Below, piece by piece: positions 1 through 64,000 of a DNA stretch of 64,000 bases. The notes beneath the pieces were generated by a model, which did not search any database, was not told where the DNA came from, and worked only from the letters and a program-made list of their open reading frames with translations. The DNA is from Sneathiella sp. P13V-1. GTDB lineage: Bacteria; Pseudomonadota; Alphaproteobacteria; Sneathiellales; Sneathiellaceae. A program made the translations under genes and the position numbers. Within the stretch, counting starts at the first letter, position 1; every line of letters starts with the position of its first letter. The stretch spans positions 1,116,001 through 1,180,000 of the forward strand of contig NZ_WYEU01000001.1 in NCBI RefSeq assembly GCF_015143595.1, read 5' to 3'.

Positions 1-2380
1 GCGCGAATGGCAGCAAAATGTCACAGAACCTTCCATTGAACTTCGCCGGCAGATTGGTGATGCACCTACCATGAACGACATGGCCAGATTGGTGGGCCAG
101 GCAAAGGGTAAGGTGTTCTTTGAGAAGTTCCGCGCTCAGATCAATGAGCTTATCGCCATAGAAAGAGAACAGCTGGAAAGTCGTCAGGAAGAGTTTGTTG
201 AGGCAAATGCGGCTGTGCGTGCGCAGTTTAAAGTTGTTCAGGAAACCTCTGCAGCTGTTGAGAAAACTCAAGAAATCCTCCGTGCTGTTGACAGTATCAA
301 AAACCTTGTCACTGAAATGGAAGCAGCGCTCCGCGGTTATCTCATAGGTGGAAACACGGTCTATCTTGATGATTATCAGGTCGCTGAAGACATGATTTTT
401 GCAGAAATTGAGGTACTTGGCCTAACAGTTGAAGAACAACCCAAGCATGTGGAAAGTGTCGCACAAGCCGATGAATTTCTTTATGCATATGTAGAAAAGG
501 CGATCAAACCAGTCATTGCAATTCGTAAGGAAATAGATGACGGCGTCCGTACCATCATTGATCTTCGGGCGTTCCTATCCAGCAATGCAGGTTTGGATGA
601 ACTGGAAGGTTTTACAGCCGCTCTTGGCGCGATCACACAGGCTGAGAGCGAACGTATTTACTATCGTAAGTCCGATGCGCTCGCCGCTGTTCAAACCGTT
701 GATGCGGGTATTGCCACAATGGGTGAAAACGAAGAGCAACTTCGCAAAAGCTACAGCACTATTGACGCCTCCAAGGTTGTGTTGGCGGCCGCTGTTGATA
801 TGGAAACAGGTATGCGAGGCTATCTGCTTTCAGGGCAGGATAGCTTCCTTGAGCCGTATAATACCGGTAAGGACCAATTTACGTCAGCTGTTGATCAACT
901 TCGCGCTTTGATCATCGATAAACCGGAAGAGATAGCCCGATTGGATGCTGCGGTAGAAACAATTACAAACTGGCAAAAAGAAGTTGTTGATGGTGCGATA
1001 GCCCTTCGCCGCAGCATTGGTGATGCAAAAACCATGGATGATATGGCTGACCTGGTTGCGGAAGCCCGCGGTCAGAAGTATTTCTCTGAGTTCCGTGAAG
1101 TTCTTGCAAAATACATGTCTGCCAAAGATGACAGCATGCAAAACAATCTTGCCGAAGCAGATCAAGCGGTGCTGAGCACTTATACAATTATTCTGGTTTG
1201 TGTGCTTGGTGCGTTTGCAATTGGTCTGGCGCTTGCCTTCCTTATTGGCAATGGTATCGCGAATCCGATCCGCAAGATGACAACTGCCATGAATGATCTG
1301 GCAAATGGTCGTCTGGATGCAGATATTCCATCCGCTGATACGGCTGATGAGATCGGTGAAATGGCAAAAGCGATGGGTGTCTTTAAAGACAATGCCATTG
1401 AAACCGAACGCCTGCGTGAAGAGGCGCAGCGGAACGAGGCAGCCCAGCGTGAACGTGAGAAGGAAGAAGCCGAAGCGCAACGACGTCGTGAGGCGGAAGC
1501 CGAAGCCGAACGTCAACGCCAGCAGGAAGAAAACCGTCAGAATCTGTTGAAACTGGCATCAGAGTTTGAAGCCTCTGTGGGGAGCATTGCGAATGCTGTG
1601 GCTGAATCTGCCCATGACATGCATTCTTCATCTGAACAGATGTTGCAGGTTGTTGAAGAAACCAATGCTCAGACATCCAGCGCCCTGGGTTCTGCGGAGC
1701 AGGCATCCAATAACGTTCAAACCGTAGCTGCAGCGGCGGATGAAATGTCCAGTTCCATCCGTGAGATCAGCCAGCAGGTTTCCCAGTCGACCCGGGTTGC
1801 CGGTGATGCGGTGAAACAGGCGGAAGAGACCCATAGGCAAATTCAGGGTCTTGTGGATTCCTCTCAGAAAATTGGGGAAGTTGTTGCCCTGATTACAGAT
1901 ATTGCTGAACAGACAAATCTGTTGGCTTTGAACGCCACGATTGAGGCGGCGCGCGCTGGTGATGCGGGTAAAGGCTTTGCCGTTGTGGCGGCTGAAGTTA
2001 AGAACCTTGCCAACCAAACAGCCCGTGCAACAGAAGAAATTGCGCAGCAAATTGGGGGTATTCAAGGTGCTACTCAGGTTTCTGCGGATGCGATCCAATC
2101 CATCAGCAGCACCATCGGTCAGATGGATGAAATTGCTGCGGCGATTGCGGCAGCGATTGAAGAGCAGTCCGCGTCGACTGATGAAATTTCAAGAAGTGCA
2201 GGAGATGCCTCGCAAGGGACGACCGAAGTGACAAACAATATCTCCCATGTAACACGTTCTGCGGAAGAAACCGGTGCATCGGCCACAAGTATCTTGAACC
2301 AGTCTAGCAAACTTGCAGAACGTTCATCTGAGCTCAATGATGAAGTTGCACGTTTCTTGCAAACCGTACGTTCTGCTTAA
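1..2380 (+). CDS. Methyl-accepting chemotaxis protein with repeated CHASE3 sensor domains (5' end outside window)
   Basis: C-terminal part of a membrane chemoreceptor; the start lies before the window. The frame is open from base 2, and the residues read before the first ATG (base 71) match a repeat seen later in the protein, so that ATG is internal. Counting from base 71: the tail of one CHASE3-type helical repeat, a second repeat at about 65-215 (LRGYLIGG), a third at about 225-365 (MRGYLLSG), a membrane helix at about 369-391, HAMP at about 395-450, a charged E/R/Q-rich coiled coil at about 455-505, and the signalling domain with its tip [18 protein letters not shown] near 613. By family knowledge it signals to CheA/CheW; no che genes are nearby and the C-terminus lacks a CheR-docking pentapeptide. 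The ligand is unknown. Confidence 0.93.
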
Positions 2381-2398
2381 GGCAATGATTTAAATACA

Positions 2399-2433
2399 AA
2401 AACCCCCACCTGATTGGTGGGGGTTTTCTTTTT
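2399..2433. terminator. Rho-independent terminator, bidirectional
   Basis: A perfect 12-bp stem (2399-2410 with 2416-2427, five-base loop) is flanked by A and T runs, so it can end transcription from both sides. It sits between the convergent chemoreceptor and ACT-domain genes and touches the stop codon of the latter. Confidence 0.9.
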
Positions 2434-2962
2434 ATCCAACTTTTTCGAAACTCAGCTTCTGTCCGAGCCGTTCAGTAATATTACCAAGGGTAGTTAGGCA
2501 GGCGTCTGCTTTATGTTCCGGGATAGATACTGAAAATCTGGTGATGAAGTGATCTTCTTCCTCCCCTTCGATATGGTCTGATTTCATTCGTACGATATTG
2601 GCTTCAAAATCGATAAATACTTCGGTCATTCGTGCCAAAAGGCCCGGTTGATCCTGCCCTTCGCATTTGATCCTGTGGGTAATATCAGTGGGCGGAGTAT
2701 CGCTTTCAGGCAGAGAAAGACGCTTCACATCAATATCTGCATTTTCAAAACCGCTTAAAGCAGCAATTTCACCAGCGACGTGATTTGGCGTCATATCGTC
2801 GGGAACCACCAAGATACTGGTGAGGCCACCACCACTTCCCAGAACTGCAAAACTGGTGTCTTCCAAATTCACACCCAAATCAAACAGGGTTCCTGTGATA
2901 TCGGATATCAAACCGACACGATCATGTGAGAATACGGAAAGAAGGGCTTTGTAGCTGCTCAT
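2432..2962 (-). CDS. Double ACT-domain regulator, GcvR-like
   Basis: A 176-residue protein made of two ACT domains (about 4-80 and 96-172) and nothing else. Both carry the pattern in which a D-x-P/V-G-L turn precedes a long helix (SHDRVGLISDITG; GQDQPGLLARMTEVF). This is the layout of GcvR, the glycine-cleavage repressor partner in enterobacteria, and of related small-ligand sensors. There is no DNA-binding domain, so it would act through a partner protein. No gcv genes are nearby, so the GcvR role is only a family-level guess. It is monocistronic and convergent with the chemoreceptor. Confidence 0.8.
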   Translation of the reverse strand: MSSYKALLSVFSHDRVGLISDITGTLFDLGVNLEDTSFAVLGSGGGLTSILVVPDDMTPNHVAGEIAALSGFENADIDVKRLSLPESDTPPTDITHRIKCEGQDQPGLLARMTEVFIDFEANIVRMKSDHIEGEEEDHFITRFSVSIPEHKADACLTTLGNITERLGQKLSFEKVG

Positions 2963-3129
2963 ATGGGGCCTCGCTTAGCAGGAGTTTATGCAGTTTGAGT
3001 CTAGTATACCCGAAGAAAAGATCAAAATTTTTATGTTTTCTAACCGCCTGTTAACAAAAAATTGTTACTGATTGAACTTCATTCTATTCAGCAAGCTCCC
3101 AGAAGTGGGAAAAGTGATGGAGATACTGG

Positions 3130-4626
3130 ATGCTCATAGGTGATCTGCTTTTGGCCCACGGTCTGGTGAAACCAGAGGATATTGAACTAGCATTTCATCG
3201 CCAGAAGGAAAGTGGCGGCCGTCTTGGTGATAATCTGGTGGCTTTGGGCGTTCTGTCACAGGATCAAGTTGACAAAGTGATCTATGAAGCACCACAAGCC
3301 CCAAAAACAGTGGCGGATACAGGTATTCCCGCTTCCAATCTGTTGCGCTTGCTTTTTAAAGCCATTTACACAAACAGTCTGGAAACCGCTTCTGAATATG
3401 CCGGCTCCCTGAAACTGCCGGTACCAGTGATCAACCGTCTTATTCAGGAATCCGCTGACAGAAAATTTCTGGAAGCCTTAGGATCGGCTGATCAAAGCTC
3501 CTTCTCTGAAAACCGCTATGTGATGACGGAAGCGGGGCGTCGTTTCGCCCTGGAATCCTTGCAGCAGAACCAATATGTGGGCCCTGCTCCGGTATCGCTT
3601 GAACAGTATCAGGAACGTATTCAGCAACAGAAAATCACCAATGAACTGGTTGCTCAGGACAAGATTGATAAGAGTTTTGAAAATCTGGTGATCTCTGATG
3701 AATTTATTCGCCGTCTTGGACCGGGTATCAACGCCGGTAAAAGCATTCTGCTTTATGGCCCTCCGGGTAACGGTAAGACAACGGTTGCGGAGAAAGTGGC
3801 CGATATCTTCGCCAATATCATCTACATCCCTTATTGCTTTGAAGTAGACGGCCAGATCATCAAGGTTTTTGATCCTGCGATCCACAAAGCAGTTCTGCCA
3901 GAAGAGGTGAAGGTGCCAAAATCTGGCCTGCGCCGCGAGGAATTTGATGGCAGGTGGATCCCCTGTGAGCGGCCGGTTGTGATTACAGGTGGTGAATTGA
4001 CGCTGGAAATGCTGGATCTCAGTTTCAATTCCCATGCCAAATATTACGAGGCCCCTCTTCATGTGAAGGCGTCTAATGGTACCTTTATTATTGATGACTT
4101 CGGCCGCCAGTTGGTAAGCCCGGAAGAGCTTTTGAACCGTTGGATCATTCCACTTGAAAGCCGTGTGGACTTCCTGAAACTTCACACAGGTAAAAGCTTC
4201 CAGCTGCCTTTCGATGAGTTGGTGATTTTCTCCACTAACCTGTCGCCGGATGACCTGATGGATCCTGCCTTCCTTCGTCGTATCCCCTACAAATTGGAGA
4301 CAAATGGTCCGAACCGGGATGAGTATTTTGAGATTTTCAAAATTGTTGCAGCGTCTAAAGGTCTTGAGATGACAGAAGAGTTTCTGGATATTGTTCTGGA
4401 CGAGCTGCAGGTTAAAAACAGTTTTGATCTGGCGGCCTATCAGCCGAAATTTATTGTGGAACAAGTACTTGCAGCCTGTAAATTCCGCGGGGAACCTGCC
4501 CATTTCAGTGAAGAGCTGATCCGGGATGCCTTGAAGAACCTTTATACATCAAGTGCTGCAGGTGTCGGGGCGACGAAAGCCAAGGGTGTTGGATCTGGTT
4601 CCAATAAACTGGCAACTGCCGTATAG
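3130..4626 (+). CDS. AAA ATPase with N-terminal MshEN-like repeat
   Basis: A 498-residue cytoplasmic protein. Residues 2-25 and 31-54 form two 24-residue motifs separated by exactly five residues (second motif begins RLGDNLVALG), the arrangement of the MshEN domain that binds cyclic di-GMP in type II secretion and type IV pilus ATPases. The first motif lacks the leading arginine because the protein starts there. A helical linker (about 70-190) leads to an AAA ATPase module with Walker A GPPGNGKT (210-217) and Walker B FIIDDFG (319-325), then a sensor-1-like stretch (VIFSTNL) and an arginine-rich follow-on (AFLRRIPYKLE). The ATPase is not the PilB/GspE fold. The start has GGAG seven bases upstream. 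No pilus or secretion gene is adjacent. Function unknown. Confidence 0.8.
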   Translation: MLIGDLLLAHGLVKPEDIELAFHRQKESGGRLGDNLVALGVLSQDQVDKVIYEAPQAPKTVADTGIPASNLLRLLFKAIYTNSLETASEYAGSLKLPVPVINRLIQESADRKFLEALGSADQSSFSENRYVMTEAGRRFALESLQQNQYVGPAPVSLEQYQERIQQQKITNELVAQDKIDKSFENLVISDEFIRRLGPGINAGKSILLYGPPGNGKTTVAEKVADIFANIIYIPYCFEVDGQIIKVFDPAIHKAVLPEEVKVPKSGLRREEFDGRWIPCERPVVITGGELTLEMLDLSFNSHAKYYEAPLHVKASNGTFIIDDFGRQLVSPEELLNRWIIPLESRVDFLKLHTGKSFQLPFDELVIFSTNLSPDDLMDPAFLRRIPYKLETNGPNRDEYFEIFKIVAASKGLEMTEEFLDIVLDELQVKNSFDLAAYQPKFIVEQVLAACKFRGEPAHFSEELIRDALKNLYTSSAAGVGATKAKGVGSGSNKLATAV

Positions 4627-4644
4627 ACGCTTGTTGTTGCCCAC

Positions 4645-4674
4645 AAAAAAAGCCTCGGACTTCGAGGCTTTTTT
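4645..4674. terminator. Rho-independent terminator, bidirectional
   Basis: GCCTCG pairs with CGAGGC around a five-base loop, preceded by seven A and followed by six T. It serves the AAA ATPase gene on the + strand and the convergent response regulator gene on the - strand. Confidence 0.88.
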
Positions 4675-4692
4675 ATTGGATTGAGCTTCGAA

Positions 4693-5346
4693 TTAAGCCA
4701 GTTCTTTTGCCTGTAACACAGCTTGGGTGCGGTTACTAACGCCCAAGGTGCGGAAAATGGCCGTGATATGAACTTTCACAGTACTTTCAGCAAGCTGAAG
4801 GGCTTCTGCAATTTCCTTGTTGGACTGGCCTTGCGCCATCAGATCCAGCACATTCTTCTGTCTGCGTGTTAAAGACTGAGTGTTGTTGCCACTTGCTGGC
4901 ACCCCGGCTCTTGATGTGGAAGGCGACGGGGCAAAAGATTTTTTCTCTGCCGCGAAAATCTCAAACGGGAAGTATTTGCCGCCGGAAAGGATCAGGCGAA
5001 CCGCGCTCAACAGGACATCGCGGGAGGAGGATTTCGGGATATATCCATCGGCACCCAAATTCAGGGCCAATGTCATATCTTCCAATTCCTCAGATGCAGA
5101 CACAACAACAACCGGAACATCTGCATATGTGGCGCGGAGTTGCTCAAGAGCCTGTTTGAACTCCATGCCCGGCATTCGAATATCCATAACGATTAGATCA
5201 GGGTCAGATGTCGCGTTTTCAACGTGATCCAGAAGTTCATCAAAATCACAGCAATCAACAACAGATGCATTTGTGTCCAATTGAGACAGAAGGCCGGAAA
5301 GGGCCATTCTGTAAAGTGGATGGTCATCAGCAATTACGATATTCAT
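4693..5346 (-). CDS. NarL/FixJ-type response regulator (orphan)
   Basis: A 217-residue response regulator. The receiver domain (about 1-120) has the acidic pocket D7-D8, the phosphoacceptor D55 in VMDIRMPG, the switch serine in VVVSAS and the lysine in YIPKSS. A LuxR-type helix-turn-helix follows at about 152-212 (LTRRQKNVLDLMAQGQSNKE). A linker rich in S, P and T joins them. No histidine kinase gene is adjacent, so the partner is elsewhere. By family it is a DNA-binding transcription factor activated by phosphorylation; target genes cannot be read from the window. Confidence 0.9.
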   Translation of the reverse strand: MNIVIADDHPLYRMALSGLLSQLDTNASVVDCCDFDELLDHVENATSDPDLIVMDIRMPGMEFKQALEQLRATYADVPVVVVSASEELEDMTLALNLGADGYIPKSSSRDVLLSAVRLILSGGKYFPFEIFAAEKKSFAPSPSTSRAGVPASGNNTQSLTRRQKNVLDLMAQGQSNKEIAEALQLAESTVKVHITAIFRTLGVSNRTQAVLQAKELA

Positions 5347-5474
5347 GTCAGTTACTTTACTATGAGCAAAACTATAATAAGATCATATCAGAAATCACGG
5401 TATTTGTACACGTAAATAAACCTAAAGACGTAAAAATCGTAAAACAATAGTCTTTGATTTAAGGTTAATATTCA

Positions 5475-6203
5475 TTAGCAATTAAATTGAATTCTATTCC
5501 CCGGATACAGGAGTCGGGCCGTAGACAGTAGTTGATTGCCAGTCCAGGTGCGTTTCCCTATGCAAAGGCAAGGGGTTGGGTGATCCAATTCCATGAAATG
5601 GTGTATTTCCTGATCAGATATTTGTACGGACAGTTGATATTTATGCGATAGTAATGAGCATCTGGCTTCAAGAAATACCTCTGATGACATCGTAGTAAAA
5701 TCCTGATCTATATAATCCGGCACAACGTGGGGGACTACATATCTGTCTTCGAGAAGCACGGGAACCCCATTTTCCTTGTGAACCACATATGACCTGTAGG
5801 CTTCACTTCCTTCTTTAAGGCCTAGCAAAATAGCCTGTTCAGTGTCCAACGGGTCTTTTTGGTGGAAAAGCACGGATTTGCTGTAACTATTTCCCCTCAA
5901 AGTGATGTAGCTTTCGATACTTGGCAAAATCAGATGGGTTTCATGGACTTCGGGTTTGGCAATGTAGGTGCCCACCCCTTGAATACGGGTGAGAACCCCT
6001 TCCTGTGTCAGTTCCCGCAGCGCCCGGTGGATGGTCATCCTAGACATTCCCAGATCGCGAACCAGGGTATGTTCGGAAGGGATTTTGCTGTGAACGGGCC
6101 AACTTCCTCTTTGAATATGGTCAAGTACATATGACTTAACTTGTTGATACAGAGGCTGAGGCCGTCGATCGACCGACAAACTGGTAATTTCCATAGTATT
6201 CAT
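5475..6203 (-). CDS. GntR-family regulator, HutC/UTRA type
   Basis: A 242-residue regulator with an N-terminal winged helix (about 16-80; PLYQQVKSYVLDHI, SRMTIHRALRELTQEGVL, VQGVGTYI-like IQGVGTYIA) and a C-terminal UTRA ligand domain (about 100-238). The N-terminal part is close to HutC, the repressor of histidine use, but no hut genes are present, so the inducer is unknown. UTRA domains bind small metabolites that release the repressor from DNA. Two adjoining inverted repeats at 6242-6266, 39-63 bases upstream of the start, are candidate operators for autoregulation. It is divergent from htpG. Confidence 0.87.
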   Translation of the reverse strand: MNTMEITSLSVDRRPQPLYQQVKSYVLDHIQRGSWPVHSKIPSEHTLVRDLGMSRMTIHRALRELTQEGVLTRIQGVGTYIAKPEVHETHLILPSIESYITLRGNSYSKSVLFHQKDPLDTEQAILLGLKEGSEAYRSYVVHKENGVPVLLEDRYVVPHVVPDYIDQDFTTMSSEVFLEARCSLLSHKYQLSVQISDQEIHHFMELDHPTPCLCIGKRTWTGNQLLSTARLLYPGNRIQFNC

Positions 6204-6241
6204 GGTGATGTCTCATTTCCCTCAAATTGCAATCAGAGAAA

Positions 6242-6266
6242 TGACGGTCGTCACAAATTTTTGTGA
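6242..6266. promoter_or_regulatory. Paired dyads, candidate GntR operator
   Basis: TGACG-GT-CGTCA (6242-6253) overlaps TCACAAA-TT-TTTGTGA (6251-6266). Dyads of this size just upstream of a GntR gene are usual repressor sites; binding by the neighbouring regulator is inferred. Confidence 0.45.
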
Positions 6267-6290
6267 ATTTGGCTAAAAGTTAATTTTGCA

Positions 6291-6321
6291 CTTGAACGAC
6301 CATTCCAAATAGATATATTGG
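6291..6321 (+). promoter_or_regulatory. Candidate RpoH (heat-shock) promoter, distal
   Basis: CTTGAA at 6291-6296 is followed after 15 bases by a -10 region ending TATATTGG (6314-6321), fitting the alphaproteobacterial RpoH pattern CTTGAA - 16/17 - CyTATnTnnG except for the two leading bases of the -10. An inverted repeat TTCCAA/TTGGAA (6303-6323) overlaps it. Confidence 0.45.
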
Positions 6322-6363
6322 AACTTGATCAACACCATCTACACACATCGGTTTTTGATCATT

Positions 6364-6412
6364 AAGGCCCGTTTCGAATTTTTTGCGCCCCTCGAAGCGG
6401 GCCTTATCCTTT
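6364..6412 (+). terminator. Strong hairpin, candidate terminator of a short transcript
   Basis: A 14-bp stem with one G-T pair (6364-6377 with 6392-6405) and a 14-base loop is followed by a T-rich tail (ATCCTTTTC). It stands 40 bases after the distal heat-shock promoter and 115 bases before htpG. It could end a short RNA of about 80 nt or lie in the htpG leader. Confidence 0.5.
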
Positions 6413-6451
6413 TCTATTCCCATTTTTTTGGGATGTTTTTTGTGCCTCCAT

Positions 6452-6485
6452 CTTGATCAATCTTGCATTCACCTTCATATAAAAG
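6452..6485 (+). promoter_or_regulatory. Candidate RpoH promoter, proximal to htpG
   Basis: CTTGAT (6452-6457), a 16-base spacer, then TTCATATAAAAG. This resembles the RpoH consensus and places a transcription start about 30 bases before the htpG start codon. Confidence 0.4.
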
Positions 6486-6519
6486 GCTGAATTTCTGAGC
6501 GAGAATTAGTGGGATTATT

Positions 6520-8397
6520 ATGGCAGAAAAAACTCATGAATTTCAGGCGGAAGTCGCCAAGCTACTTCATATCGTTGCCCATTCACTTTACAGCGAAACT
6601 GAGATTTTCCTGAGAGAACTGGTCTCTAATGCATCGGATGCCTGTGACCGTCTCAGATATGCTGCGCTAACACAGCCGGAGCTTACCGAAGGAGATAGTG
6701 ACTACAAAGTAGTGCTGACCGTGGATAACGGTGCAAAAACACTCACCATTTCTGATAATGGTATTGGCATGTCCGAACAGGATATGGTGGATAACCTAGG
6801 GACCATCGCCCGTTCAGGGACATCGAACTTTGTGGATCAGCTGACAGGCGATGCGGCGAAGGATGTGAGCGTCATCGGTCAGTTCGGTGTTGGCTTCTAT
6901 TCGTCATTTATGGTCGCGGATAAAGTTGAGGTTATCAGCCGGAAAGCCGGTGAAAATGCTGCCTACAAATGGCAATCCGATGGCATGGGTGCCTATACCA
7001 TTTCGGACGCAGATCGGGATCAACGTGGCACTACCATTATTCTTCATATGAAGAAGGACGCTGAAGAATATCTGGACCCTGTGCGGATCCGGCATGTTGT
7101 TCGAACCTATGCAGATCATATTGCCCTGCCAGTGGTCTTAAAAGCCACGGAAGAAGACAAGGAAGATGAGGTTTTAAACACAGCCAGTGCGCTTTGGACC
7201 CGGCCAAAGTCTGAAATCACAGAAGACCAGTATAAAGAGTTCTACCATCACACAGGTCAGGCATATGATAGCCCCTGGATGACATTGCATAGTAAGGTTG
7301 AAGGTACGCTTGAATATACCATGCTGGTATTCATTCCAGAAAGTCAGCCATTTGACCTGTTCAGCCCTGAGCGCAAATCTCAGCTGAAACTCTATGTGAA
7401 GCGTGTCTTTATCACAGATGAATGTGACGAGCTGGTGCCGCCATATTTGCGTTTCCTGAAAGGTGTTGTGGATTCGGAAGATCTACCGCTCAATGTCAGC
7501 CGTGAAATGCTGCAGAATAATCCGGTTCTTCGTAAAATCCGATCCGGTTTGGTGAAGAAGGTTATTGGAGAACTTGAAAAGCGGGCCAAGAAGGACAGTG
7601 AAGGCTTCCACAAATTCTGGGATGCGTTCGGGGCTGTCTTAAAAGAAGGAATTTATGAGGACGCCGAAAATGGCGATCGCCTTCTAAAATTATCCGTCTT
7701 TAAAAGTACCCATGGGGAAAATTACTCTACCCTTGAAGACTATATGGGCCGAATGAAAGAAGGTCAGGATACAATCTATTATATCACCGGTGATGATATG
7801 GATGCCCTTCGCAAAAGCCCGCAGCTTGAGGGCTTTAAAGCCAAGGGTGTGGAAGTGCTTCTTCTTGCGGACCCTGTAGACAGCTTCTGGCTGTCGCGGA
7901 TCTCAGAATTTGAAGGGAAGGCCCTGAAATCAGTGACCCGTGGTACAGCTGAATTGGACAAGCTGGACGGTGATGAAGGCGACGGTAAAAAGGATGACAA
8001 AGACGATGCAGAAGGTAATCTGGATCTTCTGGTTGCTGCATTTAAGCAGGCGCTTGAGGGGCGTGTTAAAGATGTGCGTATCTCAAAGCGCCTGACAGAA
8101 AGTCCGGTTTGTCTGGTTGCGGATGATGGAGATATGGACATCCATCTGGAGCGCGTCCTGAAAGCCCACAAACAGCTTGGCGGTATGGAATCGCAGCGGA
8201 TTTTGGAAGTCAATCCTGGTCACCCTCTTATGCAAAAACTGCAAGCTAAAGCGGAGCTTGGCGGGGCCTCGGATACGCTAAGTGAGGCAGCGCTTTTGTT
8301 GTTGGATCAGGCTTTCATCGTTGAAGGTGAGGCAATCAATGATCCTGTTGAGTTTTCCAGACGAATGGCGAACTTCATGGCGCAAGGTCTTGGATAA
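6520..8397 (+). CDS. htpG: Molecular chaperone HtpG (Hsp90)
   Basis: The 625-residue length matches E. coli HtpG (624). The N-terminal GHKL ATPase domain shows its three nucleotide-binding motifs: LRELVSNASDACDRLRY, the DNGIGM loop and GQFGVGFYS. The middle domain carries the catalytic-arginine region (SREMLQNN), and a short acidic linker rich in D, E, G and K (about 485-505) precedes the C-terminal dimerisation domain. It is an ATP-dependent cytoplasmic chaperone for late folding and stress protection. It is monocistronic, with candidate heat-shock promoters upstream and a terminator downstream. The C-terminus lacks the MEEVD of eukaryotic Hsp90, as expected for bacteria. Confidence 0.98.
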   Translation: MAEKTHEFQAEVAKLLHIVAHSLYSETEIFLRELVSNASDACDRLRYAALTQPELTEGDSDYKVVLTVDNGAKTLTISDNGIGMSEQDMVDNLGTIARSGTSNFVDQLTGDAAKDVSVIGQFGVGFYSSFMVADKVEVISRKAGENAAYKWQSDGMGAYTISDADRDQRGTTIILHMKKDAEEYLDPVRIRHVVRTYADHIALPVVLKATEEDKEDEVLNTASALWTRPKSEITEDQYKEFYHHTGQAYDSPWMTLHSKVEGTLEYTMLVFIPESQPFDLFSPERKSQLKLYVKRVFITDECDELVPPYLRFLKGVVDSEDLPLNVSREMLQNNPVLRKIRSGLVKKVIGELEKRAKKDSEGFHKFWDAFGAVLKEGIYEDAENGDRLLKLSVFKSTHGENYSTLEDYMGRMKEGQDTIYYITGDDMDALRKSPQLEGFKAKGVEVLLLADPVDSFWLSRISEFEGKALKSVTRGTAELDKLDGDEGDGKKDDKDDAEGNLDLLVAAFKQALEGRVKDVRISKRLTESPVCLVADDGDMDIHLERVLKAHKQLGGMESQRILEVNPGHPLMQKLQAKAELGGASDTLSEAALLLLDQAFIVEGEAINDPVEFSRRMANFMAQGLG

Positions 8398-8425
8398 AGG
8401 CTGACTATAATTTTCAATCTTCAAG

Positions 8426-8450
8426 AAGGGGCGGTTCTCGCCCCTTTTTT
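8426..8450 (+). terminator. Rho-independent terminator of htpG
   Basis: AAGGGGCG pairs with CGCCCCTT (8426-8433 with 8439-8446) around a five-base loop, followed by a run of T. Confidence 0.92.
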
Positions 8451-8510
8451 AATCACAAAATAGAGTTCCGGAACATCTACCTATGGCTTTATGAGACGTG
8501 GAGCCAATGT

Positions 8511-9548
8511 ATGAAAAACCGGGCCGGAAAATTACTGATTTCGATATGCCTTCTGTTGGGGCTCTCTGCCTGCGCCGTGGGACCTTCCAAACAGGTCAAA
8601 AGCGATATTAGATCCTTCGCCCATAATATGCGGGTGGTGACCGACGCTTTTGCAGAGCAGATGAAAGCAACGGAAGCTGCGCATCAGGCGGCGCTCAAAG
8701 AGAATACGTTTCTGCAGTTTGATCTTGGCGGTAATCCCCCCGTTAATGAAGCCAGTCTGTTTTCCTTTCAGGAATATGCGGTTCGTAACAGCCTTATTGA
8801 AACTCTTCAGGCCTATGCCCACAATCTTGAAGAAGTGTTTCTTGATGCTGAAGGGGATACGGTTTCTCTTGTAAGTGCCGAACTTAAAGAATTTGACGCG
8901 GAACTTCTGGAATTGTCTCATGGCCTTGGAGCGCAGCAGAAAACCGCTCTAATAGGCTCTCTTGAGGGGCTTTCAAAAATTGCTTTTGCATCTTTTGCGA
9001 ACACGGAAGTTGGCAATATCGTTCAAAAAAATCACCCACTTGTGGAACGGGCTGCACTTCTTCTTTATCTGGATCTGGGAAGCCCAGAACATACAGATGA
9101 GAATTGTCCAACAGAGGACGCCTTTCAGTCTGTGAAGTTATCCAAAAATCAAATCCCCCTGTGCCGCGGTGGTCTTAGAAGCATTCACAGCCGCGCAAAT
9201 GCTGAACAGCTGAAAACACTACGTCAACGGCTTCAACTCTTACCGAAAATAAAACACTCCGATGAAGACCGGGAAGAGGTCATTGACCGTTTGTATAAGG
9301 CCCGAAAAGCGGGGAAAACACTTGATAAGTCCATGGCACAAACACAACAGGCGTTGATCAGGTTGATCACAGCTCACAGACATCTGAGAGCGCAATATGC
9401 CACCACTACCGAGACTATAGGGGAGGATATTCTGCCCAATTGGTTTGGAGCTGAAGATAAAAATGGATCGGTGTTCAAGAAACTCACGGAACTTACCAAT
9501 TTTCTTCCTGATCTAGTGAAGGAAGGTCGAAAACTGATGGAAAATTAG
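8511..9548 (+). CDS. Lipoprotein of unknown function, helical
   Basis: A 345-residue predicted lipoprotein. The signal peptide has a basic start (MKNRAGK), a hydrophobic core and the lipobox LSAC (18-21); the residue after the lipidated Cys21 is Ala, which by the usual rule favours the outer membrane. The mature part is mostly helical, rich in E, L, A and K, with two cysteines (CPTED and LCRGG) that could form a disulphide. I recognise no family. A GGAG precedes the start. The next gene begins ten bases after its stop, so the two are probably co-transcribed and may work together. Confidence 0.7.
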   Translation: MKNRAGKLLISICLLLGLSACAVGPSKQVKSDIRSFAHNMRVVTDAFAEQMKATEAAHQAALKENTFLQFDLGGNPPVNEASLFSFQEYAVRNSLIETLQAYAHNLEEVFLDAEGDTVSLVSAELKEFDAELLELSHGLGAQQKTALIGSLEGLSKIAFASFANTEVGNIVQKNHPLVERAALLLYLDLGSPEHTDENCPTEDAFQSVKLSKNQIPLCRGGLRSIHSRANAEQLKTLRQRLQLLPKIKHSDEDREEVIDRLYKARKAGKTLDKSMAQTQQALIRLITAHRHLRAQYATTTETIGEDILPNWFGAEDKNGSVFKKLTELTNFLPDLVKEGRKLMEN

Positions 9549-9558
9549 AGGATATTCT

Positions 9559-9882
9559 ATGGCGGCAATTACGAAACAGGAAGCCTTGCAAAGATATGAG
9601 GAGGCGCAAGAGTTATTGGCTGGACAAGATTTAAGCAAATTGCCTTTGTCCGCACAATTACGCCTGTTGCAGGCCCAGAGGCAGATCTATCAAGAAATCC
9701 AATTGATGGAAGCTGAAGCCATTGAAGCGCGGGATAAGGAATATATTCCGATGTCAGCAAGCCTGAGAGAGAGTGAGGCGGATTTTCAGGAAATCCGCGA
9801 CTGGGCGGAGAAGGCGGCCCAAAGCGGCGAGGCTGTTGAAGGTCTCGCCAAGGGGCTCGGTATTATCCTGTCTCTTTTGTGA
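9559..9882 (+). CDS. Small helical protein of unknown function
   Basis: A 107-residue protein rich in A, E, L and Q with heptad-like spacing, predicted to be almost wholly helical and probably coiled-coil. There is no signal peptide; the only hydrophobic stretch is the last eight residues (GIILSLL end). A GAGG precedes the ATG. It follows the lipoprotein gene by ten bases and ends directly against the stop codon of the convergent Nudix gene. I do not recognise a family. Confidence 0.65.
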   Translation: MAAITKQEALQRYEEAQELLAGQDLSKLPLSAQLRLLQAQRQIYQEIQLMEAEAIEARDKEYIPMSASLRESEADFQEIRDWAEKAAQSGEAVEGLAKGLGIILSLL

Positions 9883-10710
9883 TTATTTCTTTTTCTGCTG
9901 ATCCGGATCCATCATTGGATCAATTTTACGGCGGGTCAGGCTGTAGTCGGCTTCTGCTGGAATGTTGAGGAATTTCCCTTCCTCGGTAATTTCCATTTCC
10001 GGCAGGACCGTCACCGTTGGGGTGGCAGCAGATTTCTCAACGGCTTCTGCCGCACTGTTAAAGCGCTGCAGATATTCAATATTCATCATGGTTGGGAAGA
10101 TGATGGTGTATTTGCCATCTTTTTCCCCATCCATAGCTTCGTTGGGCCCAATCCAGACGGAATCCACTGACTCTTCCCCATCATGGATCGCCAATTGCTC
10201 ATCCGGAGCGATGGCAATGAAGAAATGGGTGTCAAAGCGTTTGGGCATAAAGGTTGGGGTAATCCAGTGGGAATAGTGGGCCAGTTGATCGGTAGCCAGC
10301 TCCAACTCCTCCGCTTTGGCCATAGCGAGAATATCAATGTCGCCTGCCTGCATCTCTTTGCGATACTGATCCACCAGCTTTTCAATACGTGCCGGAGCGA
10401 CCATTACGCCTGTGGCCTTATCACGGGCCAGCAGCACATGACATTCTTCAAAGGCCTCACGGATGGACGCAATTTTAAAGGAAAGAAGAGGATCTGATAA
10501 ATCGGTGCCGGCTGGAAGATACGCGCTGAGTTCAGGGTTGAGATCCCCGGAATCCACTTTACCTCCTGGAAAAACCAGGGCGCCAGAAGCGAAGTCAATC
10601 TGGTGGTGCCGGACGACCATGAAAACTTCCAATTTATCACCGGGTTTGTCACAGTCACGAACCATGAGAACGGTCGCCGCAGGTTTAAGCGGGGCGGTTT
10701 TATCAGTCAT
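9883..10710 (-). CDS. Nudix hydrolase, NUDT19/RP2-like
   Basis: A 275-residue Nudix protein. The catalytic box is split: GALVFPGGKVD (43-53) is separated from IREAFEEC (83-90) by an insert of about 30 residues that includes the sequence between D56 and F78. The family of mammalian NUDT19/RP2, which cleaves CoA and acyl-CoA diphosphates, shows the same split and the same LVFPGG and REAFEE pieces, so a CoA diphosphatase role is a reasonable but unproved guess. The metal-binding glutamates of REAFEE are intact. It is convergent with the preceding helical gene, with no bases between their stops. Confidence 0.8.
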   Translation of the reverse strand: MTDKTAPLKPAATVLMVRDCDKPGDKLEVFMVVRHHQIDFASGALVFPGGKVDSGDLNPELSAYLPAGTDLSDPLLSFKIASIREAFEECHVLLARDKATGVMVAPARIEKLVDQYRKEMQAGDIDILAMAKAEELELATDQLAHYSHWITPTFMPKRFDTHFFIAIAPDEQLAIHDGEESVDSVWIGPNEAMDGEKDGKYTIIFPTMMNIEYLQRFNSAAEAVEKSAATPTVTVLPEMEITEEGKFLNIPAEADYSLTRRKIDPMMDPDQQKKK

Positions 10711-10817
10711 ACGCTTATCATTCCTTCTTTATTTGCGTCTTTATAGAGTGTCGCAATTAAAGAAGACAAGCAACAATAAAGCCTGACGTGGATCAGAGGA
10801 TTATTTGCGTATGAAAA

Positions 10818-11540
10818 TCAGAGATCAATTTGCAAAGCAGCAATGATGGGGCCGCTTTCCCCTTTTTGAACCAGCAATGCGCATCCATCACGACCTTGAT
10901 GTTCAAGCTCTGTCATGTCGAGGGTGATCTCCGTTGGGGAGCCATCCCAGCTTCTCAGCCGTTCACTGTTGCGGACAACATTGTGATAGGTAATCTGGCG
11001 CCCACTATTTTCACCGCGCTGGATGTTTACTTCCTTCAAATGATCAATATCCACCTGCCAGAGGGTGGCAGGGGTCTCGGATCGAGGGAGGGTGATGTGG
11101 ATTTTCTTACCTTCAATCCGCCATTTCAGGTCAAGTTTTTTGGCGTGCCCTTCAAATTTGCTCAGTTGTTCTTTCAGCTTCGCCCCGTCGGAACCAACAA
11201 AATGGTTTTCCCCCGCGACAACCATCTGGGGGGTGTAAACATATCTGGCGCCCATCTGATCTCGATATCTGGCTTGCCGAATATCATTTTCCTGGCGACC
11301 GAAAGTATCTTTCCAACCGATATAGTCCCAATAGGTCACTGCAAAAGACAGCCCCAGAACCTCTTTGCCGCCATATTCTACCAATCGTCCCATCAGCGCA
11401 TCAGCGGGAGGACAGGATGAGCATCCCTGTGATGTATAGAGTTCTACCACAGTAGAAGGTTGATGGGCTTCCATTGCGCTTGCGTTAAAGGTGGCAAGGA
11501 GGAGGGCGGAGCTGAGTGTCAGGACAAGTTTTTTCATCAT
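10818..11540 (-). CDS. DUF1223 protein, exported, thioredoxin-like
   Basis: DUF1223 family, recognised from VELYTSQGCSSCPPADALM near the N-terminus and the YTPQMVV segment. The conserved C-S-S-C pair sits where thioredoxins have their active site, but the biochemical role of the family is not settled. The frame is open from 11564, but the start at 11540 puts MMKK at the head of a clear signal peptide (LVLTLSSALLLATFNASA), so I chose it; neither start has a strong ribosome binding site. The product is probably periplasmic. It stands alone, reading away from the long AT-rich gap. Confidence 0.8.
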   Translation of the reverse strand: MMKKLVLTLSSALLLATFNASAMEAHQPSTVVELYTSQGCSSCPPADALMGRLVEYGGKEVLGLSFAVTYWDYIGWKDTFGRQENDIRQARYRDQMGARYVYTPQMVVAGENHFVGSDGAKLKEQLSKFEGHAKKLDLKWRIEGKKIHITLPRSETPATLWQVDIDHLKEVNIQRGENSGRQITYHNVVRNSERLRSWDGSPTEITLDMTELEHQGRDGCALLVQKGESGPIIAALQIDL

Positions 11541-11564
11541 GGAGAATACCGTAACGTCAAACAT

Positions 11565-12368
11565 GGATCACATGCAATTCACTCTCCGGTGAGGTGTGAT
11601 TGATCTGGATTATATGCATGCGGCGAGCTTCGTTTATAATAAATTCAATATTACCGAAGTTTTTTCGGCATACTGTATCGCTTTAAGGGAGGCAATTTAG
11701 CTTTCCCTTACGTTAATTGAATCGATTCATTAGTAGTCAAACAGTTGTGAAATTCACAGATTCGGTGGAATGATTCTAGTTTAGGTCTCGTTATTCGAAG
11801 GGAGCGCGGGTCCTCATTCGATTGTTACATAGTTGCGCTGTAATACTGGGTTTCTGAAATTAAACTAACTATTGTTCGATTTACCAAAAAAATAATGGTA
11901 TTCAGATAAAATGCCAGTACATCTTAAGTAAAAAAATATACAGATGCTCATATACAACTATATATATATCAGATACACAATTCAGAAATGACAATCTTAT
12001 ACATACATTAATTATAGTAAGTGTTTTAATTATCTATAATTACCTTCTATACTTGTTATACAAACGCTTGTTTTTTTTTAATATTTTAAAACATCTGGTT
12101 TTTTGGGGATTTTTTGGAGGCATTAAGCAAATGGTCAACTATTTTCTCTTGACCTGCCGGACCATATTTGATTAATGACGAGGTAAGGTTCGTTAAGAGG
12201 CTGTTAAGAGGTTCAAAAGGACCCGTAAGAATCAGGGAGTAAACGTGTGTAACGGAGCATTGCTGCGCTAGGGTGTAGTGTATGCTCGACGAGGCTGACC
12301 TCGCCCCTCGTTATTCCCTACAATGGAAGTGACATTTAAGAGCTGCTTTTTGGGAATGCAGGGAGCCT
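11565..12368. other. Long non-coding gap, AT-rich core
   Basis: About 800 bases without a credible gene on either strand. The part from about 11870 to 12110 is far richer in A and T than the rest of the window and holds a perfect 9-bp inverted repeat (TAATTATAG 12009-12017, CTATAATTA 12034-12042) and an alternating TA tract near 11965. The right end is a probable promoter and leader for the transporter unit. A direct repeat GTTAAGAGG occurs at 12192 and 12203. Confidence 0.65.
12149..12177 (+). promoter_or_regulatory. Candidate promoter of the transporter-ligase operon
   Basis: TTGACC (12149-12154), a 17-base spacer and TTAATG (12172-12177). A start just downstream would give a leader of about 185 bases containing CGAGG-CTGA-CCTCG and other pairing segments. 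Confidence 0.35.
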
Positions 12369-14324
12369 ATGACAAATAAAAAACAGGAATTTGATACCTT
12401 TCCAAAGCTGATCCGGCGGAATGCAAAAATTCGTCCGGACCTGCCTGCTTACCGAGAAAAGGAATATGGTATTTGGCAGACATATAGCTGGAAAGACGTC
12501 TACACAAACTCACGGTCTCTAGGGCTTGGTCTCGTTGATCTGGGTTTGCAACGTGGTGATGCTGTTGCCATCCTCGGTTCTAACCGCCCACAGTTATACT
12601 GGGTATTTGCTGCGGCGCAGTCTGTTGGTGCTCTGCCGGTTCCTCTCTATCAGGACGGCGTGGCTGACGAGATCCAGTTTGTTCTGGAGCACTGCGAAGC
12701 TAAAGTTGTCGTCTGCGAAGATCAGGAGCAGGTCGATAAGGTGCTTTCCATTATGGATCAGTGTCCGAACATCCGCTATGTGATCTATGGTGATCCACGT
12801 GGTATGCGCCATTACAACCAGCCTTTTGTAAAATCCTATAAGGAAGTGCAGGGCTTGGGTGAGGCATATGATAAGAAAAACCCAGATTTCTTTGATGCCG
12901 AAGCGGATAAGGCCAAAGGCGAAGATATTGCGACGCTCATGTACACATCCGGTACAACAGGTCGTCCAAAGGGCGTGATGCTGAGCTTCAACAATATGGT
13001 TGATGCGGGCCGCCTTTCTGTGGAATTTGAAAATCTGACCGAAAATGAAAAAGTTTTGTCCTACCTGCCAATGGCGTGGGTTGGTGACCACTTGTTCTCA
13101 TACTCTCAGGCTTCACAGGCAGGTTTCTCCGTAAACTGCCCGGAAAATGCCGAGACAGTTTTGACGGACCTTCGTGAAATTGGTCCAACATACTATTTTG
13201 CACCGCCAGCAATTTTCGAAAACCTTCTGACACAGATGATGATCCGCATCGAGGATGCGAGCGCCTTCAAGCAGAAGATGTTCCACTATTTCGTGGATGT
13301 AGCGAAAAAATGCGGTGTAGAGATCATGGAAGGGAAACCAGTTTCCTTGATGGATCGGCTCAAATACGCCATCGGTAATGTGTTGATTTACGGTCCGCTT
13401 AAAAACACACTTGGCTTTAGCCAGATCCGTGTTGCCTATACAGCGGGTGCGCCGATGGGACCAGAAGTCTTTAAATTCTACCGCTCCCTCGGTATTAACC
13501 TGAAGCAGCTTTACGGTCAGACTGAGAGCTGTGCGTATGTTTGTATCCAGAACGATAAAGACGTACGTCCAGATACAGTTGGTCCACCAGCTCCAGGCTG
13601 CGAGATCAAGATCGACGAAGCGACAGGTGAAGTTCTGTTCAAGAGCCCAGGAACTTTCGTGGGTTACTATAAGAATGAAGAAGCCACCAAAGAAACCATT
13701 AGTCCAGAGGGTTGGGTGCACACTGGTGACGCCGGCATTATGACGGACGATGGTCAGCTTAAGGTTATCGATCGTGCGAAAGATGTGGGTAAGTTGAAAG
13801 ACGGCACTCTCTTCGCGCCTCAATATATTGAAAATAAACTAAAATTCTTCCCGTTCATTTCCGAGGCTGTCTGCCATGGGCATGAGAAGGATACAGTGAC
13901 CGCATTTGTTAATATCGACCTTGAAGCGGTTGGTAACTGGGCAGAGCGTCGCGGCATTTCCTATACAAGTTATCAGGATCTGGCCAGCCGTGAAGAAGTT
14001 TACGCTCAGATTAAGGAATGTGTTGAGCAGGTCAATAAAGACCTTGCGATCGACAGTGAGCTGGCTGGCGCACAGATCAGTCGCTTCCTTGTGTTGCCAA
14101 AAGCACTGGATGCGGATGATGGTGAATTGACACGTACGCGTAAAGTCCGTCGCCGGATCATTGCTGAGCGTTACGAAGCGTTGATTAACGCGTTGTTCAG
14201 CGATGTGAAGACAGTGGATATTGAATCCCAGATGACCTTTGAAGATGGCCGTCAAGGCACACTGAAAGCAACAGTGAAGGTCATGGACTCTGAAACATAT
14301 CCGGCCATGCGCGCCGCGTCTTAA
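12369..14324 (+). CDS. AMP-forming acyl-CoA synthetase (long-chain type)
   Basis: A 651-residue member of the ANL superfamily, long-chain acyl-CoA synthetase branch. The phosphate loop YTSGTTGRPKG is at 192-202, the LYGQTES motif and the GWVHTGDAG motif follow, and the linker reads IDRAKDVGKLKDG. It would activate a carboxylic acid with ATP to the acyl-adenylate and then the CoA thioester in the cytoplasm. The start has a GGGAG at the right distance. It heads a six-gene run on one strand with an ABC importer, so its substrate is probably what the importer brings in, or a product of it. Substrate identity cannot be read from the sequence. Confidence 0.88.
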   Translation: MTNKKQEFDTFPKLIRRNAKIRPDLPAYREKEYGIWQTYSWKDVYTNSRSLGLGLVDLGLQRGDAVAILGSNRPQLYWVFAAAQSVGALPVPLYQDGVADEIQFVLEHCEAKVVVCEDQEQVDKVLSIMDQCPNIRYVIYGDPRGMRHYNQPFVKSYKEVQGLGEAYDKKNPDFFDAEADKAKGEDIATLMYTSGTTGRPKGVMLSFNNMVDAGRLSVEFENLTENEKVLSYLPMAWVGDHLFSYSQASQAGFSVNCPENAETVLTDLREIGPTYYFAPPAIFENLLTQMMIRIEDASAFKQKMFHYFVDVAKKCGVEIMEGKPVSLMDRLKYAIGNVLIYGPLKNTLGFSQIRVAYTAGAPMGPEVFKFYRSLGINLKQLYGQTESCAYVCIQNDKDVRPDTVGPPAPGCEIKIDEATGEVLFKSPGTFVGYYKNEEATKETISPEGWVHTGDAGIMTDDGQLKVIDRAKDVGKLKDGTLFAPQYIENKLKFFPFISEAVCHGHEKDTVTAFVNIDLEAVGNWAERRGISYTSYQDLASREEVYAQIKECVEQVNKDLAIDSELAGAQISRFLVLPKALDADDGELTRTRKVRRRIIAERYEALINALFSDVKTVDIESQMTFEDGRQGTLKATVKVMDSETYPAMRAAS

Positions 14325-14345
14325 TTTGCAGGGACTGAGTACATA

Positions 14346-15137
14346 ATGACATATCAAGATGTAAAACCGGGTGAAGTCCTGCTTGAAGTGGAAGATATCA
14401 GCCTGTCCTTTGGCGCTGTGCGTGCCATCTCGGATGTGAGCTTCGACATTAAGAAAGGTGAGATCCGCGCGATCATCGGCCCGAACGGGGCTGGTAAAAC
14501 CTCTATGTTGAACTGCATCAACGGCTTTTATCACCCTCAGCAGGGAACAATTACCTATAAAGGTCAGAAACGTAGCGCTATGAAGCCTCACGAAGCGGCG
14601 GAGCAGGGCATCGCCCGTACCTTCCAGAACGTGGCGCTCTTTAAGGGTATGTCCACTTTGGACAACATCATGACTGGCCGTAACCTGAAGATGAAATCAG
14701 GTCTTCTCTCCTCCATGTTCTGGTATGGTGGCGCGTTGAAAGAAGAGCTGGAACATCGCCGTTTTGTGGAAGACATCATCGACTTCCTTGAAATTCAGGC
14801 AATCCGTAAGACACCAGTTGGTCGTCTTCCCTATGGTTTGCAAAAGCGTGTGGAACTTGGTCGTGCGCTGGCAGCTGAACCTGAACTTCTTCTGCTGGAC
14901 GAGCCTATGGCGGGTATGAACCTCGAAGAAAAAGAGGACATGTGCCGCTTTATCCTCGATGTGAATGATGAATTTGGTACGACAATTTGCCTGATTGAGC
15001 ATGACATGGGCGTGGTTATGGATATTTCCGACCGCGTTATGGTGCTCGACTATGGTGGGAAGATCGGTGACGGTGTTCCTGAAGAGGTTCGTGCAAATCA
15101 GAAAGTTATCGACGCCTATCTTGGCGGCGGTCATTAA
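14346..15137 (+). CDS. ABC importer ATPase, LivG-like
   Basis: A 263-residue ABC ATPase of the branched-chain-amino-acid type. Walker A is GPNGAGKT (45-52), the signature region reads LPYGLQKRVELGRAL (a variant of LSGGQ), and Walker B is LLLLDEPMAG. The C-terminal extension after the H-loop (LIEHDMGVVMDISDRVMVLDYG) is typical of LivG. It begins 21 bases after the ligase gene and precedes the two permeases, so it is one of the two ATPases of the importer at the inner membrane. The transported compound is not necessarily an amino acid. Confidence 0.93.
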   Translation: MTYQDVKPGEVLLEVEDISLSFGAVRAISDVSFDIKKGEIRAIIGPNGAGKTSMLNCINGFYHPQQGTITYKGQKRSAMKPHEAAEQGIARTFQNVALFKGMSTLDNIMTGRNLKMKSGLLSSMFWYGGALKEELEHRRFVEDIIDFLEIQAIRKTPVGRLPYGLQKRVELGRALAAEPELLLLDEPMAGMNLEEKEDMCRFILDVNDEFGTTICLIEHDMGVVMDISDRVMVLDYGGKIGDGVPEEVRANQKVIDAYLGGGH

Positions 15138-15158
15138 TCCCTTAGCAGGAGAATTTTT

Positions 15159-16064
15159 ATGGAAGACATGATGATAGAAGTATTGTTCTTCTTGGAAGTC
15201 CTGTTCAGCGGATTGTTGACAGGTACTCTTTATTCACTGGTGGCCCTCGGCTTCGTGCTGATCTTTAAGGCATCCGGTGTGTTTAACTTTGCCCAGGGCG
15301 CCATGATGCTGTTCGCAGCGCTTGCACTTGTGGGTATTCAGGAAATGCTTGGTGTTCACTGGACAGTTGCCTTTGTTATCACGGTTGTGATCATGATCGG
15401 TGTGGCCTGGTGTATTGAAAAGTTTGTTCTTGGCAAGCTTGTGAACCAGGAAGGCATCATCCTGTTTATGGCAACCATTGGTGTGACCTTCTTCCTTGAT
15501 GGTTTTGGTCAGACACTCTTTGGTAGTGACATTAAGACGCTGGATATCGGCCTGCCACAAGGTTCCCTTGATTTTGGCGGCATCTACATTGATAGCCTGG
15601 AGCTGGTTGCCGGTGGTACCGCTGCGGCTTTGGTTATCGGCCTTGCGGTTTTCTTCAACAAAACAAAAATCGGTCGTGCGCTTCGTGCGGTGGCGGATGA
15701 TCACCAGGCGGCGATGTCTGTTGGTATTTCCCTTCGCACCATCTGGATTATCGTATGGTCTGTTGCCGGTATCGTGGGTCTGGTTGCGGGTATCATGTGG
15801 GGTACCAAACTTGGCGTTCAGTTCAGTCTGACACTTCTGGCGCTGAAAGCACTTCCAGTGCTGATGCTGGGCGGATTTACGTCCATTCCAGGTGCGATTA
15901 TCGGTGGTCTGATCATCGGTGCAGGTGAAAAACTTGCTGAAATTTACATCGGTCCATTTGTTGGCGGTGCGATTGAAAACTGGTTCGCATACATGCTGGC
16001 AATGATGTTCCTGCTGGTTCGTCCGCAGGGTCTGTTCGGTGAAAAGATTATTGAGAGGGTTTAA
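15159..16064 (+). CDS. ABC importer permease, LivH-like
   Basis: A 301-residue inner-membrane permease of the LivH branch with about eight hydrophobic helices. Family landmarks include the N-terminal GLLTGTLYSLVALGFVLIFK, NFAQGAMM and the GRALRAVADDHQAAMSVGI loop that contacts the ATPase. A strong AGGAG precedes the start. It lies five bases before the LivM-like gene and forms the heterodimeric channel with it. Confidence 0.94.
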   Translation: MEDMMIEVLFFLEVLFSGLLTGTLYSLVALGFVLIFKASGVFNFAQGAMMLFAALALVGIQEMLGVHWTVAFVITVVIMIGVAWCIEKFVLGKLVNQEGIILFMATIGVTFFLDGFGQTLFGSDIKTLDIGLPQGSLDFGGIYIDSLELVAGGTAAALVIGLAVFFNKTKIGRALRAVADDHQAAMSVGISLRTIWIIVWSVAGIVGLVAGIMWGTKLGVQFSLTLLALKALPVLMLGGFTSIPGAIIGGLIIGAGEKLAEIYIGPFVGGAIENWFAYMLAMMFLLVRPQGLFGEKIIERV

Positions 16065-16069
16065 GTCGA

Positions 16070-17155
16070 ATGTTTTATCGTGAAGCCGGACAATTTAAGT
16101 CCTCTTATAAAGAAGATCAGGCGATTTTTCCGATCCTGCAAGATCGGATCGGTATCGCAGTGCTGTTGGTTGCAGCCTATCTGGTTGTTCCATTCGTCAT
16201 GAGTGAATACCTGATCGGTGCGATTATGACACCGTTCCTGATCCTGGCTCTTGCAGCAATTGGCCTGAACATTCTGACAGGTTATGCCGGTCAGATATCA
16301 CTGGGTACTGGTGGCTTTATGGCGGTGGGTGCATTCTCTGCTTATAAATTTGCCACTTGGTCCATTGCCCTTGGTGGTGCGGAAGGCACTATCCCACTGG
16401 TTTTGACGATCCTGCTTGCGGGTGTTGTAACGGCGATCGTGGGTATCATGTTCGGTATCCCAAGTCTGCGTATTAAGGGTTTCTATCTTGCGGTGGCGAC
16501 ACTGGCGGCTCAGTTCTTCATTGAATGGATGCTGGTGAAGGTTGGCTGGTTTACAAACTACAGCCCATCCGGTGTTATTACAGCGCCACCACTTGAAATC
16601 CTTGGCTACCTGTTCGACACGCCAGCAGAAAAGTATATCTTTACGCTGACTTTCGTTGCGATCATGGCCTGGGCAGCAAAGAACCTGGTTCGTAGCCACA
16701 TCGGTCGTGGCTGGATGGCAATTCGTGACATGGACATCGCAGCTGAAATTATTGGCTTCCGTCCCCTACAGACTAAACTATCTGCTTTTGCGGTTAGCTC
16801 TTTCTTCTGTGGTGTTGCGGGTGCGCTCTGGGCGTTCGTCCATCTGGGAACAGTGGAGCCGGAAGCGTTCGGTATTAACCGTTCCTTTGCGATCCTGTTC
16901 ATGGTGATCATTGGCGGTATGGGAAGTATCCTTGGATCCTTCATCGGCGCGGCCTTTATCACACTATTGCCAATTTTCTTGAATAACGTACCACCACTGA
17001 TCGGTTGGAACATCGGCGTGGATATGGTGGCTCATCTTGAATTTATGATCTTCGGTGTGTTGATCATCTTCTTCTTGATTGTTGAACCACATGGTCTTGC
17101 AAGATTGTGGACTATCGGTAAGGAAAAACTGAGATCCTGGCCGTTTCCATATTGA
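16070..17155 (+). CDS. ABC importer permease, LivM-like
   Basis: A 361-residue permease of the LivM branch, with the conserved AAIGLNILTGYAGQISLGTG segment and the coupling loop GRGWMAIRDMDIAAEIIG. Its N-terminal extension of about 35 hydrophilic residues before the first helix is cytoplasmic. It partners the LivH-like protein. The next gene is separated by 114 bases that hold a perfect hairpin, so the binding protein may be expressed at a different level. Confidence 0.94.
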   Translation: MFYREAGQFKSSYKEDQAIFPILQDRIGIAVLLVAAYLVVPFVMSEYLIGAIMTPFLILALAAIGLNILTGYAGQISLGTGGFMAVGAFSAYKFATWSIALGGAEGTIPLVLTILLAGVVTAIVGIMFGIPSLRIKGFYLAVATLAAQFFIEWMLVKVGWFTNYSPSGVITAPPLEILGYLFDTPAEKYIFTLTFVAIMAWAAKNLVRSHIGRGWMAIRDMDIAAEIIGFRPLQTKLSAFAVSSFFCGVAGALWAFVHLGTVEPEAFGINRSFAILFMVIIGGMGSILGSFIGAAFITLLPIFLNNVPPLIGWNIGVDMVAHLEFMIFGVLIIFFLIVEPHGLARLWTIGKEKLRSWPFPY

Positions 17156-17168
17156 TCTGTTGCACGAA

Positions 17169-17195
17169 GACGGTCAGAGTAGTTTTCTGACCGTC
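17169..17195 (+). repeat. Intercistronic stem-loop before the binding-protein gene
   Basis: GACGGTCAG and CTGACCGTC form a perfect 9-bp stem around a nine-base loop. No T run follows, so it is more likely an mRNA-stabilising or processing structure than a terminator. Confidence 0.6.
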
Positions 17196-17269
17196 ATCGC
17201 AGCGACGGTATTTCGTCTCTTGGCGGTGGGAACGCCGCACATAACAAGGGTAACTCTGGGAGGAAAAAT

Positions 17270-18586
17270 ATGAGTTTGAAGAAATTTGTACTCGGTGTTG
17301 TGGGAGCTGCAGTACTGGCTGCTCCATTTACAACAGCGGCACCTGCACTGGCTGAAGACACACTCTATCTGCCAAAATTGGTTTACCGTACTGGTCCATT
17401 TGCGCCAGGTGGTATTCCAACAGCCAACGGTGCGGTTGACTACTGGGCGATGATCAACGAGCGTGACGGCGGCGTCGGTGGCGCGAAAGTTATCGTTGAA
17501 GAATGTGAATTTGGCTACAACACAGACCGTGGTGTTGAGTGCTATGAGCGTACGAAAAACAAAAACAATGGCGCGCTGATCTATCAGCCATACTCCACTG
17601 GTGTGACTTACGCTCTTGCTGACCGTACACGTACTGACAAAATTCCTCTGATGACTATGGGTTATGGTCGTGCGGACGCTGGTATCGGTACAGCCTTCCC
17701 ATGGGTTTTCCCACTGATGACCAACTACTGGGGTCAGGGTACAGGCATCATGAAATATATCGCTGAACAAGAAGGCGGTATAGACAAAGTTAAAGATAAA
17801 ACAATTGCATTGGTTTATCTCGACATCGCGTATGGTAAGGAATCCATTCCTATTTTCCGTACAATGTCTGAAAAATTCGGCTTTAACCTGAAAGAATACC
17901 CAGTAACTTTCCCAGGCATTGAGCAGAAAGCAACTTGGCTGCAGATCCGTCGTGCGAAACCAGACTACATTGTCATGTGGGGCTGGGGCGCGATGAACCA
18001 GACAGCTATTAAAGAAGCTAAGAACATCCGCTTCAATATGGAAAACTTCATTGGTAACTGGTGGGCCGGTGCTGAGCAGGATACTGTTCCAGCTGGTGCA
18101 TCCGCTGTTGGATATAAGAGTGCTACATTCTCCAACGCTGGTAAAGATTACCCAGTTATCCAGGACATCATGAAGCACGTTTACGCCAAAGGTAACGGTA
18201 AAGGCGAAGACAATGTTGGTCAGGTTCTTTACAACCGTGCTGTGATCACACAGGTGTTCATCCACGCTGGTATCCTGAATGCGCAAGCTAAATTCGGTGT
18301 GAAAGCCATTAACGGTGAACAGCTCCGCTGGGGTCTGGAAAACCTGAAAATGGATGCAGCCATGAACGAAAAAATGGGTATTGCTGGCATGGGTCCAGAA
18401 ATTTCCCCAACATGTGCTGACCACGTCGGTGGTGGTGGTTTCTTCATCCAACAGTGGGATGGCAAGAAATTCAACGTTGTGTCTGAAGCTCTGACACCAA
18501 TGAATGACCTTGTTATTCCTGCAATGGAAGCATCCGCTGCAAAATACCTGAAAGAAAAAGGCCTCGACGCCGTTTCTTGTAACTAA
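17270..18586 (+). CDS. Periplasmic substrate-binding protein, LivK-like
   Basis: A 438-residue binding protein of the type I periplasmic fold used by branched-chain-amino-acid-type importers. A signal peptide of about 28 residues ends at PALA-ED. The mature start (LYLPKLVYRTGPFAPGG) is longer and different from that of true Leu/Ile/Val-binding proteins (about 345 residues), and many tryptophans and tyrosines line the middle, suggesting a larger or aromatic/acyl ligand. A very strong GGGAGG precedes the ATG, as expected for an abundant periplasmic protein. Confidence 0.9.
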   Translation: MSLKKFVLGVVGAAVLAAPFTTAAPALAEDTLYLPKLVYRTGPFAPGGIPTANGAVDYWAMINERDGGVGGAKVIVEECEFGYNTDRGVECYERTKNKNNGALIYQPYSTGVTYALADRTRTDKIPLMTMGYGRADAGIGTAFPWVFPLMTNYWGQGTGIMKYIAEQEGGIDKVKDKTIALVYLDIAYGKESIPIFRTMSEKFGFNLKEYPVTFPGIEQKATWLQIRRAKPDYIVMWGWGAMNQTAIKEAKNIRFNMENFIGNWWAGAEQDTVPAGASAVGYKSATFSNAGKDYPVIQDIMKHVYAKGNGKGEDNVGQVLYNRAVITQVFIHAGILNAQAKFGVKAINGEQLRWGLENLKMDAAMNEKMGIAGMGPEISPTCADHVGGGGFFIQQWDGKKFNVVSEALTPMNDLVIPAMEASAAKYLKEKGLDAVSCN

Positions 18587-18625
18587 ACTGTAAATAGTAA
18601 CCTTGAAAAAGAGCGAGTCTTGTCA

Positions 18626-19441
18626 ATGAACGCGTCAAGTAATCCCCTTCTGAGGGTCAATAATATCGAGGTCATTTATGACCATGTTATCTTGGTACTT
18701 AAAGGGGTCTCGCTCGAGGTTCCTGAGGGAAAGATTGTATCTATCCTCGGGGCTAACGGCGCAGGCAAGACCACCTCTTTGAAAGCCATTTCTAACCTCC
18801 TCCGCTCTGAGCGCGGGGAGGTTACGAAAGGCTCCATTGAGTATCGCGGTAATAACATCACTGAAAGCTCTCCCGCCGAACTGGTTATGGATGGTGTTGT
18901 TCAGGTGATGGAAGGCCGTCACTGTTTTGAACACTTGACAGTGGAAGAAAATCTTCTGACTGGCGCTTACACCCGTAAAGGTGGCCGCGCGATGATCAAT
19001 GAAGAACTTGAGAAGGTGTATCACTACTTCCCGCGCTTGAAAGAGCGTCGCACATCTCTCGCCGGTTATGTTTCCGGTGGTGAGCAGCAGATGGTTGCTG
19101 TGGGCCGTGCGCTGATGGCGAAGCCGAGCCTCATTCTGCTGGATGAGCCTTCGATGGGTCTGGCGCCGCAGCTTGTGGAAGAGATTTTTGAAATTGTGAA
19201 ACGTTTGAACGTAGAAACCGGGGTGAGCTTCCTGGTTGCCGAGCAGAACGCTACGATCGCGCTGAAATATGCCCACTATGGCTATATTCTTGAAAATGGT
19301 CGTGTTGTGATGGACGGCGCTGCGGAAGACCTTTCAAACAACGAAGACGTTAAAGAGTTCTATCTGGGTCTGGGCGGCGACGGCCGCAAGAGCTTTAAAG
19401 ATGTGAAGCACTATCGTCGTCGTAAGCGTTGGCTCGCCTAA
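18626..19441 (+). CDS. ABC importer ATPase, LivF-like
   Basis: The second ATPase of the importer. Walker A is GANGAGKTT, the signature is YVSGGEQQMVAVGRAL and Walker B is LILLDEPSMGLAP. The frame opens with TTG six bases earlier, but the ATG at 18626 sits eight bases after GAGCGAG and is the better start. A basic C-terminal tail (HYRRRKRWLA) goes beyond the usual LivF end. It follows the binding-protein gene by 39 bases. Confidence 0.92.
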   Translation: MNASSNPLLRVNNIEVIYDHVILVLKGVSLEVPEGKIVSILGANGAGKTTSLKAISNLLRSERGEVTKGSIEYRGNNITESSPAELVMDGVVQVMEGRHCFEHLTVEENLLTGAYTRKGGRAMINEELEKVYHYFPRLKERRTSLAGYVSGGEQQMVAVGRALMAKPSLILLDEPSMGLAPQLVEEIFEIVKRLNVETGVSFLVAEQNATIALKYAHYGYILENGRVVMDGAAEDLSNNEDVKEFYLGLGGDGRKSFKDVKHYRRRKRWLA

Positions 19442-19483
19442 TTCCTCTTAGTAACAAAAGCAACAAGTATCTAGAGAGAGCAA

Positions 19484-20731
19484 ATGAGCGACTCGCAGAA
19501 ATTTTATGATGATCTGGAAACTCGCACGCCTGAACAGCGTGCGAAAGATCAGATCGCAGCCTTGCAGGAACAGATTGCCTATGCGAAAGCAAACTCCGAT
19601 TATTTCGGTGAGCTTTTGAAGGATGTGGACCCTGCTTCAATTGACAGCATGGAAGCTTTGGCGTCCCTGCCTGTCACACGTAAATCCGATCTGATTGGTC
19701 ATCAGGGTAAAAACCCACCGCTTGGTGGACTAAACGCTCAGCCGGTTGGTGAAGTCGCTAACGTGTTTATGTCTCCAGGCCCGATTTTCGAGCCTGGCCA
19801 AGACATCAAAGATTATTTTCGTATGGGCCGTGCCATGTGGGCCGCGGGCTTCCGTCCGGGCGACCTGGTTTACAACACTTTTTCCTATCACATGACCCCA
19901 GCGGGCCACATGATGGAAAGCGGCGCACGCGCTGTTGGTTGTCCGGTTTTCCCAGCGGGTATCGGCAACACTGAAATGCAGCTTCAAGCCATTTCCACAT
20001 TAAAGCCACGGGCTTATGTCGGAACGCCTTCTTTCCTTAAAATCCTTCTGGAAAAAGGAACGGAAGCTGGCATGGATATGTCATCCATCAAAGTTGCCAG
20101 TGTTGGTGGTGAGGCATTGCCTCCGTCACTTCGTCAGGCACTGAAGGACATGGGTGTCGAGACAGTTATCCAATCATATGGTACTGCGGACCTTGGTCTG
20201 ATTGCTTACGAGACCGAAGCGATGGAAGGTATGAGCATCGATGAAGGTGTGATTGTTGAAATCGTTCGTCCAGGTACAGGCGATCCGGTTGCACCGGGTG
20301 AGGTTGGCGAAGTTGTTGTTACTTCCTTCAACAAAACCTATCCATTGGTCCGCTTTGGTACAGGTGACATGTCTGCCTTCCTGGAAGGTGGCAGCGCTTG
20401 TGGTCGCACTGGACCACGCATTAAAGGCTGGATGGGTCGTGCAGACCAAACTGCCAAGGTGAAAGGCATGTTTGTTCACCCAGGTCAGGTTGTCGACGTT
20501 CAGAAAGCCCACGAAGAGATCAAAAAAATACGCCTTGTTGTCACAAGCGACAACAACATGGACGTCATGACAGTTCAGTGTGAAGTTGCCGGTGGCGATG
20601 ACGCATTGAAAGACGAGGTTGGTAAATCTGTTCAAGCCAAATGTAAACTTCGCGGCAACGTTGAGTTTGTTGAGGTCGGAAGCCTTGCCAATGATGGTAA
20701 AGTGATCGACGATCAGCGCACATATGAATAG
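19484..20731 (+). CDS. Phenylacetate-CoA-ligase (PaaK) family protein without the SSGTTG loop
   Basis: A 415-residue protein of the PaaK branch of AMP-forming ligases. Later motifs are present: VASVGGEALP, QSYGTADLG (adenine motif), VRFGTGDMSAF and RIKGWMGRADQTAKVKGMFV, which matches the hinge and C-terminal domain. At the place where PaaK has SSGTTGKP, this protein reads FMSPGPIFEPGQD, so the phosphate-binding loop that handles ATP is missing. It may be a divergent ligase or one that has lost adenylation. It closes the transporter operon, 42 bases after the ATPase gene, and is followed by a terminator. Confidence 0.82.
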   Translation: MSDSQKFYDDLETRTPEQRAKDQIAALQEQIAYAKANSDYFGELLKDVDPASIDSMEALASLPVTRKSDLIGHQGKNPPLGGLNAQPVGEVANVFMSPGPIFEPGQDIKDYFRMGRAMWAAGFRPGDLVYNTFSYHMTPAGHMMESGARAVGCPVFPAGIGNTEMQLQAISTLKPRAYVGTPSFLKILLEKGTEAGMDMSSIKVASVGGEALPPSLRQALKDMGVETVIQSYGTADLGLIAYETEAMEGMSIDEGVIVEIVRPGTGDPVAPGEVGEVVVTSFNKTYPLVRFGTGDMSAFLEGGSACGRTGPRIKGWMGRADQTAKVKGMFVHPGQVVDVQKAHEEIKKIRLVVTSDNNMDVMTVQCEVAGGDDALKDEVGKSVQAKCKLRGNVEFVEVGSLANDGKVIDDQRTYE

Positions 20732-20797
20732 AGCCTACAATAATTGAAGGACAAATAAGGGAATTCTGAATTTCCTTTGATCCTGATAGTTGCGAAG

Positions 20798-20832
20798 AAA
20801 AGAACATTCCTGTAGCAAGGGATGTTCTTTTT
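20798..20832 (+). terminator. Rho-independent terminator ending the transporter operon
   Basis: A 13-bp stem with one G-T pair (20798-20810 with 20819-20831) and an eight-base loop, with T-rich 3' arm and tail. It separates the transporter-ligase unit from the ccm genes and overlaps an upstream TTG that opens the ccmA frame, which argues against that start. Confidence 0.85.
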
Positions 20833-20852
20833 TTATGGGAAGCTGCCACTTG

Positions 20853-21473
20853 ATGACCTTAACAGCCTCGGACCTGTCCTCAATTCGGCAGGAAAGACAG
20901 ATTTTTGCGGGTGTTGATCTTTCCTTGCAGGAAGGAGAGCTTCTCTGGGTTAAGGGGCGCAATGGTGCTGGTAAATCATCACTCCTTCGTATTATGGCGC
21001 GGCTTTTGAGCAGCCCGACGGGTAAGGTGCTGTGGCAAGGCGACGACGTGGCAGAAGATCCCGAACCTTACCTTTCAAATCTCCAATATATCGGGCATCA
21101 GGATGGCTTGAAGACAGCCTTTTCCCCGAAAGAAAATTTGCAGTTCTGGGTGGATTTTCACGGACGCGGCGATGTTTCTAAAGCTCTTGAAGCCTTTGAG
21201 CTTGCTCCCATCGCGGACAGTCCGGTTCGTATCCTGTCCGCAGGCCAGAAAAAGCGAACACATTTGGCGCGCCTCGTCGCGTGTCCTGCACCGCTTTGGA
21301 TTTTGGACGAACCTGTCAGTTCGCTTGATGTGCATTTCATAGACTTGTTTAGACATGTCCTGAAGACCCACTTGAATAATGGGGGGATGGCCCTCCTCGC
21401 TACTCATCAGGATCTTCAGATGGATGGCACACGTATTCTTGATCTGGATAGGATTGGGGGTGAAGCGTCATGA
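20853..21473 (+). CDS. ccmA: Cytochrome c maturation ATPase CcmA
   Basis: ATPase of the CcmABCD complex, which releases haem-loaded CcmE at the inner membrane. Walker A reads GRNGAGKSS, the signature LSAGQKKRTHLARL and Walker B LWILDEPVSSLD. The frame is open from a TTG at 20790, but that falls inside the terminator hairpin; the ATG at 20853 gives the usual CcmA N-terminus (MTLTASDLSS) with a GGGAAG ten bases upstream. This gives 206 residues, the family norm. It overlaps ccmB by four bases (ATGA). Confidence 0.93.
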   Translation: MTLTASDLSSIRQERQIFAGVDLSLQEGELLWVKGRNGAGKSSLLRIMARLLSSPTGKVLWQGDDVAEDPEPYLSNLQYIGHQDGLKTAFSPKENLQFWVDFHGRGDVSKALEAFELAPIADSPVRILSAGQKKRTHLARLVACPAPLWILDEPVSSLDVHFIDLFRHVLKTHLNNGGMALLATHQDLQMDGTRILDLDRIGGEAS

Positions 21474-22135
21474 GATCTTTCTTCCGACTTGTCCAACGGG
21501 ATATTCAGCTAGCCGTGCGTCAGGGCAGTGCGCTCACCATGACATTGTCTTTCTTTGTCATCGCCGTAACTCTATTTCCGTTGGGAGTGGGGCCTGAACT
21601 GAACGTCCTTTCCCGCATAGGCCCAGGAGTGCTGTGGGTCGGGGCGCTTCTGTCCTGTATGCTTACACTGGATCGGATTTTTCAGGCGGACTATGAGGAC
21701 GGGACCCTTGAGCAGCTTATGCTTGGGCCGTTACCGGGTGTGTTTCTTGTGCTGGCCAAGATCCTCGCCCACTGGATCACATCAGTACTTCCTTTGATTG
21801 TGATTTCACCCATATTGGCCATATCACTGGCCATGCCCGGAGATGGCATCATTGCCATGGTCGGAGCATTGCTCGTGGGTTCTCCGGTTCTTAGTTTAAT
21901 TGGGGCTGTGGGGGCTGCCCTTACCGTGGCAATGCGTCGCGGGGGTGTGTTATTGTCTATACTGGTACTTCCATTGTATATACCTGTACTGATTTTCGGG
22001 GTTGCGGCGGTTGAAGCGGCTATTGCGCTCTTACCTGTGGCACCCCATATCATGCTACTTGGGGGACTGGCGCTTGGGGCGTTGGTCGTATGTCCATTGG
22101 CGGCAGCTGCGGCGCTGCGATTGGCAGTGGAATAG
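21470..22135 (+). CDS. ccmB: Haem exporter permease CcmB
   Basis: A 221-residue inner-membrane protein with six hydrophobic helices and the CcmB landmarks FFRLVQRDIQLAVRQGSA at the N-terminus and LDRIFQADYEDGTLEQL after the second helix. It is the permease partner of CcmA. Translation is coupled to ccmA by the ATGA overlap. Confidence 0.95.
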   Translation: MRSFFRLVQRDIQLAVRQGSALTMTLSFFVIAVTLFPLGVGPELNVLSRIGPGVLWVGALLSCMLTLDRIFQADYEDGTLEQLMLGPLPGVFLVLAKILAHWITSVLPLIVISPILAISLAMPGDGIIAMVGALLVGSPVLSLIGAVGAALTVAMRRGGVLLSILVLPLYIPVLIFGVAAVEAAIALLPVAPHIMLLGGLALGALVVCPLAAAAALRLAVE

Positions 22136-22168
22136 GTCAGAGCGAATTTGAAGGCGGGGAAAGGCCGA

Positions 22169-22900
22169 ATGGCAGTTGATCTTCATAAATATGCAAACCC
22201 GAACCGGTTTTTGAAAATCGTTGGGGCGATTTATCCGTGGTCAGTTGTCGTAACGATCGTGTCCTTGCTTGCGGGCTTGTATCTGGGGCTGTTTGTCTCC
22301 CCTGAGGATTACCAGCAGGGCGACACGGTTCGCATCATGTTTGTACATGTCCCTGCCGCTTGGATGGCGCTGAGCATTTATACAATGATGGCGGTCTCAT
22401 CCGCTGTGGGTCTCATTTGGAAACATCCTGTTGCGGATCTCTCTGCCAAGGCAATGGCACCTGTAGGTGCGGCTTTTACTTTTCTTGCCCTTGTGACAGG
22501 TTCTTTGTGGGGTCAGCCTATGTGGGGAACTTACTGGGTGTGGGATGCACGTCTAACCAGCATGTTGATCCTGTTATTTCTTTATCTGGGTTACATGGCA
22601 ATCTGGGAAAGCTTTGACGACTATTCCAAAGCCGCAAAAGCCGCTGCCATTTTGGTGCTGGTCGGTGTGATTAATATCCCGGTGATCAAGTTCTCTGTGG
22701 ATTGGTGGAACACTCTGCATCAGCCAGCCAGTGTGGCGACTATGGAGGGGCCGAAAATTCACAGCTCCATCCTGACCCCGCTACTGGTAATGGGACTTGC
22801 TTATATGAGCTTGTTTACGACGCTCTATTGTATTCGGGTGAAGTCAGAAATTTTGGGGCGTCGTCTGCGTATGTTGCAGATCAACCAGATACAGGAATAG
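22169..22900 (+). CDS. ccmC: Haem handling protein CcmC
   Basis: A 243-residue six-helix protein with the tryptophan-rich haem motif WGTYWVWDARLTS and flanking histidines; it loads haem onto CcmE in the periplasm. The frame opens with a TTG at 22148, but the ATG at 22169 follows GGGGAAAGG and gives a normal N-terminus. A gap of 118 bases then separates it from ccmD. Confidence 0.95.
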   Translation: MAVDLHKYANPNRFLKIVGAIYPWSVVVTIVSLLAGLYLGLFVSPEDYQQGDTVRIMFVHVPAAWMALSIYTMMAVSSAVGLIWKHPVADLSAKAMAPVGAAFTFLALVTGSLWGQPMWGTYWVWDARLTSMLILLFLYLGYMAIWESFDDYSKAAKAAAILVLVGVINIPVIKFSVDWWNTLHQPASVATMEGPKIHSSILTPLLVMGLAYMSLFTTLYCIRVKSEILGRRLRMLQINQIQE

Positions 22901-23018
22901 GTCGCCTCGCGGCATTGTGACGCATCGTGTCGCAGTGCCTCTGGTAGTTTGGGTTTGAGCATTTATATTTGTAGGTTAGCTAAAGAAATCAAAGGTTAGC
23001 CTGTCGGGAGTGAAACCG

Positions 23019-23210
23019 GTGTCAGAGTTTTTTGAAATGGGCGGATATGCCGCCTTTGTCTGGTCTTCATATTTTGTCTCAGCGCTTATTTTGATCACTT
23101 TGGTGATCACAAGCGTCAGAAAGTTGAAGAAGATCGAGCAGGAACTTGTCCCCATGGAAGAAGCCCGCCGGGCGCGACGCCAACGTAACCGTGAAGGACG
23201 TGTCTCATGA
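23019..23210 (+). CDS. ccmD: Small haem exporter subunit CcmD
   Basis: A 63-residue single-helix protein. MSEFFEMGGYAAFVWSSY is the typical CcmD opening, followed by one membrane helix and a basic, charged cytoplasmic tail. I place the start at the GTG at 23019, eight bases after GGAG, rather than the GTG at 23010 that overlaps that ribosome binding site. It stabilises the CcmABC-CcmE complex. The stop overlaps ccmE by four bases. Confidence 0.88.
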   Translation: MSEFFEMGGYAAFVWSSYFVSALILITLVITSVRKLKKIEQELVPMEEARRARRQRNREGRVS

Positions 23211-23647
23211 CCCGTAAACGTCGTCGTTTATATATTGTGCTTTCAGGTCTCGCAGTGCTGGGCCTCGCAGCCGCTCTGATCCTGTCTTCGTTTCAGGATA
23301 GTCTGGTTTTCTTCCACAGCCCGTCTGATCTGGCTGAAAAACCTGTACCACCGGGCCGTACATTCCGCCTTGGTGGATTGGTGGAAGAAGGAAGCTTTGT
23401 CAAAGATGGCGTTACCATCACGTTTAGTGTGACGGATACGGCGGAAAGTGTACCTGTAACGTATGAAGGCTTGGTGCCGGATTTGTTCCGTGAAGGACAG
23501 GGCGTTGTTGCCGAAGGCCAAATGAACGATGAAGGTGTTTTTGTCGCCAGCAATGTTCTTGCCAAACATGACGAGAATTATATGCCGCCTGAGGTTGCGG
23601 ATAGCCTCAAAAAAGCGGGGCAGTGGAAAGCAGAAGGATCTAACTGA
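23207..23647 (+). CDS. ccmE: Haem chaperone CcmE
   Basis: A 146-residue periplasmic haem chaperone anchored by an N-terminal helix (about 8-28) after a basic start (MTRKRRR). The covalent haem ligand is His121 in LAKHDENYMPPE, with the family's downstream Tyr also present (HDENY). It takes haem from CcmC and passes it to CcmF. Overlaps ccmD and ccmF at the edges. Confidence 0.96.
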   Translation: MTRKRRRLYIVLSGLAVLGLAAALILSSFQDSLVFFHSPSDLAEKPVPPGRTFRLGGLVEEGSFVKDGVTITFSVTDTAESVPVTYEGLVPDLFREGQGVVAEGQMNDEGVFVASNVLAKHDENYMPPEVADSLKKAGQWKAEGSN

Positions 23648-25638
23648 TGACAGGTGAAATTGGCCAGTTTACCTTGATACTGGCGCTGGTCGTTTCATTC
23701 TTGCAGGGCACCATCCCCATGGTTGGTGCCTCTCGTGGATCCGTAGCGCAGATGAGATTTGCGTCACATGCGGCCTTTGTACAGTTTTTGGCGCTCACCG
23801 TGGCCTTTATCGCGCTGACTTACGCCTATGTGACCAGCGATTTTTCGATTACTAATGTGGCCAGCAATTCCCATTCTCTAAAACCGCTTCTGTACAAAAT
23901 CAGTGGGGTTTGGGGAAACCATGAAGGCTCCTTGCTTCTGTGGGCCTGGATTTTGGCGTTGTTTGGTTTTGCCGTTGCGGCTTTTGGTGGCAACCTTCCC
24001 ATGACGCTCCGCGCCCGTGTGATGGCGGTGCAGGGGCTTGTGGGTATCGGTTTCCTTCTCTTTATCATATTTACAAGTAATCCATTTGAACGTGTCGATC
24101 CGGCCCCCTTTGACGGCAATGGTTTGAACCCTTTGCTTCAGGACCCGGGCCTCGCATTCCACCCGCCATTTCTGTATCTGGGTTATGTGGGTCTGTCTGT
24201 TACCTTCTCCTTCGCCATCGCGGCACTGATCGAAGGTAAAGTTGATCCCGCCTGGGCCCGATGGGTGCGCCCTTGGACACTGGCGGCATGGGGGTTCCTC
24301 ACCCTTGGGATCGCCCTTGGATCATGGTGGGCGTATTACGAGCTTGGCTGGGGTGGCTGGTGGTTCTGGGACCCCGTTGAAAACGCATCCTTCATGCCGT
24401 GGCTTGCGGCAACCGCGCTTCTTCATTCTGCCATTGTGGTGGAAAAGCGGGATGCCCTTAAAAACTGGACAATTCTTCTGGCCATTATCGCGTTCAGTTT
24501 CTCGCTGCTGGGGACCTTCCTTGTGCGTTCAGGTGTGCTCAATTCTGTTCACGCTTTTGCATCCGATCCGACACGCGGTATTTTTGTGCTTGGTTTCTTC
24601 GTTGTGGTCGTTGGATCTTCACTCACCCTCTACGCCTTCCGGGCACCAGCTATGAAGGGCGGGGGGTTATTCTCTCCGATCAGCCGCGAAGGCGCGCTGG
24701 TTTTGAATAACCTTCTTCTGTCCACAGCCTTGGGAACCGTTTTGGTTGGAACACTTTATCCGCTGTTTCTGGATGCGGTGACCGGGGAGAAAGTCTCTGT
24801 CGGACCGCCTTACTTCAATTCCACCTTCTTGCCGATTGTGATCCCGCTGATCATTGCGCTGGCCGCTGGACCTTTCCTGCCATGGAAGCGGGCGGATCTT
24901 GCGGGTGTGATGTCCCGCCTGAAACTGGCCTTGGTCAGTGTGTTTGTGATCGCTGCTGTTGTCTGGTGGGTGACCGAACAGGCGCCAATTATGGCCTATG
25001 TGGGTATGGCGCTGTTTGCGTGGCTGACCGTTGCCGTACTGATTGAATGGACGGACCGCCTGAAACTGTTCCGCACCTCACTTGGTCAAAGCTGGAAACG
25101 CCTGAAGAACCTGCCTAGAAGTGCTCATGGTATGACTTTGGCCCACTTGGGTGTGGCCATGGTGATCCTTGGGATTACGGCATCGGAATCCTGGCAGAGC
25201 GAGCGCTTGGGCGTCATGAAGCCCGGTGAGATCGTGAATGTGGGCGGATATGATTTCCGCTTTGACGGAGCCGAGCAGGGCAAAGGCCCTAACTACAACT
25301 ATCTGGAAGGTACTTTCACGGTTTTCCATAAAGGTGAAGAGATGGGCATTATGAAGCCGTCTCAGCGTCAGTATTCCTCGCCGCCTATGGAAACCACTGA
25401 AGCGGCGATCTGGCCGATGGTCTCTGCGGATCTGTATGCGGTGGTTGGCGAATCCGATGGTAAGGGTGGTTTTGCTACCCGGATCTATCACAAACCGTTC
25501 GTGTCCTGGATCTGGGCTGGTGCCATTGTGATGTTTATTGGAGGCGCCTTTAGCTTAAGCGATCGACGGTTCCGTATCGCGGCGGCCTCCAAAAACAAAA
25601 AGAAACTTCCCGCCAACAGTTCAGTAGCCGGAGCCTGA
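23647..25638 (+). CDS. ccmF: Cytochrome c haem lyase CcmF
   Basis: A 663-residue polytopic protein of normal CcmF length. It shows WGNHEGSLLLWAW, the WWD haem motif WGGWWFWDPVENASFMPWL and the conserved histidines in AFHPPFLYLGY and LLHSAIV. It ligates haem to apocytochrome c with CcmH and CcmI. It overlaps the ccmE stop by one base. Confidence 0.97.
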   Translation: MTGEIGQFTLILALVVSFLQGTIPMVGASRGSVAQMRFASHAAFVQFLALTVAFIALTYAYVTSDFSITNVASNSHSLKPLLYKISGVWGNHEGSLLLWAWILALFGFAVAAFGGNLPMTLRARVMAVQGLVGIGFLLFIIFTSNPFERVDPAPFDGNGLNPLLQDPGLAFHPPFLYLGYVGLSVTFSFAIAALIEGKVDPAWARWVRPWTLAAWGFLTLGIALGSWWAYYELGWGGWWFWDPVENASFMPWLAATALLHSAIVVEKRDALKNWTILLAIIAFSFSLLGTFLVRSGVLNSVHAFASDPTRGIFVLGFFVVVVGSSLTLYAFRAPAMKGGGLFSPISREGALVLNNLLLSTALGTVLVGTLYPLFLDAVTGEKVSVGPPYFNSTFLPIVIPLIIALAAGPFLPWKRADLAGVMSRLKLALVSVFVIAAVVWWVTEQAPIMAYVGMALFAWLTVAVLIEWTDRLKLFRTSLGQSWKRLKNLPRSAHGMTLAHLGVAMVILGITASESWQSERLGVMKPGEIVNVGGYDFRFDGAEQGKGPNYNYLEGTFTVFHKGEEMGIMKPSQRQYSSPPMETTEAAIWPMVSADLYAVVGESDGKGGFATRIYHKPFVSWIWAGAIVMFIGGAFSLSDRRFRIAAASKNKKKLPANSSVAGA

Positions 25639-25642
25639 TAAA

Positions 25643-26182
25643 ATGCGTTTTGGTTTTCTTGCCCCCGTTGCCATCTTCGCCCTGATTTCAGTGGTGATGT
25701 TGTATGCGCTATTTTATCTGGACCCGAAGGAAATTCCTTCCGAACTGGTAAACAAATCAGCCCCAGAATTTTCACTGGAGCCCGTCCCCGGATATGGGGA
25801 ACCGCTTTCCACAGCTCATGTGAAAGAAGGAAAACTGACACTTTTGAACGTGTTTGCTTCCTGGTGTGTGGCATGTCTTGCAGAACATCCAACTCTGATG
25901 GATCTCAGTAAAAAGGGGCAGGTTGATATTCTCGGTCTCAATTATAAGGACAAACCGGAAGCGGCGGCCCGCTGGCTCTCTCGTCATGGAAACCCCTACA
26001 AGCGCACAGGTATGGATCTGAACGGTCGTGTCGGTATTGATTTTGGGGTTTATGGGGTACCTGAAACCTTCATTATGGGACCGGACGGTACAATTCTGGA
26101 CAAGATCATTGGCCCGATCACAGAAAAGGATCTGAAGAATAAGATCCTGCCGCGAATCCAGCAATATAACACTAAGGGGTAA
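25643..26182 (+). CDS. ccmG: Thiol-disulphide oxidoreductase CcmG (DsbE)
   Basis: A 179-residue membrane-anchored thioredoxin. One N-terminal helix (about 7-27) is followed by the active site WCVAC (74-78) and the GVYGVPETFIMGPDG segment carrying the cis-proline. It keeps the CxxCH cysteines of apocytochrome c reduced in the periplasm. It starts four bases after ccmF. Confidence 0.95.
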   Translation: MRFGFLAPVAIFALISVVMLYALFYLDPKEIPSELVNKSAPEFSLEPVPGYGEPLSTAHVKEGKLTLLNVFASWCVACLAEHPTLMDLSKKGQVDILGLNYKDKPEAAARWLSRHGNPYKRTGMDLNGRVGIDFGVYGVPETFIMGPDGTILDKIIGPITEKDLKNKILPRIQQYNTKG

Positions 26183-26190
26183 CAAGGTTT

Positions 26191-26688
26191 ATGGGACGAA
26201 TTAAACATCTTGTTGCGATCCTTGGGGTCATGGCGGGTCTTGCATTGTCTGCACCTGCTTTTGCCATTTTCGTGGAAGAACGCCTTCCAAATGCGGCAGA
26301 TGAAGCCCGGGCGCGGGAAATTGCAGAGGATATTCGCTGTCTCGTATGTCAGAACCAAAGCATCATGGACAGTAACGCGGGCCTTGCCAAAGATTTGCGC
26401 GCTATCGTGCGTGAGCAGGTCGCAGCCGGTAAAAGTGACGATGAAGTACGTGAATTTCTGGTTGTCCGCTATGGTGACTGGGTGTTGTTGAACCCACCTT
26501 TGAAAACAAGAACCCTGATCCTTTGGGCCAGCCCTTTTGTGTTGTTGGTCGTGGGCGGATTTTTCATGTTCCGTTTCTTGCGCCGAAAAAATGATCGCGC
26601 GGAAACTGCCGCGGCACCAGCGCCCCTGACAGCAGAAGAACAGGCGGAATTGGATAAACTTTTGCGCAATGAGGACGGGGGCAAATGA
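26191..26688 (+). CDS. ccmH: Cytochrome c maturation protein CcmH (CycL)
   Basis: A 165-residue protein with a signal peptide (to about residue 25, PAFA), the redox pair in IRCLVCQNQS (Cys50, Cys53) and one C-terminal membrane helix (about 108-127) before a charged tail. It acts with CcmG in reducing apocytochrome c. This is the short alphaproteobacterial CcmH/CycL; the TPR part is a separate gene (ccmI). Overlaps ccmI by four bases. Confidence 0.95.
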   Translation: MGRIKHLVAILGVMAGLALSAPAFAIFVEERLPNAADEARAREIAEDIRCLVCQNQSIMDSNAGLAKDLRAIVREQVAAGKSDDEVREFLVVRYGDWVLLNPPLKTRTLILWASPFVLLVVGGFFMFRFLRRKNDRAETAAAPAPLTAEEQAELDKLLRNEDGGK

Positions 26689-28076
26689 TGATCTGGGTTG
26701 TTCTTGCTGTTATCTCGCTCGTTGCGGCGGCGTTTCTTGTCTATCCGTTTTTCTTTGGCAACAAGGACGCCAAAGGGGATCAGGAATTGGGATTAGAGCT
26801 GTATAAAACACAGCTTCAGGAACTTGAAAAAGATGTGAAAGACGGTGTGACCAGCGAGGAAGCTGCGGCACCGATCCGCCTTGAAATTCAGCGCCGTATC
26901 TTGCGCACCTCCCGTCTGGAAAGCGGCTCTCAGAAGCTGATCAGCTCCAATCAGATTGCGTTGGCAGGATTTGTCTTTGTGGTCTTGCTGGTCGGAAGTT
27001 TTGGCCTGTACTGGGATCTTGGATCGCCGAACCTGCCAGCAAAACCGTTGGCTTCACGTGATCTGGATGCTGAGCGTGAGCAGCTGGTGGGGGATGGGCA
27101 GGACATGCAAGTGCTCGTCAAGCGTCTCGCTGAGCGTCTGCAGGAACAGCCGGATAATCTGGATGGATGGGTTTTGCTTGCCCGGTCTTTGAGCCGCATG
27201 GGTCGCTATGAAGATGCGGCCAATACATTCCTTCAAGCCACCAAACTAGAACCCAATGATCCGAACCTTTATATCGGGGCGGGGGAAAACTTCTATTTCC
27301 TTGCGGATCGCTTTATCAGCGAAGCGTCCTTAAGTGCCTTCAAAAAGGCAGAGGACATTGCGCCGCGCCATCCGGGGGTTCGCTTCTACATGGCCTTGTA
27401 TGAACTGCAAAGTGGCCGGGAAGATATGGCATTGCAGCTTTGGATTGACCTTTATAAAGACAGTGATCCAAGTGACGCCTTTATCCCCGTATTAAAGGGG
27501 CAAATCACTCAACTGGCGGACAAACTGGGTCAGGACGTGGCTGGGTTGTTTGAACAAGAAGCCGCCCCATCCACTGGAATGCCGGCCCTTAGCCGTGAAG
27601 ACCGTGAAATGGCGGCGGAAATGAGTGCTGCCGATCGTCAGGACATGATCAAAAGCATGGTGGCCCGCCTTGCCGAGCGTATGGAGGAAGAGCCGGAATT
27701 TGACGGATTGATGCGTCTCGGCCGTTCCTACGGTACACTTGGGGAGCTTCAAAAATCTGCGGTGGCCTATGGCAAAGCGGCAGAGTTGAAGCCGACTGAT
27801 CCGATGCCGCTGATCATGCAGGCGCTTGCCTTGGTACAAGATGCCCCCCGTGAAGCCCCGCCACCTCAAGAAGCCATCCAGATCTATAAAAAGGTTCTGG
27901 CCATGGATGACACCATTGCGGAGGCCCATTGGTATGTCGGATTGGATGCCGCCATTGGGGGGCGCAAAGAAGAAGCTCTCTCCCATTGGCAGAAAATACT
28001 GCCTCTGGTTCCCGTGGAAAGCCCCCTTCATAAGAACGTGACAAACGCGATCAAATCTCTTTCCGAAGGTAGTTAG
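26685..28076 (+). CDS. ccmI: Apocytochrome c chaperone CcmI (CycH)
   Basis: A 463-residue protein with two N-terminal membrane helices (about 2-20 and 90-110) around a short cytoplasmic loop, then a periplasmic part built of TPR-type repeats (for example DGWVLLARSLSRMGRYEDAA and FDGLMRLGRSYGTLGELQKS). It captures apocytochrome c C-termini and hands them to CcmF/CcmH. It is the last gene of the operon; no strong terminator is visible behind it. Confidence 0.93.
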   Translation: MMIWVVLAVISLVAAAFLVYPFFFGNKDAKGDQELGLELYKTQLQELEKDVKDGVTSEEAAAPIRLEIQRRILRTSRLESGSQKLISSNQIALAGFVFVVLLVGSFGLYWDLGSPNLPAKPLASRDLDAEREQLVGDGQDMQVLVKRLAERLQEQPDNLDGWVLLARSLSRMGRYEDAANTFLQATKLEPNDPNLYIGAGENFYFLADRFISEASLSAFKKAEDIAPRHPGVRFYMALYELQSGREDMALQLWIDLYKDSDPSDAFIPVLKGQITQLADKLGQDVAGLFEQEAAPSTGMPALSREDREMAAEMSAADRQDMIKSMVARLAERMEEEPEFDGLMRLGRSYGTLGELQKSAVAYGKAAELKPTDPMPLIMQALALVQDAPREAPPPQEAIQIYKKVLAMDDTIAEAHWYVGLDAAIGGRKEEALSHWQKILPLVPVESPLHKNVTNAIKSLSEGS

Positions 28077-28129
28077 AGTTGCTAAACTGGCGGTCAGGGT
28101 AGAATGCCCGGACCGCAAAGGGGGCGGAG

Positions 28130-28318
28130 ATGGTAAGAATATCAGGCACGTTGTCGAGCAATGTGACCTTATCAAGCAGATTGGCAGGGGGACAGCCGGA
28201 TAATTATCAGCGGCAGGTAAATCCGGTTGAAAAACTGGAGAAGCCCGTTGTCATGAAAGACCAACGCCCCAACATGACCTTTAGCGGTTTGGGTCGACGT
28301 ATTGATATCAACGTCTAG
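28130..28318 (+). CDS. Possible small protein, unknown
   Basis: A 62-codon frame fills most of the 279-base space between ccmI and the Nudix gene. A GGAG directly precedes the ATG, closer than is usual. The product is basic, polar and without a signal peptide or membrane helix, and ends in GLGRRIDINV. Its codon choice resembles the neighbours. I do not recognise it; it may be real or chance. Confidence 0.3.
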   Translation: MVRISGTLSSNVTLSSRLAGGQPDNYQRQVNPVEKLEKPVVMKDQRPNMTFSGLGRRIDINV

Positions 28319-28355
28319 ACCCGCCGCGGTCCCCTGACCAGAAAGGCGAATAAAA

Positions 28356-28919
28356 ATGGCCTCGACTAACCCAAATGATTTCAAGTTTATCCGGGAAATT
28401 CCGGAAGGGGATGATCTTGAGCGCCATGTCTGTACAGATTGCGGCTGGATCCACTATGAAAATCCTAAAATTGTGGTGGGGTCTGTCGTTACCTATGAAG
28501 ACAAGTTCCTGTTATGCCGCCGTGCCATAGAGCCCCGCAAGGGCTTCTGGACGTTGCCTGCCGGATTTATGGAACAGAAGGAAACCACTGAAGAAGGGGC
28601 GGCTCGTGAAGCCTGGGAAGAAGCGGAAGCCAAGATCATTGTGGAAGATCTTCTCGCTATCTACAATGTGACCCATATCAGCCAGGTGCAGATCATGTAT
28701 CGGGCCCATTTGGAAGCACCTGAGTACAAACCGGGTAAAGAATCACTGGAAGTTGACCTTTTTGCCTGGGATGAAATTCCCTGGGACCAGTTGGCCTTTC
28801 CCACCGTTGTCTGGGCCTTGCATCAATATCGGGATGTAAAAGGGCAAAAGCACATTGCGCCCTTTGGAAATGCGACCGGTGATCTTTACAAACAATCCTT
28901 TGAAATGCTTACCCGTTAG
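28356..28919 (+). CDS. Nudix hydrolase with N-terminal zinc-ribbon-like part
   Basis: A 187-residue Nudix hydrolase with an intact box, GFMEQKETTEEGAAREAWEE, in which the catalytic glutamates are present. The N-terminal CTDCGWIHYENPKIVVG carries a C-x2-C pair followed by YENP, as in the NADH pyrophosphatase (NudC) and related ADP-ribose/NADH-type Nudix enzymes, although only half of the four-cysteine zinc site is present. Substrate not determinable from sequence. It stands alone after the ccm operon. Confidence 0.85.
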   Translation: MASTNPNDFKFIREIPEGDDLERHVCTDCGWIHYENPKIVVGSVVTYEDKFLLCRRAIEPRKGFWTLPAGFMEQKETTEEGAAREAWEEAEAKIIVEDLLAIYNVTHISQVQIMYRAHLEAPEYKPGKESLEVDLFAWDEIPWDQLAFPTVVWALHQYRDVKGQKHIAPFGNATGDLYKQSFEMLTR

Positions 28920-28997
28920 GCGGGATTTTTGTAAATTACCTTTTCCTTATAATGTGAGTGATTTATATTTCTCTTAACACCAAAAGGGGAGGGGGAT

Positions 28998-30503
28998 ATG
29001 AGATCATTTGCAATTTTGGCAGTAGGCTTGTTTCTGACGGGATGCAGTAACTACACGTCCTATTTGCATGAAACCGAAGCGGCTATTGGCACCGAAAGTC
29101 AGGCAACAAAGATCATGCATACCAGCGTGGATTTCCCGCGTGGTATTTCCCTCACCATGCCGGGATATGTGATCGGGGTTGAAAAGGCCCCTCGTGAAAA
29201 TGTGACAACAGCACGCTGGCAGATCAGTCCAAGGTCCCTAAAACAGGACCACCCCCGAATTGCGGGCGCAGGTGCACGGACCTACAGCCGGGCGGATGCG
29301 GTTTATACGGATTCCAAAGCTCATATCATCACCCATGTGATGAAGTTTGATGTTCAAAGCAGTCCCATCTCAGGCTACCAGCGGGTCAAAGGATGTGCCC
29401 TTTATAATCTTTATGAAGATGATGAGGCGGGAGCGGAGATAGAATGCCAAAATCACCTTCCCGCATTACCCAAAAAGGAACTTAAAAAAGCTTTTGACCA
29501 TAGCTGGAACGCCCTTGATAAATTTAAAGAGTCGTTTTTAGAACAGCTGAGCGGCGATAACGCGCCGACCCATGTCATTGTTTATGTGATGGGGTGGAAT
29601 ACCCCGCAGATTGAGGCCTACAGGAACTTCAATTCATTAGCGGGTCATCTGATTGATGCTGCCGAGGCGGATAAGGCAAAAGAGTTTCGCCCCCTTATTA
29701 TCGGGGTTACATGGCCATCACTTTGGCGTGGCGTGACACTGCTTCCAAACTTCATTTCCCAGCCAGTGAGTTATCGGAATAAAGCAGATGATGCGGATGA
29801 GCTGGGCCTGACGTGGCTTGGGGCTTTGATCCATGATGTGCTGCCAGCTGTTCGTGATCAGGTGAACCGCGAGAAAGGCAGATATATTCCCATCATTACC
29901 GTTGGGCACAGCTTTGGAGCAAGAGCGGTGAGCCGTGCTGTGTTTACAGGGCCGACTATTGCAAGGGACCCGAACAACACGCCAAAGCATAATCGCCACC
30001 GGGTCGCCGATGTGATGATTGGCCTTCAAGGGGCGTTCAGTAAAAACCGCTTCCATCCCAAAAATGGGGAAGGGCGCGAAGGGCAACCTTATGATCAATT
30101 CCGCTATCAGGCGGGACAGACAATTCTAACCGCGTCCCGCCATGATAAAGCAATTGATCTGGGTTTCTGGGTAGACGCTGCGGGTAATGAAGAATCGTGG
30201 GATGCGGAATGTGCAGGACCGGAGGCTGCCAATAACCCCCTGTTTAATTGTCAGAATCTGTTGGAGAGGGAGAAATTTATTCCGCTTCTTCGGTCTTTGC
30301 CCGCGAAAGCCTGTCAGGGGAATGATCCCGAAAGCTGCCGTATTCAATATGTCCGGCTGGATCCCATTGTACGCTTTAATGCCGCGGAAACGGGGGGCGG
30401 CGCCCATAGTGATATTTACCGCGCGCCTATCGGTCAGCTAACCTGGGAAATGATCAAGAAATACGCGCCGGGTGGAGAGATTACGCGGGTGCCGACAAAT
30501 TGA
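28998..30503 (+). CDS. Lipoprotein with alpha/beta-hydrolase core
   Basis: A 501-residue predicted lipoprotein with lipobox LTGC (13-16). Residues about 190-310 look like an alpha/beta hydrolase: a strand reading HVIVYVMGWN, a second strand PLIIGVTWPS and the nucleophile elbow VGHSFGARA (Ser305 in G-H-S-F-G). Several cysteines lie in the C-terminal part (CAGPEA, NCQNL, CQGNDPESC), fitting an exported protein. Substrate unknown. A strong GAGGGGG precedes the start. Its 3' end overlaps the convergent DUF3445 gene by 23 bases. Confidence 0.75.
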   Translation: MRSFAILAVGLFLTGCSNYTSYLHETEAAIGTESQATKIMHTSVDFPRGISLTMPGYVIGVEKAPRENVTTARWQISPRSLKQDHPRIAGAGARTYSRADAVYTDSKAHIITHVMKFDVQSSPISGYQRVKGCALYNLYEDDEAGAEIECQNHLPALPKKELKKAFDHSWNALDKFKESFLEQLSGDNAPTHVIVYVMGWNTPQIEAYRNFNSLAGHLIDAAEADKAKEFRPLIIGVTWPSLWRGVTLLPNFISQPVSYRNKADDADELGLTWLGALIHDVLPAVRDQVNREKGRYIPIITVGHSFGARAVSRAVFTGPTIARDPNNTPKHNRHRVADVMIGLQGAFSKNRFHPKNGEGREGQPYDQFRYQAGQTILTASRHDKAIDLGFWVDAAGNEESWDAECAGPEAANNPLFNCQNLLEREKFIPLLRSLPAKACQGNDPESCRIQYVRLDPIVRFNAAETGGGAHSDIYRAPIGQLTWEMIKKYAPGGEITRVPTN

Positions 30504-31335
30504 CGGGTGAGTTTAGATACTCAAATAACAGGTCTTCATATCGCGCTACCGTTTTATAACGGCGCATGGCGTCTGGCATTGTTGTCAGGGAATGAAGCAA
30601 TGTCAGGCGGCGTTGATCATCCGCGACCAGTTCATCCAATATGGTGTTGAAGATGCGAATGGTAAAGAGGGCGCTGTTTTTTGTTTCCAGCCGCTGCAAC
30701 GTTTGGCGTTCCACCCGGAAGAAGAAGGCGGATCCGATGGTGTCTAAGGTAATATCAGCTTTTTTGGGCTGTTGTTCCCGCCACCAGTTTGGTTGGAACA
30801 GCGCATTGTCATCATAAAGGCCCCAGTTAAACCGTTCGACGATTTTGCCGGCCTTCATGTTCTGGAAAAATTTGTCGATCGAATGGCCAATGGCAGGGTT
30901 TAAATCCGGGACGGGATCATGGATTGCCTGCATGGGTTTGCCGACCTTTTCGGTTAAGTTCCAGCCCGTGGGAAAACAAACGGAGGCTGCGGTGAGATCA
31001 TATTCTCCATGCGCCCCCTCCTGCATCAGGACCAGATCTTCCTGAACCATCAATGAGGCATTTAAAAGAGGATCATCTGCACCCGGATCGGAGACAAGAA
31101 ATTCTGGATAAGAAGCGTTTAGTTCCTTTGTCACCAGTTCAAGGATCTCTTGAGATCCTTCTTTGGCAGCCCCAGTTGTTGCAAAAACGGCATCCCGGTG
31201 TCTGGCAACCAGATCAGATTTCAATTTTATATCGGATGCGTAATGATCATCCACATCCAACCATGACCGCCCTTTAACGGGCTTCAGCCCCATGGAAAAT
31301 CTGAAATCGCCTTCTTCAACCGGGAAGTAGCGCAA
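30481..31335 (-). CDS. DUF3445 haem-dependent oxidative N-demethylase-like protein
   Basis: A 284-residue DUF3445 protein, recognised from FRFSMGLKPV...WLDVDDHYASDIKLK near the start, CFPTGWNLTEKVGKPMQAIHDPVP in the middle and NWGLYDD followed by RVERQTLQRL. Family members related to the dimethylamine N-demethylase HODM bind haem in a PAS-like fold; the physiological substrate here is unknown. The start is a TTG four bases after the yciB stop; residues before the next ATG belong to the family core, so I keep the TTG. It is the last gene of the dapF-mtaB-ftsY-yciB run. Confidence 0.82.
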   Translation of the reverse strand: MRYFPVEEGDFRFSMGLKPVKGRSWLDVDDHYASDIKLKSDLVARHRDAVFATTGAAKEGSQEILELVTKELNASYPEFLVSDPGADDPLLNASLMVQEDLVLMQEGAHGEYDLTAASVCFPTGWNLTEKVGKPMQAIHDPVPDLNPAIGHSIDKFFQNMKAGKIVERFNWGLYDDNALFQPNWWREQQPKKADITLDTIGSAFFFRVERQTLQRLETKNSALFTIRIFNTILDELVADDQRRLTLLHSLTTMPDAMRRYKTVARYEDLLFEYLNSPVNLSAPA

Positions 31336-31339
31336 AGCT

Positions 31340-31906
31340 TTAGCCTTCGTCTTCGGTCTTCAGCGCATGTTTGGAAAACAGGCCCATTTGCATCAGGAAG
31401 AACACGAATGTCGCGCCAGTAAAGCCAAAGACTTTGATATTAACCCAGAGTTCGGTGGAATAGTTGCGCCAGACAACTTCGTTGGCAGCGGCCATAATCA
31501 GGAAGAAGGCTACAAGACGCCATGTCAGCTTATGCCAACCTTCCTGATCCAGTTTCCAGACGGAGCCAAACAAGATCTGCACAAAGGATTTACCCATCAT
31601 CAGCCCTGCAAACAGCGCAGCTGAGAAAAGTGCGTAGATAATGGTTGGCTTCATTTTAATGAAGGTATCGTCCTTTAGGTACAAGGTCAGGCCACCAAAT
31701 ACAGTGACAACAACGGCGGTGACCAACGGCATGGCTGGTAGTTTGCGTTCATAGTAATAGGAAACTGCAAGTCCGATTAGGGTAGTCACAATGATAACCC
31801 CTGTGGCAACAAACAGATCATACAGATAGTAAGCCCCTAGAAACAGGCCAATGGGACCCAATTCGGTTGCTGTCTTGATGGCTTGTGGCATCGGACGGTT
31901 GGACAT
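31340..31906 (-). CDS. yciB: Inner-membrane septation protein YciB (IspZ)
   Basis: A 188-residue protein with five or more membrane helices and the YciB landmarks ELGPIGLFLGAYY, LYLKDDTFIKMKPTI and GWHKLTWRLVAFFL plus NEVVWR. It is linked to cell-envelope and division functions. The frame extends to 31945 (inside ftsY), but the ATG at 31906 follows AGGGAAG and gives the family N-terminus, leaving 19 bases to ftsY. Confidence 0.92.
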   Translation of the reverse strand: MSNRPMPQAIKTATELGPIGLFLGAYYLYDLFVATGVIIVTTLIGLAVSYYYERKLPAMPLVTAVVVTVFGGLTLYLKDDTFIKMKPTIIYALFSAALFAGLMMGKSFVQILFGSVWKLDQEGWHKLTWRLVAFFLIMAAANEVVWRNYSTELWVNIKVFGFTGATFVFFLMQMGLFSKHALKTEDEG

Positions 31907-31925
31907 GTTTACTTCCCTGTAGCTT

Positions 31926-32876
31926 TTATTCTGACTTGTCCGCACCGCTTAGTGCGCGGGCGAAATCACGGGCGGTGAAAGGCTGCAGGTCATCTACACC
32001 TTCTCCAACACCGATGGCATGCACGGGCAGGCCAAACTTATCCGCAATGGCGACCAGAACACCACCGCGGGCGGTGCCATCCAGTTTTGTCATGACCAGG
32101 CCTGTGACATCACAGACCTTGCCAAAAATCTCTACCTGATTGAGGGCGTTCTGACCCGTTGTCGCATCTAGAACCAAGAGGCATGAATGGGGGGCATCAG
32201 GATCTAGTTTTTTGATCACACGCAGGATTTTTTCAAGCTCAGCCATCAGGTCGGTTTTATTCTGGAGGCGGCCCGCTGTATCGATCAGCAAAAGGTCTGT
32301 GCCGTCTTTGCGGGCTTCTTCCAAAGCTGAGAAAGCAAGACCCGCCGCGTCACCGCCTACTTTTGTGGTGATCACACGCGATCCTGTGCGTTCCCCCCAG
32401 ATACCTAGCTGTTCAACGGCGGCTGCACGGAACGTATCACCGGCCGCCATCATAACTTTCTTGCCCGCATCGGAATATTGTTTGGCAAGTTTACCGATGG
32501 TGGTGGTTTTTCCAGATCCGTTCACACCAACAACCAGAACCACATGAGGCTTCACATCTGTTTTCAGCTCAAAAGGTTTGGCAACTGGGTCAAGAATGGC
32601 CGTGACTTCATCTGCAAGGGCTTCCTTGATTTCCTCAGGGGAGATTTCCTTGTCGTAGCGGGTCTTCGCGATGTTACTGGCGATACGAGCTGCCGTTGTC
32701 ACACCAAGGTCGGACGTGATGAGAAGCTCTTCCAGCTCCTCCACCACATCATCATCCAGCTTTCGCTTGGTGAAAATTTCGGTGATACCGGTGGTGAGAG
32801 AGTTTGAAGAGCGTTTCAAGCCATCGGTTAAACGGCGAAACCAGCCTTTTTTCTCTTTCTTCTCGCTGTCACTCAT
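31926..32876 (-). CDS. ftsY: Signal recognition particle receptor FtsY
   Basis: A 316-residue GTPase with the NG domain only and a short basic N-terminus (KKEKKGWFRRLTDGLKRS) instead of the long acidic region of E. coli, as in other alphaproteobacteria. The G1 loop is GVNGSGKTTTIGKLA, with DTFRAAAVEQL, DTAGRLQNK and TKLDGTARGG following. It docks Ffh-ribosome complexes at the inner membrane. Start overlaps the mtaB stop by four bases. The partner gene ffh is the divergent neighbour 2.4 kb away. Confidence 0.97.
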   Translation of the reverse strand: MSDSEKKEKKGWFRRLTDGLKRSSNSLTTGITEIFTKRKLDDDVVEELEELLITSDLGVTTAARIASNIAKTRYDKEISPEEIKEALADEVTAILDPVAKPFELKTDVKPHVVLVVGVNGSGKTTTIGKLAKQYSDAGKKVMMAAGDTFRAAAVEQLGIWGERTGSRVITTKVGGDAAGLAFSALEEARKDGTDLLLIDTAGRLQNKTDLMAELEKILRVIKKLDPDAPHSCLLVLDATTGQNALNQVEIFGKVCDVTGLVMTKLDGTARGGVLVAIADKFGLPVHAIGVGEGVDDLQPFTARDFARALSGADKSE

Positions 32877-34144
32877 GTGGCGGAAGCCCCTTCTGTCGCA
32901 TAGAGTTTTTTCCCATCGGTATGGGTAATTTCAACCATCAGGATATTACCGGCTGTGGCGGCAAAATCAAACTGAACCGGTGCATATTGTTCTGTTCGTC
33001 CGGTCGTTTCATTTTCAGCCAGAACAGCCAGCTTTTTGCCAACCTGTTCACCCAAATGACGGGCCAGATTGGCAGATCCTACAGCGCGCAGGTTCGCCGC
33101 GCGGAGTTTGCGTTTGTCCCCCGGCACTTGAGGCATTTTCGCGGCCGGTGTGCCGGGGCGTTCTGAATAGGGGAATACATGGGCGTATGTAATATCGCAT
33201 TCTTCTAAAAGAAGACGACTGTTTTCTGCCATGTCATCTGTTTCTGTTGGGAAACCTGCAATGATATCCGCACCAAAGACCACATCAGGGCGCAGGCTGC
33301 GTGCTTTTGCGCAAAAATCATAAACGTCTTTTCGAAGATGACGCCGCTTCATACGTTTTAAGACCATATCATCACCTGCTTGCAGGCTGATATGCAGATG
33401 CGGCATCAGACGCGGTTCACTCTCGATCAAAGTCCATAGATCTTCATCTACTTCTACAGGATCCAGTGAGGAGAGGCGCAATCGTTCAATACCCGGCACC
33501 AGTGCCAATAGCCGGCGGCACATTTGCCCAAGGCTTGGTTTGCCCGGAAGGTCTTCCCCATATGCGGTGATGTCCACACCGGTCAGAACAAATTCCTTAT
33601 ACCCATTTTGCGTGAGGGATTCGGCTTGTTCCACGATGGCACCCAGTGGAACAGATCGGCTATTGCCGCGGCCATAAGGAATAATACAGAAGGTGCAGCG
33701 GTGATCGCAGCCATTCTGAATTTGCAGAAAAGCACGGGCGCGTCCTTCAAACCCTTCCAGAAGGTGACTCGCCGTTTCTTCTGCGGACATGATGTCGTTG
33801 ACCTGAACCCGTTCTGTCTGATCCAGACCAAAGGATTGCGGCTCCAGCTTTTCAAGGTTCCCAAGAATTTGATCCACCTCGTCCATCTTCTGGAACTGAT
33901 CCGGGTTTGTCTGGGCGGCACAGCCGGTCACAATGATGCGGGCATCTGGATGGTCCCGGCGGGCTTTGCGAATGGCCTGTCGGGCCTGACGTTCGGCTTC
34001 GTTGGTCACCGCGCATGTGTTGATAATCACCGCGTTGTTCAAACCAGCTGCACTTGCATGGCCACGCATCACTTCTGATTCGTAGCTGTTAAGTCTGCAG
34101 CCGAAGGTGACAATCTCCGGAGATTCGAGAGGTTTTTTGGTCAT
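32873..34144 (-). CDS. mtaB: tRNA t6A37 methylthiotransferase MtaB
   Basis: A radical-SAM methylthiotransferase of about 423 residues, converting t6A37 to ms2t6A37 in tRNAs reading ANN codons. The N-terminal UPF0004 domain has its three cluster cysteines (FGCRLN, INTCAV, VTGCAAQ), the radical-SAM domain has CDHRCTFCIIPYGRG, and a TRAM-like C-terminus follows. The frame allows a GTG one codon earlier; the ATG at 34144 overlaps the dapF stop (TGATG) and is preferred. Confidence 0.95.
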   Translation of the reverse strand: MTKKPLESPEIVTFGCRLNSYESEVMRGHASAAGLNNAVIINTCAVTNEAERQARQAIRKARRDHPDARIIVTGCAAQTNPDQFQKMDEVDQILGNLEKLEPQSFGLDQTERVQVNDIMSAEETASHLLEGFEGRARAFLQIQNGCDHRCTFCIIPYGRGNSRSVPLGAIVEQAESLTQNGYKEFVLTGVDITAYGEDLPGKPSLGQMCRRLLALVPGIERLRLSSLDPVEVDEDLWTLIESEPRLMPHLHISLQAGDDMVLKRMKRRHLRKDVYDFCAKARSLRPDVVFGADIIAGFPTETDDMAENSRLLLEECDITYAHVFPYSERPGTPAAKMPQVPGDKRKLRAANLRAVGSANLARHLGEQVGKKLAVLAENETTGRTEQYAPVQFDFAATAGNILMVEITHTDGKKLYATEGASAT

Positions 34145-34980
34145 CACTTGGTACCGGTCAGAAGATCTTTGGACAGAACTCCGTCAAATGAGTAAGCAAT
34201 GGCACCTCCCATGAGAACGGTGCCGTCCTCTTGCCATTCCATATATAAAGGGCCGCCGTTCAGGTGAAGGGTGGCTTTGCGTTTTGTAAGGCCCCGCAAA
34301 AATGCGGCGACAATGGTTGCACATGCGGCAGAACCGCAGGCAAGCGTAATACCCACACCTCGCTCCCACACGCGAAGGCGCAAGCTTCCGTCACTGTTCA
34401 CACTGGCGACACTGATATTGGCTTTGTTAGGCAGCATGGGATCATGTTCCAACACCGGGCCCCATTTCTCAAGATCAATGGCTTCCGCATCATCCACGAA
34501 GAAGACCAGATGCGGATTGCCCATGTTAACAGCCACTGGATCGGACAAGGGTCCTGCTGCGATGCCTACATGTTCTGTGTCTTGTTCTTTGGCGAGCGGT
34601 ATATCTTGCCACCCCATGCGCGGCGTGCCCATGTTAATGACGACAATACCGTCATCTTGCTGATGCCCATTTAAAAGGCCTGCAACCGTTTCGATTACGA
34701 TTTTATCCTTACCTGTTTCTGCCATGGTCAGGTGAGCCACGCAGCGGGTCGCGTTACCGCAGGCTTCTGCCTCGGTTCCGTCGGAGTTGTAGATGCGCAT
34801 AAAGACGTCGGCGTCGGTGTCCGGCTCCAGCACCACAAGTTGGTCATAACCAACTCCGCGATGTCGGTCGCCGATCGCCCGAAGCTGATCCGGCGTCAGG
34901 TTTGGATTTTTGTCCCTGCCGTCAATGACGACAAAGTCGTTACCAAGACCATGCATCTTTTTAAACGTAATCTGTTCCAT
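34144..34980 (-). CDS. dapF: Diaminopimelate epimerase DapF
   Basis: A 278-residue epimerase converting LL- to meso-diaminopimelate for lysine and peptidoglycan synthesis. The two catalytic cysteines are in EACGNATRC and TLACGSAAC, and the N-terminus MHGLGNDFVVID is typical. It heads a run with mtaB, ftsY, yciB and the DUF3445 gene, all closely spaced or overlapping, and diverges from ffh. Confidence 0.97.
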   Translation of the reverse strand: MEQITFKKMHGLGNDFVVIDGRDKNPNLTPDQLRAIGDRHRGVGYDQLVVLEPDTDADVFMRIYNSDGTEAEACGNATRCVAHLTMAETGKDKIVIETVAGLLNGHQQDDGIVVINMGTPRMGWQDIPLAKEQDTEHVGIAAGPLSDPVAVNMGNPHLVFFVDDAEAIDLEKWGPVLEHDPMLPNKANISVASVNSDGSLRLRVWERGVGITLACGSAACATIVAAFLRGLTKRKATLHLNGGPLYMEWQEDGTVLMGGAIAYSFDGVLSKDLLTGTK

Positions 34981-35228
34981 ATGCCGCGATATAGGGGTTA
35001 AAAGGGCTTTGGTCCAGAAATAAAGTCACATATCAGGCATGTGCGACTTGACTCTTCCTCGGCTTTGTGGCTATTTCACCCCACTCTATCCAAAGAGCGA
35101 CATAACCAGAACACCTTATCGGGTGCCGTCAGTCCGCGAGTATCGCGCACTGGCGTTTTTTGCGTTGAGTTGTTTTGCGGGTTTTTGGAACTGAATTTGA
35201 ACAGCAATTTTGAACGGGTTTTGACCAT

Positions 35229-36590
35229 ATGTTCGAAAATTTGACCGGCAGACTGGGTGATGTACTTGGCAAACTGACCAAGCGCGGTGCCCTGACAGAA
35301 GCAGACGTCTCAGAAGTGATGCGTGAAGTTCGCGTGGCCCTTCTGGAAGCGGACGTGGCCTTGCCGGTTGTTAAAAGCTTTATCAAAAAAGCCAAAGCGA
35401 AAGCCGTTGGCACAGAAGTTCTGAAATCCATTAATCCGGGCCAGATGGTCATCAAGGTGGTTCATGACCAGCTTGTTGAAACATTGGGATCTGAACAGCA
35501 GGAGTTGAACCTGCTGGCGGTACCGCCGATTGTTTACATGATGGTTGGTCTGCAAGGTTCCGGTAAAACAACTTCTACTGCGAAGATCGCGAAATTCCTG
35601 ACAGAGAAGCACGGCAAGAAAGTGCTGATGGCGTCTTTGGACGTACGTCGCCCGGCCGCGCAGGAACAGCTTCGTGTTCTGGGTGAGCAGCTTGAGATCA
35701 AAACCCTTCCGATTGTTGAAGGTCAGCAGCCGGTAGATATCGCACGTCGCGCGCTGGAATCAGCAAAGCTTCAAGGCTTTGATGTGATTATGCTCGATAC
35801 GGCAGGTCGCCTGCATGTGGATGAGCAGCTCATGACCGAAATGAAGGCGGTTCATGAGATTTCAGCCCCAACCGAGACATTGCTGGTTGTTGATAGCCTG
35901 ACAGGTCAGGACGCGGTCAATGTGGCCGAACAGTTTAAATCCCGTGTGGATGTCACTGGTATCGTCATGACCCGTATTGATGGTGACGGTCGCGGTGGTG
36001 CGGCATTGTCCATGCGGGAAGTAACCGGCTGTCCGATCAAACTTCTGGGTACTGGCGAGAAGATGGATGCGTTGGAGCTGTTCCATCCGGATCGTATCGC
36101 CAACCGTATCCTCGGTATGGGTGACGTTGTCTCCCTGGTGGAAAAAGCCGCCGAAATGATCGAGAAGGACGAAGCTGAAAAGCTCGCCCTGAAAGTTCAA
36201 AAAGGTATTTTTGATCTGGACGATCTGGCAAGCCAGCTTCGTCAGATGCTGAAAATGGGTGGTATGAATAGCCTTGTTGGCATGCTTCCTGGTGTCGGCA
36301 AAATGAAGAAACAACTCGATAACGCGAATCTCGATGACAAATTGCTGCGTCGCCAGATCGCCATTGTCGAAAGCATGACGCCACAAGAGCGTCGTAATCC
36401 AAAGATCATCGCTGCGTCCCGGAAAAAGCGTATCGCTGCCGGGGCGGGCATGTCCGTACAGGATGTCAACCGCCTGCTGAAACAGCATAAGCAAATGGCA
36501 TCCATGATGAAAAAGGTGAAGAAGCTCGGTAATAAGGGCGTCATGCGTGGCGGTCTGCAGGGTCTTCTCCCACCCGGTATGAAATTTTAA
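35229..36590 (+). CDS. ffh: Signal recognition particle protein Ffh
   Basis: A 453-residue SRP54 GTPase. The N domain is followed by the G domain (GLQGSGKTT, DVRRPAAQEQL, DTAGRLHVDE, TRIDGDGRGG) and the methionine-rich M domain (about 300-453; for example QLRQMLKMGGMNSLVGMLPG and GMSVQDVNRLLKQHKQMASMM) that binds signal sequences and 4.5S RNA. It begins the ffh-rpsP-rimM-trmD-rplS run. No SRP RNA gene is recognisable in the 248 bases before it. Confidence 0.98.
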   Translation: MFENLTGRLGDVLGKLTKRGALTEADVSEVMREVRVALLEADVALPVVKSFIKKAKAKAVGTEVLKSINPGQMVIKVVHDQLVETLGSEQQELNLLAVPPIVYMMVGLQGSGKTTSTAKIAKFLTEKHGKKVLMASLDVRRPAAQEQLRVLGEQLEIKTLPIVEGQQPVDIARRALESAKLQGFDVIMLDTAGRLHVDEQLMTEMKAVHEISAPTETLLVVDSLTGQDAVNVAEQFKSRVDVTGIVMTRIDGDGRGGAALSMREVTGCPIKLLGTGEKMDALELFHPDRIANRILGMGDVVSLVEKAAEMIEKDEAEKLALKVQKGIFDLDDLASQLRQMLKMGGMNSLVGMLPGVGKMKKQLDNANLDDKLLRRQIAIVESMTPQERRNPKIIAASRKKRIAAGAGMSVQDVNRLLKQHKQMASMMKKVKKLGNKGVMRGGLQGLLPPGMKF

Positions 36591-36625
36591 TTTAAGTATT
36601 TGACCTAAGAGAAAGAACGTAAGCT

Positions 36626-37033
36626 ATGGCACTTAAAATTCGCCTCACTCGTCAGGGTGCAAAAAAACGTCCCTTCTACCGTATTGTAGTTGCAGACGTT
36701 CGCAGCCCGCGCGATGGTCGTTACATTGAGCGTGTTGGCACATACAATCCAATGCTCACAAAAGACGACGAAAACCGTGTGACTTTGGATGAAGATCGCA
36801 TCAAGCATTGGATCGGCAATGGCGCAAAGCCAACTGATCGTGTTGCACGTTTTCTTGCTGAAGCCGGCATGATGGACAAGCAGGAACGCAGCAATCCAGA
36901 AAAAGCGAAACCAAAAGCAAAAGCACAGGAACGTCTGCGCGAAGCTGAAGAAGCTGCGGCTGCTGCTGCTGAAGCTGCTGCCGAAGCCGCTGCTGCTGAA
37001 GAAGCACCAGCTGAGGAAGCTGCAGAAGCCTAA
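36626..37033 (+). CDS. rpsP: 30S ribosomal protein S16 with Ala/Glu tail
   Basis: Residues 1-80 are a standard S16 ([34 protein letters not shown]). Beyond that the protein continues to 135 residues through a lysine-rich segment into a tail made almost only of Ala and Glu. E. coli S16 has 82 residues; alphaproteobacterial forms are commonly longer, but the low-complexity tail is notable. Encoded 35 bases after ffh, it heads the classic S16 operon. Confidence 0.97.
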
Positions 37034-37044
37034 GGGTTTTGAGG

Positions 37045-37623
37045 ATGTCACAGTCCGAACGGCTGCTAATGGGTGTTGTCACAGGGCCGCGTGGTATTCG
37101 CGGTGAGGTTAAGGTTAAAAGCTTTACTCAGTTCCCTGAAGATATTGCATCCTACGGCTCTTTAACTGATGAGACCGGTGAGAAGACTTACAAAGTCAAG
37201 CTGGTAGCTATGGCGAAGGGGCAGCCGGTCCTGAAGTTTAAAGGCACAAATGACCGGAATGAGGCGGAAGCCTTAAAAGGTCTGGAGCTTTACATTGATA
37301 AAGCAAAATTGCCGGCGACTGAGGATGATGACGAGTTTTATCACACAGACCTGATTGGTCTGGAGGTTAAAACCAAAGATGGTGACAAATTCGGCGATAT
37401 CTTGCGCGTTCATGATTTTGGGGCGGGGGATATGCTGGAAATCCGGCCAGAAGGGAAAGGGGCCAAAGCGGCCGTGCTAATTCCCTTCACGATGGAGATG
37501 GTACCAACTGTCGATATCAGGGGTGGATTTGTAGAAATTGATCTACCGGAAGATTTCTTCACGGTTCCTGAAAAGGAAGAAGAAAAGGACGGTAGTAAAA
37601 AAGGGAGTGCTGATCCCAGATGA
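37045..37623 (+). CDS. rimM: Ribosome maturation factor RimM
   Basis: A 192-residue RimM with the N-terminal RimM domain ([24 protein letters not shown] is the signature region) and a C-terminal PRC barrel ([29 protein letters not shown]). It binds S19 in 30S assembly. A TTG two codons upstream also opens the frame; the ATG at 37045 lies eight bases after AAGGG. The charged K/E/D-rich end overlaps trmD by four bases. Confidence 0.95.
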
Positions 37624-38366
37624 GCGGCGCAACCGATGAGACAAAGACAGAAGAGAAAGCGGTTTGGTCCGCTCATGTTCTGACTTTATTTCCGGAGATG
37701 TTTCCGGGACCTGTTGGTCAGTCCCTCGCGGGGCGAGGCCTGAAAGAAGGGGCCTGGAATTTGGAAGTGACCCATATCCGGGATCATGCGGTTGGCAAGC
37801 ATCTGAATGTGGATGACAGTCCCTTTGGCGGTGGTGCCGGAATGGTCATGCGACCTGATGTATTGGGAAGCGCGATCGAAAAGGCACAGGCCGTATCCGG
37901 TAAGGATAAAAAGCTGATCTATTTCAGCCCACGCGGTCGGGTCATGGACCAGAAATTGGTTCGCGAACTGGCAGAAGGTCCGGGGGTCATCCTGATCTGC
38001 GGGCGTTTTGAAGGGGTAGATCAGCGGGTGTTGGACGAGCACGATGTAGAAGAGGTCTCTTTAGGGGATTTTATTCTGTCAGGCGGCGAAGTTCCGGCCC
38101 TTGCCATGCTGGATGCGGTGGTCAGGTTGTTGCCGGGTGTTACCGGAAACGTGGCATCGCTGGAAGATGAGAGTTTTGAGACCGGGCTTTTGGAATACCC
38201 CCATTACACCCGACCAGCGGTCTGGAAGGACCGCGAAGTTCCGGAAGTTCTGCTTTCGGGACATCACGAGAAAATCAAGGACTGGCGGCAACGACAGTCC
38301 GAGGAATTGACGAAACAACGACGAGCGGACCTGTGGGAACGCTGGTCAGCGGAAAATTTGAAATAA
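37620..38366 (+). CDS. trmD: tRNA (guanine-37-N1)-methyltransferase TrmD
   Basis: A 248-residue SPOUT methyltransferase with the trefoil-knot sequences [13 protein letters not shown] and [14 protein letters not shown], the latter the SAM-binding and catalytic region, and the N-terminal [11 protein letters not shown]. It methylates G37 of tRNAs reading CNN codons, protecting frame. Coupled to rimM by an ATGA overlap, with rplS 11 bases downstream. Confidence 0.98.
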
Positions 38367-38377
38367 AGGTGAAAGCT

Positions 38378-38764
38378 ATGGATACAATTCAAAAGCTAGA
38401 ACAGGAACAGATCGAAAAGCTGGTAGCTGAACGTCCAGTTCCTGAATTCCGTGCAGGTGATACCCTGCGTGTTCACGTGAAGGTTGTCGAAGGTACGCGT
38501 GAGCGTATTCAGGCCTTTGAAGGCGTATGTATTGCCCGCAACTCCGGCGGTATCAATGCAAACTTCACGGTTCGTAAAATCTCTTACGGTGAAGGCGTGG
38601 AACGTGTATTCCCACTTTACTCCCCACGTATCGACAAAATCGAAGTCGTTCGTCAGGGTGTTGTTCGCCGTGCGAAACTTTACTACCTGCGCGAACTGCG
38701 TGGTAAGAAGGCTCGTATCCGCGAACGTCGTGAAGATCGCTACGCGAACAAATCTGCTGAATAG
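38378..38764 (+). CDS. rplS: 50S ribosomal protein L19
   Basis: A 128-residue L19 ([52 protein letters not shown]). The frame is open from a GTG inside trmD, but the ATG at 38378 follows AAGGTG and matches the family N-terminus. It ends the S16 operon. Confidence 0.97.
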
Positions 38765-38798
38765 TTCTTATTCGGTCTGAATTTGCTAGAATGATTTT

Positions 38799-38826
38799 CA
38801 CCGGCGCGGGACCCCTCGCGCCGGTG
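38799..38826 (+). repeat. GC-rich hairpin between rplS and leuC
   Basis: CACCGGCGCG pairs perfectly with CGCGCCGGTG around an eight-base loop. No T run follows, so this may be a factor-dependent terminator or an mRNA end-protecting structure rather than an intrinsic terminator. TATAAT at 38831 lies just behind it but has no convincing -35. Confidence 0.6.
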
Positions 38827-38873
38827 CACCTATAATAATGTCATACCACCCGGCATGGAGAGGAACGTAAGCA

Positions 38874-40280
38874 ATGGGCGAGCCAACAACCCTTTATGAT
38901 AAAATCTGGGACAGCCATCTTGTAGATGTGCAGGACGATGGAGCCAGCCTACTTTACATTGACCGTCATCTGGTCCACGAAGTAACCAGCCCGCAGGCCT
39001 TTGAAGGTCTTCGCGTTGCAGGCCGTAAAGTGCGCCGTCCTGATGCAACATTTGCTGTTGCTGACCACAATGTTCCAACTAAAGATCTGGATAAAGGGAT
39101 CACCGATCCTGAAAGTAAGTTGCAGGTTGAAACTCTTGAAGCAAACGTGAAAGAGTTCGACGTCAACTACTTCTCCATGACAGATGATCGCCGTGGTATT
39201 GTGCATATTATTGGCCCTGAGCAGGGTTTGACTTTGCCTGGTATGACAATTGTTTGTGGTGACAGCCACACATCAACACATGGCGCTTTCGGTGCCCTTG
39301 CCCACGGTATTGGTACTTCTGAAGTGGAACATGTTCTGGCGACCCAGACATTGATCCAGAAAAAAGCCAAGAACATGCGTGTTCTGGTGAACGGTGCCTT
39401 GCCAGCAGGTGTTACTGCGAAAGATCTGGCCCTTGCCATCATTGGTAAAATCGGTACAGGCGGTGGAACCGGCTGCGTGATCGAATATGCGGGTGAAGCG
39501 GTTCGCAATCTGAGCATGGAAGGTCGTATGACCCTTTGTAACCTGACCATTGAAGCAGGTGCCCGTGCGGGTCTGGTTGCACCAGATGAAACAACATTTG
39601 AATATGTTAAAGGTCGTCCATTCGCTCCTAAAGCTGGTGCGTATGAGCAGGCGGTTGCCTACTGGAAAACGCTGAAAACTGACGAAGGTGCGGTTTTTGA
39701 AGAAGAAGTGGTTATGGAAGCATCTGAAATTGTTCCATACGTTACTTGGGGAACAAGCCCGGAAGATGCGCTGCCAATTACAGCAACTGTCCCGCATCCT
39801 TCTGATTTTGCTGATGCCGGTAAGCAGGTCGCCGCTGATCGTGCCCTGAAATATATGGGTCTTGAAGCTGGCATGAAGCTAACCGACATCGAAGTCGATC
39901 ACGTCTTTGTTGGCTCTTGCACCAATGGTCGTATCGAAGACATGCGCGCCGTTGCGGAAATCGTTGAAGGCAAGAAAGTCAAAGACAGCGTAACAGCGAT
40001 CATCGTTCCAGGCTCCGGTCTTGTTAAAATTCAGGCGGAAGAAGAAGGTTTGGATAAAATCTTCACGGAAGCCGGATTTGAATGGCGCGAACCTGGCTGT
40101 TCCATGTGTCTTGCCATGAACGCCGACCGTCTGAGCGAAGGGGATCGTTGCGCATCCACTTCCAACCGTAACTTCGAAGGCCGTCAGGGCCGCGGTGGTC
40201 GGACGCATCTGGTAAGCCCTGCAATGGCTGCTGCTGCGGCCCTAACCGGTCATCTGACTGACGTACGTGAATTAGACTAA
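38874..40280 (+). CDS. leuC: 3-isopropylmalate dehydratase large subunit LeuC
   Basis: A 468-residue aconitase-family subunit with the three cluster cysteines in [13 protein letters not shown] and [10 protein letters not shown] and the [11 protein letters not shown] segment. With LeuD it isomerises 2- to 3-isopropylmalate in leucine synthesis. Start preceded by GAGAGGAACG. leuD follows after 12 bases. Confidence 0.97.
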
Positions 40281-40292
40281 GGAGAGGCGATC

Positions 40293-40904
40293 ATGGAAAA
40301 ATTTACTAAACTCGATGGTGTTGCCGCTCCGATGCCGCTTGTGAATATCGACACAGATATGATCATTCCAAAGCAGTATCTGAAAACAATTCAGCGCGCC
40401 GGCCTTGGCAAAAACCTGTTCGCAGAAATGCGTTATGACAATGACGGGAATGAGTTGGAAGATTTCGTACTGAACCAGCCTCAATATCGTTCAGCTCAAA
40501 TCCTTGTTGCAGGTGACAACTTCGGTTGTGGCTCCAGCCGTGAACACGCGCCTTGGGCACTGGCTGACTATGGTATCCGTTGCGTAATCTCCACAAGCTT
40601 TGCGGATATTTTCTACAACAACTGCTTCAAGAACGGCATCCTGCCTATCCGTGTCTCTCAGGCGGAGCTGGATAAATTGATGGATGATGCAGGTCGCGGC
40701 TCTAACGCGGTTCTGTCCGTTGATCTGGAAGCACAGGAAATCAAAGGCCCGGATGGTGGCACTGTTGCCTTCGAAATTGATCCTTTCCGCAAGCATTGCC
40801 TGTTGAACGGTCTGGATGAAGTTGGACTGACACTGCAAAAAGCAGACAAAGTCGACAGCTTTGAAGAAAAACAGAAACTGTCTCAGCCTTGGTTGCAGTC
40901 ATAA
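40293..40904 (+). CDS. leuD: 3-isopropylmalate dehydratase small subunit LeuD
   Basis: A 203-residue swivel-domain subunit with [14 protein letters not shown] near the start and the substrate-binding [14 protein letters not shown]. It pairs with LeuC. A strong AAGGAG precedes the ATG. A 7-bp hairpin (40924-40930 with 40937-40943) lies between it and leuB. Confidence 0.97.
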
Positions 40905-40965
40905 ACTAACCAAATAACACTCAAGGGGCTTGTCAAAGCCCCTGCATCAGAGGAATTAAGGAATA

Positions 40966-42078
40966 ATGGCGTCTAATAAATCCCTTCTTATCCTGCCAGG
41001 TGATGGCATTGGCCCTGAAGCGATGACCGAAGTCCGTCGTATCGTCGACTGGATGGGCGATCGTCGCGCGGTTAAATTCGATGTGGATGAAGATCTTGTG
41101 GGTGGTTCCTCCATCGATGCACACGGTATTCCGATTACCGACAGCGTCGTCGAAAAAGCCCAGAATGTAGACGCCGTTCTTCTGGGTGCTGTTGGTGGCC
41201 CGAAATGGGATAACCTTGATTTCTCCATCAAACCGGAACGCGGCCTCCTGCGCCTTCGTAAAGATCTGGAGCTTTTTGCAAATCTCCGTCCTGCGATCTG
41301 CTTTGATGCGTTGGTTGATGCGTCCAGCCTGAAACCTGAACTGGTGTCCGGTCTGGATATCATGATTGTTCGCGAATTGACCGGTGGCGTTTACTTCGGT
41401 GAGCCGCGCGGTATTGAAGATCTGGGCAACGGCATCCGCCGTGGTGTGAATACACAAGTTTACACTACTCCGGAAATTCACCGTGTTGCGCGCATCGCCT
41501 TTGAATTGGCACGGAAACGCGATGGCCGCGTTTGTTCCAGTGAAAAAGCGAATGTGATGGAATCAGGTCTTCTGTGGCGTGAAGAAGTGACAAAAATCGG
41601 CGAAACCGAGTTTCCTGATGTAGAATTGTCACATATGTATGCGGATAATGCGGCGATGCAGCTTGTTCGTGCGCCAAAACAGTTCGATGTGATTGTCACC
41701 GATAATCTGTTCGGCGATATTCTCTCTGACTGTGCGGCAATGCTGACAGGGTCCCTTGGCATGTTGCCATCTGCGTCCCTGGGTGATGTTGACGAGCATG
41801 GTCGCCGTAAAGCGCTTTATGAGCCAGTACATGGTTCCGCACCAGATATCGCTGGGGAAAATAAAGCGAATCCGATTGCGACAATTCTGTCATACGCTAT
41901 GGCGCTTCGCTATAGCTTCGATATGTCTGACGAAGCTGATCTGGTCGAAAAGGCCGTTCAGAACGTTCTGGCAAGTGGCGTGCGTACCGGCGATATCATG
42001 GCCGAGGGCATGACACAGGTATCAACCACTGAAATGGGCGATGCCATCCTGAAAGAACTTGATAATTTGAATGGGTAA
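40966..42078 (+). CDS. leuB: 3-isopropylmalate dehydrogenase LeuB
   Basis: A 370-residue beta-decarboxylating dehydrogenase: [11 protein letters not shown], the substrate-binding arginines in [19 protein letters not shown], the metal-binding [20 protein letters not shown] and the cofactor-binding [10 protein letters not shown] typical of NAD-dependent IPMDH. It makes 2-ketoisocaproate in leucine synthesis, 61 bases after leuD. Confidence 0.97.
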
Positions 42079-42157
42079 TTCATATATCAGGTTTTTAAAC
42101 CTGTAACCGCTTTGGCGGTAATTCTGCCGCCAAAGGCAAACGTAAAAGAGACTTAAA

Positions 42158-43180
42158 ATGGGTTATAATGTTGCTGTAGTCGGTGCCACCGGTAATGTGG
42201 GCCGCGAAATGCTGAAAATTCTGGATGAACGTCAATTCCCGGTTGCCGAAGTTACGGCACTGGCGTCTAAGCGTTCTGCTGGTAAACAGGTTTCATTTGG
42301 CGACAAGACACTCACGGTAAAGTCCCTTGAAGATTTTGATTTCACGGGAACAGACATTGCGCTGTTCTCTGCTGGTGGATCTGTTGCGGCTAAATTCGCC
42401 CCTAAAGCGGCGTCTCAGGGCTGTATCGTTATCGACAACTCTTCTCACTTCCGTATGGACCCGGATGTGCCATTGATCGTGCCTGAAGTAAATGCAGCTG
42501 CGGCCTCTGGTTATGCAAAGAAGAATATCATTGCGAACCCGAACTGCTCTACTGCACAGCTGGTTGTTGCGCTGAAGCCTTTGCATGATGCAGCGAAAAT
42601 CAAGCGTGTGGTTGTTTCCACATACCAGTCCACTTCAGGTGGCGGTCTGGAAGCTATGGATGAGCTGTTCAATCAGACCAAAGGCATTTACGTGAATGAC
42701 ATGCCTTCACCTGAGAAATTCACAAAGCAGATTGCGTTTAACGTAATTCCGCATATTGATGTGTTCATGGATGACGGTTATTCCAAGGAAGAATGGAAAA
42801 TGACCGCAGAGACAAAGAAAATTGTCGATCCAGCCATCAAACTGACCGCAACTTGCGTACGTGTGCCAACTTTCATTGGTCATGCGGAAAGTGTGAATGT
42901 GGAGTTTGAAAACGAACTGTCAGCGGAAGAAGCCCGGAACATGCTGCGTGAAGCGCCTGGTGTTCTGGTTGTGGATGATCCGGAAGAAAATGGGTATGTG
43001 ACACCTGTTGAATGTGCCGGTGAAGACGCCACCTACATTTCCCGTATCCGTGATGATATCACTGCGGAAAATGCCATCAACTTCTGGTGCGTCTCCGACA
43101 ACCTGCGTAAAGGCGCGGCGCTCAACGCCATCCAGATCGCAGAACTGATCGGACGCGAGTTCCTGAAAAAAGCAGCCTAA
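42158..43180 (+). CDS. asd: Aspartate-semialdehyde dehydrogenase
   Basis: A 340-residue enzyme reducing aspartyl phosphate to the semialdehyde for lysine, threonine, methionine and diaminopimelate synthesis. GATGNVGREML is the NADP-binding loop, NPNCSTAQLVV holds the catalytic cysteine, and the histidine of the active site is in IGHAESVN. A 9-bp hairpin (42110-42118 with 42127-42135) stands before it, 79 bases of spacer after leuB. The stop codon forms the loop of a terminator-like hairpin. Confidence 0.97.
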   Translation: MGYNVAVVGATGNVGREMLKILDERQFPVAEVTALASKRSAGKQVSFGDKTLTVKSLEDFDFTGTDIALFSAGGSVAAKFAPKAASQGCIVIDNSSHFRMDPDVPLIVPEVNAAAASGYAKKNIIANPNCSTAQLVVALKPLHDAAKIKRVVVSTYQSTSGGGLEAMDELFNQTKGIYVNDMPSPEKFTKQIAFNVIPHIDVFMDDGYSKEEWKMTAETKKIVDPAIKLTATCVRVPTFIGHAESVNVEFENELSAEEARNMLREAPGVLVVDDPEENGYVTPVECAGEDATYISRIRDDITAENAINFWCVSDNLRKGAALNAIQIAELIGREFLKKAA

Positions 43181-43190
43181 GGCTGCTTTT
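43168..43190 (+). terminator. Hairpin with the asd stop codon as its loop
   Basis: AAAAGCAGCC pairs with GGCTGCTTTT; the three-base loop is the asd TAA. Only four T follow, so this is a weak terminator, backed up by the second hairpin at 43204. Confidence 0.6.
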
Positions 43191-43203
43191 ATAAAGAGAA
43201 AAG

Positions 43204-43234
43204 AAAAGCCGCTGGATTATCCGGCGGCTTTTTT
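43204..43234. terminator. Rho-independent terminator, bidirectional
   Basis: A 13-bp stem with one G-T pair (43204-43216 with 43220-43232) and a three-base loop, with A and T runs at both ends. It serves asd and the convergent PEP-CTERM-like gene. Confidence 0.88.
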
Positions 43235-43255
43235 GTGTAAGTCTTTTGATTGGAT

Positions 43256-43900
43256 TTAGGCGCTGCGTTTTCTGCGCCAGCCGATAAATCCGAGGAGGGC
43301 CACACCAGCGCCGTAAAGGGGCAGGGCCGCTGGAAGAGGGATTGCGCTGATTTTCTCAACGGTGAGAGCCGCAAGTTTAAAGTCGTGATATCTACCGATG
43401 GCACCGATACCAAATTCGGTGCCGCTAAACATAAGGGCGCCCAGAAATTCAAAAGTATCGGTAGGGTTAGCGTTCAGGCTGGAGTCGATCAGTTCCAAGT
43501 AACCGTCATTGTCGTTATCCGCAAAAAGTGCGAATCGATCCCCATTATCATTATAGGTGAAGGAGACGCTTTTCAGCTTCACTTCCTGAGTGCCAAAATC
43601 AAAGTAGGCCACATCATTGTAACCGGATCCATCGATCTGGTGGTCATTATCACTTTCGTTCCAGATGGCAAGGCCATGGCCATTATACTGGCGGATATGT
43701 CCGGAATCATAGATAGCGCCTTGGTAATATTCGGCTGATGAAACAGCCAAATTCAAGCCGTCGACACTGTAGTTCAGTGTACCGCGTGTCCATCCGATGC
43801 TACCGTTCGGGCCGCTTAGAAAGTCAAAGGTTGTAGTCGCAGCCATTGCAGATGTGCAGGACATCAGGAGGGCAACAGCTGAAATGATCAGTTTTTTCAT
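43256..43900 (-). CDS. Exported protein with PEP-CTERM/VPLPA-type sorting tail
   Basis: A 214-residue exported protein. The signal peptide (MKKLIISAVALLMSCTSAMA) is followed by an all-beta region rich in G, N, D and Y, resembling other PEP-CTERM surface proteins. The C-terminus has the three parts of an exosortase signal: IPLPAALPLY, a hydrophobic helix (GAGVALLGFIGW) and a basic end (RRKRSA). By family knowledge such tails are processed by an exosortase and the protein goes to the cell surface; no exosortase gene is in this window. The frame runs to 43933, but the ATG at 43900 follows GAGAAG and starts the signal peptide. Confidence 0.8.
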   Translation of the reverse strand: MKKLIISAVALLMSCTSAMAATTTFDFLSGPNGSIGWTRGTLNYSVDGLNLAVSSAEYYQGAIYDSGHIRQYNGHGLAIWNESDNDHQIDGSGYNDVAYFDFGTQEVKLKSVSFTYNDNGDRFALFADNDNDGYLELIDSSLNANPTDTFEFLGALMFSGTEFGIGAIGRYHDFKLAALTVEKISAIPLPAALPLYGAGVALLGFIGWRRKRSA

Positions 43901-43933
43901 TGATCTTCTCAAGAGTAGTTTGACGCAAATCAT

Positions 43934-44264
43934 ATTTGGTACGTGAACTAGACTGTCTTGATAGGTAAATTTTTACGTAAAATCAATTTATTAGTTTGAA
44001 TAACCAGTTTTGAAAATGTGGCAGTTACATTTTTTGTTAATAAAAAATTAACCAATAAATCCCGAAAACGGGTTATGGGTAAATCACTTAATAATTTGCT
44101 CAGGCAGTCTCAGGCTTCACGCGTTTTAAATAAATTTCTTTTCTTGATTTGGTTATTTGCCTCTAAAATCACCTTTAAGAACGAATCAACATCCAAACGG
44201 GAAGTGAGATAATCGCAAAAGATTGGTTTTATTGGCGAGGCGGCTTCCCCGAATTGAAACACCT
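43934..44264. other. AT-rich intergenic region, no convincing gene
   Basis: Divergent promoter space between the PEP-CTERM-like and MscS genes. It holds a 17-bp dyad (GTTAAT-AAAAA-ATTAAC, 44036-44052) and a short CCCG-AAAA-CGGG hairpin (44061-44072). A 64-codon frame (44018-44212) is present but looks like chance. Confidence 0.55.
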
Positions 44265-46565
44265 ATGAAATTCCTGAATAGAGTATTTTTGATTTTCTGC
44301 ACATTTATCTGTCTGACGACGGTGTCAGCCTTTGCGCAGGGTCAGCAAGAAAGAAACAAGATTGCGGTCCTTCTAAAGCAGGAAGGCGCAAAGATCGAAA
44401 GTCTTGATGCAGATCTGTCTACAGCTTCCGTATCTGAAAAACGTCTGCTGGAGATTTCAAAAAAATTACGGCAATCGCGAGAATTTCTGAGTGAATTGGA
44501 GGCTAGAACCAAACCCCTTCGTGAAGATGCAGAAGCCAATTTGCAGGATCTGGGACCGGCACCGGAGGCCCCGAAAGAAGGAGAAAGTCAGGTCACGGAA
44601 CCTGAAAGTATCCAAAAGCAGCGTAAAGATCTTACCAGTGAACTTCTAGAGGTTGAAGGGCTTTACAAGCAGGTTGAAATCCTCACGTCGAGAGTGTCAC
44701 GGCTTCTTGCAAAAGTGGCGAGTGTCAGGCGCGACAGATTTGTGGGTCAGCTCTTCGAAAAACAAACGCCTCTTTACCGGCCTCAGCTGTGGGTGAACGC
44801 CATTTACGCCTATCGTGACCAGTTTGAAAGAGCCTTAAAGTGGGTGACAGAGCGACGAAGCGCTGAGGTGATGGGCGGCGGAGCGGTCCTTATTGCCTTC
44901 TTCATTTTCTTAAGTGTTGCGGTAAAGGCAACATCTCGGAAATTCACGAGTTACATCACCGCAGGGAATAAATTCTCCGGGGCTTCCAAGTCACTCCTTT
45001 TCCCGGTTTTCGCTGCCGTTCTGGGGGTATTTCTGGCCGTTCAGTCCATCAAGGCGCTGGAGCTTTTCTCCATACAGAATCAATCCATGGCGTACCGATA
45101 TTTCGGGTTGGTGCTTTTGGTTGTTCTTGTGAGCATTGGTGCCAAACGTTTTAAGGACGCCGGTGTTATCAGGCCGATCATGCGTTGGCTGGTCACAGGA
45201 GCGGGTGCGTTATTTATTCTTGATGCGCTTCTTTTGGAAAGTGGCCGGGCTATGGGTGTTGCGCTGGACCTTGCTATTGCCCAGACCTATCTGGTGACCT
45301 TTGTTTTCTCTCTGATACTGGGGGTTTGCTCCTTCCTGGTTTTAAAAGATGTCAAAGAAGCTGACGGGTATTTTTTCCCAAAACAGCTTTTTTATATTCT
45401 GGCTGGAATAGCGCTCTGCCTGATTGTTTCAAATCTGTTTTCCTACGCAGCCTTTAGCCGATATCTGTTCGAAAAATTCGTCATCCTCTGTACGCTTTTT
45501 GTTGTCGTGCTGATGCTCAGATCTATTGCACAGCCCTATTTCAAGGCCTTTGACAAATATATTGGAAGATCGGCTGCATCAGAGGCAGAACAGGATGACC
45601 GGGAGCATCTGGTGTTTTTCTGGTTATCGCTCTGTCTGGACGTCATTCTGTTTTTCTTATGTCTGCCAATTGTTGCAAACAGTCTCGGGGCGGATTGGAG
45701 AGATATTCAGGAATGGACACTCAAGGCATTCTTCGGGTTTGAAATCGGCTCTTTCCATATCTCTGTTGCCAATGTCGGGATCGCCATTCTGGTCTTTATC
45801 GCCTTCTTGTTGGCCACCCGTGTCATACAGCGGATTTTGGATCAGAAAATTCTTCCAAAAACCAAACTGGATGATGCTATTCGGCAGTCCATCACTCAAG
45901 TGCTGGGATATGTGGGGCTTATTATTGCCTTGATGGCTGGTATTTCCGCGCTTGGCTTTGATCTGACCAATCTTGCATTGATCGCGGGTGCCTTATCCGT
46001 CGGTATTGGTTTCGGGTTGCAAAGTATCGTCAGCAATTTCGTCTCCGGCCTGATCCTGTTGTTCGAAAGGCCGATCAAGGTAAATGACTGGATTATTACC
46101 AATTCAGGGGAAGGGAACGTTAAAAAGATCAGTGTGCGTTCCACTGAAATTGAAACCTTTGATCGTACTTCGATTATTGTTCCCAATTCTGAACTGATTT
46201 CTTCATCGGTTAAAAACTGGACCCATAAAGACAAGATGGGGCGCGTCATTATTTCGGTCGGGGTGTCCTACAATTCTGATCCTCATCAGGTGAAGGACCT
46301 GTTGGCGCAGTGCGTAAAGAATAATAGCGACGCCATGAGCCATCCTGAACCAAGTGTGTTTTTTATGGATTTTGCCGATAGTGCTTTGATGTTTGAAGTC
46401 AGGTTTTTTGTAAGAAATATCCGGGAGGTTTTCCGCATCTCCACAGATATGCGGTTGCAGATCTGGGATGTATTTAAAGAGCATGATATCGAAATTTCTT
46501 TCCCTCAAAGGGACATTCATATCAGGAGTGCCGAAGGCTTGAAAGGATTGCCCATTGGAGAATAA
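44265..46565 (+). CDS. Large mechanosensitive channel, MscS family with DUF3772-type N-terminus
   Basis: A 766-residue MscS-family channel. A signal peptide (MKFLNRVFLIFCTFICLTTVSAFAQ) is followed by a helical, coiled-coil-rich periplasmic region (about 30-200, DUF3772-like), some ten membrane helices and the conserved MscS pore and beta domain (SVGIGFGLQSIVSNFVSG, LFERPIKVNDWI). It would open under membrane tension to release osmolytes. The frame opens at 44223, but the ATG at 44265 begins the signal peptide and is preferred. It overlaps the ZntB-like gene. Confidence 0.9.
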   Translation: MKFLNRVFLIFCTFICLTTVSAFAQGQQERNKIAVLLKQEGAKIESLDADLSTASVSEKRLLEISKKLRQSREFLSELEARTKPLREDAEANLQDLGPAPEAPKEGESQVTEPESIQKQRKDLTSELLEVEGLYKQVEILTSRVSRLLAKVASVRRDRFVGQLFEKQTPLYRPQLWVNAIYAYRDQFERALKWVTERRSAEVMGGGAVLIAFFIFLSVAVKATSRKFTSYITAGNKFSGASKSLLFPVFAAVLGVFLAVQSIKALELFSIQNQSMAYRYFGLVLLVVLVSIGAKRFKDAGVIRPIMRWLVTGAGALFILDALLLESGRAMGVALDLAIAQTYLVTFVFSLILGVCSFLVLKDVKEADGYFFPKQLFYILAGIALCLIVSNLFSYAAFSRYLFEKFVILCTLFVVVLMLRSIAQPYFKAFDKYIGRSAASEAEQDDREHLVFFWLSLCLDVILFFLCLPIVANSLGADWRDIQEWTLKAFFGFEIGSFHISVANVGIAILVFIAFLLATRVIQRILDQKILPKTKLDDAIRQSITQVLGYVGLIIALMAGISALGFDLTNLALIAGALSVGIGFGLQSIVSNFVSGLILLFERPIKVNDWIITNSGEGNVKKISVRSTEIETFDRTSIIVPNSELISSSVKNWTHKDKMGRVIISVGVSYNSDPHQVKDLLAQCVKNNSDAMSHPEPSVFFMDFADSALMFEVRFFVRNIREVFRISTDMRLQIWDVFKEHDIEISFPQRDIHIRSAEGLKGLPIGE

Positions 46566-47529
46566 TCATATTCTGTTTGCTGCTGGAATTGGTGAGGATT
46601 GTCTGAAACGACAACTTCTTGATGATGAGGTATCCCAAGCAATCAGGGATCGTACGAAAGTATGGGTGCATTTGGATGCCCTTAATCCAAATACAGAGAA
46701 ATGGCTGAAAAGTGAGCTGAAGGATGTGGACCCAATCGTCAGGGGTGCCTTGCTCGCAGGGGAGACGCGCCCACGTGCGCTGGAATCAGGAAAGGGTGTG
46801 CTTCTTATTTTGAGAGGGGTGAATCTAAATGTGAATGCGGATCCAGAAGATATGGTTTCCATTCGGCTCTGGATAGATGAGCACCGTATCATCAGTGCTC
46901 AAAGAAGAAACTTAAAGGCCGTTAAAGACATACAGCAGCAATGCCTGAACGGTAAGGGGCCGGCTGATATAGGTGATTTTGTCGTGAGGCTGACAGGTCG
47001 TTTATTCGAACGCATGGAACCTGTCATGGTAGAGCTGGATGAGCGCACTGATAATATTGAAGAGCTGATACTGGAAAATCCATCAGTCGAAGAGAGACAG
47101 CAAATTGTGGATATTCGCAAGCAGGCAATTATTTTGCGGCGCTATATTGTCCCACAACGGGATGTGATGAACTTTTTGCGAAACTGCGATCTGCCTTGGA
47201 TGAGCTCCATTCATAAACGGCATATTCAGGAGAATCTGGAGCGCATTACCCGATATGTAGAAGATCTTGATGCCATTCGCGAGCGTGCGCAAATCGTGAA
47301 AGACGAATTGGCCAATATTCTGGCGGATCGTATGAATAAAAATATGTATCAGCTGTCAGTTGTTGCGGCAATTTTCCTGCCGCTCGGCTTCCTGACGGGC
47401 TTGTTCGGGATCAATCTTGCAGGCATTCCCGGCGCAGAATATCCATACGCATTTGCAATTTTTGCTATTCTCTTGACAGTTATCGTGGGGGTCCAGATTG
47501 TCGTGATGAAAAAACTCAAATGGTTTTAG
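46555..47529 (+). CDS. CorA/ZntB-family metal transporter
   Basis: A 324-residue CorA-superfamily protein of the ZntB type: a large cytoplasmic N-terminal part (VWVHLDALNP, ETRPRALESGKGVLLILRGVN), a long helix, then two C-terminal membrane helices with the pore-mouth motif GLFGINLAG in place of the YGMN of CorA. ZntB proteins move zinc, CorA magnesium; which metal is carried here is not certain. The only upstream start is a TTG overlapping the mscS stop by 11 bases, suggesting coupled translation with the channel. Confidence 0.88.
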   Translation: MENNHILFAAGIGEDCLKRQLLDDEVSQAIRDRTKVWVHLDALNPNTEKWLKSELKDVDPIVRGALLAGETRPRALESGKGVLLILRGVNLNVNADPEDMVSIRLWIDEHRIISAQRRNLKAVKDIQQQCLNGKGPADIGDFVVRLTGRLFERMEPVMVELDERTDNIEELILENPSVEERQQIVDIRKQAIILRRYIVPQRDVMNFLRNCDLPWMSSIHKRHIQENLERITRYVEDLDAIRERAQIVKDELANILADRMNKNMYQLSVVAAIFLPLGFLTGLFGINLAGIPGAEYPYAFAIFAILLTVIVGVQIVVMKKLKWF

Positions 47530-47671
47530 GGGAAACCTGTTGGCTGCGTCTTAATATGTCCGGATCATAACTTTTTCCGCAACTTTGTTGCGTTGCAGCA
47601 AAAAAGGCGTATGATGCTCCGCAAAAACGAGAAGACACCGGAGAATCCGGAGATTTTAGCGGAGAAGTAAC

Positions 47672-48547
47672 ATGGCCTCATCCATTCGCCCCCGTCGTTC
47701 TGTCCTTTATATGCCGGGATCAAATGCCCGCGCTCAGGAAAAAGCCAAAACACTGGCAGCAGACGGCCTTATCCTTGATCTTGAAGATGCTGTTGCCCCA
47801 GATGCCAAAGCCGAAGCACGTGAAATTGTGTGCGGCAATGCAGCATCAGGTGATTATGGAAAGCGTGAAATCATTATTCGCGTGAACGGGTTTGACACCC
47901 CCTGGGGTCGTGATGATGTTGTCGCTGCTTCCAAAGCGGGTCCAGATGCGATCCTTCTTCCAAAGGTGGAAAGTGCGGCGCAGGTTCACGAACTAGAGAA
48001 GCTGATGGATCAGTCTGGCGCACCAAAGACCACTAAAATCTGGTGCATGATGGAAACGCCACTTGGTATCCTGAAAGCCGAAGAAATTGCCGGATCAAGC
48101 CCACGGGTTGAATGCTTCGTGATGGGTACTTCTGACTTGGTGAAGGAACTGCAGGCGCAGCACACACCAATGCGTCTTCCTGTCATAACGTCCCTTGGCC
48201 TTTGCCTGCTGGCAGGTCGTGCCTATGGCCTTACTGTTCTGGACGGTGTTTATCTGCATCTGGCCGATGAAGAGGGTTTCCGCGAATCTTGCGTACAGGG
48301 GCTGGAGCTTGGCTTTGATGGTAAAACTCTGATCCACCCAAAACAGCTTGCAGATACGAACGAGGTTTTTGCCCCTTCGGAAGAGGAAGTTGATTTCTCT
48401 CGCCGGGTGATCGAAGCCTTTGAAGAAGCCGAGAAAGAAGGCAAAGGCGTGGTGGTTGTCGATGGCAAGCTGATCGAAAACCTGCATGTTGAAATTGCCA
48501 AAGCAAAAGTAGCGCTGGCTGAAGCCATCGCTGAAATGGCCGCTTAA
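47672..48547 (+). CDS. CitE-like CoA ester lyase (malyl-CoA lyase/thioesterase type)
   Basis: A 291-residue HpcH/HpaI-fold enzyme of the CitE/Mcl group: RRSVLYMPGSNARAQEKA, the metal-binding LILDLEDAVAPDAK, RVNGFDTPWGRDD, MMETPLGIL and GKTLIHPKQ. Such enzymes cleave or hydrolyse L-malyl-CoA or beta-methylmalyl-CoA. It lies eight bases before a mesaconyl-CoA-hydratase-like gene, which points to C4-C5 CoA ester metabolism of the ethylmalonyl-CoA type. Whether it is a lyase or a malyl-CoA thioesterase cannot be told. A GGAG precedes the start. Confidence 0.85.
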   Translation: MASSIRPRRSVLYMPGSNARAQEKAKTLAADGLILDLEDAVAPDAKAEAREIVCGNAASGDYGKREIIIRVNGFDTPWGRDDVVAASKAGPDAILLPKVESAAQVHELEKLMDQSGAPKTTKIWCMMETPLGILKAEEIAGSSPRVECFVMGTSDLVKELQAQHTPMRLPVITSLGLCLLAGRAYGLTVLDGVYLHLADEEGFRESCVQGLELGFDGKTLIHPKQLADTNEVFAPSEEEVDFSRRVIEAFEEAEKEGKGVVVVDGKLIENLHVEIAKAKVALAEAIAEMAA

Positions 48548-48555
48548 GGGAGCTG

Positions 48556-49623
48556 ATGATGGGATCCACAAAAACAAATCCTGGAAACTATTTTGAAGAC
48601 TTCAAATTAGGTCAGGTTCTAAATCACGCGACACCACGCACCATTACAGAAGGGGATGTTTCCCTTTACACGGCCCTTTATGGCGGACGCTTTGCCCTTC
48701 AATCTGCCGACAGTTTTGCCATTGATTGTGGCCTGCAGGCTGCGCCGATTGATGATTTACTGGTGTTCCACATTGTCTTTGGTAAGACCGTACCGGATGT
48801 TTCCTTAAACGCGGTTGCCAATCTTGGATATGCAGATGTGCGTTTTCTGGCCCCAGTTTATCCAGGTGATAGTGTACAGACCACATCTGAAGTCATTGGC
48901 CTTAAAGAGAACTCAAATGGCAAAACCGGTGTGGTTTATGTTCGCTCCACAGGCACAAACCAGTTGGGTGAGGTTGTTCTGGATTATGTGCGCTGGGTGA
49001 TGGTGCGCAAAAAAGACGTTGATGCGCCTGCACCGGAAACTGTATTGCCGGACCTTCCTGAAGTTGTTGATCCGGCCAATTTCCAGCTTCCAGCAGATCT
49101 GGACTTTAGCAACGTGGACGCCACCTTGTCTGGCTCCCCTCATTTCTTCGATGATTATGACGTGGGCGAGAAGATCGACCATGTGGACGGTATGACCATT
49201 GAAGAAGCCGAACATATGATGGCGACACGTCTTTATCAAAACACGGCCAAGGTTCACTTCAATCAACACATGATGAAAGATGACCGCATGGGTCGCCGTC
49301 TGATTTATGGGGGGCATATCATCAGCCTTGCCCGTGGCTTGTCTTTTAACGGTCTTGGCAACGCCTTCTTTATCGGGGCGATTAATGGCGGGTCACATAC
49401 GGCACCAACCTTTGCCGGTGATACCATTTTTGCCTGGAGTGAAGTGCTGGATAAAGCGGATATTCCGGGGCGCAGTGATGCGGGCGCGCTTCGTATCCGG
49501 ACATTGGGTGTGAAGAACGCAACTTGCGAAGATTTCCCTGACAAAGGTGAAGATGGCAAACGGGATCCAAATGTTGTTTTGGATTTGGATTACTGGGTGA
49601 TATTGCCAAAAGCCACAGTTTAG
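48556..49623 (+). CDS. MaoC-family hydratase, mesaconyl-CoA hydratase-like
   Basis: A 355-residue double hot-dog protein. The length and the N-terminal part (GNYFEDFKLGQVLNHATPRTI, GDVSLYTALYGGRFALQ) match mesaconyl-CoA (beta-methylmalyl-CoA) hydratases rather than short MaoC proteins; a second hot-dog half begins near FFDDYDVGEKIDH and has NTAKVHFNQH with the family histidine. It would interconvert mesaconyl-CoA and beta-methylmalyl-CoA, which the preceding lyase could split to glyoxylate and propionyl-CoA. It sits directly upstream of sdhCDAB. Confidence 0.82.
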   Translation: MMGSTKTNPGNYFEDFKLGQVLNHATPRTITEGDVSLYTALYGGRFALQSADSFAIDCGLQAAPIDDLLVFHIVFGKTVPDVSLNAVANLGYADVRFLAPVYPGDSVQTTSEVIGLKENSNGKTGVVYVRSTGTNQLGEVVLDYVRWVMVRKKDVDAPAPETVLPDLPEVVDPANFQLPADLDFSNVDATLSGSPHFFDDYDVGEKIDHVDGMTIEEAEHMMATRLYQNTAKVHFNQHMMKDDRMGRRLIYGGHIISLARGLSFNGLGNAFFIGAINGGSHTAPTFAGDTIFAWSEVLDKADIPGRSDAGALRIRTLGVKNATCEDFPDKGEDGKRDPNVVLDLDYWVILPKATV

Positions 49624-49630
49624 GTATAAA

Positions 49631-49688
49631 GGACGGATATTTCGTCGGGTTTTGTTGACTTCGCGTTAGCCCGCCTTAAAATCCGTCC
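49631..49688 (+). promoter_or_regulatory. Stem-loop element upstream of sdhC
   Basis: GGACGGAT (49631-49638) and ATCCGTCC (49681-49688) pair perfectly and enclose an inner CGGG/CCCG stem (49646-49649 with 49670-49673). There is no T run behind it. A TTGACT (49655) lies in its loop. It may be an RNA leader or processing element for the sdh operon. Confidence 0.4.
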
Positions 49689-49740
49689 GAAAAAACAAGC
49701 TGTTCAGTAACGTATTGAAAGCCTAGCTAGAGAGATATCC

Positions 49741-50130
49741 ATGGCGAATATAGAAAGACCCCTATCGCCGCATCTGCAGATTTATAAGCCGCAGATCACG
49801 ATGGTAACTTCCATCACGCACCGTATCACGGGTGTTGCGATGGGTGTAGGAACCCTTCTTCTGGCCTGGTGGCTTATTGCCGCCGCAACTGGCCCGGAAG
49901 CATTTGCAACCGTCAGTGCCTTCATTTCATCGTGGTTCGGCCGCCTTGTCATGTTTGGTTTTACATGGGCGCTTTTCTATCACCTTTGTAACGGTATTCG
50001 TCACCTGTTCTGGGATTCCGGTAAAGGCTTCGAGCTGCCTACCATGCGCAAATCCGGCATGGCAGCCATTGTTGGTTCTGTGGTTCTCACACTGCTGACC
50101 TGGGTTATCGCATACGGAATGGGAGCCTGA
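49741..50130 (+). CDS. sdhC: Succinate dehydrogenase cytochrome b556 subunit SdhC
   Basis: A 129-residue membrane anchor with three helices. RPLSPHLQIYKPQ and SITHRITG are the SdhC signature, with Ser and Arg near the quinone site, and the haem b ligand is the histidine in HLCNGIRHLFWDSG. It begins the sdhCDAB operon, two bases before sdhD. Confidence 0.97.
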   Translation: MANIERPLSPHLQIYKPQITMVTSITHRITGVAMGVGTLLLAWWLIAAATGPEAFATVSAFISSWFGRLVMFGFTWALFYHLCNGIRHLFWDSGKGFELPTMRKSGMAAIVGSVVLTLLTWVIAYGMGA

Positions 50131-50132
50131 TC

Positions 50133-50513
50133 ATGAGCATGAGAACACCTCTTAAAAATGTTCGCCATCTGGGCTCCGCCAAAGAAGGCACAACCCATTA
50201 CTGGCACCAACGCGTAACGGCGATTGCCATGATCCCGCTTTTTGTGATCGCAATTGCTTATGTGGTATCCTTGGTTGGTGCAGATTACGCACGCGTTCGC
50301 GAAATCCTGAGCCTGCCATTCACATCTCTTGTGCTTCTGCTGTTGATTGGTGCGGTTTTCTATCACCTGAAGCTGGGTCTTCAGGTTGTTATTGAAGACT
50401 ATATCCACACTGAGGGAACCAAAACGGTTCTTGTTCTGCTGAACACTTTCTTTTGCACAATTGTTGGTCTTGCCTCAGCGCTGGCCGTTCTTAAGCTGGC
50501 CTTCGGGGGATAA
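50133..50513 (+). CDS. sdhD: Succinate dehydrogenase membrane anchor SdhD
   Basis: A 126-residue three-helix anchor: LGSAKEGTTHYWHQRVTAI at the start and YHLKLGLQVVIEDYIH, with the haem-binding histidine and the Asp-Tyr pair of the quinone pocket. It pairs with SdhC to bind quinone and haem at the inner membrane. Confidence 0.96.
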   Translation: MSMRTPLKNVRHLGSAKEGTTHYWHQRVTAIAMIPLFVIAIAYVVSLVGADYARVREILSLPFTSLVLLLLIGAVFYHLKLGLQVVIEDYIHTEGTKTVLVLLNTFFCTIVGLASALAVLKLAFGG

Positions 50514-50518
50514 AGTAA

Positions 50519-52312
50519 ATGTCTGAAGCATATCCTATTATTGAACACAAATATGACGTAGTTGTCGTCGGTGCCGGTGGCGCTGGTCTCCGTGCAACTA
50601 TGGGCATGGCGCAGGCAGGTCTGAAAACCGCCGCGGTTACGAAAGTATTCCCAACCCGTTCTCACACAGTTGCGGCGCAGGGCGGTATTTCCGCGTCCCT
50701 TGGTAACATGGGTGAAGATAACTGGCAGTGGCACATGTATGACACTGTTAAGGGTTCTGACTGGCTTGGTGACCAGGACGCCATTGAATATATGTGCCGC
50801 GAGGCCCCGCAAGCTGTTCTGGAACTGGAACAGTTCGGTATGCCATTTAGCCGTACTGAAGAAGGCAAAATCTACCAGCGTGCTTTTGGTGGCATGACAA
50901 CTCAGTTCGGTGAAGGCCCAGCAGCGCAGCGCACTTGTGCCGCGGCTGACCGTACAGGTCACGCCATGTTGCACACACTGTATTCTCAGTCTTTGAAATA
51001 TGACACTGACTTCTACATCGAGTATTTCGCCCTTGATCTGATCATGGACGAAAATGGCGCGTGTAAAGGCGTTCTGTGTCTTTGCCTTGAAGATGGTACA
51101 CTTCACCTGTTCCGCTCCCACATGGTGGTACTGGCAACGGGTGGTTTTGGCCGTGCTTACTTCAGCTGTACTTCTGCACATACATGTACAGGTGACGGCG
51201 GTGGTATGGTTCTGCGTGCAGGACTTCCGCTTCAGGATATGGAATTCACTCAGTTCCACCCAACAGGGATCTACGGCGCAGGCTGCTTGATTACTGAAGG
51301 TGTGCGCGGTGAAGGTGGTTATCTGGTGAACGGTGAAGGTGAACGTTTCATGGAACGTTATGCCCCAAGCGCCAAAGACCTTGCCAGCCGCGATGTTGTG
51401 AGCCGTTCCATGACAATGGAAATTCGTGAAGGCCGCGGTGTTGGTAGTCGTAAAGACCACATCTTCCTGCATCTTGATCACCTTGATCAGGCAATGATTG
51501 AAGAACGTCTTCCAGGTATTTCCGAAAGCGCGCGCATCTTTGCGGGTGTTGACGTGAACAAAGAACCGATCCCGGTTATTCCAACAGTTCACTACAATAT
51601 GGGTGGTATTCCAACCAACTATCACGGTGAAGTGGTTGACCTGAAAGACGGTAATCCAGATGCGGTTGTACCAGGCCTGATGGCTGTGGGTGAGGCGGCG
51701 TGTGTGTCGGTTCACGGTGCGAACCGTCTGGGCTCCAACTCCTTGATCGACCTTGTTGTGTTTGGCCGTGCGGCGGCCCTTCGTGCGAAAGACACAATCA
51801 CACCAAACACACCACATTCACCACTTCAAAAAGGTGCGGTTGAAGCTGCGGTTGCCCGTCTGGATCACTTCCGTAACGCAAACGGTGACATGTCTACAGC
51901 GACAATCCGTGACAACATGCAGCGCGTGATGCAGGACGACTGTGCGGTGTTCCGTACAGGTGAAAGCCTGCAGGCTGGTGTAAAGAAAATCGGTGAAGTT
52001 GAAAAACAGATGTCCGCGATCAAGACAACAGACCGTTCCCTCGTTTGGAACTCTGACCTGATCGAAACTCTGGAACTTGATAACCTCATCCGTCAGGCGG
52101 TTGTTTCCATGACAGCGGCTGAAAACCGGAAAGAAAGCCGCGGCGCGCACGCCCGTGAAGACTTCCCGGATCGTGATGATGAAAACTGGATGAAGCACAC
52201 GCTCACTTACCACAGCGATGGTGAAGGTGTTCGTATTGATTACCGTCCGGTTCACACATACACACTGACCGATGAAATTGATTACATTAAACCCAAAGCC
52301 CGGGTTTACTAA
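50519..52312 (+). CDS. sdhA: Succinate dehydrogenase flavoprotein SdhA
   Basis: A 597-residue flavoprotein oxidising succinate to fumarate. GAGGAGLRA is the FAD dinucleotide loop, [12 protein letters not shown] carries the histidine that binds FAD covalently, QFHPTG and the catalytic-arginine region RGEGGYLVN follow, with [11 protein letters not shown] near the C-terminal end of the FAD domain. Five bases after sdhD. A long open frame on the other strand (50399-51817) is a shadow of its codon use. Confidence 0.98.
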
Positions 52313-52330
52313 GAGCTAGGGAAGATAGAA

Positions 52331-53113
52331 ATGGTAGAGTTAGCATTACCTAAAAATTCCAAAGTAGGCACGGGTAAGACACATCCGAAACCGGAAGGCG
52401 CGAAGAACCTGAAGGCTTTCAATGTGTACCGTTGGTCTCCTGATGATGGTGAAAACCCGCATGTAGATACTTACTATGTGGATCTGGATACATGTGGTCC
52501 GATGATTTTGGACGGTCTGATCAAGATTAAAAATGAAATTGATCCGACCCTCACATTCCGTCGCTCCTGCCGTGAAGGTATTTGTGGCTCCTGTGCGATG
52601 AATATCAACGGTACAAACACACTGGCCTGTACAAAAGGTATGGATGAAGTTGATGGTGACATCAATATCTACCCACTGCCGCATCAGCCAGTTGTGAAAG
52701 ATCTGGTTCCGGATCTCACAAACTTCTACGCACAATATGCGTCTATTAAACCATGGATGCAGACACAGACACCTCCGCCACCTGATCGGGAGCGTCTGCA
52801 GTCTAAAGAAGATCGTGCAAAACTGGACGGCCTGTATGAGTGTATTCTCTGTGCATGTTGTTCAACATCCTGTCCAAGTTACTGGTGGAATTCTGATCGG
52901 TTCTTAGGCCCAGCTATCCTGCTTCAGGCATATCGTTGGTTGGCTGATAGCCGTGACGAATTTACAGGGGAACGTCTGGATAATCTTGAAGATCCGTTTC
53001 GCCTGTATCGCTGTCACACCATTATGAACTGTGCGAATACATGTCCAAAAGGCCTGAACCCGGCCAAGGCGATCGCAGAGATCAAGAAAATGATGGTAGA
53101 GCGCCGCGGTTAA
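52331..53113 (+). CDS. sdhB: Succinate dehydrogenase iron-sulphur subunit SdhB
   Basis: A 260-residue electron-transfer subunit. The 2Fe-2S cysteines are in [21 protein letters not shown] (seen as C-x4-C-x2-C-x11-C); the 4Fe-4S and 3Fe-4S ligands are in [16 protein letters not shown] and [15 protein letters not shown]. It passes electrons from SdhA to the quinone site. A terminator follows at 53134. Confidence 0.98.
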
Positions 53114-53133
53114 TCGGTGCTGAGATATCTCTG

Positions 53134-53165
53134 AAAAAGGCTGCCTTTTCAGGCGGCCTTTTTTT
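53134..53165 (+). terminator. Rho-independent terminator of the sdh operon
   Basis: AAAAGGCTGCCT pairs with AGGCGGCCTTTT (one G-T pair) around a four-base loop, followed by T. Confidence 0.88.
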
Positions 53166-53179
53166 GTTTTGGGGGAAAG

Positions 53180-53902
53180 ATGTTCGAATATGTAACCAGT
53201 ACTTTGTCGGCAAGCCTCAATGTACCAAGCATTATGTTATTGTGTGTCATCGCTGCAGGCGCGTATGCGTTAGTAGGAGCAAATTCGCGCTTTTTTAGAA
53301 TTCTGTGCACTGCCTTTTTGGTGATGAGCATTCCGTTGATTCCCAAGATATTGTTTATGCCGATTGATATTGGCGTTTTGAAAGTCGGTAACTCCGCGGT
53401 GCAAAAGGCGGAAGTCATAGTCGTGATTACAAATGGTAGTAGTTCAGATCCCGATATTGGATATCAGGATCTCACAAACGCGACAGGACGACGTATGGCC
53501 CATGCCATAAAAATCGCTAAAGAACTTGATTTACCAATGATTGCTTCAACCACCGATAAACAAGAAGCTGACATAATTGCAAGCCGTTACAACAAAGACG
53601 TACCTGTCCTTGTTCGGATCGGAGGAACCCGAACACGTGATCATATTTCCCAAATAAACGATACATTACTGAAAGTGGAGTTCAGTAATGTAATTCTAAT
53701 AACAACAGGGAGTCATGCATTCCGAACGAAAACCGCATTGGAGGCTAAGGGGTTTTCGGTTTCACAGGTGATCGTTGGTGAAAAAGATGGTGAGCTCAAT
53801 GGTATCGACCTACTTCCATCTTTTCGTGGTTTCCTTTATTGGCAAATCGTGCTGAAGGAATATTGGGCTCTCGGTTGGTATTATTTCAAAGGCATTTTGT
53901 AA
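53180..53902 (+). CDS. YdcF/ElyC-like DUF218 membrane protein
   Basis: A 240-residue protein with two N-terminal membrane helices (about 15-32 and 38-58) and a DUF218 domain: AEVIVVITNG, the RRMAHAIKIAKEL helix, a serine/threonine-rich loop and VILITTGSHAFRTKTALEAKG, ending in EYWALGWYYFKG. Family members ElyC, SanA and YdcF affect envelope integrity and carrier-lipid metabolism; the exact reaction is unknown. It starts 66 bases after the sdhB stop, just after the terminator. Confidence 0.8.
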   Translation: MFEYVTSTLSASLNVPSIMLLCVIAAGAYALVGANSRFFRILCTAFLVMSIPLIPKILFMPIDIGVLKVGNSAVQKAEVIVVITNGSSSDPDIGYQDLTNATGRRMAHAIKIAKELDLPMIASTTDKQEADIIASRYNKDVPVLVRIGGTRTRDHISQINDTLLKVEFSNVILITTGSHAFRTKTALEAKGFSVSQVIVGEKDGELNGIDLLPSFRGFLYWQIVLKEYWALGWYYFKGIL

Positions 53903-53940
53903 TCTTCGACACAAAATGAATTGATAACTTCCTTGGATTG

Positions 53941-53980
53941 TTGACGACTGCAACATCATAAAATAAATAGACCGTTCTAT
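53941..53980 (+). promoter_or_regulatory. Promoter with overlapping TetR-type operator
   Basis: TTGACG (53941-53946), a 17-base spacer and TAAATA (53964-53969) form a good promoter. The dyad ATAGA-CCGT-TCTAT (53967-53980), like the TAGAC..GTCTA sites of several TetR-family repressors, overlaps the -10 and start region, which suggests autorepression by the next gene's product. Confidence 0.6.
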
Positions 53981-53999
53981 ATATTTTATGAGAATTGTT

Positions 54000-54569
54000 A
54001 TGACCAAGGGTATTCAAACCAAAGCGCGCATTATCGAGGTGGCCTCAGATCTATTGCAACGCAACGGATTTCACGCCATGGGGATAAATCAGATTACCGC
54101 AAAAGGTAATTTGCCTAAGGGATCTATCTATTTCCATTTTCCGGGGGGAAAAGAAGAAATCGCTTTAGCAGCCATAGAGCAAGGTGGAGCCGTTGTTGAA
54201 AAAATTCTAGTGACTGCGTTGGAGCAATCTGTTTCTCCGATTGAATATTTGGAAACTGTAGTAGCTGCCTTTGCGCACCTTCTGGATGAATCCGCTTTTC
54301 AAAAGGGGTGTCCGGTGAGCTCAATTGCATTGGAAATGGTGCCAGAGTCACCTGAAATAACTAAAGCAGTTAGGCAGGTCTTCGACAATTGGCACGAAGA
54401 AACTTTGCGTGCGCTTGCCCAGTTGAATTGCACTCATCCAGATCTCCGGTCCTTGACGTCACTTCTCTTAAGTTCGGTTGAAGGCGCGCTAATTTTATGC
54501 CGTGCGCAACAATCCACAGCCCCCCTTGAAAATATCTGCGCTTCCTTGCGCCCGTTGTTTAAAAATTAA
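54000..54569 (+). CDS. TetR-family regulator
   Basis: A TetR regulator of about 189 residues. The N-terminal helix-turn-helix reads ARIIEVASDLLQRNGFHAMG and GSIYFHFPGGKEE; the C-terminal part (KGCPVSSIALEM) is like the YxaF/LmrA branch, where a cysteine often senses the inducer. A first ATG at 53988 has no ribosome binding site, while the ATG at 54000 follows GAGA at normal distance. The gene next downstream (metallo-beta-lactamase fold) starts ten bases after its stop and is probably under its control. Confidence 0.88.
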   Translation: MTKGIQTKARIIEVASDLLQRNGFHAMGINQITAKGNLPKGSIYFHFPGGKEEIALAAIEQGGAVVEKILVTALEQSVSPIEYLETVVAAFAHLLDESAFQKGCPVSSIALEMVPESPEITKAVRQVFDNWHEETLRALAQLNCTHPDLRSLTSLLLSSVEGALILCRAQQSTAPLENICASLRPLFKN

Positions 54570-54579
54570 TCAGGAAAAC

Positions 54580-55551
54580 ATGATGCTTAGAGCTATTTCG
54601 TCCATTGCAGCGTTGTTATTGATAATCTTCGCCCTGATTTTGACGTGGCATTTCTGGCCGCGAAAGATTGATGTGGCCGCTTACCCAGTCCCCAATTATG
54701 AGACATCTGGAGTGAATATGGACGTTCAGAAAATGGGAAATGTTCGTCTGGGGTATTTCTCAACAGGGCACAACATTTCTCCTGAAGCCTTTATTTATAG
54801 CGGCGGAAGTTTGATCGAAACCCATACGTCTGTTTATTCGGGGATGGTGGTGCAGCATCCAAAGGGTACCTTCATGTTTGAGGGTGGTATTGGTGGTGAC
54901 GTGGCTGCGAAGATGCAAAGAAACTTCGATAGTTTTCAACGCAGCATTTTCACCTATACGGCTGAAGGGACGGCGCGGGAACAGTTAGAAGCCTCTTCCT
55001 TATCAGCGGCGGATATAGATTTCATTCTGCTAACCCATTTGCATTGGGATCATACCGGAGTGATCGAAGGGTTTCCCGATAAGGAAATCTGGACCACGGA
55101 AGATGAATTTAATTGGGGCCGGGACCATGGTAGCGGGGCAGATGGGTTCTTTCCCGAAGATTACCTGAAAGAAGAATTGCACTGGAAATTTATCACTTTT
55201 GATCCTGTGAAGTACGAAAGTTTTGAGCGGTCGCTGGATCTGTATGGGGACGGATCCATTGTGCTGGTGCCGCTTCCGGGCCATACGGCCGGCAGCGTAG
55301 GAATGTTCGTGACGTTGAAAACTGGTAATCGGTTTTTATTTATCGGGGATATTTCTTGGTCACAAAAAGCATTGGATATTCCAGCAAAACGCCCCCCCTT
55401 GGGGCAGCATTTAGCAGACAAATTTGATGAAGGGTTAACGGCAAGCCTCGTTCAACTGCATCATTTGAAAAGGAAATATCCGGAGTTGCAAATCATTCCA
55501 ACCCACGATGAGGCCGCTTTCAAGGACGTCGAACGGCTAAGGAATTGGTAA
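54580..55551 (+). CDS. Membrane-anchored metallo-beta-lactamase-fold hydrolase
   Basis: A 323-residue protein with an N-terminal signal anchor (about 4-24) and an MBL domain. The dizinc motif THLHWDH (152-158), the later PGHTAGSVGMFV histidine and FIGDISW aspartate are intact, so it is likely an active hydrolase facing the periplasm. The order and spacing resemble lactonase-like MBL enzymes, including acyl-homoserine lactonases, but the substrate is not known. The frame extends into the tetR gene; the ATG at 54580 follows AGGA and begins the anchor. Confidence 0.84.
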   Translation: MMLRAISSIAALLLIIFALILTWHFWPRKIDVAAYPVPNYETSGVNMDVQKMGNVRLGYFSTGHNISPEAFIYSGGSLIETHTSVYSGMVVQHPKGTFMFEGGIGGDVAAKMQRNFDSFQRSIFTYTAEGTAREQLEASSLSAADIDFILLTHLHWDHTGVIEGFPDKEIWTTEDEFNWGRDHGSGADGFFPEDYLKEELHWKFITFDPVKYESFERSLDLYGDGSIVLVPLPGHTAGSVGMFVTLKTGNRFLFIGDISWSQKALDIPAKRPPLGQHLADKFDEGLTASLVQLHHLKRKYPELQIIPTHDEAAFKDVERLRNW

Positions 55552-55595
55552 ATCATAAGTGGCCCTGTATGATTTTTTAATCTGGAGCTTTCGTT

Positions 55596-55628
55596 TTTGC
55601 AGGCGCCTGTTAGTCTGGCGCCTGCAAA
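55596..55628. repeat. Perfect 12-bp inverted repeat before the PaiB gene
   Basis: TTTGCAGGCGCC (55596-55607) and GGCGCCTGCAAA (55617-55628) pair without a mismatch around nine bases. No T run follows on either strand. It ends 21 bases before the PaiB start and could be an operator or an RNA hairpin. Confidence 0.65.
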
Positions 55629-55649
55629 CCAGCTTACCGGATTTTATTC

Positions 55650-56255
55650 ATGTATATCCCGCCGCATTTCAAAGTTCCTGAAAAAGAAACCCTTAAATCC
55701 CTTCTGCCAGAGGCCAGCTTTGCCATCATGGCCAGCACGGGGGAAGATGGACTGCCATTTATTACGCATCTTCCAGTAAGTTATGACCCGGATGGGGGAT
55801 ATGGTAACGGATGTATTTATGGTCATGTGTCCAAGGCCAATGGTCATCATCTGTTATTTGGAAAACCCGCGCGGATGATCTTTAGCGGCCCTCATGCCTA
55901 TGTCAGCCCGCGCTTCTATGCCTCAGATGTCAACGTACCGACCTGGAATTATGTGGCGGTTCATGCAACAGGTACACCTGTCGCCCTTCAGGATCCTGAC
56001 AAAGTGATCAAAGTCCTGGAGAAACTGACAAAAGAAAATGAAGAGGGGCGAGAGCAGCCCTGGACTATGGGCGAGCTTGATGAAAAGCGTATCCAGGGGT
56101 TGCTGAAAGGCATTGTCGCCTTTGAAATGCCTGTTGGTCGCCTGGAAGCAAAAGCAAAACTTGGTCAAAACAAATCCGCCGAAGACAGGCAAGCGTTGTT
56201 TGAGGCGCTGGAGGGTAGTGAAATCGGAGGCTGGCAGAAGTCAATTCTGGACTAG
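55650..56255 (+). CDS. PaiB-like FMN-binding protein
   Basis: A 201-residue PaiB-family protein: MYIPPHFK, the flavin-fold strand SFAIMAST, HVSKANGH, GPHAYVSPRFY and VPTWNYVAVHATG, and the C-terminal KGIVAFEMPVGRLEAKAKLGQNK. Family members form a split-barrel flavin fold; in Bacillus PaiB affects sporulation and protease genes, but the activity of most members is unknown. Its TAG stop interlocks with the TAG of the convergent zapE (CTAG). Confidence 0.88.
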   Translation: MYIPPHFKVPEKETLKSLLPEASFAIMASTGEDGLPFITHLPVSYDPDGGYGNGCIYGHVSKANGHHLLFGKPARMIFSGPHAYVSPRFYASDVNVPTWNYVAVHATGTPVALQDPDKVIKVLEKLTKENEEGREQPWTMGELDEKRIQGLLKGIVAFEMPVGRLEAKAKLGQNKSAEDRQALFEALEGSEIGGWQKSILD

Positions 56256-57373
56256 CCAACTGCTCCTTTCAAGTAATCTTCGGATCGCATTTCCATAAGG
56301 CGGGAGACCGTACGGGCAAATTCAAAATGCCCGTGCCCTTCTTCATAAAGATGTTCTGCGCCCACTTCCGCCGCGATGATCAGGTTAGCGCCGGCCTCGT
56401 ATAGAACATCCACTAAGGTCACAAAGCGCTTGGCTTCGTTGCGGTTATGGGGGCCGAGCTTTGGGACATCTTCCAGAACAAGGGTATGAAAATTCTCGGT
56501 GATATGGAGATAGTCTGAGGCACCTAATGGACGGGCGCACAGCTCTTCAAATGTGCAACGGACTGCGCCGCGTGCGGTTCTGTCCAAAACCAGACTGCGC
56601 CCCTTGTGGCTTAAGGTAACACTTTCAACCTCGTTGCCTTCCGTGAGCATATCAAACAGGCGATCAAGTTCTGCCGTTGAGTCTGATCCTAAAGGGTGGA
56701 AGTAAACGGGACTTTTTGAAAGCCGGTCCAGTCGGTAGTCTGTTCCGCCGGATAGGTGCAGGATATCCAACTGCTCCTTGATCAGGCCAATAAAAGGCAG
56801 AAACAGCTCTCGGTTCAAGCCATCTTTATAGAGATCCTCTGGAATACGGTTTGATGTGGCAATGACCACAACGCCTTTTTCAAAAAGCAACTCAAACAAC
56901 CGGCCAAGGATCATGGCATCAGCGACATCAGTGACCTGAAATTCATCGAAACAAAGAAGCCAGGCTTCTTTTTCTATTTTCTCCGCCAGGGGAACAAGGG
57001 GGTCATCCCCCTTCTTGTTCGGGTTTTGACGCCAGTCATGGATGAAACTATGGGCATCCAACATAAAACTGTGGAAATGGACACGCTTTTTGGCAGTAAC
57101 AGGGGCTGTGTCAAAAAACAGATCCATCAACATGGATTTCCCGCGCCCAACATCCCCATACATATAGATACCTTGTGGCGGCTCTACGCGGGGTTTGCGG
57201 GCGCCAAGTTTGAAGATATCTGTCCAGTGGGCGCTGGTGCGGGGATCGTAATTCTCAAGACGCTTGTGCAGCAGTTGCAGTTTTTCAACAGCAAGCTCCT
57301 GAATAGGATCATGCCGAATGTCGCCGGAGCGGCGCATGTCGCGATATTTTTCCAAAGGCCCTTGAATAGTCAT
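56252..57373 (-). CDS. zapE: Cell division ATPase ZapE (AFG1-like)
   Basis: A 373-residue AAA ATPase of the AFG1/ZapE family: Walker A YGDVGRGKSMLMD, Walker B LLCFDEFQVTD, sensor VVIATSNRIPEDLY and the C-terminal MRSEDYLKG. In E. coli it limits Z-ring stability; in mitochondria AFG1 handles membrane proteins. The lipoprotein gene starts upstream of it on the same strand, 51 bases away, and mdh follows in the opposite direction. Confidence 0.95.
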   Translation of the reverse strand: MTIQGPLEKYRDMRRSGDIRHDPIQELAVEKLQLLHKRLENYDPRTSAHWTDIFKLGARKPRVEPPQGIYMYGDVGRGKSMLMDLFFDTAPVTAKKRVHFHSFMLDAHSFIHDWRQNPNKKGDDPLVPLAEKIEKEAWLLCFDEFQVTDVADAMILGRLFELLFEKGVVVIATSNRIPEDLYKDGLNRELFLPFIGLIKEQLDILHLSGGTDYRLDRLSKSPVYFHPLGSDSTAELDRLFDMLTEGNEVESVTLSHKGRSLVLDRTARGAVRCTFEELCARPLGASDYLHITENFHTLVLEDVPKLGPHNRNEAKRFVTLVDVLYEAGANLIIAAEVGAEHLYEEGHGHFEFARTVSRLMEMRSEDYLKGAVG

Positions 57374-57424
57374 CTTGGCCTTAAAGCAATCTTGAACAAA
57401 GTTGTAAAGGGATAAAGCGACGGA

Positions 57425-58033
57425 TCAGAACAGATCGCGGGTCAGGCGCTTTCTCAAATCCTGTTTCTCAACTGGTTGAGCTGCTTCCATAACATCCAAT
57501 TTCGCCGAAGCGACATATTGATTGTTAAATTTAAATGTGGCGTTGGTCAGATGCATAATGCGCTTGCTGTCTTCCGCCGTGAGCACATGAGACGGCACTA
57601 AGTGCTTGCTCGTGAGCGCGGCAAGTAATTTGGGAGCAGCATTTTTTGCGCTTTCATTGACGTCTGGATACTGGTCAGTGCCCATCGGGATGTCTGCCAG
57701 CTGAATTTGTTCACCTGCAGGGCTGTCAAGCAAGGCGATGAGACCTTTAAAGTCATCTTGAGTGGCAACGGATCCTTTGGGCTCGCAAATAGCGCGTTCT
57801 TTTCTGAAAATGGCATCAAGGATCCGGCAATCCTGTCCGGTGACAATATCAAGGGCATGTTCACCCAGGCCTTTACCGCTCATGATTGACGACACGATTG
57901 AACCCGCAGTGAAAAGCTCACTGATGGTCAGACCTGCAATGATTGTTTCCGCACAGCCGGTCAGCGCAAGGGCAAGTCCCCCGCACACCACCATGTTACG
58001 CACGAATCGTTTTGTCTTTTTCGCTGCCGTCAC
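57425..58033 (-). CDS. Lipoprotein of unknown function
   Basis: A 202-residue predicted lipoprotein. From the GTG at 58033 it has a basic start (AAKKTKRFVRN), a hydrophobic core and lipobox LTGC (24-27). The frame is open from a TTG at 58084 and has an internal ATG at 57994; the GTG gives the best signal peptide. Cysteines in GQDCRIL and AICEPKG could pair. It shows a glycine- and serine-rich helix (AGSIVSSIMSGKGLGEHA) after the lipobox. I do not recognise a family. It precedes zapE on the same strand. Confidence 0.65.
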   Translation of the reverse strand: MTAAKKTKRFVRNMVVCGGLALALTGCAETIIAGLTISELFTAGSIVSSIMSGKGLGEHALDIVTGQDCRILDAIFRKERAICEPKGSVATQDDFKGLIALLDSPAGEQIQLADIPMGTDQYPDVNESAKNAAPKLLAALTSKHLVPSHVLTAEDSKRIMHLTNATFKFNNQYVASAKLDVMEAAQPVEKQDLRKRLTRDLF

Positions 58034-58170
58034 GGGCCGATCCAGTCTCTCTCGCAAAAATGCAACTTTCACTGTAACAAGCAATCGTTACTAACTACTT
58101 ACTGCAAAGGGTGTATTTTTATTAAAAAGCCCCTCTTGATCGTCAACTGACACAGAAAATTCACTTTGCT

Positions 58171-58192
58171 GCAAAAATTTGGTTAATTTTGC
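58171..58192. promoter_or_regulatory. GCAAAA/TTTTGC dyad in the mdh promoter region
   Basis: GCAAAA (58171-58176) and TTTTGC (58187-58192) are separated by ten bases, and the inner ATT/AAT almost continues the symmetry. It is a candidate operator for the mdh unit. Confidence 0.35.
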
Positions 58193-58228
58193 CCCCATGA
58201 CCTTGCCCTCGAAACGAAAAGGGAGTAG

Positions 58229-59266
<1,038 letters not shown>

Positions 59267-59271
59267 TTAGA

Positions 59272-59309
59272 AAAACGGGGTACAACTTAACGGTTGTACC
59301 CCTTTTTTT
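59272..59309 (+). terminator. Rho-independent terminator between mdh and sucC
   Basis: GGGGTACAAC pairs with GTTGTACCCC around six bases, followed by seven T. It shows that mdh can be transcribed apart from sucCD. Confidence 0.9.
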
Positions 59310-59381
59310 GGCTGTTATAGTCAATTTGAAGGTCATAACTTGCCCTTTTACGGGGCCACAATTTGCGAATAGCGAAATATT

Positions 59382-60551
59382 ATGAATATCCATGAATATC
59401 AGGCCAAGGGCCTACTCGGAAAATACGGTGTAACCGTGCCGAAAGGCGGGGTTGCGTACACTGCTGAAGAAGCAAAAACTGTCGCTCAGGAACTGGGAGG
59501 TCCGGTTTGGGTTGTTAAAGCTCAGATTCATGCGGGCGGTCGCGGTCTCGGCGGTGGTGTTAAGGTTGTCAAATCCATCGAGGAAGTGGTTGAAACAGCC
59601 AAATCCATGATCGGCATGCAACTGGTCACACACCAGACAGGTCCAGAAGGTAAAGAAGTCAAGCGCGTCTATGTTGAAGACGGTTGTGACATTGCACGGG
59701 AACTGTATCTCGGTGCGATTATCGATCGCGCAAAAGACTGCGTGACTTTCATGGCGTCCACTGAAGGCGGTATGGAAATCGAAGAGGTGGCTGCGAAAAC
59801 ACCTGAAAAAATTCACATGGTCAGCATTGACCCTGCAACAGGTGTCATGCCTTTCCATGCACGTAAAATTGCATTTGGTCTGGGCCTTGAAGGCAAGCAG
59901 GTTGGTGCAGCCGTGAAATTCATCATGGCGCTTTACAACTCCATCATCGACACAGACGCCAGCCTGGTGGAAATCAACCCACTGGTTGTAACAGGCTCTG
60001 GTGATGTGATTGCGCTGGATGCAAAAATGAATTTCGACGACAACGCATTGTTCCGGCAGAAGGGCATTGCAGAACTGCGTGACCCGGATGAAGAAGATCC
60101 AGCTGAACTGGAAGCGGCTCAGCATGAACTGAACTACATCAAGCTCGATGGTAACATCGGCTGCATGGTGAACGGTGCGGGTCTTGCAATGGCAACTATG
60201 GACATCATCAAGCTGAACGGTGGTGATCCGGCCAACTTCCTGGACGTTGGTGGCGGCGCGACGAAAGAGCGCGTAACCGAAGCGTTCAAGATCATCCTGA
60301 AAGACAAAAACGTTGAAGGTATTCTTGTGAACATCTTTGGTGGCATCATGCGTTGTGACGTGATCGCTGAAGGTGTTGTCGCTGCGGCGAAAGAAGTTGC
60401 CCTTAGCGTGCCACTGGTTGTTCGCCTTGAAGGTACAAACGTTGAACTTGGTAAGGAAATCCTTGCTAACTCCGGTATCAATATTACGTCTGCAAGCAAC
60501 CTCGGTGAAGCTGCAGAGCTGATTGTTAAAGAAGTGAAGGGAGGGCAGTAA
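59382..60551 (+). CDS. sucC: Succinyl-CoA synthetase beta subunit SucC
   Basis: A 389-residue ATP-grasp subunit: [17 protein letters not shown], the nucleotide-binding [17 protein letters not shown] and the subunit-contact [16 protein letters not shown], with [12 protein letters not shown] near the end. With SucD it makes succinate and ATP/GTP from succinyl-CoA. The ribosome binding site is weak (no GGAG near the ATG), unlike its neighbours. sucD follows after two bases. Confidence 0.97.
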
Positions 60552-60553
60552 AG

Positions 60554-61429
60554 ATGGCCGTTCTCGTAAATAAGGACACAAAGGTTATCTGTCAGGGCTT
60601 CACTGGCTCTCAAGGCACCTTCCACTCTGAGCAAGCAATTGCATATGGCACAAAAATGGTTGGCGGTGTGACGCCTGGTAAAGGTGGCGAAACTCACCTC
60701 GACCTGCCAATCTTCAACACTGTTGACGAAGCTGTTCACACAACGGGTGCAAATGCTTCTGTGATCTACGTGCCACCTCCGTTCGCAGCTGACGCGATCC
60801 TGGAAGCCGTAGATGCGGGCATCGAACTGGTTGTATGTATCACTGAAGGTATTCCTGTTCTGGATATGGTGCGTGTTAAACGCGCCCTGAAAGACAGCGG
60901 TACACGTCTGATCGGTCCAAACTGCCCAGGTGTTATCACTCCTGATGAATGTAAAATCGGTATTATGCCAGGTCACATTCACCGTCGTGGTAATGTGGGT
61001 ATTGTTTCCCGTTCCGGTACGCTTACATACGAAGCGGTTGCTCAGACAACTGCGGCTGATCTTGGTCAGTCCACTTGTATCGGTATCGGTGGTGACCCTG
61101 TGAACGGTACAAACTTCATCGACTGCCTGGACATGTTCCTGAAAGACGATGAAACAGAAAGCATCATCATGATCGGTGAAATCGGTGGTTCTGCTGAAGA
61201 AGAAGCTGCTGAATTCCTGAAAGCACAGAAAACGAAGAAGCCTGTTGTTGGCTTCATCGCAGGTGTAACGGCACCTCCAGGTCGCCGTATGGGCCACGCT
61301 GGCGCCATCATTTCTGGTGGTAAAGGTGGTGCTGAAGATAAAATGGAAGCCATGCGTAGCGCGGGTATCACAATCGCAGATAGCCCATCAGCGCTTGGTT
61401 CTACTTTGGTAAGGGTTTTGAAAGGTTAG
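60554..61429 (+). CDS. sucD: Succinyl-CoA synthetase alpha subunit SucD
   Basis: A 291-residue subunit: CoA-binding [31 protein letters not shown], the power helix and the phosphohistidine in [20 protein letters not shown]. It completes the enzyme with SucC. sucA starts 74 bases later. Confidence 0.98.
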
Positions 61430-61503
61430 TAGTCTAGGACTACTTGTTTGAAACTTTAATTTACTTTTGGGGGCGGGCCTCGTGTCCGCCCAAATGACCG
61501 GAA

Positions 61504-64000
61504 ATGGCTCAGCAATTGGACAACTCTTCCTTTCTTTCCGGCTCCAACGCCGGATTTCTCGAAGATCTCTATCTTCGCTATCAGAATGATCCAACCTCTG
61601 TAGACGCAAGTTGGCAGCAATATTTCCAGGCCCTCGGTGACGATGCCGAGACTGTTGTCGCCGAAGCAAACGGCGCTCCCTGGACTCCCACGAACGGAAC
61701 TAATCCTGAAGACGAATATGGTATCCTTGGTGATGCAGCCTATCGCGCCATTGAAAAGGCCGAAAAGAAAGGCCTTCCTCAGCAGGATATCCGTGCAGCG
61801 GCTGTGGATACGATCCGCGCGCTTATGCTTATTCGGTCCTACCGGGTTCGTGGCCATCTGAAGGCCAATCTGGATCCGCTTGGACTTGAAATTCCAAAAG
61901 AACACCCTGAACTGGATCCGCGCAGCTATGGCTTTGCGGAGGAAGACTGGGATCGTGAAATTTTTATCGATAACGTGCTTGGATTGGAAACATCGTCCAT
62001 CCGCGAAATCCTTGAAATCGTAAAGCGCACCTACTGCAGCACCATCGGTGTAGAGTTCATGCACATTCAGGAGCCCGACCAGAAGGCGTGGATCCAGGAA
62101 CGCATCGAAGGTCTCCATAAGGAAGTGACATTTACCCCGGAAGGTAAAGTTGCCATCCTGCGCAAACTGATTGAAACCGAAGGGTTCGAACATTTCCTCA
62201 ACGTGAAGTACACGGGTACAAAGCGCTTTGGTCTGGATGGTGGTGAAGCCCTCATTCCAGCAATGGAAGGCGTGATCAAACGCGGCGGTCAGCTTGGCGT
62301 TCAGGAAATTGTTCTGGGTATGCCTCACCGTGGTCGTCTGAATGTTCTGACCAACGTGATGGCAAAACCTTACCGTGCAGTATTCTCTGAATTTCAGGGC
62401 AATCCAGCGAACCCGGAAGATGTTGAAGGCTCTGGTGACGTGAAGTATCACTTGGGTACATCTTCAGATCGTGAATTTGATGGCAATAACGTTCACCTGT
62501 CCCTGACAGCGAACCCATCCCACCTTGAAGCGGTGAACCCGGTTGTTCTGGGTAAGGCGCGGGCGAAACAGGCACAAATCGGAAGTAATGTAGGTGGTAA
62601 AGTCATGCCTTTACTGCTTCACGGTGATGCCGCTTTTGCCGGTCAGGGTATCGTGGCGGAGTGCTTTGGTCTGTCAGAGCTGAAAGGTTACCGTACTTCC
62701 GGTACAATTCACTTCGTGGTGAATAACCAGATCGGCTTTACAACAAGTCCGAAATATTCCCGCTCCAGCCCGTATCCATCTGATGTGGGCAAGATGGTTC
62801 AGGCACCTATTTTCCACGTGAACGGCGATGATCCTGAAGCGGTTTGTCACGTTGCCAAAATCGCTACCGAATTCCGTCAACAGTTTGAAATTGACGTTGT
62901 TGTGGACATGTTCTGCTACCGTCGTCACGGCCATAACGAGGGCGATGAGCCTGCCTTCACACAGCCGCTGATGTACCGGACTATCGCACAGCATCCAACA
63001 ACGATGCAGATCTATGCCAAGAAACTGATCGAAGAAGGTACTGTTACTGAAGATCAGGTGGAAGGCTGGATCAAGGAATTCCGTGACTATCTTGAAAAGC
63101 AGTTTGAAACAGCCAACAGCTTCAAACCAAACAAAGCCGACTGGTTTGAGGGTCGCTGGCAAGGTTTCGAGCGGGCTGATCAGGGTGCGCGCCGCGGAAC
63201 AACTGCAGTTGATCTTGATATACTGAAATCCATTGGCGAGAAACTTTGCGAAGTTCCAGAAGGGCACAATGTTCACCGGACATTGCAGCGTGTTCTGAAG
63301 AACAAGCGCAAGATGATCGACACGGGTAAAGGTATTGACTGGGCAACAGCCGAAGCCTTGGCATTTGGTTCCCTCTTGAAAGAAGACTATCCGGTTCGCC
63401 TGTCCGGTCAGGATTGCGGCCGCGGTACTTTCTCTCAACGTCACTCAGTCTTTGTGGATCAGATGACAGAAGAACGTTATCTGCCGCTCAATAATCTTGG
63501 TGGTGAGCAGGCCCATTATGAAGTGATCGACAGTCTGCTGTCTGAAGCGGCTGTTCTGGGCTACGAATATGGCTACTCCCTAGCGGAACCAAAAGCATTG
63601 GTTCTTTGGGAAGCGCAGTTTGGTGACTTTGCCAACGGTGCACAGGTTCTGATCGACCAGTTCATCTCCAGTGGTGAAGCAAAATGGCTGCGTATGAGTG
63701 GTCTGGTGATGCTTCTACCGCACGGTTATGAAGGTCAGGGACCAGAGCACTCCTCAGCACGTCTGGAACGTTACCTGCAACTGTCTGCGGAAGATAACTG
63801 GCAAGTTGTGAACATCACGACACCAGCCAACTACTTCCACGCGCTGCGTCGTCAGATCCATCGTAAATTCCGTAAACCACTTGTGGTGATGACACCAAAA
63901 TCCCTGCTGCGTCATAAAGATGCGGTTTCCACACTGGAAGATATGGGGCCGGGGTCAACCTTCCACCGTGTTCTCTATGATAATGAGAAACTCTGTGAAG
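61504..64000 (+). CDS. sucA: 2-oxoglutarate dehydrogenase E1 component (3' end outside window)
   Basis: The first 832 codons of the thiamine-diphosphate E1 subunit; the frame is still open at the window end (full-length proteins have about 930-990 residues). The N-terminal E2-binding segment (FLEDLYLRYQNDPTSVD) is followed by GMPHRGRLNVL, HGDAAFAGQGIV, FVVNNQIGFTT and YRRHGHNEGDEPAFTQP, which bind ThDP and substrate, then SGQDCGRGTFSQRHSV and HGYEGQGPEHSSARLERYLQ. It decarboxylates 2-oxoglutarate in the TCA cycle. ATG at 61504 is preceded closely by CCGGAA; a nearby ATG at 61494 is out of frame. Confidence 0.97.
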   Translation, partial: MAQQLDNSSFLSGSNAGFLEDLYLRYQNDPTSVDASWQQYFQALGDDAETVVAEANGAPWTPTNGTNPEDEYGILGDAAYRAIEKAEKKGLPQQDIRAAAVDTIRALMLIRSYRVRGHLKANLDPLGLEIPKEHPELDPRSYGFAEEDWDREIFIDNVLGLETSSIREILEIVKRTYCSTIGVEFMHIQEPDQKAWIQERIEGLHKEVTFTPEGKVAILRKLIETEGFEHFLNVKYTGTKRFGLDGGEALIPAMEGVIKRGGQLGVQEIVLGMPHRGRLNVLTNVMAKPYRAVFSEFQGNPANPEDVEGSGDVKYHLGTSSDREFDGNNVHLSLTANPSHLEAVNPVVLGKARAKQAQIGSNVGGKVMPLLLHGDAAFAGQGIVAECFGLSELKGYRTSGTIHFVVNNQIGFTTSPKYSRSSPYPSDVGKMVQAPIFHVNGDDPEAVCHVAKIATEFRQQFEIDVVVDMFCYRRHGHNEGDEPAFTQPLMYRTIAQHPTTMQIYAKKLIEEGTVTEDQVEGWIKEFRDYLEKQFETANSFKPNKADWFEGRWQGFERADQGARRGTTAVDLDILKSIGEKLCEVPEGHNVHRTLQRVLKNKRKMIDTGKGIDWATAEALAFGSLLKEDYPVRLSGQDCGRGTFSQRHSVFVDQMTEERYLPLNNLGGEQAHYEVIDSLLSEAAVLGYEYGYSLAEPKALVLWEAQFGDFANGAQVLIDQFISSGEAKWLRMSGLVMLLPHGYEGQGPEHSSARLERYLQLSAEDNWQVVNITTPANYFHALRRQIHRKFRKPLVVMTPKSLLRHKDAVSTLEDMGPGSTFHRVLYDNEKLCE

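Follow-up and report, generated by a model that had tools for sequence, protein, structure and literature searches.

An MshEN domain joined to an AAA+ ATPase of a Tad-linked family in Sneathiella: a candidate c-di-GMP-responsive accessory of type IV pili

MshEN is a c-di-GMP sensor domain whose usual home is in pilus and secretion motors. In Sneathiella sp. P13V-1, the open reading frame at 3130-4626 on the forward strand of the window (the whole 64,000-nucleotide stretch of DNA analysed here) places this domain in a different setting: it encodes a protein of 498 amino acids, starting with ATG, in which MshEN is followed by a winged helix and by an AAA+ ATPase core whose MshEN-less relatives are found in the gene clusters of Tad pili. 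We suggest, tentatively and with a probability of roughly 0.38, that the fused protein acts in trans as an accessory ATPase of type IV pili, mainly Tad pili, under the control of its MshEN domain. The features of the gene are listed here with residue numbers of its product and the evidence for each; alignment A1 comprises 17 family members.

3119-3122, +: GGAG, likely ribosome-binding site, 7 nt ahead of the ATG (sequence)
3130-4626, +: open reading frame for MshEN, winged helix and AAA+ ATPase (ORF list; orthologues in Sneathiella)
3133-3204, +: MshEN motif I, residues 2-25, with Leu2 in place of Arg and Gln25 present (NF053729 profile and fusion alignment)
3205-3219, +: spacer of 5 residues, 26-30 (ORF translation)
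3220-3291, +: MshEN motif II, residues 31-54, with RLG present and Ala54 in place of the terminal Gln (NF053729 profile and fusion alignment)
3328-3573, +: winged-helix domain, residues 67-148, MarR/PadR/DtxR-like fold (predicted structure, Z about 11)
3574-3609, +: conserved linker YVGPAPVSLEQY, residues 149-160, containing YVGPAPVSL (alignment A1)
3637-4539, +: AAA+ core, residues 170-470 (Pfam and alignment A1)
3757-3780, +: Walker A GPPGNGKT, residues 210-217, with G210, G213, G215 and K216 invariant (Pfam and alignment A1)
4084-4104, +: Walker B-like FIIDDFG, residues 319-325, with D322, D323 and G325 invariant (alignment A1)
4228-4239, +: sensor-1-like FSTN, residues 367-370, with F367, S368 and N370 invariant (alignment A1)
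4276-4281, +: paired arginines R383-R384, invariant, a candidate arginine finger by putative assignment (alignment A1)
4646-4674, +: intrinsic terminator hairpin 3' of the ATPase gene (fold -20.3 kcal/mol, z -4.6)

The gene and its MshEN domain

The terminator hairpin was found by direct folding and was not picked up by the terminator scan; with this strong terminator behind it and a divergent neighbour upstream, the gene appears to be a unit of its own. Around it lie genes for an MCP, an ACT-domain protein, a LuxR-type response regulator, a GntR/UTRA protein and HtpG, and synteny with other Sneathiella covers the ACT, GntR and HtpG genes. The stretch immediately upstream of the ACT gene (71-2380 in the window) encodes a chemoreceptor with two CHASE3 stretches. 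An orthologue of the ATPase is present in 22 of the 23 other Sneathiella genomes searched, the sole exception being an 86%-complete assembly. In two cases, S. glossodoripedis JCM 23214 (L037, 7884-9493) and G009:C12:131426-132906, the orthologue is broken into two overlapping frames near residues 210-222, by sequencing error or by a real frameshift.

A sequence-only reading of this gene had proposed an MshEN-like repeat at its N-terminus, and the 24-5-24 layout it described is exact: residues 2-25 (LIGDLLLAHGLVKPEDIELAFHRQ), a spacer at 26-30, and residues 31-54 (RLGDNLVALGVLSQDQVDKVIYEA). The profile search on which that proposal was to stand or fall gives a clear hit with a curated model, NCBIfam NF053729 ('c-di-GMP_motif, MshE-related'), which matches residues 3-51 with an E-value of 1.9e-13 and 50 bits against a cut-off of 38 (53.2 when residues 1-165 are scored). 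In a search of the whole Sneathiella sp. P13V-1 genome this protein is the single match, and the E-value and this one match genome-wide rule out a chance resemblance; the model also matches 16/16 aligned homologues. A sequence search of the PDB returned matches including Thermus PilF and V. cholerae MshE, and the AlphaFold model of residues 1-165 reproduces the four-helix bundle of MshE (5HTL; Z 11.2, rmsd 1.6 A over 57 residues, 37% identity) and resembles PilF GSPII-B (Z 10.3). Weak matches of the region to NfrB-type glycosyltransferases were also seen. By profile and predicted fold, the N-terminal residues are a genuine MshEN domain. The segment is under strong purifying selection (pN 0.05-0.10 against pS of about 0.7) and must therefore have some role.

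The domain has the 24-5-24 layout, the four-helix bundle, the glycines and the hydrophobic stacking positions in common with MshE (V. cholerae) and PilF GSPII-B (T. thermophilus). It differs from them at positions 1-2 of motif I (Leu/Ile for Arg/Leu) and at the end of motif II, where Ala takes the place of Gln; no MshEN_C subdomain was recognised, and what follows the domain is a winged helix and an AAA+ core where they have a PilB/GspE motor.

The c-di-GMP site

Position 1 of the two motifs (Leu2 and Arg31) falls within the R/K/L of the extended consensus (PMC11731258). The position 3 glycines, G4 and G33, which are essential, are both present, and the stacking positions keep their hydrophobic nature. 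The terminal Gln, which contacts phosphate and ribose, is found in motif I (Gln25) and replaced by Ala54 in motif II. Among the Sneathiella orthologues, Leu2, Ile3, Ile18, Gln25, Leu32 and Gly33 are invariant and Gly4 nearly so, while position 22 is variable. The asymmetry between the motifs extends throughout the fusion proteins: in a set of 48 (24 from Sneathiella, some of these near-identical, and 24 others) the motif I Gln is found in 48/48 and the motif II terminal Gln in 0/48. The complete copies of family f182, which belongs to another class, likewise have Gln in motif I by eye, and their motif II ends in Lys or Arg in those counted. The loss of contact residues across homologues, which would speak against binding, is thus half realised, as it affects motif II and spares the Gln of motif I.

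That motif I lacks its usual leading Arg, as noted from the sequence, is confirmed by Leu2, and binding may indeed be altered, but the missing Arg is not the likely cause. An in-frame TGA four codons ahead of the ATG leaves no room for a longer N-terminus that would bring the Arg back. The K167L variant of PilF GSPII-B has a KD of 2 nM, and Leu at position 1 is thus compatible with nanomolar binding and can even improve it (PMC11731258); the defect sits in the motif II Gln. A comparable mutation there, Q218E in PilF, lowers the affinity 77-fold, to 460 nM, without abolishing binding (PMC11731258). For MshE, PMC5013675 gives a cost of at most about fivefold for Arg/Gln substitutions and of more than tenfold for substitutions of conserved hydrophobic residues, while glycine substitutions abolished stabilisation by the ligand. 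At the other end, XpsE has lost binding (PMC5013675), and no c-di-GMP is bound by PilF GSPII-A, in which both Gln are missing along with the Arg and the Gly of motif II (PMC12002112). The Sneathiella protein lies between these published binding and non-binding cases, so that weak-to-moderate binding is plausible and a loss possible; judged from its residues, c-di-GMP binding by the fused ATPase, perhaps weakened, is plausible.

Some GspE/PilB proteins have non-binding N-terminal domains that may act as docking contacts. It is possible, though we regard it as doubtful, that MshEN here has likewise given up c-di-GMP binding and is a docking or dimerisation contact, by which the AAA+ ATPase would be attached to the machinery of a type IV filament. 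The uniform loss of the motif II Gln would fit this, as would the variable position 21 of motif I (F/L/H/S/Y/I/V), the motif I turn glycine lost in 10 of 24 Sneathiella sequences, and the precedents of XpsE and GSPII-A; the latter, however, is altered at more sites than the Sneathiella protein, and GSPII-B still binds after a single Gln change. A ligand-free contact is also harder to reconcile with a motif I Gln kept in every fusion protein and with position-3 glycines found in all or nearly all Sneathiella sequences. One genome (G096, 96% complete) bears on the same point in favour of docking: it carries the fusion (L094) and has no GGDEF match at E 1e-10, and its motif II reads PLT where RLG is expected. 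As a single case, this fits a loss of ligand dependence where the ligand is absent. The genome of Sneathiella sp. P13V-1 has at least 9 GGDEF matches.

The ATPase and its Tad context

The sequence-only reading had described the remainder of the protein as a MoxR/AAA-like ATPase and not a PilB/GspE motor. The second part of this stands, as the genome has two T2SSE matches, both at CpaF loci, and neither is the 3130-4626 protein. The first part holds for the AAA+ core (24.3 bits with Pfam AAA, cut-off 21.2), while MoxR proper is not supported: there is no AAA_3 match, the bpMoxR and AAA_5 matches are weak, and hhalign with the MoxR protein RavA spans just 61 columns around the P-loop that the two share. 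Walker A, Walker B, sensor 1 and the candidate arginine finger identify an AAA+ ATPase, with the Walker B carrying DD and not DE.

The only Pfam matches of the ATPase part are generic P-loop models, and Pfam and NCBIfam hold no dedicated model for this conserved family. Archaeal matches (L041/L042) resemble proteasome-activating (PAN-type) AAA proteins and were set aside as generic P-loop similarity; a match to the antiphage protein IteA covers the P-loop region alone, with a score far under the cut-off. The full-length AlphaFold model was discarded, the AAA core being too poor for use (mean pLDDT of the full protein 58). Between Walker A and Walker B lies an insert (3871-3999 in the window, residues 248-290) in which D248, H252, D273, R275, C279, RP and GGEL are strictly conserved; these residues might bind metal or substrate.

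Homology over the full length of winged helix and AAA+ core places the protein in a family of Tad-cluster ATPases, with 44% identity over 87% of the query for Rhizobium copies. AAA family ATPases of tad/flp clusters (Rhizobium WP_260059689.1, Burkholderia WP_258285372.1; about 30-46% identity) have the same winged helix, GPAPVSL linker, AAA+ core and invariant residues. They are sited within the tad cluster and have no MshEN, whereas the Sneathiella protein has MshEN and is encoded outside, the tad clusters of its genome being on other contigs. Relatives turned up by tblastn against plasmids come from rhizobia, Burkholderia, Paraburkholderia, Salipiger, Pseudorhodobacter and Photobacterium, and every context inspected was in or beside a tad/flp cluster.

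The plasmid search and two genome surveys together allow the contexts of copies with and without MshEN to be compared. MshEN-less copies are tad-linked in 29 of 32 contexts from alpha-, beta- and gammaproteobacteria (the exceptions are L099, L111 and L160; in one of the 29, L054, the match starts at residue 126, so that the MshEN region is outside it). The tad-linked members come from Rhizobium, Sinorhizobium/Ensifer, Salipiger, Burkholderia, Paraburkholderia, Photobacterium, the alphaproteobacterial family f23 and 15 more phylum-wide contexts, and those outside the alphaproteobacteria lie mostly between cpaA and cpaB. MshEN-bearing copies are tad-linked in 0 of 29 contexts, within about 9 kb or less on short contigs. 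The difference has a Fisher p of 3e-14, or 1.5e-6 when counted per family (0/15 against 14/17). A tree built from the winged-helix and AAA region accounts for the MshEN label with just 2 changes, which suggests that the fusion had a single origin, or nearly so, and afterwards lasted across about 15 families.

Several further arrangements were seen. In a non-alphaproteobacterial family the ATPase occurs in tandem pairs (L141, L142, in G412 and G439), and one G439 copy has lost most of MshEN. One genome, G310, has a fused (L093) and an MshEN-less copy (L099), neither adjoining tad genes, and a member from an Acidobacteriaceae MAG (L039) groups with an Acetobacteraceae copy, through transfer or a binning error.

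A conserved partner in the neighbourhoods of homologues, which the sequence-only reading had proposed to look for, did not emerge: within about 9 kb no neighbour of the fused gene is conserved across families, and several reported neighbour clusters were antisense ORFs. As fused copies are never tad-adjacent and share no neighbour across families, it is homology and co-occurrence that tie the fused version to Tad. Among 386 alphaproteobacterial genomes surveyed the ATPase is present in 28, and CpaF is found in 28/28 of these carriers against 167/386 overall. With genomes matched for size (at least 2.3 Mb, GGDEF present) the figures are 27/27 carriers against 103/176, with p = 2e-6; this value is not corrected for phylogeny and is optimistic, since species are not independent. 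Outside the alphaproteobacteria the link of the fused gene to CpaF weakens: in f182, four genomes have the fused gene, and CpaF is present in two and absent from two (G418, 99% complete, and G560, 86%); every f182 carrier encodes several further ATPases of type IV filaments or T2SS.

These two carriers without CpaF, the physical separation of fused copies from tad genes and the want of a conserved partner would also be expected if the fused ATPase had left Tad pili and become a c-di-GMP- or partner-gated AAA+ remodelling factor elsewhere, its co-occurrence with CpaF reflecting lifestyle and ancestry only. We consider this quite unlikely in view of the complete co-occurrence in the alphaproteobacteria, which persists after size matching, and of the two tad clusters of Sneathiella sp. 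P13V-1, whose CpaFs are the only T2SSE-family motors in the genome. It is very unlikely that the protein is a transcription regulator, with a DNA-binding winged helix and an AAA+ ring and MshEN controlling transcription (e.g. of tad genes) by c-di-GMP: the MarR/PadR/DtxR-like fold would suit it, but winged helices in AAA+ proteins are often structural or protein-contact modules, the relatives without MshEN have structural tad genes around them, and Pfam shows no sigma-54 activator core.

Proposed function and significance

The family belongs to Tad-pilus clusters, which makes these pili the most likely context for the MshEN fusion; gene context ties the MshEN-less relatives to Tad directly, and for the fused branch we infer the tie. 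In the role proposed here, at type IV and mainly Tad pili, the protein would be a stand-alone, probably ring-forming AAA+ ATPase whose family assists type IVc (Tad/Flp) pili. Members within tad clusters would work without a recognisable sensor; in the unlinked Sneathiella lineage, c-di-GMP would act on the N-terminal MshEN, whose four-helix bundle would switch or dock the ATPase. With only one of its two phosphate-binding glutamines left, the domain would probably bind c-di-GMP less tightly than a classical MshEN does. The AAA+ ring may then use ATP hydrolysis to remodel a Tad component, e.g. CpaF, CpaE, CpaB or a pilin-processing step, a target that would come from one or other of the genome's two separate tad clusters. 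The direction of this effect, like the ATPase activity, the hexamer, the c-di-GMP binding and the Tad target themselves, is something we infer. A wider version of the proposal, which we regard as rather unlikely, is that this widespread unnamed AAA+ ATPase is an overlooked Tad accessory whose MshEN-fused branch is a direct c-di-GMP receptor in trans, its one-glutamine site being tuned to high c-di-GMP.

MshEN fusions to many domains are already known: PMC5013675 describes MshEN joined to glycosyltransferase, REC, HD-GYP, CheA, cyclase and kinase, that is, as a non-motor add-on. It is an add-on module here as well, with the difference that its output is an AAA+ ATPase whose family is linked to Tad, a pairing absent from the main text of that paper (PMC5013675). 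Neither the pairing of MshEN with this AAA+ family nor the association of the family with Tad clusters was found in the literature searched, and these two are what appears to be new. The same search found no papers on a tad-associated AAA protein; a Sinorhizobium T4cP paper does not contain the term AAA.

In Caulobacter, c-di-GMP controls Tad pilus dynamics, and two effector proteins have been proposed, which are unnamed (PMC6581867). A recent description of the Tad machine names two cytoplasmic ATPases, CpaF and CpaE, and makes no mention of a comparable AAA protein (PMC13170226). With MshEN joined to an ATPase whose sensor-less relatives sit in Tad clusters, the fused protein could be the link that has been missing between c-di-GMP and Tad pili. 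It is a case of MshEN recruited by a non-motor ATPase, and if the ATPase does act on Tad pili, it would add one more ATPase to a well-studied machine and provide a concrete candidate for its control by c-di-GMP.

Follow-up and report, generated by a model that had tools for sequence, protein, structure and literature searches.

A PaaK-fold protein with an SPGP loop at the phosphate-loop position accompanies the acyl-CoA synthetase of a Liv-type importer operon in Pseudomonadota

Introduction

The described proteins that most resemble the one studied here, which we call Q, are PaaK1 and PaaK2 from Burkholderia cenocepacia (2y27, 2y4n and 2y4o) and 2-hydroxyisobutyryl-CoA ligase (HCL; 6hdw and 6he0). 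In PaaK1, the ATP phosphates are held by amides of the A3 loop and by Ser94, Thr96 and Thr97, according to excerpts of a review (PMC8388817). We infer from the sequence that this numbering fits an SSGTTG loop with Ser93 as its first residue. In the same excerpts, the C-terminal Lys is described as the key catalytic residue of adenylation, and Thr161, Gly163 and Pro168 are listed as the most mutation-sensitive loop residues of 4-chlorobenzoate:CoA ligase (Table 2 of PMC8388817). Further background comes from excerpts of reports on PaaK1 (PMC4432964), on a PaaK-like beta-valine ligase (PMC4619459) and on the 2-HIBA pathway (PMC13188929), and from excerpts of PMC9007349. HCL has a PaaK-like fold, keeps the loop GTSGTTGRP and is an ATP-dependent ligase.

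A second point of comparison is AuaE, a member of the acyl-adenylating superfamily. In the aurachin pathway AuaEII makes the thioester, and AuaE, an anthraniloyl-CoA:ACP acyltransferase, moves anthraniloyl from CoA, and also from AMP, to a carrier protein, as stated in excerpts of PMC10295502. The third are the branched-chain amino acid (Liv) importers, which have the same five importer genes as the operon described below, to which the latter adds an acyl-CoA synthetase (ACS) and Q. Searches of openly licensed papers, a body of literature with subscription journals mostly outside it, listed no paper that describes the Q operon, its clade or a ligase with such a loop.

Results

The window, a stretch of 64,000 nucleotides from Sneathiella sp. 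P13V-1 (NZ_WYEU01000001.1, positions 1,116,001 to 1,180,000), holds seven genes in the order ACS-LivG-LivH-LivM-SBP-LivF-Q, where SBP is the substrate-binding protein and Q comes last (Table 1). The gaps between them measure 5-114 bases and have no room for a carrier-protein gene, and none was found in the operon. Folding of positions 20790-20842 gave -22.5 kcal/mol (z -5.7) and revealed the stem-loop behind Q, which a simple promoter/terminator scan did not report.

Table 1. Coordinates of the operon features in the window.
Feature	Position	Strand	Basis
ACS: AMP-binding acyl-CoA synthetase, 651 aa, intact TSGTTGRPK loop	12369..14324	+	Pfam AMP-binding, 245.5 bits
LivG-type ABC ATPase	14346..15137	+	Pfam ABC_tran, BCA_ABC_TP_C
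LivH-type permease	15159..16064	+	Pfam BPD_transp_2
LivM-type permease	16070..17155	+	Pfam BPD_transp_2
SBP: periplasmic substrate-binding protein	17270..18586	+	Pfam Peripla_BP_6; nearest solved structure 4ru0, E 7.2e-104
LivF-type ABC ATPase	18620..19441	+	Pfam ABC_tran; NCBIfam LivF 214.6 bits (below cut-off 441)
Q: PaaK-fold SPGP-loop AMP-binding-family protein, 415 aa	19484..20731	+	ORF with ATG start, Pfam, structure model
SPGPIFEP loop codons (residues 97-104), A3 phosphate-loop position	19772..19795	+	sequence and alignments
Stem-loop and T-run just 3' of Q, likely operon terminator	20800..20834	+	folding and sequence

Two Pfam models pass their gathering cut-offs on Q, namely AMP-binding on residues 143-280 (56.3 bits, cut-off 29.9) and AMP-binding_C_2 on residues 328-403 (26.9 bits, cut-off 25). 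No model passed in the NCBIfam scan, and the PaaK equivalog TIGR02155 reached 135.8 bits, below its cut-off of 646.3. Databases label Q-type proteins "AMP-binding protein" or "phenylacetate--CoA ligase family protein". Q shares with PaaK1 and PaaK2 the two-domain fold over residues 6-413, about 25-28% identity and the A5, A7 and A8 positions. Its structure was modelled from 47 sequences (mean pLDDT 88.2, pTM 0.79), and the model has the PaaK fold, with Z 34.9 and rmsd 11.0 over 375 residues to PaaK1 (2y4n) and Z 34.7 and rmsd 10.5 over 404 residues to HCL (6he0). We attribute the high rmsd to 2y4n to a rotation of the two domains relative to each other; the N-terminal part alone matches 6six with rmsd 2.3 over 297 residues.

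The sequence-only reading had pointed to SPGPIFEP in this PaaK-family protein where others have SSGTTGKP, and alignment to the solved PaaKs bears this out: residues 97-104 stand opposite SSGTTGKP, and the canonical A3 phosphate loop (T/S)SG(T/S)TG is absent from Q. Unlike PaaK1 and PaaK2, Q also misses about six residues directly after the loop. The loop itself is a different, ordered hairpin and not a deletion, with strands at 93-96 and 102-105 in the model. Among 140 distinct Q-family sequences (at least 41% identity), drawn from 170 tblastn rows of which 10 below 41% identity were kept separate and the others were duplicates or did not cover the loop, SPG is found in all 140 and SPGP in 136. 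This rules out a sequencing error at the loop, which had been named as a possible refutation. Position seven of the loop, K or R in many PaaKs, is D or E in 140/140, and the general acidic form of the clade may be written SPGP[IL]x[DE]P. A 99-row alignment of Q gives the same picture (S97, P98 and G99 in 99/99, P100 in 98/99), whereas all 26 ordinary PaaK rows carry SGTTG or a near form (SGTTS, SGSTG or TGTTG). By alignment, the counterparts of PaaK1 Ser94, Thr96 and Thr97, as these are named in PMC8388817, are Pro98, Pro100 and Ile101. Q keeps S97, G99 and P104, the counterparts of Thr161, Gly163 and Pro168 of 4-chlorobenzoate:CoA ligase in the same source, and because of these retained residues we are cautious about a loss of ATP use.

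In the tree, Q, four Q2 paralogs and one further sequence, L027, lie on one side of a branch that separates them from the 26 ordinary PaaKs with support 100/99; the branch persists after removal of the loop columns (SH-aLRT 99). The SPGP change thus appears old and selected, because the loop is fixed family-wide and occurs in a single clade. L027 (G059:C36:115353-116237) is a PaaK-like sequence with the loop HRGLTLAE and without a matching A8/A10 region, which groups adjacent to the Q clade on a long branch.

The later motifs of the fold, reported already from the sequence, are indeed there: an A5-like YGTADLG, A7 as RFGTGD, A8 as GRADQTAKVKG and DGK near the C-terminus. The A5 acid (D or E) is present in 99/99 rows, as are A7 D295 and A8 R319 and D321, the residues of ribose contact and of the hinge. 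The DGK Lys is found in 93 of the 99 rows and in 128/140 of the larger set, being replaced in 12/140; in this A10 region the stretch is shorter than that of PaaK, which makes the alignment of the Lys uncertain. Across a 47-row alignment reaching down to about 57% identity, 80 positions are invariant, many of them polar and in active-site motifs. Within the genus, dN is 0.07-0.17 and dS is saturated, with no YN00 value. When similar residues are treated as one, 16 positions are common to 19/19 Q and 4/4 Q2 rows but shared by no more than a quarter of the 25 ordinary rows compared, among them P98, P100, D/E103, N131, H136, P139, D/E145, E243, K325 and F330. Of these, P98, P100, D/E103, N131, H136, P139, E243, K325 and F330 set Q apart from PaaK1 and PaaK2.

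Q occurs in 67 of 398 Pseudomonadota genomes (E<=1e-100), and ACS in the same 67; these are raw genome counts with common descent left in. A 68th genome listed for Q, G193, has a distant paralog only and was left out; it contains Q2 and an ACS of Q2's own group. Three genomes, G125, G193 and G229, also pass the ACS cut-off (E<=1e-100) with 37-38% over about 600 residues and E 1e-122 to 1e-126, matches that we take as a different ACS group. The boundary of the ACS group was chosen after the scores had been seen, at the gap below 1e-139; G421 has a second copy at 4.9e-133, and the ACS match of G290 is split into two halves. SBP was found in 63 of the 398 genomes (E<=1e-60), 10 of which are without Q, and the same 10 are without ACS. 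Thus, Q tracks the ligase ACS and not the importer, because all 67 Q genomes have ACS and 10 SBP genomes lack both. The same 10 genomes led us to reject the idea that Q is coupled only to the importer. Their loci contain Liv operons that lack both ACS and Q; one locus, L205, shows a 25% ACS-like match. These operons (L202-L211), with an SBP 38-44% identical to that of the window, form natural controls.

A set of 60 relatives was also covered. Among its same-genus genomes that are at least 98% complete, nine, including the window genome, have both Q and ACS, and five have no Q (G003, G008, G017, G019 and G021) and no ACS match above a distant 32-34% group. Q without ACS was seen among the 60 relatives in G006, G010, G013 and G049, all at most 86% complete, and ACS without Q in G015, where the contig apparently ends before LivF and Q.

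The operon is complete, with all six other genes, at 77 of 84 testable Q loci, where 7.6 kb or more of upstream DNA is available (23 further loci are too short). It is partial at three (L039, L044 and L112) and absent at four (L040, L051, L163 and L167). The genomes of L163 and L167 (G071 and G386), and also G352, have the complete ACS-LivGHM-SBP-LivF operon elsewhere, and these three are included in the Q-ACS pairing. Of 79 operon copies of ACS, 78 have the loop core SGTT, and the remaining match is partial.

Around Q, the neighbourhoods vary. Leucine-type catabolism genes are part of the clusters in Azospirillum (L111) and Peteryoungia (L117), and in Roseovarius (L114) and Xanthobacter Py2 (L115) the operon adjoins subunits of a B12-dependent acyl-CoA mutase and MeaB; in L115, Q stands before ACS and after a gene labelled PaaD. 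In Methylibium PM1, Q lies near a Rieske oxygenase on a plasmid (L112) which we take to be the MTBE plasmid. In L041 and L051, Q and the benzoyl-CoA epoxidation genes boxC and boxB are divergent neighbours, and the Liv operon is absent within the flanking DNA covered. UbiD decarboxylase and kynureninase genes lie next to Q in L040 and L042, where the C-terminal Lys is replaced by Val, and L040 has in addition a TRAP binding protein. No ACS was found near Q within the flanking DNA covered of L040, L042, L041 and L051. Because the clusters differ, they do not point to a single substrate for Q systems; our guess is that the imported substrates are small branched or aromatic carboxylic acids. The constant element among the Q clusters is ACS.

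A Q2 paralog has the same SPGPIFEP loop as Q. Q2 goes together with its own, paralogous ACS-Liv operon, which directly adjoins it in L196, is nearby in L195 and shares an island with it in the window genome (L119 and L197). The Q2 proteins have lost D321 and G405 of Q and read AE, TE or similar where Q has GK, and they keep SPGP, H136 and E243. In the window genome, Q2, with the loop SPGPIFEP, is at L119:13556-14776 (-) and the operon at L197:9400-14900 (G000:C1, about 554-575 kb), on an island that also holds acyl-CoA dehydrogenases, carboxylase subunits and an ordinary PaaK.

Discussion

Since the canonical phosphate loop was not found, we place Q in the PaaK branch of the ANL superfamily as a variant and do not class it as a PaaK ligase. 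HCL resembles Q in fold and in that relatives of Q cluster with B12-dependent acyl-CoA mutases, but it keeps GTSGTTGRP where Q has SPGPIFEP. The "ligase" labels on Q-type proteins imply a reaction that the loop argues against.

With less than even confidence, we propose that Q serves the ACS of the same system as a dedicated partner and is not an independent ATP-dependent ligase. It is read as the partner of ACS because ACS is the constant element across the clusters. As their family membership suggests, the Liv-type importer would bring in a carboxylic acid and ACS would activate it with ATP. Q would no longer grip the ATP phosphates, to judge from the side chains replaced in the alignment. 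With A7 and A8 it retains the elements that contact the AMP ribose and support the thiolation conformation. Most likely, Q would take the acyl group from ACS as acyl-CoA or acyl-AMP and, by analogy with AuaE beside AuaEII, carry out only the ATP-free second half-reaction, to CoA or another acceptor. The clade-specific N131, H136, D/E103, D/E145, E243 and K325 may form the altered site. Like AuaE, with which it is compared by the description in PMC10295502, Q has a separate intact ligase alongside, as judged by genomic association; the acceptor of AuaE, in contrast, is a carrier protein, and the Q operon encodes none.

The fixed loop, the single clade, the invariance of A7 and A8, the replacement of the DGK Lys in 12/140, the 67/67 co-occurrence, the 10 SBP genomes without Q and ACS, the pattern within the genus, the Q2 operon and the AuaE precedent support Q as a partner of ACS. 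The retained S97, G99 and P104, the A5 acid and the DGK Lys speak against it, as do the missing carrier gene and the loci without ACS nearby (L040/L042 and L041/L051). The sequence-only reading had expected altered chemistry from the missing loop, for example thioester transfer, ligand sensing or help to the first ligase. Of its suggestions thioester transfer and help to the ligase fit best, with ACS in all 67 Q genomes and Q absent from related importers that lack ACS, and the results speak neither for nor against ligand sensing; the loss of ATP binding and the reaction itself are read from sequence and stay proposals.

More broadly, we speculate that Q represents a widespread ANL clade that traded the phosphate loop for the acidic SPGP[IL]x[DE]P and became an ATP-independent acyl-thioester or acyl-adenylate enzyme, obligately paired with ACS in ABC-importer acid uptake as a catabolic two-ligase-fold relay. 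Should Q prove to be an ACS partner that works without ATP, labour would be divided within the ANL fold in a new way, and the relay would serve catabolism rather than antibiotic synthesis. The seven genes would then form an uptake-and-activation unit, both marker genes of which are present in 67 of the 398 Pseudomonadota genomes sampled, and the imported acids would become testable, including those handled where the cluster adjoins B12-mutase genes or genes for leucine-type or benzoyl-CoA degradation.

Two other explanations fit less well. We consider it less likely that Q has no catalytic role and acts as a regulator or scaffold. It would then bind acyl-CoA or AMP and work as a switch on ACS or the importer, or it would join ACS in a mixed complex. 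Strict co-occurrence with ACS and lost adenylation features would suit such a pseudoenzyme, as would Q2, which lost more of A8/A10 yet keeps SPGP, H136 and E243. The 80 invariant positions, many of them polar and in active-site motifs, seem to be beyond the needs of a scaffold, and the PaaK fold is retained.

It is still less probable that Q is a working ATP-dependent acyl-CoA ligase whose phosphate loop has diverged and whose substrate is a second compound taken up by the importer. All PaaK1 side chains named as ATP-phosphate ligands in the excerpts of PMC8388817 are gone, the loop has two prolines, and the position that is often Lys or Arg is acidic in every relative. If Q were simply a second ligase, one would not expect it to follow ACS in every genome. 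Such a ligase would explain why the A5 acid, A7, A8, S97, G99, P104 and, in 128/140, the C-terminal Lys are kept, together with a PaaK fold at Z of about 34-35 to 2y4n and 6he0 and the vicinity of CoA pathways such as boxB/boxC and leucine-type catabolism. Some A3 mutants, moreover, show a loss of only 4- to 14-fold according to the same excerpts (PMC8388817). Motif loss in a single gene could mean a decaying paralog or a sequencing artefact, an explanation that is next to negligible given the loop in 140/140 sequences, the dN of 0.07-0.17 with saturated dS and the operon at 77/84 loci.

Elsewhere in the window, the long frames at 3130-4626 (+), 8511-9548 (+) and 9883-10710 (-) have no Pfam match at E<=1e-5. 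The gene following Q (20790-21473) encodes an ABC ATPase, probably CcmA. Its listed TTG start precedes the terminator stem, and the true start is probably located downstream.
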